64,000 bases of DNA from Myxococcales bacterium. GTDB taxonomy: Bacteria > Myxococcota > Myxococcia > Myxococcales > Anaeromyxobacteraceae. The position numbers were made by a program, and so were the translations under genes. Under the pieces are notes generated by a model that worked only from the letters and a program-made list of their open reading frames with translations, was not told where the DNA came from and did no database searches. Location of the stretch: contig JAJZQX010000007.1 of assembly GCA_021806645.1 (NCBI GenBank), positions 1-64,000 on the forward strand, read 5' to 3'. Shown here in pieces: positions 1-64,000 of the stretch. Numbering within the stretch: the first letter of the stretch is position 1; each line of letters begins with the position of its first letter.

Positions 1-486
1 CTCCCCGAGGCCCAGGTGGACCGCTTCATGCTGAAGGTCAAGGTGGGCTACCCGACGCGCGAGGAGGAGCGGGCCATCCTCGACCGGATGGCCACGCCGG
101 AGCCGCCGCGCGCCTCGAAGGTGATCGACCACGCCGACCTGGCGGCCGGGAAGGCCACCCTGCACCGGCTCTACATGGACGATCGCGTGAAGGACTACGT
201 CGTCTCGATCGTCTTCGCCACCCGCGATCCGCGAGCCTTCGGGCTCGCCGAGCTGGTGCCGCTCGTCGAGTACGGCGCCTCCCCGCGGGCCACCATCTTC
301 CTCACCCTGGCGGCCCGCGCCCACGCCTTCCTGCGCCGGCGCGCCTTCGTCACGCCCGAGGACGTCAAGGCGGTCGCCTACGACGTGCTCCGCCACCGCC
401 TCACGCTCACCTACGAGGCCGAGGCGGAGGAGGTCACGCCGGAGAAGGTGATCTCCCGCGTGCTCGACCGGGTCGAGGTCCCCTGA
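1..486 (+). CDS. MoxR-family AAA+ ATPase, C-terminal part (5' end outside window)
   Basis: The reading frame is open from base 1 and has no start inside the window, so this is the last 161 residues of a protein normally about 320-350 aa long. It begins with LPEAQVDRFM, the sensor-1 region of MoxR ATPases where the motif LPEAQLDRF is typical, and continues through the AAA lid domain (motif YGASPRATI near residue 87). The Walker A and B motifs must lie upstream. MoxR ATPases act as chaperone-like partners of VWA proteins. This one is followed 20 bases later by a DUF58 gene and then the bat genes, the usual order of the aerotolerance operon. Confidence 0.93.
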   Translation, partial: LPEAQVDRFMLKVKVGYPTREEERAILDRMATPEPPRASKVIDHADLAAGKATLHRLYMDDRVKDYVVSIVFATRDPRAFGLAELVPLVEYGASPRATIFLTLAARAHAFLRRRAFVTPEDVKAVAYDVLRHRLTLTYEAEAEEVTPEKVISRVLDRVEVP

Positions 487-505
487 GAGGCCGGCCGCCG
501 CTCCG

Positions 506-1393
506 ATGAACGCCCGCGAGCTCATCCGGCGCATCCGGCGCATCGAGATCACCACCCGCCGCGCCGTCGAGGACTCGCTGGGCGGCCAGTACCACTCGGT
601 CTTCAAGGGGCGGGGGATGGACTTCCACGACGTGCGCGCCTACTCGCCCGGCGACGAGGTCCGCGCCATCGACTGGAACGTCTCGGCCCGCACCGGCCAG
701 CTCCACGTCAAGCGGTTCGTCGAGGAGCGCGAGCTGACGGTGATGGTGCTCTGCGACCTCTCCGGCTCGACCGACTTCGGCTCCGGGGAGCGCACCAAGG
801 CGGAGGTGGCGGCCGAGATCGCCGCGCTGCTGGCCTTCTCGGCGGTCCAGAACGGCGACCGGGTGGGCCTGTGCCTCTTCACCGACGAGGTGGAGAAGTT
901 CGTGCCGCCGCGCAAGGGGCGGCGCCATGCCCTGCGGCTGGTCTCGGAGATCCTCCAGTTCCGGCCCCGCAGCCGCCGCACCGATCTCGGCGCGGCGCTC
1001 ACGCAGCTGCGGCGCGCCATGCACCGGCGCTGCGTGGCCTTCGTCCTCTCCGACTTCCTCGACGACGAGGCCCGATTCGAGCGGCCGCTCCGCATCGCCG
1101 CCAGGAAGCACGACCTGGTGCCGATCCGGATCGAGGACCGGCTGGAGCGGACGCTGCCGCCGGCCGGACTGGCGCTGCTGGAGGACTCCGAGACCGGCGC
1201 CACGGTGCGTGTGGACCTCTCGGATCCGCGGGTCCGCGACCGGCTCTCGACCGGGTCCGACGCCGCCGAGCAGCGGCTGACCCGGCTCTTCGCCCGGCTC
1301 GATCTCGACCACGCCCGGGTGCGGGCCGACGACGCCGACTACGTCGGGCCGCTGCTGGCCTTCTTCCAGGCGCGGGCGCGGAGGCACGGGTGA
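506..1393 (+). CDS. DUF58 domain protein with VWA-type MIDAS motif
   Basis: A 295-aa protein. The DUF58 signature is clear near residues 35-63 (GRGMDFHDVRAYSPGDEVR followed by IDWN), and a von Willebrand A-type metal site, DLSGS, follows near residues 83-90. DUF58 proteins always travel with MoxR ATPases; the pair is thought to help assemble or insert metal or cofactor into partner proteins, but the biochemical role is not settled. It sits between moxR and the bat genes, and its stop codon overlaps the GTG start of the next gene (GTGA), so the genes are probably translationally coupled. Confidence 0.9.
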   Translation: MNARELIRRIRRIEITTRRAVEDSLGGQYHSVFKGRGMDFHDVRAYSPGDEVRAIDWNVSARTGQLHVKRFVEERELTVMVLCDLSGSTDFGSGERTKAEVAAEIAALLAFSAVQNGDRVGLCLFTDEVEKFVPPRKGRRHALRLVSEILQFRPRSRRTDLGAALTQLRRAMHRRCVAFVLSDFLDDEARFERPLRIAARKHDLVPIRIEDRLERTLPPAGLALLEDSETGATVRVDLSDPRVRDRLSTGSDAAEQRLTRLFARLDLDHARVRADDADYVGPLLAFFQARARRHG

Positions 1394-2385
1394 GCGCCGC
1401 GTGGCTGGCCCTGGCGCTCGCGGCGGCGGCGCCGGGGGCGGAGGCCCCGACCGCGGCGGCCGCGGCGACCCCGCCCGCCCGGGTCGAGCAGGCCACGCCA
1501 CGCCAGGTCCTCTCCCGCACCTCGGCTGCCGCCGCGAAGCTGGGCGAGCCGATCGAGTGGGAGATCGAGATCCGGCACGCGCCCGCGGAGCGGTACCAGT
1601 TCGAGGCCCCGCTGCCAGCCGGGCCGTACCGCGCCGAGCCGCTCGGCTGCCGGCGGCTCGACCAGCCGGGTGAGACGACCACCACCTGCCGGCTCCGCGT
1701 GGCGCTTCTTGCCCTCGGGCCCGTCGACCTGCCGCCGCTCCGGCTCTCCGCCTCGACGCCGGACGGCCCGCGGGCGCTCGACGTCCCCGGGCCGCGCCTC
1801 ACCGGGAACGGGATCATCGATCCCAAGCTGCCGGCCGAGCAGCTCCAGTTGAAGGAGCTGGCCCCGCCGGTGCCGCTGCTGGTGCCGGACTGGCGGCTGC
1901 TCTGGTGGGCGGCAGGCGCGCTGGCCGCGGCCCTGGCCGGCTGGCGGCTCTGGCGCTGGTGGCGCGCCCGGCGCCGTGCCGGCGAGGCGCCGCCGCCCCC
2001 GGTGCCTCCGGAGGTCCGCTTCTCCGCCCGGCTCGACGAGCTCACCGAGGAGCGGCTCGGCGAGCAGGGGCGCGGGCGCGAGCACTTCTTCCGGCTCTCC
2101 GAGGCGGTGCGCGACTACCTCGGCGCCGTCACCGGCCTCAACGCCCTCGACCTCACCACCGAGGAGCTGCTCGCCGCGATCTCCCGGCAGCCCGATCCGC
2201 GGCTGCCGCTGGAGCGACTGCGCCGCTTCTCGGAGACCGCCGACCTGGTCAAGTTCGCCCGCCTCCACGCCGACGGCCAGACCTGCGCCGATGGCGTCGC
2301 GTTCGGGCGCGAGCTGCTGGCCCTCACCCGGCCGTCACCGGAGGCCCCGCCCGCTCCCCCTCCCTCCCCGGGAGCGGCCTCATGA
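1390..2385 (+). CDS. Bat-operon membrane protein, DUF4381/BatD-like arrangement
   Basis: A 331-aa protein starting at a GTG that overlaps the preceding TGA. Residues 1-18 are a hydrophobic Ala-rich signal segment. A beta-rich extracytoplasmic domain follows (about 30-150), then one transmembrane helix near 165-188 (LLWWAAGALAAALAGWRLW), an Arg-rich stop-transfer segment, and a helical cytoplasmic domain whose segment REHFFRLSEAVRDYL is typical of the small protein placed between DUF58 and BatA in these operons. Its C-terminal stretch is Pro/Ala-rich. The exact role is unknown; position and topology suggest a membrane partner of the MoxR/VWA complex. Confidence 0.72.
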   Translation: MSAAWLALALAAAAPGAEAPTAAAAATPPARVEQATPRQVLSRTSAAAAKLGEPIEWEIEIRHAPAERYQFEAPLPAGPYRAEPLGCRRLDQPGETTTTCRLRVALLALGPVDLPPLRLSASTPDGPRALDVPGPRLTGNGIIDPKLPAEQLQLKELAPPVPLLVPDWRLLWWAAGALAAALAGWRLWRWWRARRRAGEAPPPPVPPEVRFSARLDELTEERLGEQGRGREHFFRLSEAVRDYLGAVTGLNALDLTTEELLAAISRQPDPRLPLERLRRFSETADLVKFARLHADGQTCADGVAFGRELLALTRPSPEAPPAPPPSPGAAS

Positions 2386-3395
2386 CCGGCGACGCCCTCC
2401 ATTGGGCCCGGCCCTGGGCCCTGCTCCTCCTCCTCGCCATCCCGCTGGTGGTGCTGGCGCTCCGGCTCGACGGCCGGCGCGCGCCGCGCCTGTTCCATCC
2501 TCGCGTGGCCGCCATCGGCGCCGGCCCGCGCGGCTGGGTGGCGCGGCTCTGGTGGCTGCCGCAGGCCATGCTGCTGGCGGCGCTGGCGCTGGTGGCCGTG
2601 GGGCTGGCCCGCCCGCAGGCCGACCGGCGCGCCCCGGAGAAGCGCAGCGTGGAGGGGATCGACATCGTCATCGCCCTCGATCTCTCCACCTCGATGCTGG
2701 CCGCCGACTTCAAGCCGGAGAGCCGGGTCCACGTCGCCAAGGAGGTGCTGAAGGACTTCATCGGCCGCCGCAAGAGCGACCGGATCGGCCTGGTGGTCTT
2801 CGCCGGAGACGCCTACACGCAGGCGCCGCTCACGCTCGACTACGGCCTGCTCCGCACCCTGGTGGACCAGCTCAAGATCGGCGTCATCGAGGACGGCACC
2901 GCCATCGGCAACGCACTGGCCACCGCGGTCAACCGGCTGCGCGAGTCGGACGCCCGGAGCAAGGTGGTCATCCTCATCACCGACGGCGACAACAACCGCG
3001 GCCAGATCTCCCCGCTCGAGGCGGCCCGCCTGGCCAAGGCCATGGGGGTCCGGGTCTTCCCCATCCTGGTCGGCACCGGCGGCGTGGTCCCCTACCCCGA
3101 CGGCACCGACCTGCTGGGCCGCCCCAGCTACCGGCCGGTCAAGCTCGACGTGAACCCGGAGCTGCTGCGTGAGATCGCCGCCACCACCGGCGGCGCCTTC
3201 GCCAACGCCACCGATCGGGCCGAGCTGGAGGGTGGGCTGCAGGCGGTGCTCGACCGGATGGAGAAGAGCCGGATCATCGAGACCACCGGCGGCAGCCAGG
3301 TGACCGAGCTCTTCTCGCGCCTGCTCTGGCCGGCCTTCGCCATGGCCGCGCTGGGACTGCTGCTCGGCCTGACGCGCTGGAGGGCCTTCCCTTGA
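2382..3395 (+). CDS. VWA domain membrane protein, BatA-like
   Basis: A 337-aa protein whose ATG overlaps the preceding stop (ATGA). Two N-terminal hydrophobic segments (about 10-30 and 55-75) anchor a VWA domain. The metal-ion site is DLSTS at about residue 98-102, followed by GLVVFAGDAYTQAPLT and the third MIDAS element ITDGDNNRG. A C-terminal helix lies near 310-330. Length, topology and position match BatA of the aerotolerance operon described in Bacteroides and Leptospira. A structural role in an inner-membrane complex with BatB is the usual proposal. The stop overlaps the TTG start of the next VWA gene. Confidence 0.9.
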   Translation: MTGDALHWARPWALLLLLAIPLVVLALRLDGRRAPRLFHPRVAAIGAGPRGWVARLWWLPQAMLLAALALVAVGLARPQADRRAPEKRSVEGIDIVIALDLSTSMLAADFKPESRVHVAKEVLKDFIGRRKSDRIGLVVFAGDAYTQAPLTLDYGLLRTLVDQLKIGVIEDGTAIGNALATAVNRLRESDARSKVVILITDGDNNRGQISPLEAARLAKAMGVRVFPILVGTGGVVPYPDGTDLLGRPSYRPVKLDVNPELLREIAATTGGAFANATDRAELEGGLQAVLDRMEKSRIIETTGGSQVTELFSRLLWPAFAMAALGLLLGLTRWRAFP

Positions 3396-4474
3396 GCCCG
3401 GCCTCGCCGCTCACCTTCCAGGTGCTGGGGGCGCCGGCGCGGCTGCTGGAGCCGGGCGCGCTCTGGTTGCTGCTCCTCGTCGCGGCGCTGGCCGGCCTGG
3501 CCGCGTGGCGACTGCTCCAGCGCCGGGCCCTGCTGCGCCGCATCGCCGGACCGCAGGCCGACCGGCTGGCGCCCCGCGCCGGCCTGCCCCGCCCCGCCGG
3601 GCGGGTCTCGCTCTGGCTCACCGGGCTGCTGCTGCTGGCGGTGGCGCTCTCGCGCCCGCAGTGCGGGACGCGCACCGAGCTCTCCAGGCGCTACGGCATA
3701 GACCTGGTGGTGCTGCTCGACGTCTCCAGGTCGATGCAGGCTCGCGACGTCCCGCCCGATCGGCTCACGCGGGCCACGCTCGAGGTGGGGAGCCTGCTCG
3801 ACCAGCTGGCCGGGGACCGGGTCGGCATCGTGGTCTTCGCGGCCGAGGCCTTCGTGCAGTGCCCGCTCACCACCGACTACCAGGCGGCCCGCCTCTTCCT
3901 CCGCTCGGTCGGACCGGGGAGCGTGCCGCGGCAGGGGTCCGATCTCGGCAACGGGCTGCGGGCGGCACGGCAGGTGCTGGAACAGGGGGAGAACTCGCGG
4001 GGGCGCGGGAAGGTGGTCCTGGTGGTGAGCGACGGCGAGGACCTCGAGGGCGACGCCGGCGAGGCGGCCAGGGCGCTCGGCGAGGCCGGCATCCGCATCC
4101 ACGCGCTGGCGGTCGGGACCCAGGCCGGAGAGCCGATCCCGCTGCTCGACGCCCGCGGCCAGGTCACCGGCTACAAGAAGGACCCGTCGGGCCAGCCGGT
4201 GGTGACCCGGCTCTCCCTGTCCACACTCCGTGAGATCACCTCGCGCGGCGGCGGCGAGGTCTTCGACCTCGCTTCACCCGATCACGGCCTGCCGGCCTTC
4301 AGGGCGGCGCTCGACGGGTTGCAGAAGAGCGAACTCACCAGCCGGCTCACGGTCCAGTTCGAGGATCGCTATGCCATGGCCGCCTTTCCCGCCCTGCTGC
4401 TGCTGCTGGCCGGGTTGCTGATGGGCGAGGCGGGCCCCCGGCGCGCGGCGGGCGACGAGGAGAGGTCGCCGTGA
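3392..4474 (+). CDS. VWA domain membrane protein, BatB-like
   Basis: A 360-aa VWA protein. The start is a TTG overlapping the previous TGA; no ATG fits the coupling. Two N-terminal membrane segments, then a VWA domain with MIDAS sequence DVSRS at about residue 109-113, GIVVFAAEAFVQCPLT and VVSDGEDLEGD, and a C-terminal helix at about 325-345. It parallels the upstream BatA-like protein, as in other bat operons where BatA and BatB are paralogues that form a complex. The C-terminal cytoplasmic tail ends close to the start of the TPR gene, again with overlap. Confidence 0.9.
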   Translation: MSPASPLTFQVLGAPARLLEPGALWLLLLVAALAGLAAWRLLQRRALLRRIAGPQADRLAPRAGLPRPAGRVSLWLTGLLLLAVALSRPQCGTRTELSRRYGIDLVVLLDVSRSMQARDVPPDRLTRATLEVGSLLDQLAGDRVGIVVFAAEAFVQCPLTTDYQAARLFLRSVGPGSVPRQGSDLGNGLRAARQVLEQGENSRGRGKVVLVVSDGEDLEGDAGEAARALGEAGIRIHALAVGTQAGEPIPLLDARGQVTGYKKDPSGQPVVTRLSLSTLREITSRGGGEVFDLASPDHGLPAFRAALDGLQKSELTSRLTVQFEDRYAMAAFPALLLLLAGLLMGEAGPRRAAGDEERSP

Positions 4475-5268
4475 TGATCGCCCTCCCGCTGGCGGCGCTC
4501 CTGCTGGCCGCCTCCCCCTTCGAGACCGAGCACCCTGAGGTGCGGGCCGGCAACGAGGCGCTGAAGGGCGGCAATCCCTCGGCCGCGCTGCCGCGCTACG
4601 ACACCGCCGAGCGCGAGGCCGGCTCCCACCCCGAGATCGACTTCGACCGCGGCAACGCGCTCCAGGAGGCGGGGCGGTCCGAGGAGGCCAGGGCGGCCTG
4701 GAAGAAGGCGACCGAGCGGGCCCCGTCGCCGCTGGCCAGCCGCGCGCTCCAGAACACCGCCAACGCGCTCGACCAGGCCGGCGACCGGGAGGGGGCGATC
4801 CGCGCCCTCGGGGAGGCGCTGAGGCGTGACCCCGGCAACGAGGACGCACGCTATAACCTCGAGGTGCTCCTGCGCCGCAAGGCGGAGGGGAAGGGTGCGC
4901 CCGGGGACCAGGGTGAGCAGGGGGCCAAGCGGCCCGACGGCGAGCCGAAGGCGGGCGCCGGCGGCAAGCAGGACCGGACCAAGGCCGGGTCACAGGGCGC
5001 CAGCCCCGAGCCGGGCGCGCAGGAGCCGAAGCGGGACGGTGGACGGCAGGACCGGCAACAGGAGCAGCCACGGCGTGACGCGGGGTCGGGACGAGCGGGC
5101 GACGAGAAGGACCCGGAGCGCGATGGCGCCGCCGGGCGGACCGATCCGGTCGGCAAGCAGGACGCCGAGCGGCTGCTCGACGCGCTCCGGTCGCGGGAAC
5201 GGACCATGCCGCTCGGGCCGGTGGGAAAGCCGTCGGACCGGAGGAAGGATCGCGCTCGTGACTGGTAG
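4474..5268 (+). CDS. TPR protein, BatC-like
   Basis: About 264 aa. The tract GTGATG offers a GTG at 4471 or an ATG at 4474; the ATG lies 8 bases after a purine-rich ribosome site (gaggagagg), so it is preferred. A short signal or anchor segment (LPLAALLLAASPF) is followed by three TPR-like units (about 25-130) and then a long charged low-complexity linker rich in Gly, Lys, Gln, Asp and Glu (about 135-230). It ends with a conserved-looking tail, AERLLDALRSRERTM, similar to the C-termini of other BatC proteins. Likely a periplasmic protein-interaction subunit of the Bat complex. Confidence 0.8.
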   Translation: MIALPLAALLLAASPFETEHPEVRAGNEALKGGNPSAALPRYDTAEREAGSHPEIDFDRGNALQEAGRSEEARAAWKKATERAPSPLASRALQNTANALDQAGDREGAIRALGEALRRDPGNEDARYNLEVLLRRKAEGKGAPGDQGEQGAKRPDGEPKAGAGGKQDRTKAGSQGASPEPGAQEPKRDGGRQDRQQEQPRRDAGSGRAGDEKDPERDGAAGRTDPVGKQDAERLLDALRSRERTMPLGPVGKPSDRRKDRARDW

Positions 5269-7123
5269 GGCGACCCTCCTTCTCGCGGCGCTGCTCCTGC
5301 TCCCCGCCGCCGCGGGGGCGGCCGGCATGGCCATCTCCGCGTCGCTCGACCGCGACGAGGTCGCGCTGGACGAGCTGGTGACGCTGGAGGTCCGGGTGGA
5401 GGCGGCCGAGGCGCCCACCCTGTCGCTCCCCACGCTGGGCTTCGACTTCGACGTGGTCTCGCGCGGCAGCTCGAGGAGCACCTCCATCGACATGGGCGGC
5501 GGCGCCGGGCTGAAGGTGCGGCACACCTTCGTCTTCCAGTTCGGGCTGCGGCCCCGCCACACCGGCGACCTCACCGTCCCCGCCGTGGAGGTCGTGGCCG
5601 GCGCGGCCCGCGGCGAGACCCAGCCACTCTCCGTGAAGGTGCTGGCCGCCGGCTCGGCGACCCGCGCGCCGGGTCGGGCCGGGCCGCCGGTGCTCGGCTT
5701 CCCGGGTTTCCCGGGTTTCCCGGGCGCGCCGGGGGGCGCCGGCGGCGGTGGGCAGAACGGCGGGTCCAGCCGGGCCTGGCACGGCTGGGAGCGCGACCTG
5801 CAGCTCAGCGTCGAGGTGGACAAGACCGAGGTCTTCCTCGGCGAGCAGGTGACGGCGTCGGTCTGGGTGCTCTCGCCGGTGGGCGTGGCCGAGACCGGCA
5901 ACTTCAAGCCGCCCGCCTACGACGGCTTCTGGACCGAGCAACTGGAGCTGCCACGCGAGCCGATCCAGCAGATCCGGAAGAAGGATGGCCTGGCGCTGCG
6001 CGCCTACCTGCTGCAACGGATGGCGCTCTTCCCGACCCGGTCCGGCCCGCTCGAGCTGGGCATCCACTCGGTGGACCTGCTGGTCCGGGTGGCCTCGGAC
6101 GACGCCTTCTACCCCTTCGGCGACGTGCAGCGGGTGTCGCGGAGCAGCCGCCCGGTGGCCATCACGGTGAAGCCGCTTCCGCGCGGCGCGCCGGCCGGCT
6201 TCGACCCCGTCAACGTCGCCACCGCGACGCTGAGCGCCAGCCTCTCGCAGAAGAGCGCCGCGGTCGGCCAGCCGGTCACGCTTCGCCTGGTCGCCGAGGG
6301 CGAGGGGAACGTGAAGGCCTGGTCGCTTCCCCCTCTCCCGGCCCTGGCCGGGACGCGGGCCTTCCTCCCGACCTCCAGCGACCAGCTCGCGCCGCGCGGC
6401 GTCAGGTTCGCTGGTTCACGAATGGTGGAGACGGTGCTGGTGCCCGAGACGCCGGGGCCGCTGGTGGTCCCTCCGCTCAGCTGGGCGATCTTCGATCCGA
6501 GGGCCGGCGCCTACCGGGAGCTCAAGACGCCGGAGCTGCGGCTCGAGGTGACCGGCGGGGCGACCCCGTCCGGCGCCGCCGGCCTGTCCCAGAACACCCT
6601 CTTCCCGGGGCTCCGCCCCATCCGGCCGGCCGGTCCCCTCGCCCGCGCCACGGCGCCCGGCACCCCCTGGCCGGTCTGGGCCTTCCTGATCGGTCCGGTT
6701 GCCGCCTTCCTGGTCCTGACCGGAGTGGACCGGTTTCGCGAGCACCGGGTGGCCGACGGCGGCGCCCGGCGGGTCCGGATCGCCGGCCGGGTGGCGCGCA
6801 AGCGGCTGGCGGTGGCGAGCCGGCTACTCTCCGGCGCCGACGGCGCGCCCTTCTTCGCCGAGGTGGAGCGGGCCCTGATCGGCTACTGCGGCGACAAGCT
6901 GGGCCGGCCGGCGACCGGCCTGACCCGCGACGAGCTGGCCCGCGCGCTGGCCGGGTCCGGCGCGCACGTGACGGCCCTGCGGGCCCTGGCCGCCGCGCTC
7001 GACGCCTGCGACGCCGGCCGCTTCGGCGGAGCCGTGGCGCGCGAGGAGCTGCTGGCGCTGGCTGGACGGGCCATGGCCGTCCTCGAAGAGGTCCACTGGA
7101 ACCACCCCGGAGGTGGCGCGTGA
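5258..7123 (+). CDS. BatD-like oxygen tolerance protein with a collagen-like insert
   Basis: A 621-aa protein. The GTG start (VTGRATLLL) overlaps the end of batC and opens a good signal peptide cleaved near residue 20. A beta-sandwich region typical of BatD (MAISASLDRDEVALDELVTL) spans the N-terminal part. Around residues 145-166 a linker contains three direct copies of a 9-bp unit encoding GFP (GFPGFPGFPGAPGG), a collagen-like tract. More beta-rich repeats follow, then a transmembrane helix near 470-490 and a cytoplasmic helical domain. BatD proteins are associated with resistance to oxygen or oxidative stress; direct function is unknown. Confidence 0.85.
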   Translation: MTGRATLLLAALLLLPAAAGAAGMAISASLDRDEVALDELVTLEVRVEAAEAPTLSLPTLGFDFDVVSRGSSRSTSIDMGGGAGLKVRHTFVFQFGLRPRHTGDLTVPAVEVVAGAARGETQPLSVKVLAAGSATRAPGRAGPPVLGFPGFPGFPGAPGGAGGGGQNGGSSRAWHGWERDLQLSVEVDKTEVFLGEQVTASVWVLSPVGVAETGNFKPPAYDGFWTEQLELPREPIQQIRKKDGLALRAYLLQRMALFPTRSGPLELGIHSVDLLVRVASDDAFYPFGDVQRVSRSSRPVAITVKPLPRGAPAGFDPVNVATATLSASLSQKSAAVGQPVTLRLVAEGEGNVKAWSLPPLPALAGTRAFLPTSSDQLAPRGVRFAGSRMVETVLVPETPGPLVVPPLSWAIFDPRAGAYRELKTPELRLEVTGGATPSGAAGLSQNTLFPGLRPIRPAGPLARATAPGTPWPVWAFLIGPVAAFLVLTGVDRFREHRVADGGARRVRIAGRVARKRLAVASRLLSGADGAPFFAEVERALIGYCGDKLGRPATGLTRDELARALAGSGAHVTALRALAAALDACDAGRFGGAVAREELLALAGRAMAVLEEVHWNHPGGGA

Positions 7124-7917
7124 CCGCGCTGCTGGTCCTCTGGCTGGCGGCCGCCGCCGCGCCCACCGCCGACGCCAGCGCCCTGGCGACGCCCCCCGCC
7201 GCCGCGGCGAAGCCCTCGGAGCCGGCGCCCACCGCCGATCCCGGGGCGCGGGCGGAGCAGGCCAGCTCCCTCTACCTCGCCGGCGACAACGAGGGCGCCG
7301 CCCGCGCCTGGCGCGCGCTGGTGGACGAGGGGTGGGAGAGCGCCGGGCTCCACTTCGACCTCGGCAACGCGCTGCTGCGGCTCGGCCACCGCGGCCGCGC
7401 CATCGCCAGCTACCTGCGGGCGCTGCGGCTCGATCCCGGCGACGCCGATGCGCAGGCCAACCTCGAGCTGGCGCGCGCCCAGAACGTCGATCGGCTGGTG
7501 GGCGAGGCGCAGCCGCCCCTGCACGTCCGGGTGCTGGCTCGCACGCCCGACGGCGCGGCGCTGGCCCTCTTCGGCGTCTCCTGGAGCGCCTTCTGGCTCC
7601 TGCTCTGGCTCCGCGGCCGGTCGAGCCGGAGCGCACGCCACTGGCTCGGACCGGCGGCCCTGCTGGCGGCGCTGCTGGCGGTCGGTGGCGGGGCGCTGCT
7701 GGCCGGCAAGTCGGCCGAGCGGCGGACCCCGTCGGCGGTGGTGATCGCGCCGGCCACGCCGGTCCGCGAGGGGCCGTCGCGAACCCTCAAGCCCGCGTTC
7801 GAGCTCCACGAAGGGACCACGGTCCAGGTCCTCGAGGCGCAGGGCGACGTGGCCCGGGTCCGCCTGCTCAACGGCCTCGAGGGCTGGGTCGCCTCGGCCG
7901 ACCTGGAGGTGGTCTGA
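7120..7917 (+). CDS. TPR and SH3 domain protein, BatE-like
   Basis: A 265-aa protein with a GTG start overlapping the batD stop. It has a signal peptide, TPR units at about 45-125 (YLAGDNEGAARAWRALVDEG is typical), two membrane helices at about 145-165 and 178-195, and a C-terminal SH3-like domain from about residue 205 (TPVREGPSRTLKPAFELHEG and GLEGWVASADLEV). This TPR-TM-TM-SH3 order is characteristic of BatE. It closes the bat operon; the next gene overlaps its stop by one base but is functionally unrelated. Confidence 0.85.
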   Translation: MTALLVLWLAAAAAPTADASALATPPAAAAKPSEPAPTADPGARAEQASSLYLAGDNEGAARAWRALVDEGWESAGLHFDLGNALLRLGHRGRAIASYLRALRLDPGDADAQANLELARAQNVDRLVGEAQPPLHVRVLARTPDGAALALFGVSWSAFWLLLWLRGRSSRSARHWLGPAALLAALLAVGGGALLAGKSAERRTPSAVVIAPATPVREGPSRTLKPAFELHEGTTVQVLEAQGDVARVRLLNGLEGWVASADLEVV

Positions 7918-8432
7918 TGGCGAGGCCCGACCCGGAGGTCCGGCTGGTCGAGGCGATCGAGGCCGCCGAGCTGGACCTGGTGCGCACCCTGTTCCGCGAG
8001 TACCAACAGGCCATCGGGGTCGACCTCTGCTTCCAGGGGTTCGCGGCCGAGCTGGCGGCGCTCCCCGGTGCCTACGCCCGGCCGGGCGGCCGGCTCCTGC
8101 TGGCCTGGCGCGGCGAGACGCTGGCCGGCTGCGGCGCGCTGCGGCCGCTAGGTCCGCTCGGGCCGCTCGGGCCAGGCATCGCCGAGCTGAAGCGGATGTG
8201 GAGCCGCCCCGCCCATCGCGGCCACGGCGTGGCCCGGGTGGTGGCCGAGGCCCTGCTGGCCGCCGCGCGCGAGGAAGGATACCGGGCGGTGCGGCTCGAC
8301 ACGCTGGAGTGGATGACGGCGGCGCGGGCGCTCTACCGCTCGCTCGGCTTCGTCGAGATCGGTCCGTACTACCTGAACCCGCTGCCGGGGGTGGTGTACA
8401 TGGAGCTGGGGGTCCAGGGGATTCGTGGTTGA
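7917..8432 (+). CDS. GNAT-family N-acetyltransferase
   Basis: A 171-aa protein starting at an ATG that shares one base with the batE stop. The GNAT fold is seen in ELKRMWSRPAHRGHGVARVV (about residue 88-107), which holds the acetyl-CoA pyrophosphate-binding Q/RxxGxG/A type loop (RGHGVA), and in the later ARALYRSLGFVEIG signature. Just before it is a short repeat, PLGPLGPLGPG. The substrate cannot be told from sequence. Cotranscription with the bat operon is likely because of the overlap, but a role in aerotolerance is not implied. Confidence 0.85.
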   Translation: MARPDPEVRLVEAIEAAELDLVRTLFREYQQAIGVDLCFQGFAAELAALPGAYARPGGRLLLAWRGETLAGCGALRPLGPLGPLGPGIAELKRMWSRPAHRGHGVARVVAEALLAAAREEGYRAVRLDTLEWMTAARALYRSLGFVEIGPYYLNPLPGVVYMELGVQGIRG

Positions 8433-8465
8433 ATGGCTCCAGCACCCGACCTGCCGGAGACGCCC

Positions 8466-8909
8466 ATGTTCCGACGCCTGACCCTCATCGCCCTCCTGCT
8501 GGCCTCCACGGCCGCCGCCGCGGCGGTCCCCAGGACGTCCACCCGGGACAGGAGGACCAGCGAGGGCTATGCGCTCGTCCCCGGACCCGAGTTCAGCATC
8601 CAGGTCAAGTTGAAGGAGACCCGCGTCTCCGAGGTCGGCGGCCGCAAGGTCAGCCTGTACGTCTACGACTACGTCATCACCGACAACGCCACCGGGAAGA
8701 TCCATGGCGGCCATGGCAAGAACCGGCTCGAAGCCAGCGTCAACGACATGGAGAAGCCCTCGCGCTGGCAGTTCAGGGACCTGAACGGCGACGGCCAGAC
8801 CGACTTCCGCCACTACAAGGGGGACGGCAAGACGGACTTCTGGTGGGCATGGGTCTGGCAGCCGAAGGGGAAGCGCTTCACCTTCGGCAAGGAGTTCGCC
8901 GGGCCGTGA
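8466..8909 (+). CDS. Small secreted protein of unknown function
   Basis: A 147-aa protein. The chosen ATG (MFRRLTLIALLLAS) opens a signal peptide and is preceded by a purine site (ggaga); an in-frame ATG 33 bases upstream would add a polar leader before it and is less likely. The mature part ends with DLNGDGQTDFRHYKGDGKTDFWW, two copies of an acidic DxNGDGxTD-like unit reminiscent of calcium-binding or VCBS/dockerin-type loops. I do not recognise the family. It lies between the bat operon and the convergent glutamate-cysteine ligase gene. Confidence 0.6.
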   Translation: MFRRLTLIALLLASTAAAAAVPRTSTRDRRTSEGYALVPGPEFSIQVKLKETRVSEVGGRKVSLYVYDYVITDNATGKIHGGHGKNRLEASVNDMEKPSRWQFRDLNGDGQTDFRHYKGDGKTDFWWAWVWQPKGKRFTFGKEFAGP

Positions 8910-9019
8910 CACGGAGTTCCCGGCTCGGGTCCGGTGGCACGCCTGGGTTCCGGCGGTCCGCGGGCCGGCGCCGCCTCGGGGGCCGCGCCCCGTGGAACCA
9001 CCCGGGCGGCACCAGGCCG

Positions 9020-10384
9020 CTACGCGCACCGCAGGTGCGCCGCCAGAGCCCGATCCCCGCCGCGCCGGAAGACCTCCAGCGCGTCGTCGGCCGGAGTCCG
9101 CCCGCTCTCGGCCCGGGCCTGGAGCGTGGCGAGGAACTTACGCTCGTCCTCCCCCTGGTCGCCGCAGGCGTGCTGCCGGCAGAGCCCGGCCTCGGCGGCG
9201 TCGAGCAGCGTCCCGGCCAGCTGCGCCAGGGTCCGGCCGTCCGGGGCCCGCGCCGCCAGCCCCCGCCGCCCGGCGGCCACCATCAGCGCCCGCCGTTCAC
9301 CGATCGTGAACCGCTTGACGGCGTCCCAGGCCCAGTCGCGCGCCTGCTGGTCGTAGAGCAGCCCCTTCCAGAGCGCCAGCACGGCCCGGGTCATGTCGGC
9401 GTCGCAGGCGTCGGCGCCGCGCACCTCCACCACCCCCTTCAACCGCACCTCGGGAAAGAGCGTCGAGAGGTGATCCTCCCAGTCGAGCATGGTGGGCCGG
9501 TGCCCTTGGAGCCCCTCCACCAGGAACCGGCGGAAGGTGTGGGTGCCGGTCGGCAGGTAACCGCCGTCGCGCCGCAGGAAGACCATGGGGACGTCGAGCG
9601 CCCACTCGGCGTAGCGCCGGTAGCCGTCGTCGTCGAAGCCCGGCTCGAAGGCGAAGGGGAGCAGGCCGCAGCGATCGGGATCGGTCTCCTCCCAGACGGC
9701 GACGCGGTAGGTCTGCCAGCCCGACTCGCGCCCGTTCACGATCGGCGAGTTGGCGCTGAGCGCGGTGACGGCCGGCTGCACCGCCAGCGCCACGCGCAGC
9801 TTCTCGGCCATGTCCCGCTCGCCCGAGAAGTCGAAGGAGGCCTGCGTCGAGGCGGTCATGGCCATCATGTCCTCGGCCAGCCGCCCGCGCGCCTCGAGGA
9901 AGGGGCGCATCACCGTGTACCGGTTCTTGGGCATCCACGGCACCTCCGCGGGCCGGCCCCAGGGGCGGTAGCCGGTGGCCAGCAGCTCCAGACCTAGCGC
10001 GCCGGCGATCTCCCGGCACTTCACCAGGTGGCGCTCCAGCTCCGCCGCCACGGCGTGGATGTCGGCGAAGGGGCGCCCCGACAGCTCGATCTGCCCGCCC
10101 GGCTCGATCGAGACGGTCAGGCCGGTCCGCTGCGCGGCGATGACCCGCCCGTCCTCCACGAAGGGCTGGTAGCCGAACTGGGAGAAGGCCCGCAGCGCGG
10201 CCCCGATCCCGCCCGGCCCGTCATAGGGGACCGGGTCGAGCGTCCCGGCCACCAGCGGGATCTTCTCGTGCTCCAGCCCGACCTTCCAGTCGGCCCGGGG
10301 GCGCTCGCGCTGCCGGAAATAGCCGGTGAGATCGTCCACGCCGCCAACCGGTGGGCTCTCCTTCACCTTGGCATCGAGCGACAC
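9020..10384 (-). CDS. Glutamate-cysteine ligase, GCS2/plant type
   Basis: A 454-aa protein. Glutamate-cysteine ligase joins L-glutamate to L-cysteine through the gamma-carboxyl in an ATP-dependent reaction, the first step of glutathione synthesis. The N-terminus contains the family motif VGLEHEK (about residue 35-41), then ILELSG-like QIELSGRPF, MPKNRYTVMRPF and the catalytic core TASTQASFDFSGE and ALSANSPIVNG. Length (about 450 aa) and motif order fit the proteobacterial/plant GshA group also related to EgtA. No gshB is adjacent. It is transcribed away from the S41 peptidase gene, with a 207-bp divergent region between them. Confidence 0.92.
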   Translation of the reverse strand: MSLDAKVKESPPVGGVDDLTGYFRQRERPRADWKVGLEHEKIPLVAGTLDPVPYDGPGGIGAALRAFSQFGYQPFVEDGRVIAAQRTGLTVSIEPGGQIELSGRPFADIHAVAAELERHLVKCREIAGALGLELLATGYRPWGRPAEVPWMPKNRYTVMRPFLEARGRLAEDMMAMTASTQASFDFSGERDMAEKLRVALAVQPAVTALSANSPIVNGRESGWQTYRVAVWEETDPDRCGLLPFAFEPGFDDDGYRRYAEWALDVPMVFLRRDGGYLPTGTHTFRRFLVEGLQGHRPTMLDWEDHLSTLFPEVRLKGVVEVRGADACDADMTRAVLALWKGLLYDQQARDWAWDAVKRFTIGERRALMVAAGRRGLAARAPDGRTLAQLAGTLLDAAEAGLCRQHACGDQGEDERKFLATLQARAESGRTPADDALEVFRRGGDRALAAHLRCA

Positions 10385-10591
10385 TCGGCGACCGCCTTTC
10401 GAGGCCGGGGCGTGGCGTCCAGGCTCTTCCGGGAGGAGGAACCTACTCCCGTCTCCCCCGTTCGGCCAAGGCCCTCCGGTTCCCGGGCATGGTTCGGGCG
10501 GTTCGCTTGTTTTCCCCCAGAGCTCCTCCTATCCTCGACGACCGCACCGTCTTCTCACCTCCCCCCGCTCTCCCCGGGAAAGCGAAACAGA

Positions 10592-13500
10592 ATGAACCGC
10601 CCGTTCCGGCTCGTCGCACCCATCGCGGTCGCCGCCGCGCTCGCCTTCGGCGTCGCCGTCCGCTTCGTCCGCGCCGATCCGGATCAGGCGACCGCGACCG
10701 CCCGGGCCCGCGCCCTGCTGACCGCCCGGCCTTCGGCCACGCCGCCCGCGCCGCCGTCGGCCTCGGTGCCGGCCAGGCCGCCGATCCCGCCGTCGGCCGT
10801 CACGCCCAGCCCCGCCGACCCGCTGGCCTACTCCTCCGGCGTCGCCGCCCACGGCAAGGCGCCCGGCGGGAACGATGACTACCGGCTCGATCGGCTCCCC
10901 ATCCTCGGCTTCGTCTTCAGCAAGGTCCACCAGTACTACGTAGACCCGTCCCGCATCGATCCCAAGGCCATGGTGGTGGCGGCGCTCGACTCGGTGGAGC
11001 GGACCGTGGCCGAGGTGATGGTCAAGGGGAACGCCACCAGCGACCGGCTCACCGTCACCGTCGGCAACGCCACCCGCGACTTCGAGATCAAGGACGTCGA
11101 CACCATCTGGAACGCCCGGCTGCTGCTGGGCGAGGTGCTGGGGTTCGTGCAGGAGAACCTGGTCGCTCACCAGGACCTGCGCGAGATCGAGTACGCGGCC
11201 GCGGCCGGCGTGCTCTCCACGCTCGACCCGCACTCGGTGGTGCTGGAGCCGAAGTTCTTCAAGGAGATGAAGCTGCAGACGCGCGGGGAGTTCGGCGGGC
11301 TCGGCTTCGTCATCGCCATGCGCGACAGCAACCTGACCGTGGTGCGCGTGCTCAAGAACACCCCGGCCCAGAAGGCCGGCGTCCACTCCAGGGACGTCAT
11401 CACCCGCATCGGGGAGCAGTCCACCGTCAACATGGACCTGCAGGACGCCGTCGACCGGCTGCGCGGCAAGCCCGGCACGCCGGTCTCCATCACCGTGGCC
11501 CGCGCCGCCTGGCCGGAGCCGAAGCGGCTGCAGCTCACCCGCGAGACCATCAACGTCGAGACCATCCCGCAGGCCAAGCTGCTGGCGCAGGGCGTCGGCT
11601 ACCTGCGGCTGGCCGGCTTCTCGCGCAACGGGACGCGCGACGTGCTGGCGTCGATCAACCAGCAGCGGGCCAAGGCGGGCGGTCACCTCAAGGGGCTGAT
11701 CCTCGACCTGCGCGGCAACCCCGGAGGCCTGCTCGACGAGGCGGTGGAGCTCTCCGACCTCTTCCTCTCCGAGGGCGTCATCGTCAAGACGGTGAGCGAC
11801 GGGTCGCAGCGGCAGCGCGAGGTGCGCGAGGCCACCAGCGATCCGAAGGACCTGACCAGCCTGCCGCTGGTGGTGCTCGTCAACGGCAGCTCGGCCTCGG
11901 CCAGCGAGATCGTGGCCGGCGCGCTCAAGAACGACGGCCGCGCCCTCATCGTCGGCCGGCCCACCTTCGGCAAGGGCTCGGTCCAGACCCTCTACGACTT
12001 CACCGAGCCGGGGCGCCCCACCGAGGAGGCCGCCCTCAAGCTCACCATCGCCCAGTACCTCACCCCGGGTGACGTCTCGATCCAGGAGGTGGGCATCATC
12101 CCCGACGTGGCGCTGCTCCCCGGCCGCGCCCTCAAGGACCAGATCAACGTCTTCGCCCCGCCGCTCGCCATGGGCGAGGCCGATCTCGATCGCCACCTCT
12201 CCAACCCGAGTGGCGCCAAGACCGCCGACCTGAAGAAGAAGCGGGCCGAGAGGTCGCCGCTCGAGCTCCGCTACCTGCTCGACGAGAAGGAGGACGCGGT
12301 GGCCCGCGCCCTGAAGCGCGAGGCCGCGCGCGGCGCCCACGGCGAGGACGCCGCCCTCTCCGCCGAGCAGCAGGAGGACGAGGAGCTCGACGCCGACCCC
12401 GACCAGCTGAAGGAGGACTACCAGATCCGGTTCGCCCGCGAGCTGCTGGCCCGGGCGCCCTTCCCGGACCGCGCCAGGCTGCTCGAGGCCGCGGGCGGCC
12501 TGGTCGCGGAGCGCCGCGTCGAGGAGGAGAAGCGGCTGGCGGGCCGGCTGGCGCAGCTAGGCGTGGACTGGTCGGCGCCCCAGGGAACCGCGATCGGCTC
12601 GCCGCGCGCGGTGGTGACGGTGACCCCACCAGCCGGCCGCGCCCAGAAGGCCGGGGACGTGGTCCAGTGGACGGTGACCGTGGAGAACCGGGGCGACGCC
12701 CCGTTCCGGCGCCTGCGCGCCTGGTCGCTCGCCGACAAGAACTACTTCCTCGATCGGCGCGAGTTCGTCTTCGGCACCATCCGCCCCGGCGAGCGGAGGA
12801 GCTGGGTGGTTCCGCTCAGGCTGCCGCGCAGCTTCGACAGCCGGCGCGACGAGGTGACGCTCCACTTCGAGGACGACCAGGGCAAGGCGCCGGCCGACGT
12901 GCTCACCTCGCTCGACGTCGTCGAGGTGGCCCGCCCGCTCTTCGCCTACAGCCTGCAGGTGGACGACCGGAAGGGTGGCAACGGCGACGGCCTGCCGGCG
13001 CGCGGCGAGACCTTCACGGTCCGGCTCGACGTCCGCAACGTCGGCCCCGGCGCCAGCGGCGACAAGACCTACGTGACCCTCAAGAACCTCGGGGACGAGA
13101 AGCTCTTCATCAAGAAGGGGCGCGAGGTGCTCGGCACGCTCAAGCCGGGCGAGAGCCGTGCCGCCTCGATGGAGATCGAGCTGAAGGCGGGCGCGGGCGC
13201 CACCCTCCCGGTCCGCGTGCAGGTGGTGGACGAGAAGAGCGGCGAGTACCTGTCGCAGAAGCTCGACCTGCCCGTCGCCCAGGGCGCCGAGAAGGTGGTC
13301 GCGGAGGCGGGCGGGATCCGCATCCAACGGGCCACGGTGGCCATCCGCGGCGGCGCCAGCGCCACCGCCCCGGTGGTCGCGACGGTCAGGAAGGGGTCCG
13401 TCCTCCCGCTCACCGGCGAGGTGGCCGGCTTCCGCCGGGTGGAGTGGGCCAGGGGCCGGTTCGGCTTCGTGGCCAACGCCGACATGACGCCCAGCCGCGC

Positions 13501-13927
13501 GCCTCGCAGCGGCGGCGCCGTCGAGGCCTGGCAGCACGAGCCGCCGCGCATCACCCTGGTGCCCGACCCGGCTCGTGGCGCGCCGGTGGTCACGGCCGGG
13601 ACCTTCAAGCTCTCGGGCTCGGCGCTGCTGCCCCCGTCGGCCGACCCCGATGCCCGGCTCCGGGACGTCTACATCTTCGTCAACGACGAGAAGGTCTTCT
13701 TCCGCGTGGTGCCCGACGCCGCCAACGGCTCGACCAGCTCCAGGGCCAACGGGCACCTCGACTTCACCACCGACCTGCCGCTCAAGCCGGGACAGAACGT
13801 GGTGACCGTCTTCGCCCGCGAGGATCAGGAGCTCCAGTCTCGCCGCACGGTGGTCATCTTCCGCAAGGCCGACGCCAACGTGGCCGAGGGCGGCGGCGCC
13901 CACAGGGCCGCCACCGGCAAGCCATGA
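10592..13927 (+). CDS. S41-family carboxyl-terminal processing peptidase with long C-terminal extension
   Basis: A 1111-aa exported protein. The ATG at 10592 begins MNRPFRLVAPIAVAAALAFG, a membrane anchor/signal, followed by a Pro/Ala-rich linker. A PDZ domain lies at about 225-305 (GEFGGLGFVIAMRDSN). The S41 protease core holds LILDLRGNPGGLLDEAV, the nucleophile region NGSSASASE (residues 431-439, S436 by alignment to SASASE) and the general-base lysine K461 in FGKGS. Beyond about residue 530 is a charged region, two CARDB-like beta domains (about 675-890), an SH3-like segment (about 905-965) and a last beta domain. The architecture resembles myxobacterial S41 peptidases of the MXAN_5808 type (named from memory, not checked). 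Confidence 0.88.
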   Translation: MNRPFRLVAPIAVAAALAFGVAVRFVRADPDQATATARARALLTARPSATPPAPPSASVPARPPIPPSAVTPSPADPLAYSSGVAAHGKAPGGNDDYRLDRLPILGFVFSKVHQYYVDPSRIDPKAMVVAALDSVERTVAEVMVKGNATSDRLTVTVGNATRDFEIKDVDTIWNARLLLGEVLGFVQENLVAHQDLREIEYAAAAGVLSTLDPHSVVLEPKFFKEMKLQTRGEFGGLGFVIAMRDSNLTVVRVLKNTPAQKAGVHSRDVITRIGEQSTVNMDLQDAVDRLRGKPGTPVSITVARAAWPEPKRLQLTRETINVETIPQAKLLAQGVGYLRLAGFSRNGTRDVLASINQQRAKAGGHLKGLILDLRGNPGGLLDEAVELSDLFLSEGVIVKTVSDGSQRQREVREATSDPKDLTSLPLVVLVNGSSASASEIVAGALKNDGRALIVGRPTFGKGSVQTLYDFTEPGRPTEEAALKLTIAQYLTPGDVSIQEVGIIPDVALLPGRALKDQINVFAPPLAMGEADLDRHLSNPSGAKTADLKKKRAERSPLELRYLLDEKEDAVARALKREAARGAHGEDAALSAEQQEDEELDADPDQLKEDYQIRFARELLARAPFPDRARLLEAAGGLVAERRVEEEKRLAGRLAQLGVDWSAPQGTAIGSPRAVVTVTPPAGRAQKAGDVVQWTVTVENRGDAPFRRLRAWSLADKNYFLDRREFVFGTIRPGERRSWVVPLRLPRSFDSRRDEVTLHFEDDQGKAPADVLTSLDVVEVARPLFAYSLQVDDRKGGNGDGLPARGETFTVRLDVRNVGPGASGDKTYVTLKNLGDEKLFIKKGREVLGTLKPGESRAASMEIELKAGAGATLPVRVQVVDEKSGEYLSQKLDLPVAQGAEKVVAEAGGIRIQRATVAIRGGASATAPVVATVRKGSVLPLTGEVAGFRRVEWARGRFGFVANADMTPSRAPRSGGAVEAWQHEPPRITLVPDPARGAPVVTAGTFKLSGSALLPPSADPDARLRDVYIFVNDEKVFFRVVPDAANGSTSSRANGHLDFTTDLPLKPGQNVVTVFAREDQELQSRRTVVIFRKADANVAEGGGAHRAATGKP

Positions 13928-13930
13928 GTC

Positions 13931-13950
13931 GCGCGCCCTTCAGGGCGCGC
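13931..13950 (+). terminator. Hairpin after the S41 peptidase gene
   Basis: A perfect 8-bp GC stem (gcgcgccc / gggcgcgc) with a TTCA loop starts three bases after the stop codon of the S41 peptidase. There is no T-run, so it may be a weak or Rho-assisted terminator, or only an mRNA-stabilising structure. Confidence 0.4.
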
Positions 13951-14110
13951 AACGTGGAAGCTCGAGCACGGCGAACGGCTTTTCCGGGACCATGGTCCGC
14001 GGCTGGAGACCCGCACATGGCTCGCGCCGGCGCCACCAGAGGCCGGCGCCGACGCGATCTGGGGGCGCTTTTTCGCTCCCACGTCCATTTCCCGCTAGGA
14101 TTTCGGACGC

Positions 14111-17100
14111 ATGGCGGAGGTCGACCCCACCGCCTCGACGGCCTCACCGGCCGCCGGGTCCCGGACCGGAAACGGCTTCGAGCTCCGCCTCGAGAGAGGC
14201 GGCGCCCACGTCCGCCTCGGCGCGCCCGCCGCCATCGCCGGCCTGCTGGTCGAGCATCTCGATCTCAAGGTGCCCGACATCGCCCTGCCCTTCGACGCCG
14301 GGGGCGGCCCGGCCCAGTTCCGCAACCGGCTCTGCGACCTCGACGCGCTCACCGTGCGGGCCGACCAGGGCCTGGTGTCGGCCTCGGCTGCGCGCCTCGA
14401 CCTGGGCGAGCTCGGGCTGGGCACCCTGGAGGTGTCGCTCCGCGACGGCTTCGCCGAGGTGGGCGGGCGCCTGGCGGGCGGCACCGCCTTCTCGATGCGG
14501 CTCGGCCTCCTGCCCGGCTTCGAGCGCGGCGTGGCGGTGGTGCCTTACGCCCCGCGGCTCTACGGCCCCTCACCGATCCCCGCCGCCGCCTTGCCCCACC
14601 TGGCGGCGCGCGCGCTCACCACGCTCGGCCTCCCCGACGATCCGCTGCCGCTCCTGGCGCGCCGGCTGCTCGTCAGCCGTGGCTGGAAGGTGCCGCGCGA
14701 GGGTGGCGTCCGGCTGGCCGCCGCCACGGTGGCCCCCGGTGGAGTCAGGCTGGCCTGGACGCGCGAGGTGGCGGCGCCGCCGGCCGCCCCGAACGACCCC
14801 GACCTGCTGGCGGCGGTGGAGGGCGCGCGCGCCTTCGCGGAGGCCGAGGCGCTCGCGGCCGCTGGCGACTGGGCCGGGGCCCGGGAGGCGTGGCTGGCCT
14901 CGCCGGCGCCCAGCACCCACGCCTTCGCCGCCGATCGGCTCCTCTCGCTCCTCTGCCTCGACGAGCGGTACCACGACGAGGCGCTCGACCTCGCCGCCGG
15001 CTGGCTGCAGCGCCGGCCCGGCTTCGCGCCGGCGCTGGCCGCCGAGGCCTGGGTCCGCTCCGCGCGCGGCGAGCACGGCCGGGCCGCCGCGGCCCTGGTG
15101 ACGCTGGCGGAGGGATCGGTGACCGCCGGCGAGCGGCTGGCCGCGGTCGCCGCCGCCGAGGCGGTGCTGGCCCTGCCCGGCATCGACCGGGACCTGACCG
15201 CCCGGGCCGTCGAGGCGGCGCTTTCCGCCAGGCGGGATCACCTCCCCGCGCTGCGGGCGCTGCGGACCCTGGCCCGGGAACGGGGCGACAAGGGGGCGCA
15301 GATCCGCGCGGCCCGCCGGGTGCTGGCCCACGCGCCGACCGATCTCGAGAAGGCGCGGGCCCACGCCGAGCTGGGCGAGCTGCTGCTGGAGAGCGACCCA
15401 CCCGGCGCGCGGCTCCACCTGGACCGGGCGCTGCGGCTAGCACCCGACGACGCCGACTCGCTCTTCGCGCTGGCCCGGGCCTGTGCCGCCGCCGGCGAGC
15501 ACCTGCGGGCGGTCGGCGCGCTCGACCGGCTGCGGACGCTGCGGCAGCGGTCGGGAGATCGCTCCGGTGCCGCCGACCTGGCCCTGGAGGCCGGCGCCAT
15601 CTGGGACGAGCGGCTCGGCCACGTCGAGAACGCCCTGCTCCGCTACCGCGAGGCCGCCGAGCTCGGTCCGCGCGCCGCCGAGGCCCATCGGCTCGCGGCC
15701 GGCTGCGCGGAGCGGCTGGGGCGCTGGGCCGAGGCGGCCGACCACCACGCCGCGGCCCTGGCGGTGCTCGACCGGTCCGCGCCCGGCGCCGGCGCGCTGG
15801 CCGCCGCGCACCACCTCGCCCTGGCCGACGTGGCCGAGCGCCACCTCGACGATTCGGCGGGCGCCGCCACGCACCTCGAGGCGGCCCAGGCGACGGCCCC
15901 GCTCGACTCGGCCCAGCTCTCCCGGCTGGCGGCGCTCCACCGGCGGCTCGGCCGCCACGCCGAGCTGCTCCACGCGCTCGACCGGCTGGCCCCGCTCACC
16001 GCGGTGGCCACCAGCCGCGCCGCCCTGCTGGCCGAGGCCGGGGACCTGGCCCGCGGGCCGCTCGGCCGCCCCGACCTCGCGACCAGCCGCTACGCCGCGG
16101 CGCTCCAGCTCGACCCGACCTGCCGGCCGGCCATCGAGGGGCTGGCGGCCCTGGCGCAGGCGCGTGGCGACGGCCCCGCCGAGCGAGACGCGCTCATGAA
16201 GCTGGTCCCGCTGGCGCGCGACAAGGGCGAGGAGGCCTCCGTCCTGGACCGGCTCGCCGCCGCCAGCGCAAGGGCCGGCGACCTCTCCGCCGCGGCGCGG
16301 GCCCTGGGCGCCGCCCGGCGGGCCGAGCCGTCCCGCGAGCGGCTGGCCGCGGCCTCCGGGCTGGCCCGCCGATCGGGCGACGTCCCGGCGCTGGCGGCCC
16401 TGCTCGCCGAGCAGGCGCAGGCGGCCATCGCCGCCGGCGATCGGGTCGCCGCCGCGGCCGCCTGGCGCGAGCGGGCCGAGCTGCTCTCCGAGAGCGACCC
16501 GTCGCTGGCCCTCACCGCGCTCGACGAGGCCCGCGGGCTCCACCCCGGCGATCCGGCGCTGGTGCGGCTCGAGGCGACGCTGGCCGAGCGGGTCGGCGAT
16601 CACCACCGGGCGCTGGGGGCGCTGCGGACTCAGCTGGCGAGCCTGCCCGCCGACGACGGCGCGCTGGAGCTCCGGGCGGCGCGGGCCGCCCTGGCGGCCG
16701 GCGAGCTCCCGGCGGCGCGGGCCCACGCCGAGCGGGCCATGGCGGCCGGCGTCCGCGAGGCGGGCGACGTGCTGGTCGGCGCGCTGGAGCAGGGGGGCGA
16801 TCGGGCCGGGCAGGTCGAGGCGCTCTCGCGCGCCGGCCGCCACCTCGAGGCGGCGTCGCTGGCGGAGCGGCTCGGCGACACGCCGGCCGCCATCCGGGCG
16901 CTGGACCAGGCCGCCGGGGCGAAGGAGACCGCCGGAGAGGCGCTGCGCCAGCTGCTCCGGATCCACGCCGCCGCCGGTGACGCCAGGGCGACCGCCGCCG
17001 TGCTGCTGGCCGCGGCCAGGCGCGCCGGCGGACGCGAGGGGGCCGCGCTGGCGTGGCGCGCCTTCTCGCTGACCGGCGACGCCGGCGCGCTCGACCTCGC

Positions 17101-20100
17101 CGCCGAGTCCGACCCGTCCTTCGCCCCCGGCCGCGCCGAGCGGGCCGCCCGCCGCGCCGCCACCGACGCCGCCGCGGCGCTCGACGACGCCGAGGCGGCG
17201 CTTGCCGGCGACGGGCTCGACCCGGATCGCCGGCCCGAGCTGCTCCGCCTGGCCGCCGAGCTGGCGGAGCGGGCCGGAAGCCGCGAGCTGGCCCGCCGGC
17301 GGCTGGCCGCCTACTGCCAGACCGGCAACCCGACCGACTCGGAGCTGGCCCACCTCGCCGAGCTCCACCGGGCCGCCAATGACCTCGATGGGCTGGCCAC
17401 CGCCCTGGCCCGCCGGGTCGCGAGCGCGCCCATCACCGAGGTGCACCTGCTCCACCTCGACCTGGCGAGGCTGCTGGCCCGCATAGGCCGCGAGCCGGAG
17501 GCGGTGGAGAGCTGGCGCGCCGTGCTCCGGTTCGATCCGGTGGCGCTGGAGCCGCTGCGGGCCATGCTGGTCCCCTCCAGCGCCGCGCTGCTTCACGACG
17601 GCGAGCGCGAGTCGCTGCTGCGGACGCTGGCGGACCACGACATGGCCAGCGACGCCGAGCGGGCCGCGGCCTGGGACGCGCTGGCCGAGGTCCGCGCCGG
17701 CGCGGGTGATGGCGCCGGCGCCGCGGAGGCCCGCCGCTCCGCCGCGCGACATCGCGGCGACGACGACGAGGGGCTGGAGCGGCAGGTCCAGGTGGCGATG
17801 GCGGCCGGTGACCACCGGCTGGCGGCGCGGCTGCAGCTGCAGCGAGCGCGCCGGGCGCTGGCCGCCGGCGAGGCGGGCGCCGCCGAGCGGCTGGCCGAGG
17901 CCGGGCTGGCGCTGGTCGAGGCCGGTGACGTCACCGATGGTGAGGCGACGCTCCGCGAGGCGCTCGGCCTGCACCCCGAGCCGGAACGGACCCGGGGCGC
18001 GCTCACGGCGCTGGCGAAGCTGGCGGCGGAGCGGGCCGACAGCCCCGCCGAGGCCGAGACGCTGGCGGCGCTGGCGCCGCTCGTGCCGACCGGACAGCGG
18101 CCCGACCTGCTCATCCGGATCTCGCAGCTCCGCGCCGCCGCCGGCGACGGCGCCGGGGCCTTCGAGGCCGCCGAGCAGGCCCGCACCCTGGCGCCCCGGA
18201 CGCTGGCGGCGGTCCGCCAGGCGCGGCTGGCGGCGGCCGCGATCGGGGACGAGCGGTCGGTGGCCACGCGGCTCGAGGAGGAGGCGCGGCTAGACGCCGG
18301 CGAGGCCGGACCGCTCCTGCTGGAGCGAGCCAGGCTGCTGGCGAAGCTGGGCCAGGCCGAGGCGGCCGACGACGCCTACGGCGAGAGCCTGGCGCTGCTG
18401 CCGCCGGACCAGGGACTGGCCCTGGAGCAGGTCCGCCTGCGCCGGGGCCACCTCCCCGGCCGGCCCGCCTCCGAGCCCCTGGAGCGGTTCGCCGGGCGGC
18501 TGGGGGACTCGACGGCCGCTGCCAAGGCGCAGGCCGCCGCCGCGGCGCTGGCGTGGGAGGCGGGGGACGGTGGGGCGGCGCTCCGCTGCGCCCGGCGGGC
18601 GTTTGGCCGCTCGCGCCAGACACCGGCGCTGGCCGGGCCCCTGCTGGCGCGCCTGCTCTACGCGCAGGGCTCCTTCGCCGAGGCCCTGGTGGTCCACCGG
18701 ACCCTGCTCGAGCTCGGCTTCCCCGGCTTCGAGGAGTCGGAGATCGTCACTCTGAGCCGCCAGCTGGCCGAGCTGGCCTCCGAGGCGCAGGACCCGGCGC
18801 TGGCGCTGCAGGCCTACGACCGGCTGCTGGCGCTCCGGCCGCAGGAGTCCGGCGCCGCGCTCGAGAGGTTCCGGATCGACCCAGACCGCGGGCGGGCCGT
18901 GACCGCCCTCGAGTCGGTGGCCAACCAGGTCCGCTCCCGGGCCTCGCGGGTCGAGCTGCTGGCCGCCGCCGCCGAGGGCGCCCTGTCCGAGCTGCACGAC
19001 CGCCGGCTCGGCGAGCGGCTCTTCCGCGAGGCTCGCGCCGAGGCCTCCTTCACCCCGGGGCTCGAGCTGGCGCTCGACCGGCGGAGGGTGGCCGCGACAC
19101 GGCTCGGCGAGCTGGGGCCCGAGGCGCTGCTGGGCGCGCTCCACGACGCGGCCGAGGCGGCGATGGCGGCCGGCGCCACGGCCGCCGCCCGCGAGCTGCT
19201 CGAGGAGGCCGCGGGGGAGCAGCGGCGGCGCGGCATGAAGCCGGGCGCCGCGCGTGATCTCCTCGAGCTGGAGAAGCTCCTGGCGGCCGAAGGCGAGGAC
19301 GGCGCGGCGGCGGTCCGGGCCCGGGAGGCGGCAGAGCTGCTGGCCGAGGCCGGCGACGCCGCGGCGGTGGCGGTGGCGCGGCGGGCGCTGGAGCGCGACC
19401 CGGGCGATCCCGACGGACTTCGCCGGCTGGCCGGGATCGAGGCCCGGTTCGATCCCGCGGCGGCCGAGGCGACGCTGCGGCGTGCGCTCGCCGAACAGCC
19501 CGGCGATCCCTCGATCGAGTCGCAGCTGCTCGGCCTGCTCGAGCGGGAGGGCCGGCAGGGGGCTCGCGCCAGGCTGCTCCTCGATCGCGCGAGGCGGCAG
19601 CCCGATCCGGCGGCGCGAGCGGGGCTGCGGCGCGAGGCGGCGCGGCTGCTGGCCGAGACCGGAGAGGCCGACGACACCGTGCTGGCGGCCGACACGCTGC
19701 TGGCGGTGACCACCGACCTGCCCCAGGACTTCGGGGCCATCCGCCTGGCGGCGTCGGCGCTGGTGGCCTGCGGCCGGACCTCCGAGGCGGTCCGCTTGCT
19801 GGCCGAGCTGAGTCGGGCCAGCCCGGACGAGCAGGCGCTCCCCGATCAGGACGAACAGGCGGGCGGACCTCGTCGGCCACCACCGGCGGCCCCGGCCCCG
19901 GAGCCGCTCGAGGAGGCGTTCTCGCCGCCGGAGCAGCCTCCCGGGCCGGGCTCCGAGCCGGTCGCCGGACCGCGTACCCTCGAGTTTCCCGCGCTGGACC
20001 GCCGAGACCGCGAGCCGGCGGCGGCCGAACGTCCGGTCGAGGAGCCGGAGCAGCCTCCGGAACCGGTACCGGCGCCGGCCTTCGAGGCGATCGTCGGGCC

Positions 20101-22132
20101 GAGGACGCTCGAGTTCCCCGCCGTGCGGCCGCCGCCCACCGAGGAGCTCCCCGCGGCGGAGCAGGCCGCGACCGATCCGACCCCGCTCGAGCCGGCTCCG
20201 GCCGGAGCGGGCGCGCGGTCCCGCGACCTGGCCCTGCTCGCCGAGGCGGCCACGGATCCGGCGTCTCGCGCGGAGGCGTGGCTGGCGTCGGCCGAAGCGG
20301 CGCGCCAGGCCGGGGCGGCGGTCGAGGAGGTGCGGCTGGCCATCGAGCTGGCCCGCGAGTCCGAACCCGACGCCCCCGCGCCCTGGGCCGCCCTGGCCGA
20401 CCTGGAGCTGGCGCACGGCGACGCCATCGCGGCGGCGCGAGCCTACCTGGCCGTCTCGATCCGGACCGAGGGGATGGCCGCGGCCGACGCGGCGCTGGTC
20501 GCGGCCCGGCTCTTCCTCGAGCAGGGGCACACGCCCGAGGCCGTCCGCGCGATGCGCGCCGCCACGCTGGGCGAACCGGCCAGCGTGCCACCGGAGTTGC
20601 TCCAGGCGGTCGAGGCGCTGGCCAGCGGGTGGCCCGAGGCCGGAGCCGGCCTGCTGGCGCTCGTCGCTCCCGCCGGGCTCGGGGTGGCCGGCCGGGCCGT
20701 CCACGATCAGCTTCACCTGATGCTGGACTGGAGTGCCGGGGTCCTCGAGATCGCCGATCTGGAGCACGGGGCGGACCTGGATACGGTGCCGGCACCCGAG
20801 GAGGCGGCGGCCGAGGAGGCGGCACCCGAGGAGGAGGAGACCGCGGGGACTGGATTCGAGGAGTTCACGCCCGAGGAACCCGGACACGGGGAACGGCCAT
20901 TCGACGAGCCCGCGTTCGAACCATCGACCGAACCCGTCCTGGAGGTTCAGCCGGAGCCGGCCTTCCCGCCCACTGAGGCCAGGACATCCCCGCAGCCCGT
21001 GGCTGACGCCGAAGCGGCCATCCCCGACTGGGCCTGGGATCCGGCCGACCCCGCGCCGCCCGAGGCCTTCCCTCCCCCGGCGGTGGCCCTCGCCGAGCCT
21101 CACTTCGCCCCACCGCCGGCCGAGGCGCTGGAGCGGGCCCTGGCGATCGCCCGGCTGGATCCGGCCAACGCCGACGCCCTGCTGGAGGTGGCCGGGCTGG
21201 CCAGCCAGCTCGCCACCACCGCCGCCCCCTTCGACCACGATCGGCTGGCCGAGCTGGCCCGGCTGGCCCGGTCGATCGCCGCCTTCGTGGCGCCTGGACG
21301 GGCCAGCGCCCCGGAGGCGCCACCGCTCGCCATCGCGCTCTCCGAGGCCGCCCGCGACCGCGTCGCACTCCCCGAGACCGTCGGCCCGCTCGGCAAGCTG
21401 CTGTCGATGCTCACGCCGCAGCTCGAGCCGCTCTTCCCCGCCGACCTGGAGCGGCACGGCGTCACCGCCGCCAACCGGTTGGTGGCGCCGCGAACCCCCG
21501 CGGTCCGTGAGCCGCTCGAGGCCGCCGCCGGCCTGCTCTCCGCCCGCGCCCACGCCACCTTCCTGGTCGACCGCCCCGGCACGCTGATCGCCCTCGAGAA
21601 CACCCGGCCGCCGGCCTTGATCGTCCCAGCCGATTTCGTGGCGCTGCCGCTCGGCGCCCGCCGCTTCCTCGCCACCCGGGCCCTCGACCAGCTGGAGCGC
21701 GGCGGAGCGCTGGTGGGCAAGTTCGCGCCGCGGGACGTCGGCATCCTGCTGGAGCTGGCCTGCCGTTTCGCCGGCGGGCGACCCCCGTCGCTCGGGCTCC
21801 CGGCGGCTCGCGCCGGCGCCTTCCTCTCGGCCATGGCCCAGGCGGTGCCGCCGGTCCTGGCGGCGCGGGCGGCTTCGCTCGGCCCGCCGGCGGCCGAGGA
21901 GCTGGCCGGAGCCGACCTCGAGGCGCTGGCCGACGCGCTCCAGCGGACCAGCGCCCGGGTGGCGCTGCTGGCCACCGGAGATCCAGCCGGAGCCTTCACC
22001 GCGCTGGTCGCCGCCGGGACGGCCCAGCCGCTCAGCGGTGCCGAGGCGCTCCGGCTGCCCTTGCTGCGGGAGCTGGCGACGCTGGCCCTCTCCGAGCCCT
22101 TCCTCGACCTAAGGGTGGCGGTGGTAGGCTGA
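14111..22132 (+). CDS. Giant tetratricopeptide-repeat protein
   Basis: A 2673-aa protein starting at an ATG with the weak purine site ctagga upstream. No signal peptide or clear membrane helix is visible. Residues about 1-210 are a non-repetitive beta-rich domain. From about 220 to 1930 it is almost continuous Ala/Leu/Glu-rich TPR-like helices (for example AAGDWAGAREAWLASPAPS). A Pro/Glu-rich linker (about 1930-2040) holds two copies of GPRTLEFPA at 1953-1961 and 1996-2004. A further acidic linker at about 2225-2330 precedes a C-terminal helical domain. It probably serves as a scaffold. I do not recognise an orthologue with a known role; extreme GC and Ala content make the antisense frames open too, but those are shadows. 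Confidence 0.85.
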   Translation: MAEVDPTASTASPAAGSRTGNGFELRLERGGAHVRLGAPAAIAGLLVEHLDLKVPDIALPFDAGGGPAQFRNRLCDLDALTVRADQGLVSASAARLDLGELGLGTLEVSLRDGFAEVGGRLAGGTAFSMRLGLLPGFERGVAVVPYAPRLYGPSPIPAAALPHLAARALTTLGLPDDPLPLLARRLLVSRGWKVPREGGVRLAAATVAPGGVRLAWTREVAAPPAAPNDPDLLAAVEGARAFAEAEALAAAGDWAGAREAWLASPAPSTHAFAADRLLSLLCLDERYHDEALDLAAGWLQRRPGFAPALAAEAWVRSARGEHGRAAAALVTLAEGSVTAGERLAAVAAAEAVLALPGIDRDLTARAVEAALSARRDHLPALRALRTLARERGDKGAQIRAARRVLAHAPTDLEKARAHAELGELLLESDPPGARLHLDRALRLAPDDADSLFALARACAAAGEHLRAVGALDRLRTLRQRSGDRSGAADLALEAGAIWDERLGHVENALLRYREAAELGPRAAEAHRLAAGCAERLGRWAEAADHHAAALAVLDRSAPGAGALAAAHHLALADVAERHLDDSAGAATHLEAAQATAPLDSAQLSRLAALHRRLGRHAELLHALDRLAPLTAVATSRAALLAEAGDLARGPLGRPDLATSRYAAALQLDPTCRPAIEGLAALAQARGDGPAERDALMKLVPLARDKGEEASVLDRLAAASARAGDLSAAARALGAARRAEPSRERLAAASGLARRSGDVPALAALLAEQAQAAIAAGDRVAAAAAWRERAELLSESDPSLALTALDEARGLHPGDPALVRLEATLAERVGDHHRALGALRTQLASLPADDGALELRAARAALAAGELPAARAHAERAMAAGVREAGDVLVGALEQGGDRAGQVEALSRAGRHLEAASLAERLGDTPAAIRALDQAAGAKETAGEALRQLLRIHAAAGDARATAAVLLAAARRAGGREGAALAWRAFSLTGDAGALDLAAESDPSFAPGRAERAARRAATDAAAALDDAEAALAGDGLDPDRRPELLRLAAELAERAGSRELARRRLAAYCQTGNPTDSELAHLAELHRAANDLDGLATALARRVASAPITEVHLLHLDLARLLARIGREPEAVESWRAVLRFDPVALEPLRAMLVPSSAALLHDGERESLLRTLADHDMASDAERAAAWDALAEVRAGAGDGAGAAEARRSAARHRGDDDEGLERQVQVAMAAGDHRLAARLQLQRARRALAAGEAGAAERLAEAGLALVEAGDVTDGEATLREALGLHPEPERTRGALTALAKLAAERADSPAEAETLAALAPLVPTGQRPDLLIRISQLRAAAGDGAGAFEAAEQARTLAPRTLAAVRQARLAAAAIGDERSVATRLEEEARLDAGEAGPLLLERARLLAKLGQAEAADDAYGESLALLPPDQGLALEQVRLRRGHLPGRPASEPLERFAGRLGDSTAAAKAQAAAAALAWEAGDGGAALRCARRAFGRSRQTPALAGPLLARLLYAQGSFAEALVVHRTLLELGFPGFEESEIVTLSRQLAELASEAQDPALALQAYDRLLALRPQESGAALERFRIDPDRGRAVTALESVANQVRSRASRVELLAAAAEGALSELHDRRLGERLFREARAEASFTPGLELALDRRRVAATRLGELGPEALLGALHDAAEAAMAAGATAAARELLEEAAGEQRRRGMKPGAARDLLELEKLLAAEGEDGAAAVRAREAAELLAEAGDAAAVAVARRALERDPGDPDGLRRLAGIEARFDPAAAEATLRRALAEQPGDPSIESQLLGLLEREGRQGARARLLLDRARRQPDPAARAGLRREAARLLAETGEADDTVLAADTLLAVTTDLPQDFGAIRLAASALVACGRTSEAVRLLAELSRASPDEQALPDQDEQAGGPRRPPPAAPAPEPLEEAFSPPEQPPGPGSEPVAGPRTLEFPALDRRDREPAAAERPVEEPEQPPEPVPAPAFEAIVGPRTLEFPAVRPPPTEELPAAEQAATDPTPLEPAPAGAGARSRDLALLAEAATDPASRAEAWLASAEAARQAGAAVEEVRLAIELARESEPDAPAPWAALADLELAHGDAIAAARAYLAVSIRTEGMAAADAALVAARLFLEQGHTPEAVRAMRAATLGEPASVPPELLQAVEALASGWPEAGAGLLALVAPAGLGVAGRAVHDQLHLMLDWSAGVLEIADLEHGADLDTVPAPEEAAAEEAAPEEEETAGTGFEEFTPEEPGHGERPFDEPAFEPSTEPVLEVQPEPAFPPTEARTSPQPVADAEAAIPDWAWDPADPAPPEAFPPPAVALAEPHFAPPPAEALERALAIARLDPANADALLEVAGLASQLATTAAPFDHDRLAELARLARSIAAFVAPGRASAPEAPPLAIALSEAARDRVALPETVGPLGKLLSMLTPQLEPLFPADLERHGVTAANRLVAPRTPAVREPLEAAAGLLSARAHATFLVDRPGTLIALENTRPPALIVPADFVALPLGARRFLATRALDQLERGGALVGKFAPRDVGILLELACRFAGGRPPSLGLPAARAGAFLSAMAQAVPPVLAARAASLGPPAAEELAGADLEALADALQRTSARVALLATGDPAGAFTALVAAGTAQPLSGAEALRLPLLRELATLALSEPFLDLRVAVVG

Positions 22133-22139
22133 AGAGGTC

Positions 22140-22679
22140 TTGCGCCGCCTCGCCCCCGCACTCCTCTTGTTGCCCCTCCTGGCCGCCGGCTGCAAGGAGA
22201 CCCCGGAGAGCTTCCCGTGCCCCGGCACGCCGGTCGCCACCTTCGCCTTCAACGGAACGCGGACGGAGGTGAGCTGCAAGGACGGCGCCCCCGCCGCCGG
22301 GACCAACTCCGTCTACCCGGCCACGGTGAGCTTCACCGGGACCATCTCTCACTTGACCAGCGGCGGCTCCGCGGCGCTCTGCGTCGCCCGTCCCAGGGCC
22401 GAGCCGCTGATCGGCACCCTGGTGTCCGACGCGCTCGACGTCGCGCTGGACACCCGCGGCGCCCTCTTCGGTGAGTGTGACCCCCGCTGCGCCGTCACCG
22501 TCAGGCAGCAGGTGAACGGGACCCTGCAGCGCGACCCCGGCGGCGTCGCCGTCGGCTTCACCGGCACGCTGCTCGACACGGCCACGCTGGACATCACCGT
22601 CCCCGGTGCCTTCTGCAATCAATGCGTGACCCCCTGCCACGCCAGCTACGCCCTCACCGGCCTCCCGCCTGGAACCTGA
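22140..22679 (+). CDS. Predicted lipoprotein of unknown function
   Basis: A 179-aa protein starting at TTG (reads [18 protein letters not shown]). The signal ends in a lipobox LAAGC with the acylated cysteine at about residue 18. The mature part has several cysteines ([35 protein letters not shown]), suggesting disulfides in a beta-rich domain. It starts 7 bases after the giant TPR gene and its stop overlaps the queC start, so all three may be one transcript. Family not recognised. Confidence 0.65.
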
Positions 22680-23395
22680 TGACCACCCGCCGGCCCATCC
22701 GCGCCGTCGTGCTCCTCTCCGGCGGCCTCGACAGCACCACCTGCCTGGCCGCGGCGCTCGCGGCCGGGCGCGAGGTCCACGCCCTCTCGGTCGATTACGG
22801 CCAGCGCCACCGGGGCGAGCTGGCCCGGGCGCGCGCCCTGGCCCGCGCGCTCGGCGCCGCCAGCCACCGCGTCGTCAAGGTGGACCTCTCGGCGTTCGGC
22901 GGCTCGGCCCTCACCGACGCCGCCATCGCCGTCCCCAAGGGGCGGAGCGCCAGGTCCATGTCGCGGGACATCCCCGTCACCTACGTGCCGGCGCGGAACA
23001 CGGTGATGCTGTCGCTGGCGCTGGCCCACGCCGAGGTGATCGGCGCGGAGGAGATCCACGTCGGCGTCAACGCCGTCGACTACTCCGGCTATCCCGACTG
23101 CCGGCCGGAGTTCCTGGCCGCCTTCGAGAAGCTGGCGCGCGTCGCCACCAAGGCCGGCGTCGGCGGCCGCCCCTTGAGGATCGTGGCGCCGCTGCTGCGC
23201 CTCTCCAAGGCCGGGATCATCGAGCTGGGCACGCGGCTCCAGGTGCCCTATGGCAGGACGCAATCCTGCTACGATCCGGTCCACGGTCGGGCCTGCGGTC
23301 GGTGCGACGCCTGCCAGCTCCGCCGCAAGGGGTTCGAGGCGGCGGGCATCCCGGATCCCACGCCCTATGCGCGGGCGGCGAAGCGGAGGACGTGA
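22679..23395 (+). CDS. queC: 7-cyano-7-deazaguanine synthase QueC
   Basis: A 238-aa protein. QueC converts 7-carboxy-7-deazaguanine to preQ0 with ATP and ammonia, a step of queuosine synthesis. The N-terminal PP-loop SGGLDSTT lies at about residue 13-20, followed by YGQRHRGEL. The C-terminal zinc site is visible as SCYDP and [14 protein letters not shown]. The ATG overlaps the preceding stop; an upstream in-frame ATG at 22622 would overlap the lipoprotein gene and is rejected. No other que gene is in the window. Confidence 0.95.
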
Positions 23396-23682
23396 TGGCG
23401 GTGAAGGTGATCGAGCGGACATACCCTGGCAAGAGCGCCGACCAGCTCTACGGCGAGGCCGACAAGATCCTGCGGAGGCTGGGCGAGAAGCACGGCATCG
23501 CCTGCCAGTTCGACCCGGCCGGCCGGAAGATCGTGGTGCCGGAGATGATGGGCGTGAAGGGGCTCTGCACCACCAGCGACGGGCGGATCCGGATCGAGCT
23601 GACCCACGGCCTGCTGGGCGGCGCGCTGGTCGGGACGGTGATGAGCGCCATCGAGGAGAAGCTGGAGAAGCTCTTCGCCTGA
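23395..23682 (+). CDS. Small protein similar to polyhydroxyalkanoic acid system (PHA granule region) family
   Basis: A 95-aa protein starting at an ATG that overlaps the queC stop. Its pattern, a helix with KSADQLYGEADKILRRLGE, a beta segment CQFDPAGRKIVV and a C-terminal amphipathic helix VGTVMSAIEEKLEKLF, resembles the small PHA-system family found near polyhydroxyalkanoate genes. No PHA synthase or phasin is nearby, so the name is tentative. It may simply be a conserved small cytoplasmic protein. Confidence 0.55.
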   Translation: MAVKVIERTYPGKSADQLYGEADKILRRLGEKHGIACQFDPAGRKIVVPEMMGVKGLCTTSDGRIRIELTHGLLGGALVGTVMSAIEEKLEKLFA

Positions 23683-23721
23683 TCGATTCCCGGGCGCCGC
23701 CGGGCTCGCCGAGGTGGACGA

Positions 23722-23985
23722 CTAGTCGAGCGCCACCAGGATGGCGCCGGCCCGCTCGTTGAGCCGCTCCACCGCCGCGCAGATGGCGGCCAGGGGGGAG
23801 TCCCCCGTGCCCCGCGCCGTCTGCGTCACCGGGCTGCGGCGGCGCGACCGGGGGCCGGCCACGATCCGGGCGCTGGCCTGGCCGCTCAGCCCGTCGGGCG
23901 TGACGTGGATCTCCAGCCCGGCCCGGTAGAGCGCCAGCAGTACCCGCCCGGTCTCGGCGGCAACTCGTTCCTCGGTGTAGGTCAT
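23722..23985 (-). CDS. Small protein of unknown function
   Basis: An 87-aa protein. The start MTYTEERVAAETGRV at 23985 is preferred over an in-frame upstream ATG because aggacacg provides a ribosome site just before it. The middle has a basic Ser/Arg segment (GPRSRRRSPVTQT); the ends are predicted helical and the C-terminus reads NERAGAILVALD. No family recognised. It converges on the queC/PHA-like transcript with a 39-bp gap. Confidence 0.45.
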   Translation of the reverse strand: MTYTEERVAAETGRVLLALYRAGLEIHVTPDGLSGQASARIVAGPRSRRRSPVTQTARGTGDSPLAAICAAVERLNERAGAILVALD

Positions 23986-24292
23986 CGTGTCCTGTGTCCG
24001 GATCCGGCCGCGACGCGCCATCGGTACCTCGATGCTACGAAGACTGGCTGCGACGAAGACAGGCTGCGACGAAGGCTGCGCAGATCTTGACCATCCTACT
24101 GGCCAGGGCTGACAGCGCCAGTTACCCAGTTACGCGGTTTTCGGGGCGACGGGACGACGACGCGGCGAAACGGCTCTCTCCCACTCTCGCCGGTCGCGGA
24201 ACGTGATCGAAGGGCGTATAGGACGAGGAGGATGTCGATTCCCCGCGTGGGCTTCACCGGGGCCCTCCTGGCGGCCCCTTCGACAGGCTGGG
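23986..24292. other. Non-coding stretch with short imperfect tandem repeat
   Basis: About 300 bases without a credible gene. Bases 24035-24080 hold imperfect copies of a 12-16-bp unit related to ctgcgacgaaga. GC is lower in 24085-24130, which may contain the promoter of the CheB-like gene, but no clear -35/-10 pair was found. Confidence 0.4.
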
Positions 24293-24939
24293 ATGACTTC
24301 GAAGAGCATGCAGCCTCGCGGAGAGCGCGAACGCCCTGCCGAGCGCCTCGTCGCCATCGGCGCGTCGGCCGGGGGCGTCGAGGCCTTGACCCGCCTCGCC
24401 GGCTGCCCGGAGACCTCCCGGCCGCGGTGGTCGTCGTCCTCCACCATCCGGCCGGCTACCGGAGCAACCTGGCCTACCTGCTGGCCAAGGCTGGGCCCCT
24501 GCCGGCCGACGAGGCTCGCGACGGAAGCCCGCTGGTGCCGGGGCGCATCCTGGTCGCCAGGCCGGGCCGTCACCTGGTGCTCCAGGGTGGTCGGGCCAGG
24601 CTCCTCGACTCGGCGCCCGTGAACCGGGTCAAGCCGTCCATCGACCTCCTGTTCCTGTCCGGTGCTCGCGAGTACGGGCCGCGACTGGTGGCCGTCGTCC
24701 TGTCGGGCACGCTCAATGACGGCAGCGCGGGGCTGGTCGCGGCGCGGCGCTCGGGCGGCGTGGCCGTGGTCCAGGACCCGCACGACGCGCTCTTCTGGGA
24801 CATGCCGTGGAACGCCATCGACGCGGCCGGCGCCGATCACTGCGTTCCATTGAAGGAGATGGCTCCGTTGCTGGACCGGCTGGTGCGCCAGGAGCCGGGG
24901 CGGGACCGGGGGGGGGGGGGGGCTCCGGCGATCGCCTAG
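24293..24939 (+). pseudogene. CheB-type protein-glutamate methylesterase, frameshifted
   Basis: A stand-alone CheB methylesterase domain without a receiver domain. The first part, LVAIGASAGGVEALTRL, contains the catalytic Ser of the GASAGG motif. The remainder continues in the next frame (LPGDLPAAVVVVLHHPAGY with the catalytic His, then LSGTLNDGSAGL with the catalytic Asp). Joining them needs one extra base between 24402 and 24403. The three catalytic residues are all intact, so the break is recent or a sequencing error. The C-terminus runs into a G15 tract (24908-24922). CheB removes methyl groups from chemoreceptors; no che genes are adjacent. Confidence 0.8.
24908..24922 (+). repeat. G15 homopolymer
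   Basis: Fifteen consecutive G residues inside the 3' end of the CheB-like frame. A length change would alter only the last few residues and the stop position. Such tracts can slip during replication, and are also common places for sequencing errors. Confidence 0.9.
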
Positions 24940-25015
24940 GCGCACCGTCCGAACGGCCCGCCCAGGCGTGGCGGGACTCGTCGGACATCGGGCGATCCTT
25001 CGACGGGTTGGCGAT

Positions 25016-25196
25016 TAGTGCCCCGCCCCAGGCAAGATGACTACTGCGAGCGCCGATCCTCTCGCTGCGGCAGGCGGCCTCGTCGGTCCGCTGCTCAGCG
25101 TAGCGCTACTACGCTTCCGCTGCTCCCTCCTCAGGCGCCAGCCTCGCTTCGGTCTCGACGCTCTCGTCACATCATCTTGCCTGGGGCGGGGCACTA
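25016..25196. mobile_element. MITE-like inverted-repeat element flanked by TA
   Basis: Two perfect inverted arms, gtgccccgccccaggcaaga plus tga, lie at 25018-25040 and 25172-25194, each bounded outside by TA (25016-25017 and 25195-25196). The 131 bp between them has no gene. The structure (177 bp, 23-bp terminal repeats, TA duplication) is what a non-autonomous IS630/Tc1-mariner-type element would leave. The right TA provides the first two bases of the TAG stop codon of the PEBP gene. No transposase of that family is in the window. Confidence 0.6.
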
Positions 25197-25745
25197 CTTC
25201 TTCCGGCCGTACCTGGCCGTGAAGGTGGCGCTGCCGAGCGAGTTGGCGTGGGTCATGAAGCCGATCAGGGCCGGCGAGGCGTCGGCCGCGGCCTCCAGCT
25301 TCTCCACCTTGAGCGCGTGGACGGTGAAGACGTAGCGGTGCGGCTTGTCGCCGACCGGCGGACAGGCGCCGCCGAACCCGGGCGCGCCGAAGTCGGTGCG
25401 CCCCTGCACGGCCCCCTCCGGCAGCGGGGCCTTGTTGCTCCCGGCCCCCTGGGCCAGCCCGGTGGCGGTGGCCGGGATGTTGTAGACCACCCAGTGCCAC
25501 CAGCCCGAGCCGGTCGGCGCGTCGGGATCGTAGACCGTGACCACGAAGCTCCTGGCCCCCGCCGGGGCATTCTCCCAGGCGAGCTGGGGCGAGACGTTGG
25601 CGCCGCTGCAGCCGAAGCCGTTGAAGACCTGCTGGTCGGTCAGCGTGGCGCCCGCTTTCACGTCGGCGCTCTTGAGCAGGAACTTCCCCGCGGCGTGGGC
25701 CGGCAGGGCGAAGGCGATGGAGGCGAGAAGGGCGACGAGCCGCAT
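25194..25745 (-). CDS. YbhB/YbcL-type phosphatidylethanolamine-binding (PEBP) protein, exported
   Basis: A 183-aa protein. The ATG at 25745 is preceded by aggaggatccc, a strong ribosome site, and opens a signal peptide (MRLVALLASIAFALPAHA). The mature part carries PEBP motifs: GCSGANVSPQLAWENAP, VTVYDPDAPTGSGWWHWV and the GxxxxHRYxF-type segment GDKPHRYVFTVHAL. Bacterial members are periplasmic small-ligand-binding proteins of unclear function. The last codons (GRKK then TAG) abut the MITE-like element, whose flanking TA forms the stop. Confidence 0.9.
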   Translation of the reverse strand: MRLVALLASIAFALPAHAAGKFLLKSADVKAGATLTDQQVFNGFGCSGANVSPQLAWENAPAGARSFVVTVYDPDAPTGSGWWHWVVYNIPATATGLAQGAGSNKAPLPEGAVQGRTDFGAPGFGGACPPVGDKPHRYVFTVHALKVEKLEAAADASPALIGFMTHANSLGSATFTARYGRKK

Positions 25746-25822
25746 GGGATCCTCCTGGTGAAGGGTGCCGGAACGGTACCTGAGACCCGGTAGGTCATTC
25801 AACCCGCGGCCGCGTCCTCCGC

Positions 25823-26050
25823 CTACGGCAGGCCGAAGACGGTGAAGGCGAGCCACCGCGCCCACCACCGACATCGACAGGCCCCAGATGAGCATGTTCC
25901 GGAAGAGCTTGTTCTTGTCGGCCTTCGGGCCGGCGTTGGCGACGAAGACCGCCCCCTCGTCGAGAGCGGGCCCAGGTCGACCACGAAGCCGCAGACGATG
26001 CTCGAGGAAACCAGCGGCAGGTTGGCGGTCGTCGTCAGCGGTCCGCCGTT
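25823..26050 (-). pseudogene. C-terminal remnant of a membrane permease with two frameshifts
   Basis: Reading leftward, three overlapping frames form one membrane-protein tail: ANLPLVSSSIVCGFVVDLG, then EGAVFVANAGPKADKNKLFRN with MLIWGLSMSVVGAVA, then LAFTVFGLP and a stop at 25823. Frame changes are needed near 25965 and 25855. The rest of the gene upstream is missing. The parts look like the last two transmembrane helices of a transporter; I cannot name the family. Confidence 0.5.
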
Positions 26051-26095
26051 GGGTTACCTTGAAGCCATCTGGACCAGCCGACGGGAGCGGGCACG

Positions 26096-26515
26096 ATGAG
26101 CGAGGACTTCGCCGAAGCGATGAACCAGCTGCCGGGCTGGGTCAAGGAGATGGGGGTCACCATCCTCGCCGCCAGCGCGGACGAGGTGACCTGCGCCTGG
26201 GAGGTGGCCGAGAAGCACCTGCAGGGCTACGGGATCGTGCATGGCGGCGTCCACTGCGGGGTGATCGAGACGCTGGCCTCCATCGGCGCGGCCCTGGTAG
26301 CGCTGCCGCGCGGCCAGCGGGTGGTCGGACTGGAGAACACCACCTCGTTCATTCGCGCCGTCCGGTCCGGGCGGCTCACCGCCAGCGCCCGCCCGGTCAC
26401 GCGGGGCCGCACCACGCAGGTCTGGGAGGCCTGGGTCCGGGACGAGAAGCAGGACCTGGTGGCGCAGGGGCGCGTCCGGCTGCTCTGCGTCAACGAGAGC
26501 CAGCCGCTCGGCTGA
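26096..26515 (+). CDS. PaaI-type hotdog-fold thioesterase
   Basis: A 139-aa protein, the usual length for single hotdog thioesterases that hydrolyse acyl-CoA esters. The central helix/loop motif GIVHGGVHCGVIETLASIGA (about residue 44-63) contains the HGG of the PaaI group, and the strands VVGLENTTSFIRAVRSGRL follow, where ENTxxF replaces the more usual xNxNF. Substrate unknown. It converges on the PAP2 gene with a 19-bp gap. Confidence 0.88.
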   Translation: MSEDFAEAMNQLPGWVKEMGVTILAASADEVTCAWEVAEKHLQGYGIVHGGVHCGVIETLASIGAALVALPRGQRVVGLENTTSFIRAVRSGRLTASARPVTRGRTTQVWEAWVRDEKQDLVAQGRVRLLCVNESQPLG

Positions 26516-26534
26516 CCCTCGGCGCCGCCGCTCC

Positions 26535-27365
26535 TCAGAATGCCAGCGAGACGCCGATGGGCAGCGGCGTGGGCGCGCCCCGCGCCGTCCCGCCCGGCAA
26601 GGCCACCGCGCCGCGGGACCGGTGCAGCAGCCACGGCACGCCCCAGCCGATGGCCGAGCCGACCACCGCGCCCACCACCACGTCGGTGAGGTAGTGCTTG
26701 TCGTCGGCGATCGCCAGCCAGCCCACCACCACCCCCGCGCCCAGCCCCACGCCGAGCACCCAGGGCGCGCCGCGTTCACCGCGCAGGTGGGCCACGGTGC
26801 TGGTCGCGGCCGTCAAGGAGAAGGCGAGCGCGGTGTGGCCCGAGTAGAAGGAGAGGATGTCGTCGGGCCTGGGGCGCCGGTCCGGATCACGGAAGTTGCG
26901 GTAGTGGATGAACGGTCGCGGCCGGCCGAGGGAGAGCTTCACCAGCTGGCTGACGGTGCCGGAGAGCGCCACCGCCTCGGTGACCACCAGCAGGTCGGTG
27001 AACCCCTGCCCCCAGCTGCCGCCGTTGGCCCGCGACGCCGCCAGCGTGAAGGTGGCCGCCGAGACGGGGAACAGCGCATAGGCCAGCAGGTCGGAGCCGA
27101 CCTCGGCCAGCTCGCGGTCCTCCCAGACCAGCCGATCCCGGGCCCAGGCGTCGAGCGCGCCGGGCTCGCAGATGCGGCAGGTGGTGGGGACCAGCCAGGC
27201 CTTGCCCGCGGCGGTGCCGCCCCAGACGGCCAGCGCCGCGGTGGTGACGGCCAGGTCCACGGGGAGGTCGAGGCGAAGCGGCCGAGGCTCGGCGCGCGCG
27301 GCCGGCGCGGCCAGGAGCAGCGCGAGGGCGGCGAGCAGCGGCATCGGGATCACCTTGGCGGTCAT
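26535..27365 (-). CDS. PAP2-family lipid phosphatase, exported or membrane
   Basis: A 276-aa protein and the last gene of the leftward five-gene operon, starting 3 bases after the preceding stop. A signal or first helix (MPLLAALALLLAAPAARA) is followed by several membrane segments. The three PAP2 catalytic motifs are present: KLSLGRPRPFI (KX6RP), SFYSGHTA (usually PSGH) and DDKHYLTDVVVG (H and D of motif 3). Such enzymes dephosphorylate lipid phosphates such as undecaprenyl pyrophosphate. Next to a polysaccharide synthase, recycling of a lipid carrier or trimming of a lipid phosphate is plausible but unproven. Confidence 0.87.
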   Translation of the reverse strand: MTAKVIPMPLLAALALLLAAPAARAEPRPLRLDLPVDLAVTTAALAVWGGTAAGKAWLVPTTCRICEPGALDAWARDRLVWEDRELAEVGSDLLAYALFPVSAATFTLAASRANGGSWGQGFTDLLVVTEAVALSGTVSQLVKLSLGRPRPFIHYRNFRDPDRRPRPDDILSFYSGHTALAFSLTAATSTVAHLRGERGAPWVLGVGLGAGVVVGWLAIADDKHYLTDVVVGAVVGSAIGWGVPWLLHRSRGAVALPGGTARGAPTPLPIGVSLAF

Positions 27366-27368
27366 GCT

Positions 27369-28682
27369 TCAGAACCGCTGCTCGCAGCCGAGGGTGAAGG
27401 TGCCGTGCAGCCGCCACTCACCGGCCTGGAACTCCTGCCGTTCCAGGTTGGCGCCGGCGGAGAGCACCAGCGCCCGGCCGAGCCGCTTCCGGACCTCCAG
27501 CCCGGCCCGCCGCGAGCGGAGCCGCAGGATCTCGGCGGTCGGGATGGGCTGGTCCGGAGAGACGCCGGCCCCGGCGGTTGCCGAGAGGAAGGTGTCGCCG
27601 TCGTCGAGGTAGTAGCGGACCAGCAGCGACCCGGAGAGGGAGGAGCCGGCGACGCCGGGCGTCACGCTGGGACGGATCGTGAAGAGCCAGTCGCCGTGAT
27701 AGGCGCTCAGCGAGCCGGTCCAGATGGTCACCTCGCCGGCTGAGAACCGGAGGTGGCGCGCCCCGGCCGAGACCTCGAGGCCGGCCGGGAGCGACTGGTA
27801 GAGCTCGGCGCCGGCGCGGACGGCCGGGAAGATCGAGGCGGCCGACCCGCCGAGGTTCAGGTAGGCGTAGGTGCCGTCGCGGAAGCGCGGGTAGGCGTCC
27901 AGCTCCAGCTGGTAGCCGGTGGAGCCGAAGCGATCGGCCCGGTTGACCCGGAGGATGACCGAGCCCGGATCGAAGCGGTGCGTGGCGCTCACCGAGACCA
28001 GCCACCACGGGCTGAAGGTCCTGTCGAAGGTGTCGAGCGTCACCTCCACCGCGGCCCTGGAGCGCTGCGCCAGTTCATTCAGGTCGTCGCGCAGGCGGCG
28101 CGACGGCTGGTGGTCCGGGTCGACCTCCAGGGCGGCCTGGGCGGCGGCGAGCGCGCCGGCCACGTCCCCCTCCGACTTGAGGATCCGCGCCTTCCGGTAG
28201 AGCAGCCCGACGCTCCGCGGCCGCAGCGCCAGCCCTTCATCGCAGGCCCTGAGCGCCTCGCCTGGCCGCCCGGCCCACCACTCCAGGTCGGCCAGCGCCT
28301 CGCGGGCCTCGACGTTGGCCGGCTGGCGCGCCAGCACGTGGCCGAACGCCTCGCGCCCGGCCTCGTACTGGCCGTCCCAGGCGTGGAGCCGACCCAGGTG
28401 GATCCGGACGTCGTGGTCGTCGGGGCTGCGGGCCAGGGCCCGGCGGCAGAGGGCGCGCGCCTCCTCCCTCGTCTCCTTGGCGGAGAGCTTCAGGGCCTGG
28501 CGGAAGAGGGCGTCGGAGTCCTCCTCCTTGGCGGCGGCAGGTGCTGGCGCGGAGGCCGGCGCGGGGTCGGACTCGACGGCGAGCGCGCCCACCGGCCCGA
28601 GCAGCAGCCAGAGGGCGACGAGGCGAGCCGGGGGCGACCGGCCCCACGGGAGGGGTCGGCAATGTGGTGACGCTGCGCTCAT
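27369..28682 (-). CDS. YaiO-family outer-membrane beta-barrel protein with TPR domain
   Basis: A 437-aa exported protein; the ATG at 28682 overlaps the glycosyltransferase stop (ATGA). After a signal peptide and an Ala/Pro linker, residues about 55-205 are TPR units (for example RALARSPDDHDVRIHLGRLH). Residues about 215-437 are alternating beta strands with aromatic ends, finishing LHGTFTLGCEQRF, the typical final strand with a C-terminal Phe that marks outer-membrane barrels. The TPR-plus-barrel layout parallels exopolysaccharide export porins such as PgaA. Its operon with a GT2 synthase suggests it exports the polymer. Confidence 0.82.
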   Translation of the reverse strand: MSAASPHCRPLPWGRSPPARLVALWLLLGPVGALAVESDPAPASAPAPAAAKEEDSDALFRQALKLSAKETREEARALCRRALARSPDDHDVRIHLGRLHAWDGQYEAGREAFGHVLARQPANVEAREALADLEWWAGRPGEALRACDEGLALRPRSVGLLYRKARILKSEGDVAGALAAAQAALEVDPDHQPSRRLRDDLNELAQRSRAAVEVTLDTFDRTFSPWWLVSVSATHRFDPGSVILRVNRADRFGSTGYQLELDAYPRFRDGTYAYLNLGGSAASIFPAVRAGAELYQSLPAGLEVSAGARHLRFSAGEVTIWTGSLSAYHGDWLFTIRPSVTPGVAGSSLSGSLLVRYYLDDGDTFLSATAGAGVSPDQPIPTAEILRLRSRRAGLEVRKRLGRALVLSAGANLERQEFQAGEWRLHGTFTLGCEQRF

Positions 28683-30148
28683 CTCTCTCCTCCCGGCGCG
28701 GGCTTCGAATCGGTCGCCGGCGGGATCGCGCCCCGCCCTTCCGGCGGCGCCTGCCAGGAGGCGCTCCGTTCCATCCGGCCCCAGCGGCCGGGGCGGCGCA
28801 CCAGCCAGAGCAGCGTGGCCTGGAGCCGCCACCAGGCGGTCAGTTGCCGGTAGCCGAGGTTCTCCAGCACCATCGCCGCCATCAGGAGGCCCAGGTCGGC
28901 CGGGCGCTCGAAGGTGTGAAAGGCCATCTCCTCGAGCAGCAGCGCGCTGGCGGAGAGGAGCAGCCCCATGCCCATGGCGGCCAGCAGGAAGGCGAAGAAG
29001 GCCGGCCCGCTCAGGGTGCCCGACAGCGCCGCCACCACCATGAGGGCGAGCCCCACCAGCTCCACCAGGGGTCCCAGCGCCTCGAAGAGCAGCATCACCG
29101 GGAAGGCCAGCCAGCCGGCGGCGCCGCCGCGGCGGTGGAAGAGCAGCCTCCGGTTGGCGGCCAGGCTCTCCAGCAGCCCGCGCTGCCAGCGCATGCGCTG
29201 CGAGCGGAGCACCCGGAGCGACTCGGGCGCCTCGGTCCAGCAGATGGGGTCGGGCACGAAGACGATCCGGTAGGGCGTGCCGGCCAGCCGGTGGACGCGG
29301 TGGAGCCGGACCACCAGGTCCATGTCCTCGCCGACGGTGTCGGTGCGGTACCCGCCGGCCGCGATCACCGCCTCGCGCCGGAAGACGCCGAAGGCGCCCG
29401 AGATGATGAGCATGGCGTTGAGCGGCGACCAGCCCATGCGGCCGAAGAGGAAGGCGCGGAAGTACTCCACCACCTGGATGCGGGCCAGCCAGCTGCGCGG
29501 CATGCCCACCTCCTCCAGGAAGCCCTCCGACACCCGGCAGCCGTTGGCGATGCGGATGGTGCCGCCGCAGGCGACGGTGGTGGCGTCCTCCAGGAAGGGA
29601 CGGACCGCCAGGGTCAGGCTGTCGCGCTGGAGCACCGAGTCGGCGTCGACGATGCACACCAGCGGGCAGCGGGCCGAGTTGATGGCGGCGTTGAGGGCGT
29701 CGGCCTTGCCGCCGTTCTCCTTGTCGATGACCCGCAGGTTGCGGAAACGCGCCGAGCGGTACATGCCGAGCAGGCGCCGGGACGGGACCGAGATCCGGGT
29801 GGCCTCGGGGAAGGGGCGCAGGTCGAACTCCCGCTTCAGCACCTCCAGGGTCGAGTCCCTGGAGCCGTCGTTGACCACCACGATCTCGAAGGACGGGTAC
29901 TCCAGCTGGAGCAGCGACCAGATCGAGGCGACGATGGTCGCCTCCTCGTTGAAGGCCGGGACCAGCAGCGAGACGGGCGGCTCGAGGCCGGAGTAGGACT
30001 GCGGCAGCGCCGAGACCGAGCCGGCCTCTCCGCCACGCCTGATCACCCGGATCGCGATCAGGTCGAGCAGGATGTAGGTGAGCTGGAGCCCGATGAAGTA
30101 GGCGAGGAAGACCCACTGGACGGCGACCAGGAGCGGGGGCCCGGTCAC
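28679..30148 (-). CDS. Processive family 2 glycosyltransferase (polysaccharide synthase), membrane
   Basis: A 489-aa protein starting at a GTG that overlaps the HEAT-protein stop. One N-terminal helix (about 6-35) precedes the GT-A domain. Catalytic motifs are all seen: DGS (94-96), DAD (168-170), GED (273-275) and QRMRW (317-321), the last being the Q(Q/R)xRW signature of processive synthases such as PgaC, HasA and BcsA. Three or four membrane helices follow (about 345-440). It probably polymerises a sugar and moves the chain across the inner membrane. No PilZ domain is visible, so cyclic-di-GMP control is not evident. Confidence 0.9.
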   Translation of the reverse strand: MTGPPLLVAVQWVFLAYFIGLQLTYILLDLIAIRVIRRGGEAGSVSALPQSYSGLEPPVSLLVPAFNEEATIVASIWSLLQLEYPSFEIVVVNDGSRDSTLEVLKREFDLRPFPEATRISVPSRRLLGMYRSARFRNLRVIDKENGGKADALNAAINSARCPLVCIVDADSVLQRDSLTLAVRPFLEDATTVACGGTIRIANGCRVSEGFLEEVGMPRSWLARIQVVEYFRAFLFGRMGWSPLNAMLIISGAFGVFRREAVIAAGGYRTDTVGEDMDLVVRLHRVHRLAGTPYRIVFVPDPICWTEAPESLRVLRSQRMRWQRGLLESLAANRRLLFHRRGGAAGWLAFPVMLLFEALGPLVELVGLALMVVAALSGTLSGPAFFAFLLAAMGMGLLLSASALLLEEMAFHTFERPADLGLLMAAMVLENLGYRQLTAWWRLQATLLWLVRRPGRWGRMERSASWQAPPEGRGAIPPATDSKPAPGGER

Positions 30149-31227
30149 GGCAGCGTCTCCGCCAGCACGTGGGTGAGGATGTCGCGGGCGAAGCGGTCCT
30201 GGAGCTGCCCCCGCAGCCGGGAGAGCTCCTCCGGGTCGCCGAAGCGGCCGGAGAGGAGCGCCTGCGCCGCCCGGTAACGCACCCACCACTGCCGGTCGGC
30301 CAGCATGGTCAGGAGCAGGTCCAGCTGGGCCGGTCCGCCCAGGCGCCCGAGCGCGGTCGCCGCCTGGGTTCGCACCGGCCAGGCCGGGTGGCCGCAGAGC
30401 CGAACCACGTCGGGGAGCAGCTCCTCGCCGCGCGCCTGCTTCAGCGCCGCCGTGAGCACCTCGGGGACCTGGCTCGGGGCGAGGAGCCTCCGCACCACGT
30501 TCGCGGCCGCCCTCTCACCGAAGACCGAGAGGAGAGGCAGCAGCCGTCGCAGCTCGGCGATCTCGAGGCCTGGCACTTGGGCCGCGAAGGCGGCCGCCAG
30601 GGCCGTCATCTCGGCCTCCCCCAGATCGGCGTCGTGCAGCACGGCCGACACCTGCGCCAGCGGCCAGTCGGTGCGGCGGCGCAGGCGCCTCCAGAGCTCG
30701 GGAGTCGCGGCGGTCCGATCGACGTGGAAGAGGGCGCGCGCCGCGGCCAGGCAGATGGTCGAGCCGGGCTCGTCGAGGAACGGCCGGACCAGCTCGAAGT
30801 CATCCGGCTCGCCCAGGTGGCGGAGCGTCCGGAGCGCCAGCAGCCGGTCCTGCGCCCCGCGCCGGCGCAGCGCACGACGAGCGGCGGCGAGGGCGTCCAC
30901 GGCGTGGGCCACGCGGTTGAGCCCTTCGCGCGCCGTCCGGCCTCGGAGGCCGTCCTGAAGCTGGTTCCAGAGGAGCAGGACGCTCGCCTCGTCCTTCGGC
31001 GCCAGCGCCGGGACCTCGGGCGTCTCGCCCATGGCGGCCTGGTAGAGGATGGGCCGCCAGGTGTCGAGGCAGCGGAGGTGGCGCCGGTCGCGGCGCCGCT
31101 TCATGGCCCGCATCCAGGTCACCTGGAGCGCGAGCAGCACCGTCAGGCCGAGGCTCACCAGGCCGGCCGCGAACGCGATCCAGATGAGCGTCCCACTCTC
31201 GACCGAGGGCGCCAGGGCGGTGTTCAT
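30145..31227 (-). CDS. HEAT-repeat protein with N-terminal membrane helix
   Basis: A 360-aa protein. The ATG at 31227 gives MNTALAPSVES followed by a single membrane helix (LIWIAFAAGLVSLGLTVLLA, about residue 13-32) and a basic segment. The remainder is helical with HEAT-type repeats (for example CGHPAWPVRTQAATALGRLG and LADRQWWVRYRAAQALL). It precedes and overlaps the GT2 gene. A role as an inner-membrane scaffold for the synthase is inference from the operon only. Confidence 0.8.
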   Translation of the reverse strand: MNTALAPSVESGTLIWIAFAAGLVSLGLTVLLALQVTWMRAMKRRRDRRHLRCLDTWRPILYQAAMGETPEVPALAPKDEASVLLLWNQLQDGLRGRTAREGLNRVAHAVDALAAARRALRRRGAQDRLLALRTLRHLGEPDDFELVRPFLDEPGSTICLAAARALFHVDRTAATPELWRRLRRRTDWPLAQVSAVLHDADLGEAEMTALAAAFAAQVPGLEIAELRRLLPLLSVFGERAAANVVRRLLAPSQVPEVLTAALKQARGEELLPDVVRLCGHPAWPVRTQAATALGRLGGPAQLDLLLTMLADRQWWVRYRAAQALLSGRFGDPEELSRLRGQLQDRFARDILTHVLAETLP

Positions 31228-31264
31228 GGGGAGCGGGCGGGCCAGCGGCCAGGGCGGCCCGCCG

Positions 31265-31648
31265 TCACCCGGGTGGCAGGCCGAGCAACTCCCGGACGGT
31301 GGCCAGGAGCCGCTTGGCGTTGAAGGGCTTCTGCAGGTACTCGCGAACACCCAGCTCGCGGGCCTGGACCAGGTCGTCGGGAAGCTGGCGGGAGCTGAGC
31401 ATCAGCACCGGCACCCCCGACCACCGCGGTGCCCGACGCATGGCGGCCACCACCGAGAAGCCATCGGTGTAAGGCAGCATCACGTCGACCACGGCCACGT
31501 CGGGGGGTTCGCCCTGGGCGATGAGCGTGATGGCACGCCTCCCGTCGCTGACCACCGTGGGACTGAAGCCGGCCCGCCGGAAGATGGCCTCGAGCATCCC
31601 GGCGATGGTGGCGTCGTCCTCGACGATCAGGACACTGATGGACTTCAC
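31265..31648 (-). CDS. Single-domain response regulator (CheY-like receiver)
   Basis: A 127-aa receiver domain with no output domain. The GTG start at 31648 has gggagga upstream and puts the first strand (ISVLIVEDD) at the normal place. Acidic pocket D11/D12, phospho-acceptor D55 (VVDVMLP), and conserved K107 in LQKPF are present. It is the first gene of the leftward operon, 37 bp before the HEAT gene. It probably controls the synthase complex by protein contact rather than DNA binding. No sensor kinase is adjacent. Confidence 0.88.
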   Translation of the reverse strand: MKSISVLIVEDDATIAGMLEAIFRRAGFSPTVVSDGRRAITLIAQGEPPDVAVVDVMLPYTDGFSVVAAMRRAPRWSGVPVLMLSSRQLPDDLVQARELGVREYLQKPFNAKRLLATVRELLGLPPG

Positions 31649-31918
31649 GCGGCCGATTCCTCCCTGTGAGCGAACTCGCCCGAACCCCGAGCACCTCCAC
31701 GGATCCAACCTATACCCCGGTCATCCCGGAGAACGCTTGATTCCCCCGGGATACCCCACGGTCCCTCCGCGTGCGGGGCCGGAGGTTCAACGGCGGCTGC
31801 GCCGGCTTCAGCCCACCCCGGGGAGCGCGCGGTAGACGCTGGCGCGGGGCGCGTTGACGCGCCGACGGACGCGGGTCGAACTCACGACCGGACGTTAGCA
31901 CCTGCGGCCCACTCGCGT

Positions 31919-32566
31919 ATGATCCGGCCCGTGCTCCCGCTCCCGCTCCTCGCCGCGCTCACGCTGGCCGCCGCGCCTCCCGGCCTGGTGGACGTGGGCG
32001 CGCGGCTCCCCGACGCCGTGCTCGACATCCGCTACGCCACCGCCGCCAACCTGACCGGCCGGCCGCTCTACCCGGTGGCCCGCTGCCTGCTGCGCCCGGA
32101 GGTGGCCGACCGGCTCACCCGGGCAGCGGTGGCGCTGCGTCGGCAGGGCTTCCGCCTGGTGCTCTTCGACTGCTACCGGCCGCTCTCGGTGCAGCGCGAA
32201 CTCTGGAAGGTGATGCCGAGGCGGGGCTTCGTCGCCGATCCCGCCACCGGCTCCCACCACAACCGGGGCGCCGCGGTGGACCTCTCGCTCGCCGACCAGG
32301 CCGGGACGCCGGTGGAGATGCCGACCGGCTTCGACGCCTTCGAGCCGCGAGCCCGCGCCTGGGCCACCAAGGGGGTGACGCTCGCCGCTCGCCGCCACCG
32401 CGACGCCCTGCGCGCGGCCATGAACGCCGCCGGCTTCGCCGTGAACCCCATGGAGTGGTGGCACTTCGACGCCCCCGGCGCGGCGGCGCTGCCGCTCCTC
32501 GACGTGCCGCTCGACGGCTCGCTCGCCCGGTCGGCCGGCCGGCCATCACCGCGAGCCGGGCCGTGA
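31919..32566 (+). CDS. VanX-type D-Ala-D-Ala dipeptidase (peptidase M15)
   Basis: A 215-aa protein with an N-terminal signal-like segment (LPLPLLAALTLAAAPPG). Zinc-site residues of the M15D family are visible: SHHNRGAAVD (112-121, with H114 and D121 as ligands) and the EWWH motif (catalytic E179, ligand H182). The segment FDCYRPLSVQRELW is also typical. In glycopeptide-resistant bacteria VanX hydrolyses D-Ala-D-Ala. Here, with no vanH or vanA nearby, recycling of peptidoglycan dipeptides is more likely. The stop overlaps the start of a DNA methylase gene. Confidence 0.88.
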   Translation: MIRPVLPLPLLAALTLAAAPPGLVDVGARLPDAVLDIRYATAANLTGRPLYPVARCLLRPEVADRLTRAAVALRRQGFRLVLFDCYRPLSVQRELWKVMPRRGFVADPATGSHHNRGAAVDLSLADQAGTPVEMPTGFDAFEPRARAWATKGVTLAARRHRDALRAAMNAAGFAVNPMEWWHFDAPGAAALPLLDVPLDGSLARSAGRPSPRAGP

Positions 32567-34293
32567 CCGCCGGAAGCCGCCACCTCCTCGCACCGGACGA
32601 CTCGGAGCTGGAGCGGCGGTGCGCGGTGGCGCTGGCCGGCCAGCGCGGCGCCTTCTTCACCCCCGCGCCCGAGGCCCGGTTGCTGGTCGCCTTCTCGCTG
32701 GCGCAGCTCAGCGCGCGGCGCGGCGGGCCGGCCCCGGCGGCGGCGCTGGCCGCGCTCCTCTCCGGGCGGCCGTCGAAGGCGCTGGGGCGGGCGCTCGACG
32801 GCACTCGGGTGCTCGACCCGACCTGCGGCGCCGGCGCCCTGCTGGTGGCGGCGGAGGCGCTGGCTCGGCTCCACGGGGCGCGCCTGCGGCTCTTCGGCCT
32901 CGACGTGGCGCCGCTCGCCGTGCGGACCGCCACGGCGAGGCTCGCCGCCATCGACGCCACCGCCACGCTTCGGCGGGCCGACGCCGTCACCGCCCGCTGG
33001 CCGGCCGCGGATCTGGTCATCGGCAACCCGCCCTTCCTGCGCCACGAGTCGCTCCCGGCCGCGCAGAAGGCGCGCGCCGCCAGGCGGAGCGGGCTCCCGC
33101 GCCAGGCCGACCTCTCCGCCCACCTGGCCGCGCTGGCGCTGCGCCACGCGCCAGTGGTCGGACTGGTGCTGCCTCGCGCGCTCGGCACCAGCCGGTCGGC
33201 CGCGCCGCTCTGGGCCCTGGCGGCGGCAGGCGGCGGCTTCACGCTGCGGCTCCGCTCCGGCGCCGCCGGCAGCTTCGCCGCCTCCGTCGACACCTGGCTC
33301 ACCTGCTGGGTGGAGGGGGCGACCGACCGCCCTCCGGTGGAGGCCGACGTCCCCCTCGACGCCCTCACCGACGCCGAGCTGGTCGCTGTCGCCGCGCCCC
33401 CCGGTGCGCCCGGCCCGGCCCGGCTCCGTCACTCGGCCGACAGCGCCGCGCCGCCCGCGTCGGTGGCGCTCTCCACTATCTGCGCGGTCCGCTTCGGGAT
33501 GAAGACCGGCTGCAACGAGTACTTCCACCTCGCGCCGCTCGGCGGTGGCCGCTACCGCTCGGCGCTGCTGGGCGAGGTGGCGCTCGAGCCGGGCGACGTG
33601 GCGCCGCTGCTCTTCTCGCTCAAGGAGGCGCGGGCGCCGGAGCGGTGCGAGCCGTCGCGCCTGCTCTTCCGGCCGGCCGGAGCGCCCTCGCGCGCCGCGC
33701 TGGCCTGGATCGCCCGCGGCGAGGAGGCGGGCGTCCACCGCCGGCCCACCTGCGCCGGCCGCACGCCCTGGTGGCGGGTGGCGCCCGGGCGCGAACCGGC
33801 GCCGCTGCTCTACCCGGCCAAGCTGGGGGCGCGGGCCTTCGCCGTGGTGAACGAGGCGGCGCTGCTGGAGGACAAGAAGTGGCACGCCCTCTTCCCGATC
33901 GACGTGGAGCCGTGGCTGCTCTCGCTGGTGCTGTCGGCCACGCCGGTGCGGCTCGCCGTCGACGAGGGGGCGCGGCAGCTGACCGGCGCGCAGGCGATCG
34001 CCGACGTGGACTGCCGCGTGCTGGCGGCGGCGCCGGTGCCGTCGCGCCAGGCGCTGGCGGAGATCGCGAGGCCGCTCGCGGCGTTGCGAGGGCTGCTGGC
34101 CGGGGACGAGGTGACCACCGATCTGGCCGCCATGCTGGCGAGGCCGGCGCAGCGCGAGCTCGACCGGCTGGTGGGCGGCGCCATGGGGCTCACGCTCCGT
34201 GACGTGGAGCGGCGGCGCGCGGCGCTGCGGGCCCGGGTGGCGGCCCGGCTGGGCCACGGTGCGGCGGTGAGGGCGAGGGTGGCGGCCCGATGA
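32563..34293 (+). CDS. Orphan N6-adenine DNA methyltransferase, Eco57I/TaqI-like
   Basis: A 576-aa protein starting at a GTG that overlaps the dipeptidase stop. The SAM-binding motif I is DPTCGAG (85-91) and the catalytic motif IV is NPPF (155-158), which mark gamma-type N6-adenine methylases. The N-terminus begins QRGAFFTPAPEARL, the QxGxxxTP-like signature of these enzymes. Downstream, VRFGMKTGCNEYF (about 308-320) resembles the GxKTGxNxxF motif of the TaqI/Eco57I target-recognition region. No restriction endonuclease or other defence gene lies next to it. The target sequence is unknown. Confidence 0.82.
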   Translation: MTAGSRHLLAPDDSELERRCAVALAGQRGAFFTPAPEARLLVAFSLAQLSARRGGPAPAAALAALLSGRPSKALGRALDGTRVLDPTCGAGALLVAAEALARLHGARLRLFGLDVAPLAVRTATARLAAIDATATLRRADAVTARWPAADLVIGNPPFLRHESLPAAQKARAARRSGLPRQADLSAHLAALALRHAPVVGLVLPRALGTSRSAAPLWALAAAGGGFTLRLRSGAAGSFAASVDTWLTCWVEGATDRPPVEADVPLDALTDAELVAVAAPPGAPGPARLRHSADSAAPPASVALSTICAVRFGMKTGCNEYFHLAPLGGGRYRSALLGEVALEPGDVAPLLFSLKEARAPERCEPSRLLFRPAGAPSRAALAWIARGEEAGVHRRPTCAGRTPWWRVAPGREPAPLLYPAKLGARAFAVVNEAALLEDKKWHALFPIDVEPWLLSLVLSATPVRLAVDEGARQLTGAQAIADVDCRVLAAAPVPSRQALAEIARPLAALRGLLAGDEVTTDLAAMLARPAQRELDRLVGGAMGLTLRDVERRRAALRARVAARLGHGAAVRARVAAR

Positions 34294-34324
34294 GCCGTGA
34301 CGCTCGGGGGGGCCGGGCTCGCCC

Positions 34325-35872
34325 CTACGGCCCCGCCCGCCTGAGCCTTCCGGCCAGCCGCAGCGCGTCCTCGTTGACCCCGGCGGTGAGCGTCCGGCCC
34401 TTGTCGCCGGCCACCATCTTGTCGATGGCGGCGGCCGCCGCGGTCCCGCTGGCCCCCAGCGGCGCGCGGCGCGCCAGCCAGTCGAGTCCCAGCACCGCGT
34501 GGTAGCGGGCGGCCAGCTCGGCGTCGGTCTGGACCGGCTTCACCAGGGCCTCCACCAGCGCGCCGGCCTGCCCGGCGTCACCGGCCCGCCCGACCTCCAG
34601 CGCGGCACGGCCACGGACCGCGGGGTTGGGATCCCCGAGCTTGCCCGACCAGCAGCTCGCCGCCCCGGCGCAGGCCTTGGCGGCGTCGAGCCGCGCCACC
34701 ATCCCCTCCAACATCGCCTTGCGGGTGGCCGGGCAGCCGGCGGCGCAGCGGCTGGCCGCGCCGGCCACCAGCGGACGCTCCGCCTCCCCGCCGATGAGCG
34801 AGAGGGCGTCTAGCGGACCATCGCGAGCGTCGAGGTCGCCGCTGGTGGCGGCGGCCCGGAGCGGAACCAGCGCGGAGGCGTCGCCGATGCGGGCCAGCGC
34901 CTCGGCGTACCGGTCACGCGCGTTGGGATCCTTCGACCTGGCCAGCAGCGCGCCGATGGGGGCCACGCCCTGCACGGCGCGCAGCCGCCCCAGCGACTCG
35001 GCGGCGAAGACGCGGACGAAGAGCTGGGCGGCCGGCTCCGGGTCGGTGTAGCCGAGCGCCGTGAGCAGCGCCGGGATCGCCCCGGGGCCGCCCACGTCGC
35101 CGAGCAGCTGCGCCGCCTTGGCCCGCAGCGCCGCGGGGTGGACTCCCTTCGACGAGGCCCAGCGCGAGAGCTCGGCGTCCTTCCCCTCCACCACCGCCGC
35201 CAGCGGTGCCGACATCGGCCTCCCCAGCTGCGAGGCCGCGAACGCCGCCTCGGCGAAGAAGAAGGCCCCCGGCCGCTCCAGGTAGAGCATCTTCAAGATG
35301 GTCGGGATGGCCCGCGGATCGCCGATCCGTCCGAGCGCCAGCAGCGCCTTCCTGATGGCGAACGGCTCCCCCTGCTCGTCGTTGACCACCGTCAGGAGCG
35401 GCGCGACGCCGGCCGGATCGCCGATGGCACCGAGCGCGTCGATGGCGGCCACCTGCGTGAAGGGGTCGCTGGAGCCGGTGAGCTTGCCCAGCACCCCGAT
35501 GGCCTCGCGGGCGCGCAGCACGCCGAGCGCGGTGGCGATCTTCTGGTTGGCGTCGTTGACGTCGCGCTCCGGCTTCCCGGAGAGGTCGAGCGCCTCCATG
35601 AGCGGCTTCACCGCTCCCTGGTCGCCGATCTCGCCGAGGATCAGGGCCGCCTCGGCGCGCGCCCTGGGGGCCTGCTTGAGCACCTCGAGGAGCGGCTTCA
35701 CCGCCGCCTTCCGGTCGCCAGGCGCGGTGCGGGCCTGCTGCAGCGCCGCCAGCTTCTCGTCGGTCCGGTTGCGCGAGGCGGCCCGCTCCGCCCACCCCTC
35801 GGCGTCCTTGGGATCGAAGCAGGCGGTGAGCAGGGCGAGCGCGGCGAAGGCGACGAGGTGGACGTGACGCAT
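34325..35872 (-). CDS. HEAT-repeat lipoprotein
   Basis: A 515-aa protein. The ATG at 35872 opens a lipoprotein signal with lipobox LLTAC (cysteine near residue 17). The mature protein is built from HEAT/PBS-lyase-like repeats, for example IDALGAIGDPAGVAPLLTVV and LLALGRIGDPRAIPTI, which form a superhelical binding surface. Four cysteines (CAAGC, KACAGAASC) cluster near residues 400-440. It probably binds another envelope protein. The upstream region is shared with fmt, transcribed in the opposite direction. Confidence 0.82.
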   Translation of the reverse strand: MRHVHLVAFAALALLTACFDPKDAEGWAERAASRNRTDEKLAALQQARTAPGDRKAAVKPLLEVLKQAPRARAEAALILGEIGDQGAVKPLMEALDLSGKPERDVNDANQKIATALGVLRAREAIGVLGKLTGSSDPFTQVAAIDALGAIGDPAGVAPLLTVVNDEQGEPFAIRKALLALGRIGDPRAIPTILKMLYLERPGAFFFAEAAFAASQLGRPMSAPLAAVVEGKDAELSRWASSKGVHPAALRAKAAQLLGDVGGPGAIPALLTALGYTDPEPAAQLFVRVFAAESLGRLRAVQGVAPIGALLARSKDPNARDRYAEALARIGDASALVPLRAAATSGDLDARDGPLDALSLIGGEAERPLVAGAASRCAAGCPATRKAMLEGMVARLDAAKACAGAASCWSGKLGDPNPAVRGRAALEVGRAGDAGQAGALVEALVKPVQTDAELAARYHAVLGLDWLARRAPLGASGTAAAAAIDKMVAGDKGRTLTAGVNEDALRLAGRLRRAGP

Positions 35873-35989
35873 GCTGGAGCCCCCTTTGCACGGAGGATAG
35901 TACCCCGCCCGCCGCCGGTTGGGCCACGGGACGGGACGCTCGGGAGGGGCGCTCGACCGGCCGCCGCCTTCCGCGTATATGCAACGCCC

Positions 35990-36922
35990 ATGCGCCTCGT
36001 CTTCATGGGCACGCCCGAGTTCGCCGTCCCGACCGTGGACGCGCTGGCCCGGGCCGGCCACCAGATCCTGGCAGTGGTGGCGCAGCCGGATCGGCCGGCG
36101 GGGCGCGGGAAGGCGCTCAAGGCCCCCGCCACCAAGGCCTGGGCGCTGGCCAACCGGGTCCCGGTGCTGCAACCCGAGAAGGTGCGCGACGGCGCGCTGG
36201 CGGCCGCGCTGGCGGCGCTCAAGCCCGACGCCCTGGTGGTGACCGCCTACGGCCGGATCCTCGGCCGCGATCTCCTCACCCTGGCGCCGCTCGGCGCCGT
36301 CAACGTCCACGCCTCGCTGCTGCCGCGCTGGCGCGGGGCGGCGCCCATCCAGTGGGCGGTGGCCTCGGGCGACACCGAGACCGGGGTCACCATCATGCAG
36401 ATGGACGAGGGGCTCGACACCGGCGACCTGCTGCTCACCCGCACGCTCGCCATCGGCGCCGAGGAGACGGCCGAGGCGCTGGCCCCGCGCCTGGCGGCGC
36501 TCGGCGGCGAGGCGATCGTCGAGGCCCTGCCGCTGCTGGCGGCCGGGGAACTGGTGCCGGTGAAGCAGGCCGAGGCCGAGGTGACGCTGGCGCCGATCCT
36601 CGAGAAGGCCGACGGGCGCCTCGACTTCTCGCGCCCGGCGGCCGAGCTGGCCTGCCGCGTCCGCGGCTTCACGCCCTGGCCCGGGGCCTTCACGTCGCTC
36701 TCCGGCAAGGTGCTCAAGGTCCACCGCGCTGCCGCGCTGGCCGGCGGGGCCGGGCTCGGTCCGACCGGAACGGTCACTGTGGCGGGGGGAACGCTGCGGG
36801 TGGCCTGCGGCGGCGACACCGCGCTCGAGCTGCTCGAGGTGCAGCCGGAGGGGAAGAGGCGGATGGCGGCGCGCGACTTCGTCAACGGCCTGCCGGCCGG
36901 CGGCCTGGTGCTCGGCGCGTGA
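35990..36922 (+). CDS. fmt: Methionyl-tRNA formyltransferase
   Basis: A 310-aa protein of normal length. Fmt formylates initiator Met-tRNA with 10-formyl-tetrahydrofolate. The start is ATG with MRLVFMGTPEFAVP, the standard N-terminus. The catalytic signature NVHASLLPRWRGAAPI (about residue 104-119) contains the active-site His, and GDTETGVTIMQMDEGLDTGD follows. The C-terminal OB-fold domain reads RVRGFTPWPGAFT. It overlaps rsmB by four bases; fmt-rsmB-rpe is a common order in deltaproteobacterial-type genomes. No def gene is present here. Confidence 0.96.
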   Translation: MRLVFMGTPEFAVPTVDALARAGHQILAVVAQPDRPAGRGKALKAPATKAWALANRVPVLQPEKVRDGALAAALAALKPDALVVTAYGRILGRDLLTLAPLGAVNVHASLLPRWRGAAPIQWAVASGDTETGVTIMQMDEGLDTGDLLLTRTLAIGAEETAEALAPRLAALGGEAIVEALPLLAAGELVPVKQAEAEVTLAPILEKADGRLDFSRPAAELACRVRGFTPWPGAFTSLSGKVLKVHRAAALAGGAGLGPTGTVTVAGGTLRVACGGDTALELLEVQPEGKRRMAARDFVNGLPAGGLVLGA

Positions 36923-38292
36923 AGGCGCTCGCCCCCACGGCCGCCACGGCCCGCACCATCGCCTTCGACGTGCTCCTGCGCGTCGAGGCGGGGGGCGCCT
37001 ACGCCTCCCGCGCGCTCGACGCCGCCCTCTCCAAGGCCGGGGCGCTCCCGCCGCGCGACGCGGGCCTGGCCACCGCGCTGGTCTACGGAACGCTGCGCCG
37101 CGCGCTCCAGCTCGACGCCTGGCTGGCGCCGCACAGCTCGCGCCCCATCGGGCAGCTCGATCCGGCCGCGAGGGTGCTGCTCCGCATGGGCGCCTACCAG
37201 TTGCTGGTGATGGGGACGCCGCCCCACGCCGCGGTCGGCGAGACGGTGGAGCTGGCCAAGGGGGCCGAGCACGGCCGCGCCGCCGGCTTCGTCAACGCCG
37301 TGCTGCGGGCCCTGCTGCGGGCCGGGCCGCCGCCCGCGCCGCCGCCGTTCGCCGCCGATCCGGCCGGCCACATCGCCGTGGCCGAGGCGCTGCCGCGCTG
37401 GCTGGCGGAGGAGTGGGTGGCCTGGCTCGGGGCCGACGAGGCGCTGGCGCTGGCCGCGGCCATGAACGGGCCGGCGCCGCTCACCGTCCGCACGCCGCGC
37501 GCCGCCGAGCTGCTGGAGCGGGCGCGCGCCGCCGGGCTCGAGGCGCGCCCCTGCGCCGGCTCGCCGGACGGGCTCACGCTGGGCGGCGGGTCGGTGGCCG
37601 AGCTGACGCGCGCGGCGGCGGGCCTGCCGTTCCAGGTGCAGGACGAGGGGGCCCAGGCGGCCGTGCTGCTGGCGGCCGGCCACCTGCGCGGCCGGACCGC
37701 CCGTGTGCTCGACGCCTGCGCGGCGCCGGGCGGCAAGGCGTTCCACCTGGCCGAGTTGCTCGGCCCGGGCTCCGAGGTGGTGGCCGTCGAACTCCACCCG
37801 CGCAAGGCCGAGGCGCTCCGGCAGGAGGCGCGGCGCCGCGCCCTGCCGGTGACGGTGATCTGCGCCGACGCCTCGAAGCCGATCCCGGGGCTCGAACCGG
37901 CCAGCTTCGACGCGGTGCTGGTAGACGCCCCGTGCGCCGGGCTGGGGACCTTGCGGCGCCACCCGGAGCTGAAGCAGCGGCGGCTCGCCGAGGACCTGCC
38001 CCGGCTGGCGGCGCTGCAGCTCGCCATCCTCCGGGCCATGGCCCGCTACGCGAAGCCCGGGGCGCCGGTCACCTACGCCATCTGCTCGCTCTCACGAGCC
38101 GAGGGGCCCGGGGTGGTGGAGGCGCTGCTGGCCGAGGGGTGGCGGCGCGACGCGGCCCCGGCCGAGGTGGCGCGCGCCATGCTCGACCCGGCCGGCGACC
38201 TCCTCACCCTGCCGCACCGGCACGGGGCCGACGGCTTCTACGCCGCCCGGCTGGTCCGCGCCGTCCATCCGCCCCGACCCCGTCCGGCCTGA
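36919..38292 (+). CDS. rsmB: 16S rRNA (cytosine-967-C5)-methyltransferase RsmB
   Basis: A 457-aa protein starting at GTG inside the fmt stop. An N-terminal NusB-like helical domain (about 1-140) is followed by the SAM-dependent m5C methylase domain. Motif I is LDACAAPGGKAFHLAE, motif IV VDAPCAGLGTLRRHPE holds one catalytic Cys, and motif VI YAICSLSRAEG holds the nucleophilic Cys, where the more usual sequence is YSTCSL. It methylates C967 of 16S rRNA. Confidence 0.94.
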   Translation: MKALAPTAATARTIAFDVLLRVEAGGAYASRALDAALSKAGALPPRDAGLATALVYGTLRRALQLDAWLAPHSSRPIGQLDPAARVLLRMGAYQLLVMGTPPHAAVGETVELAKGAEHGRAAGFVNAVLRALLRAGPPPAPPPFAADPAGHIAVAEALPRWLAEEWVAWLGADEALALAAAMNGPAPLTVRTPRAAELLERARAAGLEARPCAGSPDGLTLGGGSVAELTRAAAGLPFQVQDEGAQAAVLLAAGHLRGRTARVLDACAAPGGKAFHLAELLGPGSEVVAVELHPRKAEALRQEARRRALPVTVICADASKPIPGLEPASFDAVLVDAPCAGLGTLRRHPELKQRRLAEDLPRLAALQLAILRAMARYAKPGAPVTYAICSLSRAEGPGVVEALLAEGWRRDAAPAEVARAMLDPAGDLLTLPHRHGADGFYAARLVRAVHPPRPRPA

Positions 38293-38341
38293 CCAGGAGT
38301 GGTCGTCCTGCGGAGCGGTCCATCGGCTACACTCCCCGGTC

Positions 38342-39016
38342 ATGGCGCTCCCCATCCGCATCGCCCCCTCCATCCTCTCCGCCGACTTCGGCCGGCTCGC
38401 CGACGAGGTGCGCGCCGTCGAGGCCGCCGGTGCCGACTGGATCCACCTCGACGTGATGGACGGCCGGTTCGTCCCCAACATCACCATCGGCCCGCTGGTG
38501 GTCGAGGCCGTCCGCAAGGTCACCAAGCTCCCCATCGACGCGCACCTCATGATCGTCGAGCCGGAGAGGTACGTGGAGGCCTTCGCCAAGGCGGGCGCCG
38601 ACCTGATCAGCGTCCACGCCGAGGTCTCGCCCCACCTGCACCGGACGCTGCAGGCCATCCGCGCCGCCGGCGCCAGGCCGGCCGTGGCGCTCAACCCCTC
38701 CACCGGCCTGGAGGCGATCGAGTACGTGCTCGGTGACTGCGAGCTGGTCCTCGTCATGACGGTCAACCCCGGGTTCGGCGGGCAGAGGTACATCGACGCC
38801 TGCACCGAGAAGGTGCGGCGGCTGCGCGCCATGGCCGACGCCCGCAAGCAGCCGCTCGAGCTGCAGGTGGACGGCGGGATCAAGCCCGAGACGATCGGGG
38901 CGGTCGCCGCCGCCGGCGCCAACGTCTTCGTGGCCGGCACCGCCGTCTTCGGCCAGCGCGACTACGGCCAGGCCATCGCCGCCCTGCGTGCGGCCGCGGG
39001 TCGCCACGCAGGGTGA
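38342..39016 (+). CDS. rpe: Ribulose-phosphate 3-epimerase
   Basis: A 224-aa protein, the usual length. It interconverts ribulose 5-phosphate and xylulose 5-phosphate in the pentose phosphate pathway. Signatures are IAPSILSADFGRLADEV, WIHLDVMDGRFVPNITIGP, DAHLMIVEPERY, VMTVNPGFGGQ and LQVDGGI, which hold the catalytic aspartates and metal-binding histidines. It starts 49 bp after rsmB. Confidence 0.97.
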   Translation: MALPIRIAPSILSADFGRLADEVRAVEAAGADWIHLDVMDGRFVPNITIGPLVVEAVRKVTKLPIDAHLMIVEPERYVEAFAKAGADLISVHAEVSPHLHRTLQAIRAAGARPAVALNPSTGLEAIEYVLGDCELVLVMTVNPGFGGQRYIDACTEKVRRLRAMADARKQPLELQVDGGIKPETIGAVAAAGANVFVAGTAVFGQRDYGQAIAALRAAAGRHAG

Positions 39017-39058
39017 CCCCCTCCTCCGCCATCGCCATCGCCGCCGGCGCCGTCCCGC

Positions 39059-39445
39059 CTATCGCAACCGCTCCACGCGGACCCGCGCCACGCCCCGCCC
39101 GATGATCCCGAGCGCCGCCGCGGCGGCCCGCGAGAGATCGATGACGCGCCCACGGACGAAGGGGCCTCGGTCGTTGACGGTCACCACCACGCTCCGCCCG
39201 CGCGCCAGCTCGGTGACGCGCACCCGGGTGCCGAATGGCAAGCTGCGGTGGGCGCAGGTGAAGGCGGCCGGATCGTAGGGCGCGCCGCTGGCGGTGGAGC
39301 GGCCCCGGAGCGAGTCGGCGTAGAAGCTGGCCAGCCCCTGCTCGGCGTCGCCGGTGGTGTCGGGCGTGCTCCCGCCGCCGTGGGGACCGGGCGCGCATCC
39401 GGCGGCGAGCGCCAGCGCGAGCGCCGCGGCCGGGAGGCGGCTCAT
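39059..39445 (-). CDS. RlpA-like double-psi beta-barrel lipoprotein
   Basis: A 128-aa protein. Start [17 protein letters not shown] gives a lipoprotein signal with lipobox LAAGC. The mature domain is a DPBB domain with [46 protein letters not shown] and [16 protein letters not shown], the classic RlpA core. RlpA of Pseudomonas is a lytic transglycosylase acting on peptide-free glycan. No SPOR domain is present. Its start overlaps the end of the UDG-like gene. Confidence 0.9.
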
Positions 39446-40077
39446 CGCGCCCCGCCGATGGCCCGCCGCACCTCGGGGTGCCGGCCGAGCAGCTGGAGGG
39501 CCTGGGCCAGCAGCGTTCGCCCCGGCTCCACCTTGAACCAGGTGGAGGCGCCCGAGGGGTGCGGGAGCGGGATCACCTCCACCGCGTGGCCGTGCCAGGT
39601 CACCTCGAAGGCCCGCCCGACCACCTCGGCCAGCGGCCGCGCGCCCAGCACCTCGCCGATGGCGAGCCGGCCGATGGGCACCACCAGGCGCGGCCTCAGG
39701 ATCTCCAGCTCGCCCACGATGAAGGGGCGCCAGCGCTCGATCTCCTCCGGCGTAGGCACGCGGTCCCCTCCCCCCTTGGCCTTGCCGGGGAAGCCGCGAG
39801 CCACCGCCGAGATGTAGAAGGCGTCGCGCACCGCGCCCTCGCCTGCCCCGGTGGCCTGCTCCAGCCAGCGGAAGAGCGTCTTGCCGGCGGTCCAGGCGAA
39901 GGGGCGGCCCAGCTTCGCCTCGTGCGGCCCGGGCGCCTGCCCGAGCAGGAAGACGCCGCTCACCACCGGCGGGGGGATCACGGCGGGGCCGAAGCCGCGC
40001 GGCCGGAAGGTCGCCAGCTTCCGGTGCAACGCCCGCAGCGCCGCCCCGGCCTCGCGCCGGCTCAGCGCTCCCTCCAT
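39442..40077 (-). CDS. Uracil-DNA glycosylase superfamily protein
   Basis: A 211-aa protein. The ATG at 40077 has the ribosome site aggag close upstream and overlaps the end of the DUF429 gene. Motif 1 [19 protein letters not shown] (about residue 42-60) and motif 3 LPHPSGAS (near the end) belong to the UDG family 4/5 pattern. No cysteine is present, so the 4Fe-4S cluster typical of families 4 and 5 is missing. It may be a divergent repair glycosylase or a mismatch-specific type. The activity cannot be set from sequence. Confidence 0.8.
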
Positions 40078-40997
40078 GGCTCCTCGCGGATCGAGTAGAT
40101 CCACCCCTCGCAGCGTGGCACGTCATGGGGCACGCCCTGGAAGCCGTCGGCCGCCGCCGCCGCCGCACCCACCGCCGACAGCAGCGCGGCCAGGTGGTCG
40201 CCGGTCCCGTCCTCGACGATGGGGGCCGCCTGCTCCATCTGGAACTCGACCCGGGCGGCGGTTCGCAGGGCGCGCAGCACCCTGGCCCGCTCCGAGCGGC
40301 GCGATCCGCCCGCTGCGTCGTCGCGGGTGTCGCAGCGGCCGCAGAGTTGCCTGGCGACGTGCGCCGGCCGCACCTCGGCGATGGTGGCGCCGCTGGCGCG
40401 CGGCGGCTCCCAGGGCACGAAGGCGGCGTCGAGCCTGGCCATCGCCACCAGCCCGAAGAAGGTGCGCCGGAGCGCGCGCGGCGCGGTGGGCGGCAGCGGC
40501 TCGCCGCGGTAGCAGTCGGTCACGCGGCGCTGGTCGCGCCCCAGCTCGGCGCGCAGCCGCGAGGCGGCACCGGTGAAGTCCCCGGTCTCGCCGAGGAATC
40601 GCTCCTCGAGGTGCTTGCCGAGCACGGCCGGGCCGCGCAGCGCCTGGCGCAGCAGGCCCAGCTGCCGCACGTGGGTCTCCGGCAGCGAGAGCGGGAAGTC
40701 GACGCCGACCACCAGCCGCCCCTCCGCCCAGCGGAGCTGCTCCTCGAGCCAGACGGAGAACCGGGCCCGCACGTCGCGCCGCCCGGGGGCGTCGCTGAAG
40801 GGGCGCCAGAGCCGGGCCAGCCTGATCCGCTCGCGATCGCACTCGATGCTGGCGGCGACGATCTTGTTGCCGGCCCCTTCCACGCCGCTCCAGGCCACCC
40901 CGATGAAGGTGCCGCGAGCCGGCAGCGCCAGCCTGGGCGGCTGCGCCCGGCCGAAGACCGCGCCGGCGGCGCCCCCTTGCTCCTGATCGTCGGCCAC
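40062..40997 (-). CDS. DUF429-like protein (RNase H-like fold)
   Basis: A 311-aa protein. [20 protein letters not shown] near residue 31-50 matches the first acidic/ribonuclease-H-like strand of DUF429-type proteins, and [12 protein letters not shown] (about 96-107) is the second with a conserved Asp. These features suggest a nuclease-like fold, but function is unknown in the family. It overlaps the UDG-like gene and probably shares its transcript, followed by the RlpA-like gene. Confidence 0.7.
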
Positions 40998-41005
40998 GCT
41001 CGCGT

Positions 41006-41635
41006 TTACTTCCCACCCGGGGGGGTGTCAACGGCCGCCCCGAATGGTCGGACCGCCCGGCGGCGCAAGCGGGCCAGGAGCAGCGCCGCCACCACCACCG
41101 CGAAGACGGTCGGCTTGAGCCGGTCGGCCTTCACCCGCCAGAGGAAGTGGACCACGCCTAGCAGCGCGGCGGGGTAGGCCAGCCGGTGCAGCGCCTTCCA
41201 GCGGGCGAAGCCGAGCCGGCGCACCCAGCCGTCGGTCGAGGTGACGGCCAGCGGCAGGAGCAGCAGCAGCGCCGTGAAGCCGACGGTGATGAAGGGGCGC
41301 TTCACCACGTCGGCCCCCACCGCCTGCAGGTCGAAGAACTGGTCCACGCCCAGGTACCAGCTGAAGTGGAGCGCCGCGTAGGAGAAGGCGGTGACGCCGA
41401 GGAGCCGCCGCAGCCTGAGCGGCCAGGCGAGCCCGGTCCAGAGCCGGAGCGGGGTCGGCGCCAGCGACAGGACGAGGAACGTGAAGGTCCAGAAACCGAG
41501 CCGGTTGAGCACCGCCTCGATGGGGTTGGCGCCGAGCCGGTGCCGGGCCGCGTCGGCCAGCAGGAGCGCGAGCGGCGCCAGGGCGGCGCCCCACCCCGCC
41601 GCCTTCACCAGCCGCCGCCGGGCCGCGCCGTCCAC
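41006..41635 (-). CDS. msrQ: Haem-binding membrane subunit of the methionine sulfoxide reductase system
   Basis: A 209-aa membrane protein with six predicted helices. MsrQ passes electrons from the respiratory quinone pool to periplasmic MsrP. Conserved histidines of the ferric-reductase-like fold lie in YAALHFSWYLGVDQFF, ARWKALHRLAYPAALLG and GVVHFLWRVKADRL. No good ATG is available; the GTG at 41635 sits just after the msrP stop and gives VDGAARRRLVKAAG. The pair order msrP-msrQ is normal. Confidence 0.9.
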   Translation of the reverse strand: MDGAARRRLVKAAGWGAALAPLALLLADAARHRLGANPIEAVLNRLGFWTFTFLVLSLAPTPLRLWTGLAWPLRLRRLLGVTAFSYAALHFSWYLGVDQFFDLQAVGADVVKRPFITVGFTALLLLLPLAVTSTDGWVRRLGFARWKALHRLAYPAALLGVVHFLWRVKADRLKPTVFAVVVAALLLARLRRRAVRPFGAAVDTPPGGK

Positions 41636-41637
41636 GG

Positions 41638-42576
41638 TCAGTACAGTGCCTTCGGGTCGAGGCCGGCGTAGAGCGAGGCCACCTCGGTGTAGCCGTTGAA
41701 GGGGAGGGTCTTGCGCTTGAGGAACTCGCCGATGCGCCGCTCCCGCGCCTGGCTCCAGCGCGGGTGGTCCACCTCGGGATTGACGTTGCCGTGGAAGCCG
41801 TACTCCCGCGGCGCCAGCCGGTTCCAGCTGGTGGGCGGCTGCCGCTCGGTGAGCGTGATCCGGACGATCGACTTGACCCCCTTGAAGCCGTACTTCCACG
41901 GCACCACCAGCCGGAGCGGCGCCCCGTTCTGCCCCGGCAGGACTCGCCCGTAGAGTCCGACCGCCAGCAGCGTGAGCGGGTGGCTGGCCTCGTCGATGCG
42001 CAGCCCCTCGACGTAGGGCCACTCGAGCACGGCGCGCCGCTGGCCGGGAAGCTGGGCCGGATCATGGAGCGTCTGGAAGGCCACGAACTTCGCGCGCGAG
42101 GTCGGCTCGACCTGCCGGAGCAGGTCGCCGAGCGGAAAGCCGACCCAGGGGATCACCATCGACCAGGCCTCGACGCAGCGCATCCGGTAGGTCCGCTCCT
42201 CGAGCGGGAAGCGCTTCCAGAGCGCGTCCACGTCGAGGGTGAGCGGCCTCTTCACCTCGCCGTCGATGGTCACGGTCCAGGGGCGCGGGCGGAGCGTGCC
42301 GGCGCGCACGGCCGGATCCGACTTGTCGGTCCCCAGCTCGTAGAAGTTGTTGTAGCTGGTGACGTCGTCCCACGGCGTGAGGGCTTCGCCGCCGGCCAGC
42401 GTCACCCGCTTCGCCACCGGCAGCGGCACGCCGACCGGCCCGCCCGCCGCCGATCGACCGGGCCAGGCCAGGGAGAGCGCCCCGGCGGCCCCGAGCCGGA
42501 GGAAGTCGCGCCGCCTGAGCCAGAGGCTCTCGGGCGTCGCCTCGGCCTCCTTCATGTCCGGTCGCCAGCGCGCCAT
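41638..42576 (-). CDS. msrP: Periplasmic methionine sulfoxide reductase, molybdopterin subunit
   Basis: A 312-aa protein of the sulfite-oxidase-like family. MsrP reduces protein methionine sulfoxide in the periplasm. A twin-arginine signal [12 protein letters not shown] lies at residue 21-32. The molybdenum-ligating cysteine is C134 in [13 protein letters not shown]. The stretch EHPLTL-like [14 protein letters not shown] and [13 protein letters not shown] near the end are also typical. The upstream gap contains an IS91-family remnant, so the promoter must lie in about 42577-42640. Confidence 0.94.
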
Positions 42577-42629
42577 GGTTCGCCTCCCTGGTGGGAGGAT
42601 CCTAATGGGCGGGCGTCCCGGGCGCCGCT

Positions 42630-42999
42630 CACGCCCGGGTCCGGATCCACGAGAACGATCACGAGGGCTTGGAGCAGTTGTGCAGGTACACCGTCAGGCG
42701 CTCTTGCCCTCGTACAACCGCCGGAGCCGCCCGCTCCCGACCGGCTCGCTCCGCGCTACCGGGTGCCCTGGGCCGAACTGTTGCGGAAGGTCTTCTCCCT
42801 CGACGTGCTCGTCCGCCCACGGTGCGGGGGCGGCATGCGGCTGGTCGCCTTCATCGCCGAGGCCAGCGTGGCGAAGCGCATCCTAGACCGCCTCGGGCTG
42901 GTCTCCACCAGGCCACCCGTGGCGAAGCATGGAGCGCCCGACGGGGCGTTAGACCCCGGCCCGGAGTACGACGACGCTGGCCCCAGCTACGACGAGTGA
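42630..42999 (+). pseudogene. IS91/ISCR-family transposase remnant
   Basis: Two pieces of a Y2-type transposase joined with an internal deletion. The first, [18 protein letters not shown], is in one frame (to about 42710); the second, WAELLRKVFSLDVLVRPRCG followed by GGMRLVAFIAEASVAKRILD, is in the next frame and ends at 42999. These are the LCRY region and C-terminal zinc-finger region of IS91-family transposases. About 100 residues between them and the whole N-terminal catalytic part are missing. Confidence 0.8.
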
Positions 43000-43280
43000 C
43001 GGCGGGCCGCTCTGGGGGCGGCCAGGGGAGCAGCCTGCCCTCACGTGGCCGGCGGGCCCGAGAGTGCACCGTGCGGACCGTCCGTGCGGCGTGGCAATGT
43101 CCTTGGGCGGCTGACTGACACGAGCCTTGAACCTTTGGACTCGAGTCACCGTAAGACTTTGTCGGATCTGAACGGTGGGTTGAAGCGCTTCCCTCGTCCC
43201 GCGAGGCGATCGCTCGATGTAGACTGCCTGTGATAGCGTCGAGGCCCTCAGTCGCACCAGCCTACCGTGGGAGAACTGAC
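43000..43280. other. Non-coding stretch beside the IS91 remnant
   Basis: No gene is seen. It probably contains what is left of the right end of the IS91-like element, then a lower-GC stretch (43115-43225) that may hold the promoter of the short lipoprotein gene. No confident -35/-10 pair was found. Confidence 0.35.
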
Positions 43281-43619
43281 ATGAATCGACTGCTTGTCGC
43301 TCTGGCGCTGCTGTCGGGTTGCACTGGCGTTTCGGCTCGCGCTGAGAAGATTCGGCAGTTCAAGGGCCAGACCGAGATGCCCGGGTGTGAATTCCTCGCT
43401 ACCATGACCGGCACCTCGGGGTGGGGTGGCAGCGCCGGGAATTCGATGGGGATCAACAACGCTAGGAACGAGGTCCTCGACCGGGCCGCTGGAATGGACG
43501 CGACCCATGTTGTATGGCTCGAAGGCAACGCGTCGTGGGCAACTACGGTGACAGGTGAAGCATGGAAGTGCCCAACAACAAGAGCCACCCAGCCAACCGG
43601 CGCGCCGAACAAGCACTAG
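43281..43619 (+). CDS. Short DUF4156-like lipoprotein
   Basis: A 112-aa protein. The ATG has gggagaactgac upstream and begins MNRLLVALALLSGC, a signal with lipobox LLSGC. The mature part (CEFLATMTGTSGW, NARNEVLDRAAGMDATHVVW) resembles the small DUF4156/RcsF-like outer-membrane lipoproteins in its C..(A)R..L...AA..GA(T/N)HVV pattern. It lies in the lower-GC island between the IS91 remnant and the three-gene cassette. Confidence 0.6.
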   Translation: MNRLLVALALLSGCTGVSARAEKIRQFKGQTEMPGCEFLATMTGTSGWGGSAGNSMGINNARNEVLDRAAGMDATHVVWLEGNASWATTVTGEAWKCPTTRATQPTGAPNKH

Positions 43620-43802
43620 CCGCAGGCAACGTCCCTCCAGACCTCCACCGCACCCCGTCTCGCGCCAGAGCCTAGACGAGCGAGTGACCCCCTATTGCCA
43701 AACTCACCGCGAGGGCGGTGGTCTCCTTCCGGCGCGAGAGCCGGGGCGGGAAACAGCAAGCCCCGTTGCTGCCTCTACTCTCAGCCGGAAGGGAGAAGCG
43801 AC

Positions 43803-43895
43803 ATGAACTGGCGACGACCGGAAGTGTGGGCGGTGGCGGCGGTGATGCTGAAGGCGTTGATCGACGCCGCCACGATTCTGTTCAAGAAGGAGTAG
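43803..43895 (+). CDS. 30-residue membrane microprotein
   Basis: A short ORF, MNWRRPEVWAVAAVMLKALI plus DAATILFKKE. A strong purine site (gaagggagaagcgac) lies just before the ATG. The sequence is a basic N-terminus, one hydrophobic helix and a lysine-rich end, typical of small single-span membrane proteins or some type I toxins. A GC hairpin follows ten bases after the stop. No homologue recognised. Confidence 0.4.
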   Translation: MNWRRPEVWAVAAVMLKALIDAATILFKKE

Positions 43896-43904
43896 GCCGT
43901 TTGC

Positions 43905-43935
43905 CCGGGGGTGGCAATCCGTCGCCCGCCCCCGG
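43905..43935 (+). terminator. Hairpin after the microprotein ORF
   Basis: A 10-bp stem, ccgggggtgg with ccgcccccgg (one G-T wobble), and a 11-base loop lie ten bases after the stop at 43895. Only a short T-run (ctttc) follows a few bases later. Likely a terminator, though weak by T-run. Confidence 0.45.
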
Positions 43936-44049
43936 CCACCTTTCGGAGCGACCGAGCCAAGTTGTCGGTCTCGAAGCGGCACTTTGTCGGGGCTCCCAAG
44001 TACGCTGTCTGACTAGCCTATTACGCATCGCCAACTTTTGGCTTGTGTT

Positions 44050-44064
44050 TTGGAGTAACTCCAA
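44050..44064. promoter_or_regulatory. Palindromic operator and possible promoter of the three-gene cassette
   Basis: The sequence ttggag-taa-ctccaa is a perfect 6-3-6 inverted repeat 17 bases before the GTG of the first cassette gene. It overlaps AT-rich bases that could be a -10 region (caatat at 44062), with a weak -35 candidate ttggct at 44038. MqsA binds a palindrome of the same layout (arms around a 3-base spacer), so autoregulation by the second gene is plausible. This is inference. Confidence 0.55.
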
Positions 44065-44081
44065 TATATCAAGGAGACGCG

Positions 44082-44483
44082 GTGCCGAGGTTCGAACTGG
44101 CGGTCGTCCATGAGGCGGCTTCAGGTGGGCGGGTGGAGGCGGGTGGGCCCCGGTATCGCGAGCGCTTGCTGCCGTTGCTTGGCGAGTTCACGAACATGCA
44201 TGCCTTCGCGTGCGCTGTACTCCTCGAGCTGAAAGCCAATGACTTCATCGACACGGAGCGGTACCCCAATCGTCCAGAGATGGACGCCTACGGCGTGGCG
44301 ATCTCGCAAGATTTACAGGAACGCTTTGGCATCGAGGGCTTCGTGACCTGGTACGTCAAGTTCACGATGGACACCGACGACGACGGACACCCGGTGTTGA
44401 TGGCTTCGCTTCACGGCGCCGAGTACCCGCTGAAGCGAATCGGAGGAACCTTGCCCGTGGAGTTCAGCAGGAGGGAAACATGA
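44082..44483 (+). CDS. Unknown 133-aa protein, first gene of three-gene cassette
   Basis: The GTG at 44082 has aaggagacgc directly upstream. The protein is acidic and mostly mixed alpha/beta (LPLLGEFTNMHAFACAVLLE, then VTWYVKFTMDTDDDGHPVLM). No signal or membrane helix. I recognise no family. Its stop overlaps the ATG of an MqsA-like regulator by four bases, the usual place of a toxin in the mqsRA arrangement, but it does not look like MqsR. GC content and codon choice (for example ttta, cca and aaa codons) are lower-GC than in the flanking chromosome. Confidence 0.65.
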   Translation: MPRFELAVVHEAASGGRVEAGGPRYRERLLPLLGEFTNMHAFACAVLLELKANDFIDTERYPNRPEMDAYGVAISQDLQERFGIEGFVTWYVKFTMDTDDDGHPVLMASLHGAEYPLKRIGGTLPVEFSRRET

Positions 44484-44977
44484 GCAGACTCTGCGCCGAA
44501 TGCGGCGCCCGAGCTGTGGAGCCGTGCGCCGTCCCTGGCCGCACCTCGGCCTACAAGCACTTCGCCTCACTACCGATCCCGGCGACCCTTCCCATCCCGA
44601 CCTGCGCGAACTGCGGGACCGAATGGTTCGACCGGAAGACCTCTGAGCGACTCGACGCGGCTCTGGCCGAGGCGGCCGCCCAGCAGCTCTCTGGCCTCGC
44701 CGGCGAGGCGCTCGGGGTTCTGTCGACCTCGCTGAACCAGCGCGATCTCGAGGCACTGCTTGGTCTGTCCGCGGGCTACCTGTCCAAGGTTCGGCATGCG
44801 AAGGAGCGGCCGAGTGCGCCCCTTGTCGGCCTGCTGGCCCTGCTGGCGGACCGGCCAGCGCGACTCGACGAAATCGCCCGGATCTGGGACACGGGTCATC
44901 TCCCGCCAAGGCTCACGGTGGACAACGTTTCCCTTTTCGAAAGCAGCGTGGATGGTCCCGCTGCCGTGGCCTACTGA
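44480..44977 (+). CDS. MqsA-like zinc-ribbon and HTH regulator
   Basis: A 165-aa protein. The N-terminus has a CXXC pair at C5/C8 (CAEC) and another at C42/C45 (CANC), a zinc-binding ribbon. A helical linker follows, then an XRE-type helix-turn-helix at about 84-130 (LNQRDLEALLGLSAGYLSKV, then RPSAPLVGLLALL). MqsA antitoxins have the same order: zinc domain, linker, HTH. It is longer than E. coli MqsA (131 aa). It overlaps both neighbours, and probably binds the palindrome at 44050-44064. Confidence 0.75.
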   Translation: MSRLCAECGARAVEPCAVPGRTSAYKHFASLPIPATLPIPTCANCGTEWFDRKTSERLDAALAEAAAQQLSGLAGEALGVLSTSLNQRDLEALLGLSAGYLSKVRHAKERPSAPLVGLLALLADRPARLDEIARIWDTGHLPPRLTVDNVSLFESSVDGPAAVAY

Positions 44978-45453
44978 TGGCATTCCGAATCGTCGCGACG
45001 CTCCTTGCTGAGGGCGTGTCGCTGGACCAATACACGGGTCGTCTCACCGCGTTCAACATGCTGGAAGCTGTGCTCGCACCGTCCTTCCCTGCGATTCTCG
45101 GGAAGCTCGTGGTGGTCAACGTCTACGAGATCGATGATGGTCGTGAGCCGTGCTGGGAGCGGGTCACCGTGCTCGATGCCGAGGGCATGGCGCTCGCCGA
45201 GGTCAAGGCGGAACTGACCGGCGAGGGGGAGGCGCATCGTTCCATGGTCCTGTTCCAGGGGATCAAGCTGGCGAAGCCCGGGATCTGCAACGTCGTCGTG
45301 GAGCAGGCGCGTCGTTCAGACGGGCCTTGGCAAGTTGTAGCGCGCCGCCGCCTCCACGCGCAGATGCGCCCCCACCCGCTGTCCCGCCCGGACGAGAAGA
45401 ACCCTGAAGCCGGGAAGATTACCGAACCGGCCGCCACCAGCTCGAGGTCATGA
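44977..45453 (+). CDS. DUF6941-like protein, third gene of cassette
   Basis: A 158-aa protein whose ATG shares one base with the MqsA-like stop. The N-terminal pattern LLAEGVSLDQYTGRLTAFNM and APSFPAILGKLVVVNVYE resembles DUF6941 proteins, which are beta-sandwich-like and of unknown function (family named from memory). The middle segment VVVEQARRSDGPWQVVARRR is a likely beta hairpin. The C-terminal 25 residues are polar and may be disordered. The next sequence is a RAYT transposase fragment, so this is the end of the cassette. Confidence 0.65.
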   Translation: MAFRIVATLLAEGVSLDQYTGRLTAFNMLEAVLAPSFPAILGKLVVVNVYEIDDGREPCWERVTVLDAEGMALAEVKAELTGEGEAHRSMVLFQGIKLAKPGICNVVVEQARRSDGPWQVVARRRLHAQMRPHPLSRPDEKNPEAGKITEPAATSSRS

Positions 45454-45575
45454 GGTACGGCGATCTGAACCCGGTCCGCGCCGGCCTGGTGCGCTCTTCC
45501 GCGCGATGGACCTGGTCGAGCCTCCGTCACTACGCCTACGGCGAGACCGACGAGTTCATCCTCGATGCCACCTGA
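45430..45575 (+). pseudogene. C-terminal fragment of a REP-associated (RAYT) transposase
   Basis: The reading frame HQLEVMRYGDLNPVRAGLVR, continuing WTWSSLRHYAYGE and ending at 45575, matches the C-terminal part of TnpA-REP/IS200-like tyrosine transposases (usual form YIHLNPVRAGLV and WPWSSYRAY). The catalytic HUH and Tyr region is absent. It overlaps the end of the DUF6941-like gene in another frame. Confidence 0.8.
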
Positions 45576-45684
45576 TAGTCCCAAGGGGTGGGCCTAGTTG
45601 GGTCCTCATGATGATTGCGTCACCCAAGCTCACCCGGTCGGGTCACGATTGGTAAGCGTTCTTCCACGGCAGCAGGAGGCAGGC

Positions 45685-46539
45685 ATGGCGCAGGTCTTCG
45701 GGCGGCAGCACGTCGGCGCGATCTTCCTGGCAGCGCTCACCATCTGGTCCGGCCCGGCGGTGGCCGCGCCGGGCGACGCTGGCATTCCCACGGCCGAGCT
45801 CGCCCCGCACTACAAGGGCGGAAAGGAGGGACACGCCTACACCCGGGCGATGCTCGAGCTGGGCATGCGCACCGGAGCGGCCACCACGGCCGCGCTCCGC
45901 AACGATCCGGAACGCATCAAGGTGGCGCTGCGAAGCCTCCGCGAGCAGATGGTCAAGGTCGGGGCGATGGTGCCATCCTGGAGGCCCTACTTCCGGACCA
46001 ACCTCATCGACGAGCTCGAAAGTGCCGTGACCGCCAAGGCCGACATGGCCACCCGGCGCAAGATCGTGAGCCGGTTCGAGAACTCCTGCACGAACTGCCA
46101 CGCCCGCTTCATGTTCCAGGTCCAGGCGCAGTACCGCTGGGGCAGCTTCGCCACGGCCGTGGTCCAGGTCGGAGGCAAGGAGTTGACCTTCCACCAACTC
46201 ATGCTGGACCTCGCCAGCAGCCTGGGCGCGGTGCGAGGGGACGTGGAGTCCGGGCAGCTCACCGACGCCCGGGCCGCCTACCAGCGGCTGATGGACCACT
46301 TCTCGATGATGGAGCAGCTCTGCGCCAACTGCCACGACCAGCCGCGCCAGTACTTCATCGACTCCAGCGTCAAGGCCCACCTGTACAAGATGGGCGGACT
46401 GCTCCGCCGGGGTGAGAAGCAGGTCTCCGAGTACACGCCGCTCTTCAACGACGTCAACGAGATGAGCTGCATGCCCTGCCACCAGGTGCACATGCCGGCC
46501 GCCTTCCTGCAGCGCAACGCGCTGGAGGGGAAGCCGTAG
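45685..46539 (+). CDS. Tri-haem periplasmic c-type cytochrome
   Basis: A 284-aa protein. The ATG has aggaggcaggc upstream. A signal peptide is cleaved near residue 28 (GPAVAA). Three haem-binding motifs are present: CTNCH (135-139), CANCH (213-217) and CMPCH (262-266). The helical regions between them (for example RVALRSLREQMVK-like stretches) resemble cytochrome c'-type bundles. It probably carries electrons in the periplasm; partner unknown. The next gene, dctP-like, is convergent. Confidence 0.85.
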   Translation: MAQVFGRQHVGAIFLAALTIWSGPAVAAPGDAGIPTAELAPHYKGGKEGHAYTRAMLELGMRTGAATTAALRNDPERIKVALRSLREQMVKVGAMVPSWRPYFRTNLIDELESAVTAKADMATRRKIVSRFENSCTNCHARFMFQVQAQYRWGSFATAVVQVGGKELTFHQLMLDLASSLGAVRGDVESGQLTDARAAYQRLMDHFSMMEQLCANCHDQPRQYFIDSSVKAHLYKMGGLLRRGEKQVSEYTPLFNDVNEMSCMPCHQVHMPAAFLQRNALEGKP

Positions 46540-46569
46540 TCCGGCCGACCCGAATCGCCGAGCTCGAGC

Positions 46570-47562
46570 TTACTTCTTCTTGCCGGAGCGGCACTGGTCG
46601 CGCGCCACCTTGACCTCGTCGAAGAAGGCGGCCGGCACCACGCCGCCGCGCACCACCGGGTAGCTCCGCTCCATCGCCTCGCGCCACGGCCTCGGGTCGA
46701 CGCTCACCACCCGCAGTCCCTGCTTCTTCATGGCGGTCACGGCGTCCACGTTGAGCTTGCGCACCTCGGCGTCCACCTTCAGCCCCAGCTCCACCGCGAT
46801 GGCCTGCAGCCTGGTCCGGACCTCGGGGGCGATCCGCTCCCAGGCGTCCTTGCGGACGATGGTGGCGCCGTAGATGTAGCCCCACGGCAGGTCGATCATG
46901 GCGTCGGCCTTCTCGAAGAGCCGGGTGGTGAGGATGTAGAGCGGCACGTTGGTGATGCAGTCGATCATGCCGGTCTGGAGCGACGGCACCACGTCGGTGG
47001 AGGAGAGCACCACCGGGCTGAAGCCGGCGGCGAGCCAGGCGTCGACGCTCTTGGGGTCACCTTCCCAGGCGAAGACCTTGGCCTTGGCGGCGGCCATCTC
47101 GGCCGGCGTCCGGTAGGGCTTGTCGCAGAACATCGACATGGCGCCGATGCGGCTCCACTGCAGCACCACGTAGTTCTTGGCCTCGAAGGCCGCCTCGATC
47201 TTGCTCCGGACCCTGGCGAAGGTGCACTCCACCTCCTTCTCGTCGGTGAAGAACATGGGCAGCGAGAGCATCTGCGGCTCGGGCAGGATGTCGTGCATGC
47301 CGATGTTGGAGATGGAGGCGGCCTGCAGCTGGCCGATCCCCATCTTGCGGACCATGTCCCCTTCGCTCCCCTGCGTGCCGCCGGCGTAGACCTTGAGCTT
47401 CACCTGGCCGCCGGAGGCCTGCTCCCAGCGCTGCCCCAGCTCCTTCAGGATCTCGTGCCAGGTGGAGCCGGCCGGCGCCAGCGTCCCCAGCTTGATGGTG
47501 ACCTGAGCCTGGGCGGTGGAAGCGACGAGGGCGGCGAGCGCGGCGACGGCGAGCTTCTTCAC
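46570..47562 (-). CDS. TRAP transporter substrate-binding protein, DctP type
   Basis: A 330-aa protein with a signal peptide (MKKLAVAALAALVASTAQAQ). It carries the DctP family features VTIKLGTLAPAGSTWHEILK at the mature N-terminus and the organic-anion-binding region LSSTDVVPSLQTGMIDCITN. TRAP binding proteins capture dicarboxylates or related organic acids and pass them to the membrane subunits. It lies 43 bp after the TatT gene. Ligand unknown. Confidence 0.92.
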   Translation of the reverse strand: MKKLAVAALAALVASTAQAQVTIKLGTLAPAGSTWHEILKELGQRWEQASGGQVKLKVYAGGTQGSEGDMVRKMGIGQLQAASISNIGMHDILPEPQMLSLPMFFTDEKEVECTFARVRSKIEAAFEAKNYVVLQWSRIGAMSMFCDKPYRTPAEMAAAKAKVFAWEGDPKSVDAWLAAGFSPVVLSSTDVVPSLQTGMIDCITNVPLYILTTRLFEKADAMIDLPWGYIYGATIVRKDAWERIAPEVRTRLQAIAVELGLKVDAEVRKLNVDAVTAMKKQGLRVVSVDPRPWREAMERSYPVVRGGVVPAAFFDEVKVARDQCRSGKKK

Positions 47563-47581
47563 TGGCTTCTCCTTGGATGCG

Positions 47582-47605
47582 GTGACGAGGTGACGAAGTG
47601 ACGAG
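47582..47605. repeat. Three copies of an 8-bp direct repeat
   Basis: The unit gtgacgag, with one base changed in the middle copy, is repeated three times in the short gap between the TatT stop and the dctP start. It could come from slippage. No function is evident. Confidence 0.6.
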
Positions 47606-48511
47606 CTAGAGGAACAGGTCGTCGGCGTGGTCGAGCAGCAGCCGGGCGCGGCGCTGGGCCAGCGTGTTGGCGAGGCGGAAGTGCGGCGCGGCGTCGACGT
47701 CGGCCTTCAGCACCTCCTCGAGGAGGGCGGTGAAGCCGGCCCGGTCCTGCGCCTGCACCAGCAGCCCCTCGGCCAGCGCCACTCGCGGCCCGAGCTTCTG
47801 CTGGTGGGAGAGCTGCAGCGCCCGGTCGTAGTGAGCCCGGACCCTGGCCGCTCCGCCCCCCTCGCGCTCGGTGCGGGTGGCGTCGTAGGCGACGAAGAAC
47901 TCGTGGATCGAGCCCTCGCCCCATGACTCGTCGAGCGCCAGCGACCGCTCCATCATCGCCACCGGAGCGGGGAGCTCGGCCACCAGCCCGAGGTCGGACT
48001 TGGCGTTGACGATGGCCAGCGTCCAGGCCGAGGCGGTCCAGTAGAGGACCGGGACGTCCTCCTTGCTGGCCCTGGCCAGCACACCGGCCAGGTCCCTCAG
48101 CGCCTTGAGCCTGGCCCCCATCCCGTCGCGCCGCTCGTCGAGCGCCCGCAGCCCGTAGCCACGCGCCCGCAGGAAGAGCCGTCTCGCCCGGGCCCGCTGC
48201 TGCCTGGCCTCGGCCAGCCGCCCGGCGAAATCGGCGGCGTCGGCGTCGGCCGCCACGAACGCATAGGCGTACTGGGTGAAGCCGCTGCAGAGCGCCAGGA
48301 GCAGCGACTCGTTCCCCGGATCGGAGGCGAGGACCGACTCCATGGTCTTCAGCCCGAACGGGACCGCGTCGCGGACCAGCTCCGGATCGTCGTCGGAGGC
48401 GTAGGTGTCGCCCCCCGAGGTGAGCGCGTTGGCGGCCACCCTGGCGGCGAGCCCGGAACAGCCCGACGCGGTGACAATGAGGGCGGCGGCGAGGACGGTG
48501 AAGCGGTGCAT
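47606..48511 (-). CDS. TRAP transporter TatT (T-component) lipoprotein
   Basis: A 301-aa protein with a lipoprotein signal (MHRFTVLAAALIVTASGC; lipobox with Cys at about residue 18). The mature part is helical and TPR-like, with family features such as YWTASAWTLAIVNAKSD and HEFFVAYDATR. TatT proteins form trimers that dock the DctP-like binding protein in Treponema-type TRAP systems. Here it immediately precedes dctP. The start codon is inside a short divergent region shared with dctQM. Confidence 0.88.
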   Translation of the reverse strand: MHRFTVLAAALIVTASGCSGLAARVAANALTSGGDTYASDDDPELVRDAVPFGLKTMESVLASDPGNESLLLALCSGFTQYAYAFVAADADAADFAGRLAEARQQRARARRLFLRARGYGLRALDERRDGMGARLKALRDLAGVLARASKEDVPVLYWTASAWTLAIVNAKSDLGLVAELPAPVAMMERSLALDESWGEGSIHEFFVAYDATRTEREGGGAARVRAHYDRALQLSHQQKLGPRVALAEGLLVQAQDRAGFTALLEEVLKADVDAAPHFRLANTLAQRRARLLLDHADDLFL

Positions 48512-48550
48512 CGGGCTTCTCCCCCGGGGAGTTCGTGGTACTCATAGGCT

Positions 48551-48565
48551 CCCCGCCGGGCGGGG
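48551..48565. promoter_or_regulatory. Inverted repeat in the divergent TRAP control region
   Basis: Between the TatT and dctQM starts (59 bp) the sequence ccccgcc-g-ggcgggg forms an inverted repeat, and a second one, ctcccc-c-ggggag, lies at 48519-48531. These may be operator sites controlling both directions; GC richness makes chance pairing likely too. Confidence 0.3.
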
Positions 48566-48570
48566 GTCAA

Positions 48571-50436
48571 ATGCAACCTCCCGTGACCACCGAGATCCCT
48601 CCCGACCACGTCTCCGCCAAGCCCGGCACCCGCCTCGAGCGCGGGCTGGTCACCGTGCTGCTGCTCGCGATGATCGCCCTGCCGGCCGCCTCCGCGCTGG
48701 CCCGCCGCTTCCTCGGGCGCGATCTCCCCGGCGCCTCGGTGCTGGCCCAGCACATCACGCTCTGGGTCGGCTTCATCGGCGCGCTGCTGGCCACTGCCTC
48801 GGAGCGCCACCTCGGCCTCTCCACGCTGGGGATGCTGCCCGACGGCCCGCCGCGCCGGGCCCTCCACGCCTTCGGCCAGATCGCCAGCGCCGCCGCCTGC
48901 GCCCTGCTGGTCTGGGCCTCGCTGAGGCTGGTCGAGGTGGAGTGGGGCAGCGAGGGCGAGGTGGCCTTCGGCATCCCGGTGGCCTGGAGCCAGCTGGTGA
49001 TGCCGGTCGGCTTCGCCGTCATGGCGCTGCGCTTCGCCTGGATGGCCGGCGCCTGCCCGCTCAAGCGCGGCCTCTGGTGCTGGGTGCCGCGCGCGCTGGC
49101 GCTCGCCGCCATCCCGGCCGTCTTCCTGCTCGGGCGGGCCACGCCCACTCCGGCGCTGGTGACGGTGCTGCTGCTGGTGACGCTGGCGGCCTTCCTGGTC
49201 GGCGCGCCGGTCTTCGTGGCCATGAGCGGCGTGGCCATGGCCCTCTTCTTCCGCGACGGCGGCGCCTCGGCCATCGCGGCCGTCCCCACCGCCACCTTCA
49301 ACCTGGTCTCCTCCTCCACCCTGCCCGCCATCCCGCTGCTCACCGTGGCTGGCTACGTGCTGGCCGAGGCCGGCGCGGCGCGGCGGCTGGTGCGCGCCTA
49401 CAAGGGGATGTTCGGCTGGATGCCGGGCGGCGTGGCGGTGATGGCCACCATGGTCTGCGCCGTCTTCACCACCTTCACCGGGGCGTCCGGCGTGACCATC
49501 CTGGCGGTGGGTGGCCTGCTGCTGCCGGCGCTGATCGAGGACAGGTACCCCGAGGGCTTCTCGCTCGGCCTGGTGACCGCCTCCGGCTCGCTGGGGCTGC
49601 TCTTCCCCCCTTCACTTCCCGTCATCCTCTACGCGGTGGTGGCCGGCGCCGCCATCGACCAGCTCTTCATCGGCGGCCTGCTCCCCGGCCTCCTCATGAT
49701 CCTGCTGGTGGCCGGCTACGGCGTCTGGACGGGGGTCCGCGCCGGCGCGCCGCACCAGCCCTTCGAGCCGCGCGAGGCCTGGCGCGCGCTGTGGGCCGCC
49801 AAGTGGGACCTGGGCCTGCCGCTGCTGGTGGTGGTGTCGGTCGGTGGCGGCTACGCCACGGTGGTGGAGGCCTCGGCGCTGGCGGCCGCCTACTCGATCC
49901 TGGTCGAGCTGGTGATCTTCCGCGAGATCAAGCCGTTTCGCGACCTGCCCGGCGTCCTCTCCAGCGCCGCCACCCTGGTCGGCTCGGTGGTGCTGCTGCT
50001 CGGCACCGCGCTCGGCGTGACCAGCTGGTTCGTGGACGCCGAGATCCCGACCCGGCTGGTGGAGTGGATGACCACCCACGTGCAGAGCCCGGCCCTCTTC
50101 CTGCTCATGCTCAACGCCGTGCTGCTGGTGCTGGGCAGCGTGCTGGAGATCTACTCGGCCATCGTGGTGCTGGCGCCGCTGGTGGCGCCGCTGGGGCGCG
50201 CCTACGGCATCGAGCCCATCCACCTGGGCGTGGTCTTCCTCGCCAACCTGGAGCTGGGGTTCCTCTTCCCGCCCATGGGGCTCAACCTCTTCCTCTCGGC
50301 GCAGCGCTTCCACAAGCCGCTGCCCCAGGTCTACCGGAACGCCTTCCCCTTCCTGCTCATCATGACGGCCGGCGTGCTGGCCATCACCTACCTGCCCATC
50401 CTCACCACCGGCGTGGTCCAGCTCTTCGCCAGGTAG
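48571..50436 (+). CDS. TRAP transporter permease, fused DctQ-DctM
   Basis: A 621-aa membrane protein. The first ~190 residues form a four-helix DctQ-like small subunit (GASVLAQHITLWVGFIGALL is typical), fused to the DctM large permease with about 12 helices. The latter has family motifs GVTILAVGGLLLPALIEDRY, GLLFPPSLPVILYAVVAGAA and ELGFLFPPMGLNLF. It moves substrate using a Na+ or H+ gradient, with substrate delivered by the DctP protein encoded divergently. Confidence 0.93.
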   Translation: MQPPVTTEIPPDHVSAKPGTRLERGLVTVLLLAMIALPAASALARRFLGRDLPGASVLAQHITLWVGFIGALLATASERHLGLSTLGMLPDGPPRRALHAFGQIASAAACALLVWASLRLVEVEWGSEGEVAFGIPVAWSQLVMPVGFAVMALRFAWMAGACPLKRGLWCWVPRALALAAIPAVFLLGRATPTPALVTVLLLVTLAAFLVGAPVFVAMSGVAMALFFRDGGASAIAAVPTATFNLVSSSTLPAIPLLTVAGYVLAEAGAARRLVRAYKGMFGWMPGGVAVMATMVCAVFTTFTGASGVTILAVGGLLLPALIEDRYPEGFSLGLVTASGSLGLLFPPSLPVILYAVVAGAAIDQLFIGGLLPGLLMILLVAGYGVWTGVRAGAPHQPFEPREAWRALWAAKWDLGLPLLVVVSVGGGYATVVEASALAAAYSILVELVIFREIKPFRDLPGVLSSAATLVGSVVLLLGTALGVTSWFVDAEIPTRLVEWMTTHVQSPALFLLMLNAVLLVLGSVLEIYSAIVVLAPLVAPLGRAYGIEPIHLGVVFLANLELGFLFPPMGLNLFLSAQRFHKPLPQVYRNAFPFLLIMTAGVLAITYLPILTTGVVQLFAR

Positions 50437-50466
50437 GAGCGGACCGGCCAGCGCGGTCGGCCGCTC
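50437..50466 (+). terminator. Hairpin after dctQM
   Basis: The sequence starts right after the TAG stop: gagcggaccg and its complement with a 3-base bulge (cggt-cgg-ccgctc) around a 7-base loop. There is no T-run, so termination is only plausible. Confidence 0.4.
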
Positions 50467-50555
50467 ACGGGCTCTTGGTGCCGGGTGCCACCCTTGACCC
50501 GCAGTGCGGACACGGACCCACCATGCTCCGCGAAGACCCGGTCATATACCGGTAG

Positions 50556-51047
50556 CTAAAATACTGCGCTGATGATTCCGCCGCCGGAGAGCTGACACTC
50601 GCCCTGGCCGCCATCCGTCATGCCATTGGCCGGATGGCCAAGATGGAAGCGGCAGCGCATGCGCTGACCGTTGCTGGTTGCAAGATTGGCAACCACTTTC
50701 CCGGTGTAGTGCGTGATGAACTGCGTCGCATCGTACAGGGCCGGATATGGCTGGCTCCAGTACGGCCAATCGTTCCATCCCTCGCTCCAGCCGTTCCACA
50801 TCGGAGCCAGGGTTTCGTGCCGCGTCTGGCGGGTGATCTGGAAGAAACGGCCCGTGTAGGTCGCATCGAGCAGCGTGGCCACCATCGTGCCTGACATCCC
50901 CCCGTCCGTGCTCTTCCAGGTGAACCGAACCGGCTCGACGGGTTTGCCCTTGGTGGTCATCTCTCCGCGTCCCATGCCGGTGGTGGTGCAACCAGCCAGG
51001 ACCATGAGTGCCAGCGCGCTCGCCGCCATCAGTTGACGACACTTCAT
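50556..51047 (-). CDS. Predicted lipoprotein of unknown function
   Basis: A 163-aa protein. The ATG at 51047 has aaggaggaccca just upstream. The signal MKCRQLMAASALALMVLAGC ends in a lipobox. The mature part has FTWKSTDGGMSGTMVATLLD, GRFFQITRQTRHET, a Trp/Tyr-rich stretch (MWNGWSEGWNDWPYW) and C-terminal RMRCRFHLGHPANGMTDGG. Base use is lower-GC than the neighbours. Family not recognised; similar small lipoproteins occur in Betaproteobacteria, which may be the source. Confidence 0.65.
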   Translation of the reverse strand: MKCRQLMAASALALMVLAGCTTTGMGRGEMTTKGKPVEPVRFTWKSTDGGMSGTMVATLLDATYTGRFFQITRQTRHETLAPMWNGWSEGWNDWPYWSQPYPALYDATQFITHYTGKVVANLATSNGQRMRCRFHLGHPANGMTDGGQGECQLSGGGIISAVF

Positions 51048-51396
51048 TGGGTCCTCCTTGTCTCTTCCCGGGCAGGATGTTCCTGCCAAACCCTGACACT
51101 GCATCGCCCATGCTCGCAATGGCCCTTGCCGACCTCTTCCGGCAAATGGCCCGCGCCCTCGACGAGCTTGCCGGAGACCTCGCGTGTTGCTTCGATGGCT
51201 CTGGATTTTCGAGCATGCGCGTTCGCCTGGCAGGGGTCAACCGGATGACCTGACGCCAGAAAGCTTGAGTGGGCCAGCGATTCCGGACCTCCTGGCATGG
51301 GGCCCGGCTACATGGCGTGAGTGCCGGCGAACGTCCCGAAAGGGGCGGACCCGTGGCGCCTGGGCCGGCGCGTGCACGCCCAACCCTGAACACCGC
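51048..51396. other. Non-coding stretch, nothing recognised
   Basis: A 349-bp gap between the lipoprotein and the cardiolipin synthase gene. Short open frames exist but none has a good ribosome site or recognisable product. Base composition is close to the flanking acquired genes rather than to the chromosome. Confidence 0.4.
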
Positions 51397-52752
51397 TCAC
51401 AACTGGAACGCCAGCCACAACACCAGCCCCTCGCCCAGATCCCGCCACAGGCCGGGCGGGTGCGACACGTAGGCCTGCGCATTGCGGGCTTCGTGCCGAT
51501 ACCAGTCGGCAAACGCGGCCACCGCGTCCGGCGCGTGAAACGCCACCATCGCCTCATAGTTCAGGAACAGGCTGCGGCTGTCGAGATTGGCCGATCCGGC
51601 CAGCGTCCAGTCGGCATCGACGATGACCAGCTTGGCATGCAGCATGTGCGGCACCTGGCGCACCGTGGCGCCCGCTTCGACCAGGGTGCGCAGGGCGCGG
51701 TGGCGCGCCAGGTCGGCCAGGCGGTGGTTGGAGTGCGCAGGCAGCAGCAACTCCACCGCCACACCGCGCCGCGCCGCCAGCGCCAGCGCAATCAGCAGGG
51801 CATCGTCGGGCACGAAATACGGGGTGATCATCAGGATGCGCCGTTCGGCACGGTAGCAGGCGCTGATGAGCAGCACGTACAAGGTGTCGTCGCGCTGATC
51901 CGGACCGCTGGCAATCAGCTGCGCGCCGCTGGGCACTTCGGGTTGACTGGTTTCAAACGCCGCCGGGCGCGGTTCATCGCCCGCGAATGCCCAGTCGTGC
52001 GCAAACAGCGCGCTGGCCTGCTGCGCCAGCGTGCCTGACAGGTCGAAGCTGAGGTCGCGCCAGGCGGGTTTCCCCGCGTCGCCGACGAAGTATTCAGCCG
52101 CCAGATTGCGCCCACCGCACCACAGGAACTGGTCGTCGGCGATGACCAGTTTCCGGTGATTGCGCAAGGCGGTGCGCCCGCGCAACGGCGAATGCAGTGG
52201 CGGCACGAACAACCGAAGCTGCACGCCACCTGCACGCAGCGCCGCCAGATCGATGGGCCCGCCCAGATAGCGCCCCATGCCGTCGAGCAACAGCCGCACC
52301 CGCACCCCGGCACGCGCCAGCGCGATGAGCCGCGCCACCACCGCGTCGCCCAGGCCATCGCGGCCAAGGATGAAGGTGGAAACATCCAGGCTGTACGTGG
52401 CGCGGTCGATGGTCGCCCACAGGGCGCTGCGTGCCGCGGCACCGTCCGCGTGCACGGCCAGCGCCGCGTACCCCACCGGCGGCGGCTGCCCCAGCGCCGC
52501 CGCCAGCGCTGCCAGGGTGTTGGCGTGCGGCAGGGATTGCACGCCGGGCGCGGCGCGCTGGCGCGTGAGCTTGCGGGTGCCGAACAACAGGTACAGCGGC
52601 AAACCCAGATACGGCAACAGCCCCAGCAACAGCACCCAGCCGATGGCGGCAGACGGGTGACGGCGCTGGTGCAGCGTGTGCGACATAAGCACGTACACCA
52701 GCAGCGAGAACAGCGCGAGGACGCCGTGCAGCGACAGCCAGCTTGTCAGCAT
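51397..52752 (-). CDS. Cardiolipin synthase, phospholipase D superfamily
   Basis: A 451-aa protein. Two N-terminal helices (about 7-25 and 35-57) precede two PLD domains, each with an HKD motif: HRKLVIADD (H199, K201, D206) and HAKLVIVDADWTLAGS (H372, K374, D379). It probably joins two phosphatidylglycerol molecules, or PG and another phospholipid, to make cardiolipin. Codon use (frequent CAG, GGC, CGC with more third-position A/T variety) and the linker style look betaproteobacterial, suggesting transfer. Its upstream region is shared with a possible transposase end. Confidence 0.9.
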   Translation of the reverse strand: MLTSWLSLHGVLALFSLLVYVLMSHTLHQRRHPSAAIGWVLLLGLLPYLGLPLYLLFGTRKLTRQRAAPGVQSLPHANTLAALAAALGQPPPVGYAALAVHADGAAARSALWATIDRATYSLDVSTFILGRDGLGDAVVARLIALARAGVRVRLLLDGMGRYLGGPIDLAALRAGGVQLRLFVPPLHSPLRGRTALRNHRKLVIADDQFLWCGGRNLAAEYFVGDAGKPAWRDLSFDLSGTLAQQASALFAHDWAFAGDEPRPAAFETSQPEVPSGAQLIASGPDQRDDTLYVLLISACYRAERRILMITPYFVPDDALLIALALAARRGVAVELLLPAHSNHRLADLARHRALRTLVEAGATVRQVPHMLHAKLVIVDADWTLAGSANLDSRSLFLNYEAMVAFHAPDAVAAFADWYRHEARNAQAYVSHPPGLWRDLGEGLVLWLAFQL

Positions 52753-53197
52753 GGAAAGTCACCACCCATGGAATGGGGACACGAGTCACGAGATCTCTCG
52801 TAACCGTTCACGCCCTTCAGTTCACGTTGGCAGGAGCGACGGCGCCGAGCACGCGTCGAGGCGGGCCTGGTGAGCGGCGACGATGTAGTCGAACACGTTG
52901 CGGTCCCGCTGTCGAAACGGAGGTAGGAGGTGGTGCCGGACACGGGCTCTTCGGGCTCCTTCAGCGGCGTCGAGCGGACGCGTGGCCGGAGAGGACCTCA
53001 CGGGCGGAGGAGGTCAAGGGTGGACGGGGAAGTCGCTGGCCCCGGTGGCCTGGCCGCTCAGGGTGCTCCAGGTGGGTCTCGTCCGTCCGGGGCAGCCCCT
53101 CCCGGACACCTCCATCGACGGCACCATGCGCCAGACTCCGCCGCCTGACGCCCGACCGGGCTCGACCGAGGCGGCGCCTCGGTTCCAGGAGGCCACC
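52753..53197. other. Intergenic region with a possible transposase 3' end
   Basis: A 445-bp gap. Leftward, 52822-52930 reads VFDYIVAAHQARLDACSAPS followed by LLPT and stop, which resembles the C-terminal tail of some IS66-like transposases; the match is too short to be sure. From about 52960 to 53197 GC is high, and the last part probably holds the promoter of the subtilisin gene. Confidence 0.35.
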
Positions 53198-54571
<1,374 letters not shown>

Positions 54572-54662
54572 CCGGTCCGGCGCCCGTTCCAGGGCATCGT
54601 CGGGCGCCGCGCCACAGCGAGAACCCAGCCCGAGGCCCCGCGCCTCGTGGTACGGGTGGGGC

Positions 54663-55967
54663 ATGGGACACCTCGGCCGCCTCAAGGCGGAGTACCGCGA
54701 CCTCGCCGACCGGCTGCAGGCCGGGCCGGTGGCCTTCCCGGAGCCGGACGACCCGGTCGCCCGCGAGGGCTGGCGGGAGATCCTGGAGATCCTCTACACC
54801 CCGGAGGAGGCGGCGCTGGCGGCGCGGCTGCCGGTACGCCCCATGTCGCTGGAGAGGCTCTCGGCGCGGGTCGGCATCCCGGCCGAGGCGCTGCGGCCGC
54901 GGCTCGAGGCCATGGCCGACAAGGGGCTGGTGATGGACCTGGTCCACGCCAGCAGCGGCCGCACCGCCTGGCTCCTCTCGCCGCCGGTGGTCGGCTTCTT
55001 CGAGTACTCGCTGATGCGGGCGCGGGACTCGATACCGAAGAAGCGGATGGCCGAGGCGCTCCACGCCTACACCCACGGTGACGGGGCCTTCGCCAGCGAG
55101 GCCTTCGGCGGCGAGACCGTCATCGGCCGGGCTCTGGTCCACGAGACGGCGCTCGCCGACGATCCGCTCCCCGACGTGCTCGACTGGCAGCGGGCCACGT
55201 CGGTGGTGGGCGAGGCCCGCGCCTGGGCGGTGTCGCTCTGCTACTGTCGCCACAAGGCCGAGCACCTCGGCGAGGCCTGCGCGGCCCCCATGGACGCCTG
55301 CCTCTCGCTCAACGGTGGCGCCCAGTTCGTCATCCGGCGCGGCTTCGGCCGGGCCGTCGAGCGCAGCGAGGCGCTGGAGCTGCTGGCCCGGTCGCGCCAG
55401 GCCGGGCTGGTGCAGATCGCCGACAACGTGCGGAACCGCCCCACCTTCGTCTGCAACTGCTGCGGCTGCTGCTGCGAGCAGTTGCAGGGGGCCAACCGCT
55501 GGGGGGTGGCCTCGGTCAACCCGAGCGGCTTCGCCCCCCGGCGCGAGGCCTCGTCCTGCAGCGGCTGCTCGCGCTGCGCCCGGGCCTGCCCGGTGGCGGC
55601 CATCCAGATGGTGCCGGAGCGGCAGCCCGGGACGCAGAAGAACGCGCTGGCTCCCCTGTTCGACGGCGAGCGCTGCATCGGCTGCGGCGTCTGCGCCACC
55701 GCCTGCCACAAGGGGGCGCTGAAGATGGAGCCGGGCGGCGCTCCACGCCCGGTGCCGTCGAGCGCCGTGGAGCGGATGGTCCGCATGGCCATCGAGCGCG
55801 GCCGGCTGGCCGACCTGCTCTTCGACGAGGGGGCCGGGCTGGGGAGCCGCTTCCTGCACCACGCGGTGCGGGCGCTGACCCGGCTGCCGGGGGCCACCCA
55901 GGTGCTGGCGACCGAGCAGGTCAAGTCACGCTTCGTGCAGGCCGCGCTGGCCGGGTTCAAGGGGTAG
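54663..55967 (+). CDS. 4Fe-4S ferredoxin-type protein with N-terminal helical/winged domain
   Basis: A 434-aa protein. The N-terminal ~130 residues look like a winged-helix-type domain (MSLERLSARVGIPAEALRPR, DKGLVMDLVHA). In the middle are Cys-rich segments (LCYCRHKAEHLGEAC and FVCNCCGCCCEQ). The C-terminal part has two ferredoxin motifs: CSGCSRCARACP from C299 and CIGCGVCATACH from C338, in which the usual final Pro of the second is His. It belongs with 4Fe-4S proteins found near oxidoreductases in anaerobes; its partner is not seen here. Confidence 0.82.
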   Translation: MGHLGRLKAEYRDLADRLQAGPVAFPEPDDPVAREGWREILEILYTPEEAALAARLPVRPMSLERLSARVGIPAEALRPRLEAMADKGLVMDLVHASSGRTAWLLSPPVVGFFEYSLMRARDSIPKKRMAEALHAYTHGDGAFASEAFGGETVIGRALVHETALADDPLPDVLDWQRATSVVGEARAWAVSLCYCRHKAEHLGEACAAPMDACLSLNGGAQFVIRRGFGRAVERSEALELLARSRQAGLVQIADNVRNRPTFVCNCCGCCCEQLQGANRWGVASVNPSGFAPRREASSCSGCSRCARACPVAAIQMVPERQPGTQKNALAPLFDGERCIGCGVCATACHKGALKMEPGGAPRPVPSSAVERMVRMAIERGRLADLLFDEGAGLGSRFLHHAVRALTRLPGATQVLATEQVKSRFVQAALAGFKG

Positions 55968-57134
55968 GTGGTGACCGAGCCGCCCGCACACCGCGAGCGC
56001 TGCCTGCGCTGCCGGCGGCCGAGGCGGGCCTGCTGGTGCCCGCACCTGCGCCCGGTGGAGAGCGCCACCAGGACCTGCATCCTCCAGCACCTGGGCGAGC
56101 GCAAGACCGCCATCGGCACCGCCCGCATGGCCCACCTCTCGCTGCCCAACTCCGAGCTGCACCAGGGGGTCTCGTTCGTGGATCACCCGCGGGTGCGGGA
56201 GCTGGCGGCGGCGGCGGGGACGGCCCTGCTCTTCCCGGGCGAGGGGGCGCTCGACCCGGCCGCGCTGCGCGGCCGCCCGCCCAGGACGGTGATCGTGGTG
56301 GACGGCACCTGGTCGCAGGCGCGCAAGGTGATCAAGCAGAACCCCTTCCTGCAGGCCCTGCCGCGCCTGGCCTTCACGCCGGAGCGGCCCAGCAACTACC
56401 GGATCCGGGCCGAGCCCTCGGCGGAGTGCGTCTCCACCATCGAGGCGGTGGTCCACCTGCTGGGCGCGCTCGAAGGCGCCCCGGAGCGGTTCCGGCCCAT
56501 CCTCGAGGCCTTCGACCGGATGATCGACCTGCAGATCGCCGAGCGTGAGCGGCGCACCGGCCCGCCACGGCGGCGTGCCCAGCCGCGGGCGCGGCGGCCG
56601 CGCGTGGACGTGACGGTGGCCGCGCTCCGGTCGCGCGCGGCCGACGTGGTGGCCATCTACGCCGAGGCCAACGCCTGGGCGCTCGGCAGCCCGGTGGAGG
56701 GCGAGGCCGAGCTGATCCAACTGGTGGCCGCTCGGCCCGAAACCGGCGAGCGGTTCGAGGCGGTGCTGGCGCCGCGGCGGCCGCTCGGGCCGGGTGTGGC
56801 CACCCACCTCGAGCTGGCCGCGGAGCGGCTGCTGGGCGGGGAGCCGGCGGCCGAGGCGCTGGCGCGCTTCGAGGCCTTCGTGCGGCCCGACGATCTCTAC
56901 TGCGGCTGGGGACCGTACGCGCTCGGGCTGCTCCGCGCCGAGGGGGCGCCGGAGCGCGACTTCGCCGACCTGCGCCTGGCCTGCGCCCGGAGCCTGGCGC
57001 GGCGTCCGGGCGGGGTGGAGCAGGCGGTCCGGCTGCTCGGCCGGGCCGAGCTGCCACCGCCCCTCGGCGAGGGTCGGGCCGGGCGGCGGCTCGCCTCGCT
57101 GCTGGAGGTTCATCGGAGGCTGGTGGGGGAGTAG
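55968..57134 (+). CDS. DTW-domain protein (tRNA-uridine aminocarboxypropyltransferase family) with extension
   Basis: A 388-aa protein; start is GTG 55968 or the next codon GTG 55971. The N-terminus has zinc-type cysteines (CLRCRRPRRACWCP), then HLGERKTAIGTARM and the DTW-type motif DGTWSQARK (about residue 111-119), and RPSNYRIRAEPSAECVSTIEA. DTW enzymes place an aminocarboxypropyl group on tRNA uridine. The extra C-terminal ~190 residues (from about residue 200) are helical and unrelated to the usual DTW length; their role is unknown. Confidence 0.88.
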   Translation: MVTEPPAHRERCLRCRRPRRACWCPHLRPVESATRTCILQHLGERKTAIGTARMAHLSLPNSELHQGVSFVDHPRVRELAAAAGTALLFPGEGALDPAALRGRPPRTVIVVDGTWSQARKVIKQNPFLQALPRLAFTPERPSNYRIRAEPSAECVSTIEAVVHLLGALEGAPERFRPILEAFDRMIDLQIAERERRTGPPRRRAQPRARRPRVDVTVAALRSRAADVVAIYAEANAWALGSPVEGEAELIQLVAARPETGERFEAVLAPRRPLGPGVATHLELAAERLLGGEPAAEALARFEAFVRPDDLYCGWGPYALGLLRAEGAPERDFADLRLACARSLARRPGGVEQAVRLLGRAELPPPLGEGRAGRRLASLLEVHRRLVGE

Positions 57135-57158
57135 GGCGGCCGCGGGTGGGCGAACCCG

Positions 57159-58025
57159 TTAGCCATCCATGGCCAGACCGGCCGGCGCCGGCCTGGCGGG
57201 CCAGAGCAGCCGCACCAGCTTCGGCTTCACCCCGGCCGCCTCGCAGAGCGCGAAGAGCCGCTCGCGCGCCTTCCCGTCGCTGGCGCGCACCTTCTTCCCC
57301 AGGATCAGCTCGTTCTTGAGCGAGTGCTCCCAGCCTGCCAGCTCGGTCACAGTCACCGAGTAGCCGCTGGCCTCGAGCGCCAGCGCCCGGACCACGTTGG
57401 TGAGGTGCGAGCCGAACTCGCGCCGGTGCCAGGCGTGCTCGAAGAGCGAGGCCAGCAGCGGCGCGGGCGCCTCGGCCCGGTGGAGCTGCTCCGCCACCTC
57501 GGCCTGACAGCATGGCACCACCGCCACGTGATCGGCCCCATGGCGTATGGCGAGCGCCAGCGCGTCGTCGGTGGCGGTGTCGCAGGCGTGGAGCGCGGTG
57601 ACCAGGTGGACCCGCGGCGGCGGCCGGGCGGCGCCGATCTCGGCCTGCTCGAAGGCCATGCGGCCGAAGCCGAGCCGGGTGGCCAGCGCCCGCGCCTTCT
57701 CCACCAGCTCGGCGCGCGACTCGATGGCGTGGAGCGTCCCCTTCCCGGCCGCGGCCAGGAAGAGCTCGTAGAGGACGAAGCCGAGGTAGCTCTTGCCGGC
57801 GCCGCAGTCCACCAGCACCGGGTCGCCGAAGCGGGCCAGCACGTCCTCGATGGCCGGCGCCAGCAGCCGGGCCAGGTGGTTGACCTGCTTCAGCTTGCGC
57901 AGGCTGTCGGCGTTGAGCTGGCCGTCGCGGGTGAGGATGTGGAGCGCCTTGAGCAGCTCGGGCGACTGGCCGGGGGCCAGCTCGCGGGCCGCCTCGGCCC
58001 CCTTCTTCTGCGTGCGGCCGGTCAT
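57159..58025 (-). CDS. SAM-dependent methyltransferase (Methyltransf_32 type)
   Basis: A 288-aa protein starting at ATG 58025 (MTGRTQKKGAEAARELAPG). The SAM motif VDCGAGKSYLGFVLYELF is followed by LHAIESRAELVEKAR and LVTALHACDTATDDALALAI, features of the METTL25/RRNAD1-like group. VPCCQAEVAEQLHR follows. A substrate cannot be named; an RNA or protein target is likely. It is convergent with the DTW gene. Confidence 0.82.
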   Translation of the reverse strand: MTGRTQKKGAEAARELAPGQSPELLKALHILTRDGQLNADSLRKLKQVNHLARLLAPAIEDVLARFGDPVLVDCGAGKSYLGFVLYELFLAAAGKGTLHAIESRAELVEKARALATRLGFGRMAFEQAEIGAARPPPRVHLVTALHACDTATDDALALAIRHGADHVAVVPCCQAEVAEQLHRAEAPAPLLASLFEHAWHRREFGSHLTNVVRALALEASGYSVTVTELAGWEHSLKNELILGKKVRASDGKARERLFALCEAAGVKPKLVRLLWPARPAPAGLAMDG

Positions 58026-58148
58026 TGAGGCCACTCTACTCCCAGCGCTCCGGACCGAGTTACCGAGGTGGGGCGTAGGCACCTCTCCCCTGGCTTGCTA
58101 AAGGTCATCCGAAGCGCACCATCCGCACCATCGGAAAGGGAACCCCAC

Positions 58149-59801
<1,653 letters not shown>

Positions 59802-59804
59802 CGG

Positions 59805-61403
<1,599 letters not shown>

Positions 61404-61409
61404 TGTGCT

Positions 61410-63266
61410 CTACTTTCCGAACAGCTTGAGGATCCGCGGCGCGTCGGCGGTGAAGCGGGCCTCGCCGTCGGGCAGCGGCTGGTCGAGGGGATCGGTGATG
61501 GTGATGCCGCCGAAGCCGGCGTCCATGCCGTTGAAGGAGACCTTGAGGTCCTTGCCGATGGCGGCGAACTTGGGCTCCCAGCCGACCGTGGTGAGCACGA
61601 ACCGGTCCGCCGGCGCCGCGAACATCGACATCCCGTCGGAGTAGCTCTCCGGGGGGTGCTTGTCACCGAGCAGCGCCATCAGCGTCGGCACCACGTCGGC
61701 GTGGCTGGTCGGCTCGTCGCGCCGCCCCACCGGCACCCCTTCGCCCATCACCACCATCGGCACGTGGAGCTGCTGCACGGTGAGCGCCGAGCCGTGCCCG
61801 ACGTGCCCCTGCTCCCGCATCTCCTCGCCGTGGTCGCCGGTGACGAGCACCAGCGGCTTGTGGCCGCGCTTGAGCTCGAACCAGGTGAGGAACTCGTCGA
61901 TCTTCATGTCGGCCTCGTAGGCCGAGTTGCGGGCGCGGTTGAGGATGAGGTTCCCGGGCGCGGCGCTGGCCTTCAGGATCCCCCCGCCGTTCCAGACCGG
62001 GGAGAACTTCGCCGCCCGCTCCGGGTAGGTGTAGTTGAAGTGGGTCCCGACGAAGAAGAGGAAGAGGAAGACCGGCTTGTCGCTCGCCTGCCCCACGAAG
62101 CGACGCGCCTCCTTCAGCATCGCCGCGTCGGTCTGCTCGGGATTGAGGTCATGGGGCCAGTCGGTCTCCAGCGACTGCTTCACGTCGCCGAAGACCTGGT
62201 CGCGCAGCCCCATCCAGTCCACCGACGAGGCGGCCAGGAACTTCGACTGGTAGCCGTTTGCGGAGAAGGCGCGGAACAGCAGCGGCTTGCGCCCGGCCCC
62301 GACCACCGCGTCGAGCTTGTGGGCCTCCAGCCCGAAGATCAGGCCGAAGACGGTGAAGTAGGTGGTGGGGGCGAGCGCGTAGTGGCGCTCGAAGATGGTC
62401 CCGCCGTGGGTGACGCGATCCCAGAGGTGCGGCATCACCTGCGGGTCGAGGTAATCGGCCCGCGCGCTCTCCAGCAGGATGAAGACCACGTCGGGCTTGC
62501 GGGTGAACTTCACCTCCTCGGGGTCGATTCCGGGCGGCAGCTTCAGCGCGCTCTCGCCCGACAGCCCCTTGAGCGGGCTCCCCAGCACCGGCCGGCCTGT
62601 CAGCTTCTCCCAGAACTTCCCCATCCGGACCGGCACCTGCAGCGGCAGCGCCTGCCCGGCCGCGAAGACGCCCGGCCCGCCGAAGAAGGCGACGCCGGCC
62701 GAGTAGATCCGCTCGCCACCGGCGAGCAGCAGCAGCAGCAGCGCCACCTTCCAGACCGGCCGCGCCGAGGTGAACCGGCGCAGGAACCAGGAGCCGATCA
62801 CCACCTCGCCCAGCAGGAAGCCGAACCCCTCGGCGAGGAACCAGGCCACGTCGGACACCGGGATGCCGGTCTCGCGCAGCGCGCTCGGCTGGACAGCCAC
62901 GCGCAGGAAGAAGCCGTTGATGTGGAAGCCGACCGCCGCGTAGGTGCGCGAGTCGATGGCCAGCACGAGGGTGGCGAGGGCGGTCAGGACGGGGAAGGTC
63001 CAGCGGTAGAGCCGGCGCGAGACGGAGAGCGGCAGCGCCACCACCCAGAGCGCCACCGCCAGCGTCAGGGCCTGGATCGCGAAGGCCGGGTAGAGCGCCG
63101 CCTGGAACCCCTGGGGGACGCCGCGCAGCGCCTGGCCGATGGGCCCGGAGAAGAGCCAGAGGAAGATCGGGACGTGCAAGATCGCCCAGATCAGCCCCGG
63201 CCAGCGGGGAGATTGACCACCACTCGGTGCCGCTACGCCAGCGTCCGCCGGTTCACGAAAGTCCAT
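61410..63266 (-). CDS. YejM/LtaS-like membrane sulfatase-family protein
   Basis: A 618-aa protein with five predicted N-terminal membrane helices (to about residue 185) and a periplasmic alkaline-phosphatase/sulfatase domain from about residue 260 (PDVVFILLESARADYL). The nucleophile region is ALAPTTYFTVFGLIFG, with Thr as in LtaS-type enzymes. VLVTGDHGEEMREQGHVGHG contains the metal-binding DH and H. The layout resembles YejM/PbgA, which controls lipopolysaccharide synthesis, and lipoteichoic-acid-synthase-like phosphotransferases. Which activity it has cannot be told. Confidence 0.85.
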   Translation of the reverse strand: MDFREPADAGVAAPSGGQSPRWPGLIWAILHVPIFLWLFSGPIGQALRGVPQGFQAALYPAFAIQALTLAVALWVVALPLSVSRRLYRWTFPVLTALATLVLAIDSRTYAAVGFHINGFFLRVAVQPSALRETGIPVSDVAWFLAEGFGFLLGEVVIGSWFLRRFTSARPVWKVALLLLLLAGGERIYSAGVAFFGGPGVFAAGQALPLQVPVRMGKFWEKLTGRPVLGSPLKGLSGESALKLPPGIDPEEVKFTRKPDVVFILLESARADYLDPQVMPHLWDRVTHGGTIFERHYALAPTTYFTVFGLIFGLEAHKLDAVVGAGRKPLLFRAFSANGYQSKFLAASSVDWMGLRDQVFGDVKQSLETDWPHDLNPEQTDAAMLKEARRFVGQASDKPVFLFLFFVGTHFNYTYPERAAKFSPVWNGGGILKASAAPGNLILNRARNSAYEADMKIDEFLTWFELKRGHKPLVLVTGDHGEEMREQGHVGHGSALTVQQLHVPMVVMGEGVPVGRRDEPTSHADVVPTLMALLGDKHPPESYSDGMSMFAAPADRFVLTTVGWEPKFAAIGKDLKVSFNGMDAGFGGITITDPLDQPLPDGEARFTADAPRILKLFGK

Positions 63267-63379
63267 TCGCCGGGCACCCTAACCAAAGTCGGCGCGGCGC
63301 GCCAACCTCGGTTGAGCGACAGGCCGCGCGGGCCGGGCCGTGGTAATCAGGGGGCGGCTTCCTCGTGAGCGAACCTCGA

Positions 63380-64000
63380 ATGACATCGCGCCCGTTCCTC
63401 TCCCGCCTCGGCTGGCCGGGACCCGCCACCCCGGTCCACGGCCACGAGGTGGTGAGCCTGGAGCTCCCGGAGTTCGGCCCGGTGCAGTTGGCCCGCTGGC
63501 TCCATCCCGACGCCAGGCGAGCGCCCGCCACCGTGGAGCCGGCTCGCGTCGCGGCCATGCGGGCGCACCTCCACCCCGGCGACGTGGCGCTGGTGATCGG
63601 CGCGGCCGAGGGGGCGGAGGCGCTCGAGCTCGGGCTGGCGGTCGGGCCGACCGGGGCGGTGGTGGCGCTGGAAGCCGACCGGGCCGTCTTCCCGGTGCTG
63701 GCCGCCAACGGCGCCCTCAACCGCGATCGGATCCGCCTCTTCCCGCACCTCGTCGCCGTGGCCCGGACCGGCGGGCCGCCACCCTTCGGCGTCGAGGCGC
63801 AGCCGCTGGAGCCGTTCCTCCAGGCCCGCCACGCCGACCTGGTCGAGCGGCTCCGCTGGATCTCCTTCCGCTTCGGAGTTCACGGTCCGGCCCTGCTGGA
63901 GACGTTGAAGCCGCTCCTGGCCGCGCGCCGCCCCCACCTGCGGATCGCCGTGGGCCGCACCGCCCGCCGGGCGCAGCGGCAGGCGCTGCTCTCCTCCCTC
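63380..64000 (+). CDS. FkbM-like methyltransferase, N-terminal part (3' end outside window)
   Basis: The frame starts at ATG 63380 (MTSRPFLSRLGW), or the in-frame GTG 63365, and stays open through base 64000 (207 codons). The segment GDVALVIGAAEGAEALELGL, then VGPTGAVVALEADRAVFPVL and NGALN, has the FkbM pattern of a SAM-dependent O-methyltransferase, with the usual DIGA motif changed to VIGAAEG. FkbM proteins methylate sugars or secondary metabolites. The end of the protein is not seen. Confidence 0.7.
   Translation, partial: MTSRPFLSRLGWPGPATPVHGHEVVSLELPEFGPVQLARWLHPDARRAPATVEPARVAAMRAHLHPGDVALVIGAAEGAEALELGLAVGPTGAVVALEADRAVFPVLAANGALNRDRIRLFPHLVAVARTGGPPPFGVEAQPLEPFLQARHADLVERLRWISFRFGVHGPALLETLKPLLAARRPHLRIAVGRTARRAQRQALLSSL

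Follow-up and report, generated by a model that had tools for sequence, protein, structure and literature searches.

Background

Synthase-dependent exopolysaccharide (EPS) systems, as surveyed for cellulose, acetylated cellulose, PNAG, alginate and Pel, share an inner-membrane synthase glycosyltransferase, a TPR protein with an outer-membrane pore, and a compact, laterally spread operon; a regulator or co-polymerase that binds c-di-GMP is part of the plan as well, as are enzymes for periplasmic modification (PMC7112194). The survey makes no mention of HEAT proteins, YaiO or response regulators (PMC7112194). In Clostridium perfringens, the NELoc-2 locus comprises CotH, a 685-aa protein, a 377-aa HEAT protein and a 466-aa glycosyl transferase, and its publication lists the genes, including a “chitin synthase”, without describing a system (PMC2879425). 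The module described below, treated as a system, was not found in a literature search that left most subscription papers outside its reach.

Organization of the locus

The window, a 64,000-nt stretch of DNA from a member of the Anaeromyxobacteraceae, carries on its minus strand, at positions 26535-31648, five genes in the order receiver, HEAT, GT2, TPR-YaiO and PAP2, with intergenic gaps of 37 bp or less and two 4-bp overlaps. The first gene (31265..31648) starts with GTG behind a AGGGAGGA-like site and codes for a stand-alone receiver of 128 aa without an output domain (Pfam Response_reg, 2.8e-22); it is separated by 37 bp from the gene for a HEAT-repeat protein with one N-terminal TM helix (30145..31227; HEAT_2, 1.4e-17), which overlaps by 4 bp with that for a processive-type GT2 synthase with C-terminal TM helices (28679..30148; Glycos_transf_2, 1.5e-24, plus QRMRW). 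The second 4-bp overlap joins the GT2 gene to the gene for a TPR domain followed by a YaiO outer-membrane barrel, the proposed exporter (27369..28682; YaiO, 3.5e-56, plus TPRs), and a gap of 3 bp follows before the gene for a PAP2 phosphatase with an N-terminal hydrophobic/signal segment (26535..27365; PAP2, 1.2e-18). The sequence-only reading from which we started had described just such a five-gene operon, with its last four genes overlapping or nearly so, and both statements hold. It had also noted the absence of any PilZ or cyclic-di-GMP domain, with which our Pfam search of the five proteins agrees, as it detected no PilZ, GGDEF or EAL. No kinase gene adjoins the operon.

The GT2 displays the motifs DGS..D, DAD, GED and QRMRW, and in an alignment of its relatives these processive-type motifs are invariant or nearly so. 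By its motifs it belongs with the processive membrane GT2 synthases (HAS/CHS/BcsA-like), its TM fold being read from a relative in which HEAT and GT2 are fused. The alignment used for fold prediction combined natural fusions with adjacent in-frame HEAT-GT2 pairs, in which the one stop was read as Q purely as a modelling device. The synthase fold of the fused relative best matches hyaluronan synthases (Foldseek E about 1e-12), with a TM-score for the synthase half of about 0.6 on the target and 14-16% identity. By analogy, the GT2 probably makes a long polymer from UDP-sugars.

A conserved HEAT-GT2 core

We define a HEAT-GT2 clade by a clade GT2 with a HEAT gene directly upstream, an arrangement found in the window. 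In a genome scan covering many phyla, HEAT lies directly 5′ of the clade GT2, or is fused to it, in 75 of the 76 testable loci, and in class samples of Clostridia, Alphaproteobacteria and Bacteroidia the two are side by side in 62 of 63 testable loci; the pairing is also present in haloarchaea. Natural fusion ORFs occur in three genomes and unite HEAT with GT2 only. Divergence of HEAT is correlated with that of GT2 (r=0.85, versus a maximum of 0.09 in 500 permutations), and GT2s that have no HEAT partner, YaiP, PgaC and BcsA among them, fall outside the HEAT clade in the tree. The core is shared by more than 100 loci, and such recurrence argues that the arrangement is not due to chance, an explanation which the locus surveys and the distance correlation test rule out. 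HEAT and GT2 therefore form a conserved two-gene core, usually accompanied by a receiver. Among HEAT relatives, an N-terminal TM is present in 73 of 78 and is followed by positive charge in 68 of those 73; in the window protein, too, basic residues come after the TM helix, and by the positive-inside rule the HEAT solenoid is predicted to be cytoplasmic. We propose that HEAT is an obligatory subunit of the synthase, which would also be contacted directly by HEAT in the unfused form.

Among the species genomes sampled, about 10% of those from Clostridia and 14% of those from Bacteroidia carry the module; elsewhere its distribution is patchy, extending over many bacterial phyla and including haloarchaea. 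Close relatives from the host family retain receiver, HEAT and GT2, with GT2 identity to the window of 94% in one locus (L148) and 62-65% in four others (L143-L146), and in L144, the one host-family locus checked by Pfam, YaiO sits between receiver and HEAT. In the survey of genomes for the same five genes, suggested at the outset, HEAT and GT2 are widespread, the receiver is usual and YaiO goes with diderms; PAP2 was not found near GT2 in any other locus surveyed.

Receiver, barrel and accessory genes

The window receiver has its phospho-acceptor Asp56, Ser86 and Lys108 all intact, and Pfam detects no DNA-binding domain in it. In an alignment of 42 receivers from related operons, Asp56 and Lys108 are each kept in 41. 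A receiver is carried by 63 of 78 operons; roughly one operon in five lacks it, as does a clostridial branch bearing CotH, and HEAT therefore cannot serve as a receiver adaptor only. In archaea the receiver adjoins HEAT, in many bacteria it is close to it, and its distances track those of GT2 and HEAT (r about 0.7). We infer that the phosphorylated receiver probably controls the synthase via HEAT. In some relatives, receiver-GGDEF fusions or GGDEF genes adjoin the module, so that c-di-GMP may take part there.

The window YaiO scores 190.8 bits against a family cut-off of 32 (TIGR04390/PF19413), and its AlphaFold2 model (pLDDT 90) has a TPR domain of 10 helices, forming five repeats, and a barrel of 14 strands. 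YaiO is found in 42 of 56 diderm loci and in none of 25 Bacillota loci, as would be expected of an outer-membrane exporter, and it is a diderm add-on to the HEAT-GT2 core; export of the polymer would proceed through it. The PAP2 motifs (K-X6-RP, SGH and H-X3-D) are intact. With its absence from related operons, PAP2 was rejected as a core part, and it looks specific to the window locus.

The window operon contains no sugar-supply genes, so that a HexNAc product is extrapolated from distant relatives. Bacillota operons carry GlmS/GlmU/GlmM and a nucleotide-sugar dehydrogenase, which in Paenibacillus adjoin one another, and a haloarchaeal operon carries GlmS and a sugar-phosphate nucleotidyltransferase; a dehydrogenase of this kind occurs in 13 loci. 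By analogy with these, the polymer probably contains N-acetylhexosamine. For the Paenibacillus dehydrogenase, the top scores are those for the general subfamily and for UDP-ManNAc dehydrogenase, not UDP-glucose dehydrogenase, and the acid could accordingly be HexNAcA.

Alternative interpretations

Could this be a divergent PNAG system of the Pga/Ica type, in which GT2 makes poly-GlcNAc and HEAT replaces PgaD? Among NCBIfam families the GT2 does match PgaC_IcaA best, and the amino-sugar genes of some relatives would suit such a product; however, the match reaches only 136 bits against a cut-off of 422, PgaB deacetylase and PgaD are missing from the five genes, the PgaA model yields 24 of 367 bits, the HEAT clade does not include E. 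coli PgaC, and the best fold matches are hyaluronan synthases, making this quite unlikely. The same fold match, together with the dehydrogenase beside GlmS/GlmU/GlmM in Paenibacillus and its recurrence in 13 loci, would suit an alternating GlcNAc/uronic-acid, glycosaminoglycan-like polymer, with HEAT helping to hold a dual-specificity synthase. Specificity cannot be read from a fold match, though, the dehydrogenase scores do not favor UDP-glucose dehydrogenase, and neither Glm nor dehydrogenase genes are present in the window; we regard this version as unlikely.

The substrates of PAP2 phosphatases are frequently undecaprenyl pyrophosphate or lipid phosphates, which leaves room for a non-processive GT2 that attaches a single sugar to a lipid, in which case PAP2 would recycle the carrier and the barrel would serve something else. 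Against it stand the QRMRW and GED motifs of processive type, invariant or almost so, the full synthase membrane fold of the fused relative, the tight coupling of GT2 to TPR-YaiO in most diderm loci and the relatives that have no PAP2, and we consider it very improbable. Rather doubtful, too, is a role for HEAT in synthase assembly or stability only, with the receiver controlling transcription or something unrelated: in its favor are the persistence of HEAT where the receiver is missing and the fusions involving HEAT and GT2 alone, and against it are the proximity of receiver to HEAT, the lack of a DNA-binding domain in the receiver, and the correlated receiver distances. The reading we prefer, and hold to be likely, is that of a synthase-dependent system that assembles and exports a polysaccharide, with HEAT as an obligatory subunit, a receiver that probably switches the synthase, and TPR-YaiO as exporter.

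Proposed mechanism

Hyaluronan, chitin and cellulose synthases thread the growing chain through their own TM channel. In the preferred model, GT2 would likewise polymerise UDP-sugars in the cytoplasm and pass the chain through its own channel, while HEAT, anchored by its single TM helix, would pack against the cytoplasmic side of the synthase. A kinase encoded elsewhere would phosphorylate the receiver, which would then dock on HEAT and switch the synthase, the two filling the place that c-di-GMP with PilZ or PgaD/Alg44 has in known systems. TPR-YaiO would lead the chain over the periplasm and out via a BcsC-like barrel, and PAP2 may act as an accessory periplasmic phosphatase. Computation shows the order of the genes, the pairing of HEAT with GT2 and their fusions, the clade, the folds and the membrane topology; polymer identity, unfused HEAT-GT2 contact, receiver docking and export through YaiO we infer. 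If the model is true, many organisms produce a surface polymer that has yet to be characterised, receivers can signal to a synthase by a route additional to those of c-di-GMP and transcription, and the finding of a HEAT subunit on the cytoplasmic side of a processive synthase offers a new handle on enzyme gating.

Comparison with known systems

The window operon follows the general synthase-dependent plan, an inner-membrane synthase and a TPR/outer-membrane pore in one operon, which the initial reading had likened to Pga and alginate while keeping them apart, and the sub-threshold family scores support that distinction. For cellulose, CelA reaches 65 of 699 bits and the five window proteins match neither PilZ nor BcsB families; the alginate families (Alg8/Alg44/AlgE) are absent from the NCBIfam and Pfam matches at E 0.01. 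On family scores and missing genes, we rejected an assignment of the operon to the Pga, Bcs or alginate systems. The HEAT protein and stand-alone receiver had been called unlike those operons, with control perhaps going through the receiver; the comparison supports a machine distinct from Pga, cellulose and alginate, in which HEAT and receiver stand where those systems have c-di-GMP control.

In E. coli, yaiP-yaiX-yaiO likewise combines a GT2 and a YaiO barrel in one locus, but it has neither HEAT nor receiver, its YaiO protein is shorter, and YaiP scores 65 bits as compared with more than 470 for nearly all clade members. Class I hyaluronan synthases, which the synthase half resembles most in fold, have no HEAT partner. 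The best PDB matches for the window TPR-YaiO model are to E. coli BcsC, although with its 14-strand barrel and five TPRs it scores only 14.7 of 858 bits for the BcsC family. In contrast to the surveyed EPS systems, with their c-di-GMP-binding regulatory domain or co-polymerase, neither of which is detected in the window operon by Pfam or NCBIfam, the HEAT-GT2 module has a cytoplasmic HEAT subunit and a receiver, without PilZ, and exists in a pore-less version in monoderms and archaea. In gene order and sizes, by which alone they were compared, NELoc-2 equals the clostridial branch (L151 and L153), and if our reading is true this long-annotated locus gains a testable function. It is conceivable, although we advance it only tentatively, that HEAT-GT2 represents an additional ancient and widespread synthase-dependent class common to bacteria and archaea, switched not by c-di-GMP but by a phosphorylated receiver that acts through HEAT as co-polymerase, its export part being exchanged according to envelope type: TPR-YaiO in diderms, whereas monoderms would use a conserved protein, as yet unnamed, whose length is about 700 aa or more.

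The operon in the window

All five genes of the operon proposed in the sequence-only reading are present on the minus strand, and Pfam names the domains of all five proteins with strong scores: a receiver of 128 aa lacking an output domain (31265-31648), a HEAT protein (30145-31227), GT2 (28679-30148), TPR-YaiO (27369-28682) and the accessory PAP2 (26535-27365). As that reading had also claimed, the last four overlap or nearly do so (4 bp at both HEAT/GT2 and GT2/YaiO, with a 3-bp gap between YaiO and PAP2), the receiver lying 37 bp from HEAT, and no PilZ, GGDEF or EAL domain was found by Pfam in the five proteins. Nearby, a CheB-type methylesterase-like gene (24203-24939, plus strand) is apparently divided between two frames, with N-terminal VAIGASAGGVEALTRL in one, the remainder in another and the shift near 24400, reflecting either mutation or assembly error. 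Another HEAT-repeat protein, unrelated to that of the operon and bearing a lipoprotein-like signal (LLTAC), is encoded 3 kb away (34325-35914, minus strand), and a TPR-rich ORF of 2673 aa (14111-22132, plus strand) is unusually long for this genome region.

HEAT and GT2 form the core of the module

Across the genomes surveyed, the HEAT-GT2 pairing recurs. Tblastn against plasmids placed HEAT beside GT2 in haloarchaea, Deinococcus, Mesorhizobium, Erythrobacter, Bacteroides, Paenibacillus and Legionella. In a genome scan keeping best matches (80 loci, many phyla; neighbours mapped with purpose-built profile HMMs and neighbourhood maps), HEAT was directly upstream of, or fused to, GT2 in 75/76 loci with upstream sequence, the sole exception being L022, where a HEAT gene is located about 6 kb from GT2. 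Since only the best matches are retained in such a scan, whole classes were sampled as well: GT2 occurred in 28/291 clostridial genomes (HEAT in 27/27 testable loci), 7/337 alphaproteobacterial genomes (6/6 testable) and 50/345 Bacteroidia genomes (HEAT in 29/30 inspected loci, in one case with divergent orientation; only L184 had none). One myxococcal genome (L149) has the order YaiO-GT2, then receiver-HEAT, and in three genomes (L080, L086, L115) HEAT and GT2 share a single open reading frame. HEAT plus GT2 is the core of the module.

These synthases also stand apart in sequence. Ten comparison GT2s, all without HEAT (E. coli YaiP, PgaC and BcsA; proteins about 1100 aa long from Prevotella, Sphingomonas and Novosphingobium; four from the window's genome), scored 32-224 bits with the clade HMM, as opposed to >470 bits for clade members except the partial genes in L107 (339) and L141 (356). 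The 125 clade rows formed one group (SH-aLRT 92) in a quick maximum-likelihood tree, whose long outgroup branches leave the root insecure. Over 78 loci, HEAT and GT2 pairwise distances show a correlation of 0.85, against at most 0.09 in 500 permutations, and over 31 loci the values for receiver-GT2 and receiver-HEAT are 0.70 and 0.69; since shared ancestry lifts all three values, they indicate co-inheritance, not contact.

The AF2 model of the natural fusion L086 (12 alignment rows, including 9 made from adjacent in-frame gene pairs by reading through one stop, a modelling device; pLDDT 79.5, pTM 0.73) comprises a TM helix, a HEAT solenoid (79-444) and a synthase fold; Foldseek against PDB ranks hyaluronan synthases first (E 8.5e-13), followed by cellulose and chitin synthases. 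An N-terminal TM stretch is found in 73/78 HEAT proteins, with greater positive charge after it in 68 of the 73, so that the solenoid is predicted from sequence to be cytoplasmic, on the same side as the GT domain and receiver.

Distribution in the phylum

GT2 was found in 8/195 genomes of the phylum and is absent from 3/3 other species of the window's genus; it occurs at 94% identity in one genome of another genus of the family and at 62-65% in four genomes of one other. In the tree, the window's copy and those of its family relatives cluster with Lysobacter, Stutzerimonas, Nitrospira and others (12 rows, SH-aLRT 100), and other myxococcal copies fall outside this group. The operon, high in GC like the rest of the 4.14-Mb genome, looks like an accessory module that has spread laterally.

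Signalling partners, export and polymer

A receiver lies within operon range in 63/78 loci with room to see one, its phospho-Asp kept in 41/42 stand-alone copies; in Haloarcula and Salinirubellus, three tightly packed genes have the order receiver-HEAT-GT2. Some receivers are fused to Hpt or GGDEF, and histidine kinase or Hpt genes lie close to some others. At L038, L055, L061, L086 and others the HEAT-adjoining receiver carries fused GGDEF (and Hpt) domains, so that some lineages may produce c-di-GMP locally. A clostridial branch with the order VTC-DUF4956-CotH-unknown-HEAT-GT2 has no receiver; CotH kinase, the unknown protein (about 720 aa), HEAT and GT2 span 3954-11440 in L151 and 3977-11841 in L153 (minus strand), with VTC and DUF4956 confirmed in L153.

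The predicted TPR and YaiO-type barrel are borne out by Pfam and by a model (pLDDT 90) that shows ten TPR helices and a 14-strand barrel, closest in PDB to E. coli BcsC, ahead of PelBC (9h80) and the "polysaccharide outer membrane" entry 4y25. YaiO was matched in 42/56 diderm loci, in contrast to 0/25 Bacillota loci. Many monoderm loci instead encode a conserved protein, about 640-1090 aa long and matching no Pfam family, which is possibly a wall or extracellular counterpart of TPR-YaiO. This protein, mostly from monoderm loci, adjoins HEAT-GT2 in L108 (838-2907), L047 (3392-5614), L061 (8235-11501) and about 40 other loci.

Paenibacillus L077 has the order HEAT-GT2-receiver-nucleotide-sugar dehydrogenase-GlmS-GlmU-GlmM, a Halosolutus locus has GlmS and a sugar nucleotidyltransferase, and across all loci the dehydrogenase occurs in 13 and GlmS in 6. 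Such genes suggest a HexNAc-containing polymer in the lineages bearing them; for the window operon, a HexNAc polymer would be an extrapolation. An LTA-synthase-like sulfatase-fold protein, fused to or near GT2 at 12 loci (Bacteroidota, Elusimicrobia, others), suggests phospho-substituents on the polymer in those lineages. In L076, L083, L098 and L101 (Sphingobacterium, Chryseobacterium, Kaistella) the fusion is about 1140 aa long, with a convergent YaiO downstream.

Comparison with known systems

With pairing, fusions, clade, fold, topology and YaiO distribution established computationally, we envisage that GT2 would polymerise and translocate a sugar chain, with HEAT as a putative subunit on the cytoplasmic side on which the phosphorylated receiver may dock, and TPR-YaiO as the chain's probable way out. 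A systematic survey of synthase-dependent systems covers five polymers and a c-di-GMP-binding regulator, with no mention of HEAT, YaiO or response regulators (PMC7112194). The C. perfringens NELoc-2 gene table contains HEAT and GT genes, not recognised as a pair, in the same order as the L151/L153 branch (PMC2879425); beyond it, we found no further description of the module in the literature. The likeness to Pga and alginate systems noted earlier holds for the general plan, as the window operon has the synthase and TPR/pore but is missing the c-di-GMP feature; it does not extend to membership, since the operon belongs to none of the Pga, Bcs and alginate families. We regard it as a variant form of synthase-dependent secretion.

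Follow-up and report, generated by a model that had tools for sequence, protein, structure and literature searches.

The window, a 64,000-nucleotide stretch of the genome of a Myxococcales bacterium, contains a compact cassette of three plus-strand open reading frames at 44082–44483, 44480–44977, and 44977–45453, which code for proteins of 133, 165, and 158 aa, respectively. Successive genes overlap by 4 and then 1 bases, as had been stated in a preliminary description of this DNA, and the GTG start codon of gene 1 is preceded by an AAGGAG site. The same 4- and 1-base overlaps are present between the cassette genes of a relative (L063), and the gene order with its overlaps is common to three separate loci, the window included. 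The dN/dS ratios of genes 1, 2, and 3 fall between 0.22 and 0.47 (three comparisons per gene, with synonymous sites near saturation), and all three genes look to be under purifying selection. A palindrome, TTGGAGTAACTCCAA (44050–44064, unstranded), lies 17 bases 5′ of the start codon of gene 1.

The lower G+C content that had been reported for the cassette is a real drop (59–68% against 71–78% at 38,000–42,750), but the affected stretch runs from about 43,000 to 47,500 and is broader than the cassette. Of the transposase remnants earlier placed on both sides, the right-hand one, whose frame begins within the final codons of gene 3, retains a weak match to a REP-associated tyrosine transposase (E = 0.0015; 18.5 bits against a cut-off of 80), whereas the left-hand one gave no Pfam match when its own reading frame was scanned. 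PADLOC and PHROGs scans of the three cassette genes returned weak matches at best; nothing useful came from searching plasmid, phage, and viral collections with genes 1 and 3 and some of their relatives, or plasmids with one antitoxin relative.

Toxin, antitoxin, and operator

Gene 1 (44082–44483) belongs to no Pfam or NCBIfam family, has no PADLOC match, and reaches E = 0.38 at best in PHROGs; a contig scan with this gene alone recovered no relative. Searched with the A1 profile at E ≤ 0.001, the 195 Myxococcota genomes surveyed yielded 17 matches, the window included, distributed over 15 genomes. Two further places (L013 and L015, with E = 0.005 and 0.007) were left out because the profile did not recover them and no MqsA-like gene was found adjoining them; within a small search set, the latter place (as L029) had matched gene 1 with E = 9e-5. 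Neither gene 1 nor any of the 13 rows of the A1 profile reaches the cut-off of the MqsR_toxin model PF15723 (0 families). All four distant relatives (L058–L061) match this model over nearly its entire length (E = 5e-5 to 2e-3), scoring 19.1–24.0 bits against a cut-off of 26.2. When the 13-row profile was compared with PDB, E. coli MqsR (3hi2) came second, in register, with E = 0.21, behind a designed protein with E = 0.15, a match that by itself lends weak support. Structure comparison was decisive for assigning the MqsR fold: an AF2 model of gene 1 (pLDDT 75.6, pTM 0.73), with the window sequence, L062 (Myxococcales bacterium UBA5297), and L063 (isolate WY1.bin30) as input, retrieved the two 3hi2 MqsR chains as top Foldseek hits (E = 2.2e-4 and 2.5e-4; next 0.11), and VIA-align superimposed it on 3hi2_B over 91 residues with Z 11.4 and rmsd 2.1 (next entry Z 4.8). 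The model fold and the sub-cut-off PF15723 matches of the distant relatives together rule out a toxin without MqsR kinship, and the earlier claim that the first gene is unlike MqsR is wrong. Gene 1 is accordingly best described as a predicted divergent branch of MqsR lying outside the membership of the PF15723 model.

Leu6, Leu50, Asp68, Tyr70, Trp90, Lys93, Ser109, and His111 are invariant across the 14 rows of the A3 alignment, and Tyr91 is kept in 13 of them. Tyr81 and Lys56 are described as essential in E. coli MqsR (PMC9636575). Aligned with two canonical Myxococcota MqsRs (L073 and L074), gene 1 has its Tyr91 at the Tyr81 position, whereas the Lys56 position is variable in the clade, with an Asp in the window, and the position of Lys96 of E. 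coli MqsR is taken by the invariant His111. We infer that the acid-base work of the toxin may have been taken over by His111.

The middle gene (44480–44977, plus strand) has the MqsA plan already recognized in it, viz., two CXXC pairs, a linker, and an HTH, and it matches TIGR03830 (E = 2.4e-9) and PF15731 (E = 2.4e-5), both under the curated cut-offs. An MqsA-like gene is found directly 3′ of the gene 1 homolog in all 17 loci (the window, 12 others, and the four distant ones), the gap between the two ranging from −7 to +21 bases in the loci where it was measured. Genes 1 and 2 are almost certainly an MqsRA-type toxin-antitoxin pair, with gene 2 as the antitoxin and putative repressor. Beyond Trp136, the last conserved Trp, the antitoxin extends into a tail of 29 residues (coding part 44888–44974, plus strand) with a fraction of large hydrophobic residues of 0.31 and a net charge of −3. 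All ten antitoxins that are followed by a third gene have tails of 29–74 residues with 0.20–0.31 large hydrophobics and a net charge of −4 to +3. In three loci in which no third gene was seen (L018, L025, and L027), the tails are basic (+4 to +10) and contain 0.05–0.12 large hydrophobics, and in the four distant loci, where none was seen either, the antitoxin tails are just 3–20 residues long. Antitoxins of toxin-antitoxin-chaperone (TAC) systems carry a C-terminal chaperone-addiction stretch (PMC5105189), which in HigA1 holds a Val-Ala ClpX degron (PMC8165232). We propose that the window tail is a chaperone-addiction (ChAD-like) stretch with a putative dependence on a chaperone.

The palindrome at 44050–44064 has perfect 7-base arms; allowing at most one mismatch, it is absent from all 100 shuffled versions of the window and is the sole such site in its own 4.14 Mb genome. 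The two nearest relatives of the window have a palindrome of the form TGGAGTARCTCCA upstream of the toxin gene, and most other loci have forms of TTGGACTNAGTCCAA or TTGAACTNAGTTCAA. By eye, related palindromes are present upstream in 16 of the 17 loci, with L060 as the exception. At least 6 of 7 arm pairs are formed in 14 of the 17 (5.8% of shuffles) and all 7 in eight (0.3% of shuffles), as counted on 60-base upstream stretches that in many rows begin at the trimmed residue rather than at the start codon. In L018, L026, L027, L058, and L059, the palindrome immediately follows a hexamer (TTGACT or TTGACA), a position that would fit a promoter spacer. The site in the window is likely to be where gene 2 would bind in autorepression.

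The third-gene slot

Gene 3 (44977–45453, plus strand) had been likened to DUF6941, and this likeness holds: it scores 25.9 bits with PF22091, just under the cut-off of 27, with its closest relative in G009 (29.3 bits) and a copy on contig C28 of its own genome (31.9 bits) above it, and the G025 homolog at 26.9 bits, or 27.3 with neighbours in frame. Its AF2 model, built from four sequences, is all-beta with seven strands and lacks SecB-like helices (pLDDT 68.2, pTM 0.66); confidence is moderate overall, and residues 15–41 lie under pLDDT 50. The PDB matches of this model include many Ig-like sandwiches and GH2 domains (Z up to 12.6), as well as Wzt, RhoGDI, and PDE-delta. Gene 3 probably has a predicted Ig-fold, and we put the GH2, RhoGDI, PDE-delta, and Wzt matches down to the generic Ig-like sandwich rather than to function. 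The subgroup profile reached E = 0.44 at best against PDB. DUF6941 goes unnamed in the literature searched, from which most subscription journals were out of reach.

In the sister loci, the slot directly behind the antitoxin is filled in two ways. Seven of the 17 loci have a SecB-like third gene, six of them whole (L019–L024; 150–164 aa, with a 4-base overlap with the antitoxin stop) and one cut by a contig end (L026). A profile of the six whole genes (A7), searched against all PDB sequences, has as its sole match up to E = 10 the chaperone Rv1957 (5mtw_C; E = 1.8e-11) of M. tuberculosis HigBA1-SecB (Rv1955–Rv1957). Searched singly, two of the six match Pfam SecB (E = 0.029 and 0.13) and none matches NCBIfam. 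The start of the L026 third gene matches A7 with E = 0.0039 and has 121 of 129 bases in common with a SecB-like gene that lies elsewhere in that genome, on a different contig (G141:C749; A7 E = 4.6e-37). As this overlap is not exact, the latter is not the continuation of the former but a near-identical copy or strain variant of it. These profile matches indicate that the gene 1 clade includes MqsR-MqsA-chaperone (MqsRAC/TAC) modules. Elsewhere in Myxococcota, A7 matches L117–L120 stand behind pairs that are HigBA-like by eye, and SecB-type TACs of two kinds therefore probably exist in this phylum. Neither the window genome nor G009 has an A7 match at E ≤ 0.001.

The other occupant is the DUF6941-like gene, which is present in three of the 17 loci (the window, L016, and L017). 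Neither third gene was seen in the remaining seven (L018, L025, L027, and the four distant loci, of which L061 was so counted with 238 bases in view past the antitoxin). A co-occurrence check across the 195 Myxococcota genomes thus finds the three cassette genes together in three loci and the MqsRA-like pair accompanied by one or the other third gene in 10 of the 17. That gene 3 is a diverged SecB is ruled out by the lack of profile similarity (hhalign probability of 0.09% between the DUF6941 subgroup, A4, and the SecB-like group, A7) and by the all-beta model; SecB is also absent among the 50 listed structural matches of this model, which is uninformative alone. The two types differ at the antitoxin C-terminus: AA is the ending of six of the seven SecB-type antitoxins, compared with 7 of 155 background frames (a greedy set of open frames of ≥200 aa, not curated genes), and of none of the three DUF6941-type ones, which end in AVAY (window), AVAG (L016), and YGY (L017).

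A tree was built from gene 1 together with the core of gene 2, with the four distant loci as its root. It unites the three DUF6941 loci in a single branch (99/99) inside a 13-row group that holds all SecB-type loci; this group has weak support (79/91), and the tree leaves 9 of 14 inner branches open. L025, which has no third gene, is grouped with the SecB-type loci L024 and L026 (100/100), which suggests that in L025 the third gene may have been lost and the antitoxin tail may have decayed jointly. A swap of SecB for DUF6941 is the history that would fit best, short of proof, its direction resting on the weakly supported tree.

With the A4 profile, we found five copies of the DUF6941 subgroup in 4 of the 195 Myxococcota genomes, and all five are third genes of small cassettes, three in MqsRA loci and two behind another pair. 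A scan of the contigs with a 10-residue gene 3 pattern gave three loci (G025, G009, and G137); weak gene 3 matches in G044, G062, G064, and G073 were left out because the A4 profile did not recover them. PF22091 as a whole is found in at least 39 of the 195 genomes. Among 31 of its loci (L078–L108), MqsR and MqsA profiles had matches in three already known ones only, and most of the Myxococcota matches listed cover about 22–124 of the PF22091 profile, unlike gene 3, and do not stand beside MqsRA. As a family, then, DUF6941 appears to be mostly without a toxin-antitoxin link. At L104, a DUF6941 gene (26.8 against 27 bits) follows an MqsA-like gene (hhalign E = 1.5e-7; TIGR03830 E = 0.013) near a DUF4258 gene and BrxC. 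The gene in the toxin position found no support from the MqsR profile. Since its DUF6941 gene has no direct profile support as a relative of the window subgroup, and since the A2 profile missed the MqsA-like gene at E ≤ 1, the link of this locus to the window is weak.

Relation to known systems

In V. cholerae, MqsRA acts as a TAC that depends on a SecB-like chaperone (PMC5105189), and E. coli C496_10 MqsRAC, in which only MqsA together with the SecB-like MqsC rescues from MqsR toxicity, protects against T2 (PMC9519451). With MqsRAC (V. cholerae RC385 and E. coli C496_10), the window has in common an MqsR-type toxin, an extended MqsA-type antitoxin, and a third gene directly downstream, a likeness by family and layout, not by direct sequence comparison with the window. 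The SecB-like third gene of MqsRAC recurs in the sister loci of the window's clade, whereas that of the window is DUF6941-like, predicted all-beta, and without profile similarity to the SecB-like group. The E. coli MqsR/MqsA pair resembles the window in toxin fold, toxin-antitoxin order, CXXC pairs with an HTH, and a palindromic operator of the same plan (AACCT-N3-AGGTT for E. coli MqsA, PMC4894380, against TTGGAGT and ACTCCAA around a single A). By alignment, the window toxin keeps Tyr81 of E. coli MqsR, lacks Lys56, and has a His in the place of Lys96, and the window adds an antitoxin tail and a third gene. HigBA1-SecB differs in its toxin and antitoxin families, and its chaperone Rv1957 is unlike gene 3 of the window. 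CmdTAC has the same toxin-antitoxin-chaperone layout, with an ADP-ribosyltransferase toxin and the SecB-like CmdC; its antitoxin ends in LAA (PMC11618068), an ending comparable to that of most SecB-type antitoxins here but not to that of the window.

SecB-like chaperones occur in all TAC systems covered by the accessible text of PMC5105189, PMC8165232, PMC9519451, and PMC11618068. If a TAC is strictly defined by a SecB-like third gene, seven of the 17 related loci have such a gene and the window does not, so that the latter is not a TAC in the strict sense. It is rather a divergent MqsRA system whose layout resembles that of a TAC but whose third protein is a different one. The preliminary description had raised the possibility of an undescribed toxin-antitoxin, stress, or defence module, made tripartite by the third gene; its toxin-antitoxin and tripartite character are supported, but the pair is of a divergent MqsR type and the layout is that of the known MqsRAC/TAC systems. 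As far as our searches show, what is undescribed is that a DUF6941-like protein occupies the slot of the SecB-like chaperone, the pair and the three-gene layout being known. No literature was found on TAC systems in myxococcal bacteria, or on a tripartite toxin-antitoxin system with an immunoglobulin-like chaperone, in searches for which most subscription journals were out of reach and which are weak evidence of novelty.

Proposed working and alternative readings

We propose, with a probability of roughly 0.55, that the cassette is an autoregulated, chaperone-dependent (TAC, MqsRAC-like) MqsR-MqsA operon in which the SecB-like gene has been replaced by a DUF6941-like protein. The operon would be repressed by gene 2 at the palindrome, and the gene 1 toxin would be neutralized by the gene 2 product. 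The hydrophobic C-terminal tail would leave the latter unstable unless bound by gene 3, which we lean toward viewing as a chaperone or stabilizer of the antitoxin acting in place of SecB. Gene 3 could be titrated off by misfolded protein or, as in CmdTAC, by a phage protein, whereupon the antitoxin would be degraded and the MqsR-type RNase would halt translation. Computed support covers the families of genes 1 and 2, the operon and operator, the third-gene exchange, and the tail correlation; the proposal goes further in positing the binding of gene 3 to the tail, the dependence of the antitoxin on gene 3, the release trigger, DNA binding, and RNase activity. We counted in favor of this TAC-like reading the MqsR fold, the MqsA-like neighbours (17/17), the SecB-like or DUF6941-like third gene (10/17), the tail pattern, the 99/99 DUF6941 branch, the lack of an A7 match in the window genome or G009, the occurrence of the DUF6941 subgroup as third gene behind another pair, and the MqsRAC precedent (PMC9519451). 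Counted against it were the mostly absent toxin-antitoxin link of the DUF6941 family, the moderate gene 3 model, antitoxins without an AA end, the Asp at the Lys56 position, the origin of the three DUF6941-type loci from one branch, the weak tree, and the 7 of 17 pairs without either third gene. If the TAC-like reading is correct, a natural swap to an unrelated fold in the same slot with the tail kept would make chaperone addiction general rather than a property of SecB, and suggests that the helper part of TAC-like systems is swappable. MqsRAC gives E. coli protection against T2 (PMC9519451), and a changed third part may therefore also bring a new trigger.

The place of gene 3 in the module can be read in other ways. 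The cassette might be an ordinary two-part MqsRA in which gene 3, dispensable for neutralization, is a sensor or effector of the response (e.g., to phage), as has been reported for the third gene of PD-lambda-2; a third component needed for defence and not for toxin neutralization has a precedent (PMC9519451), the predicted Ig-like fold of gene 3 recalls the Ig-like AGS-C domain of a Pycsar cyclase (9ard, at rank 43 among the matches to a generic fold), and at L104 BrxC is encoded near a DUF6941 gene that adjoins an MqsA-like gene. We consider this unlikely, as gene 3 sits in the slot of the SecB-like TAC chaperone of the sister loci and the antitoxin has retained its hydrophobic tail. Alternatively, gene 3 might be a passenger with no part in the module, accompanying an MqsRA pair that lost its chaperone, a reading to which the weakly supported transposase debris right after gene 3 and the usual location of the DUF6941 family elsewhere would lend themselves. 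The like order and overlaps in three separate loci, a purifying selection on gene 3 similar to that on genes 1 and 2, and the position of all five subgroup copies as third genes make a passenger improbable; gene 3 is likely to be a functional part of the module. There is also a slim chance that gene 3 acts as a second antitoxin in direct contact with the toxin, or that it alters the target cut by the toxin: this type of gene stands behind two unrelated pairs, so the MqsA tail need not be its route, but the tail of gene 2 and the precedent of SecB (PMC5105189) indicate the antitoxin as its partner.

More tentatively, and at somewhat less than even odds, the DUF6941-like subgroup could represent a SecB-independent class of dedicated antitoxin chaperones or stabilizers, which displaced SecB in one MqsRAC branch and was separately recruited by an unrelated two-gene cassette (about 200 + 120 aa). 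If so, one genome would have two different toxin-antitoxin-like pairs carrying the same new third part. The second cassette is found in the window genome on contig C28 (L056; G000:C28:66094–67565), where a 206 + 127 aa pair overlapping by 4 bases adjoins a DUF6941 third gene, and in G137 (L055; also L064, isolate VK_bin-1538), where a 198 + 117 aa pair is followed by the DUF6941 gene, with gaps of 13 and 3 bases. The pair belongs to no known family, neither family scans nor PDB profiles having given anything significant. The 117 aa (G137) and 127 aa (C28) proteins both have an AA C-terminus, and G002 contains a decayed copy of the pair, without a third gene in view.

DUF6941 genes in other settings

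A relative of the DUF6941-like third gene of the cassette is found in a second cassette of the same genome (locus L056 8094-9565, contig G000:C28), which codes for proteins of 206, 127, and 156 aa, the DUF6941 relative being the last of these. No known family was found for either of the first two, of which the 127 aa protein ends C-terminally in ALAA; together they are possibly a new toxin-antitoxin pair. A decayed copy of this cassette, with an internal stop in its first gene, occurs in locus L072 (G002:C4), where it adjoins a gene that by eye reads as a nucleotidyltransferase of the AbiEii kind. In a further locus (L104 1-3297, G193:C812), a DUF6941 gene lies downstream of a gene for an MqsA-like zinc/HTH protein. 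After it come a DUF4258 gene, accompanied by an HTH gene, and the first part of a BrxC gene, so that the whole set looks like a defence island.

SecB-like genes elsewhere in Myxococcota

SecB-like chaperone genes also occur downstream of pairs that resemble HigB-HigA by eye (loci L117, L118, L119, and L120), and these are additional candidates for toxin-antitoxin-chaperone modules in Myxococcota. Within a single genome, the SecB-like gene pieces of L115 (G141:C749) and of the MqsRA locus L026 (G141:C122) are identical at 121 of 129 bases, representing a second copy or an assembly strain variant.

Surroundings of the cassette in the window

An insertion junction may form the extreme end of gene 3, because a weakly supported REP-associated tyrosine transposase remnant (45432-45571) has a frame that starts within the last codons of this gene; this end is also predicted with low confidence in the structure model. 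The cassette is flanked on the left by what we take, by eye, to be an MsrP/MsrQ-like pair (41006-42576, reverse strand) and on the right by what is presumably a TRAP transporter set with DctP-like and fused DctQM-like components (46570-50436, likewise by eye); both are apparently chromosomal neighbours. A small protein with a lipoprotein-like N-terminal start is encoded at 43281-43619 and weakly matches DUF4156 (E 2.1e-4).
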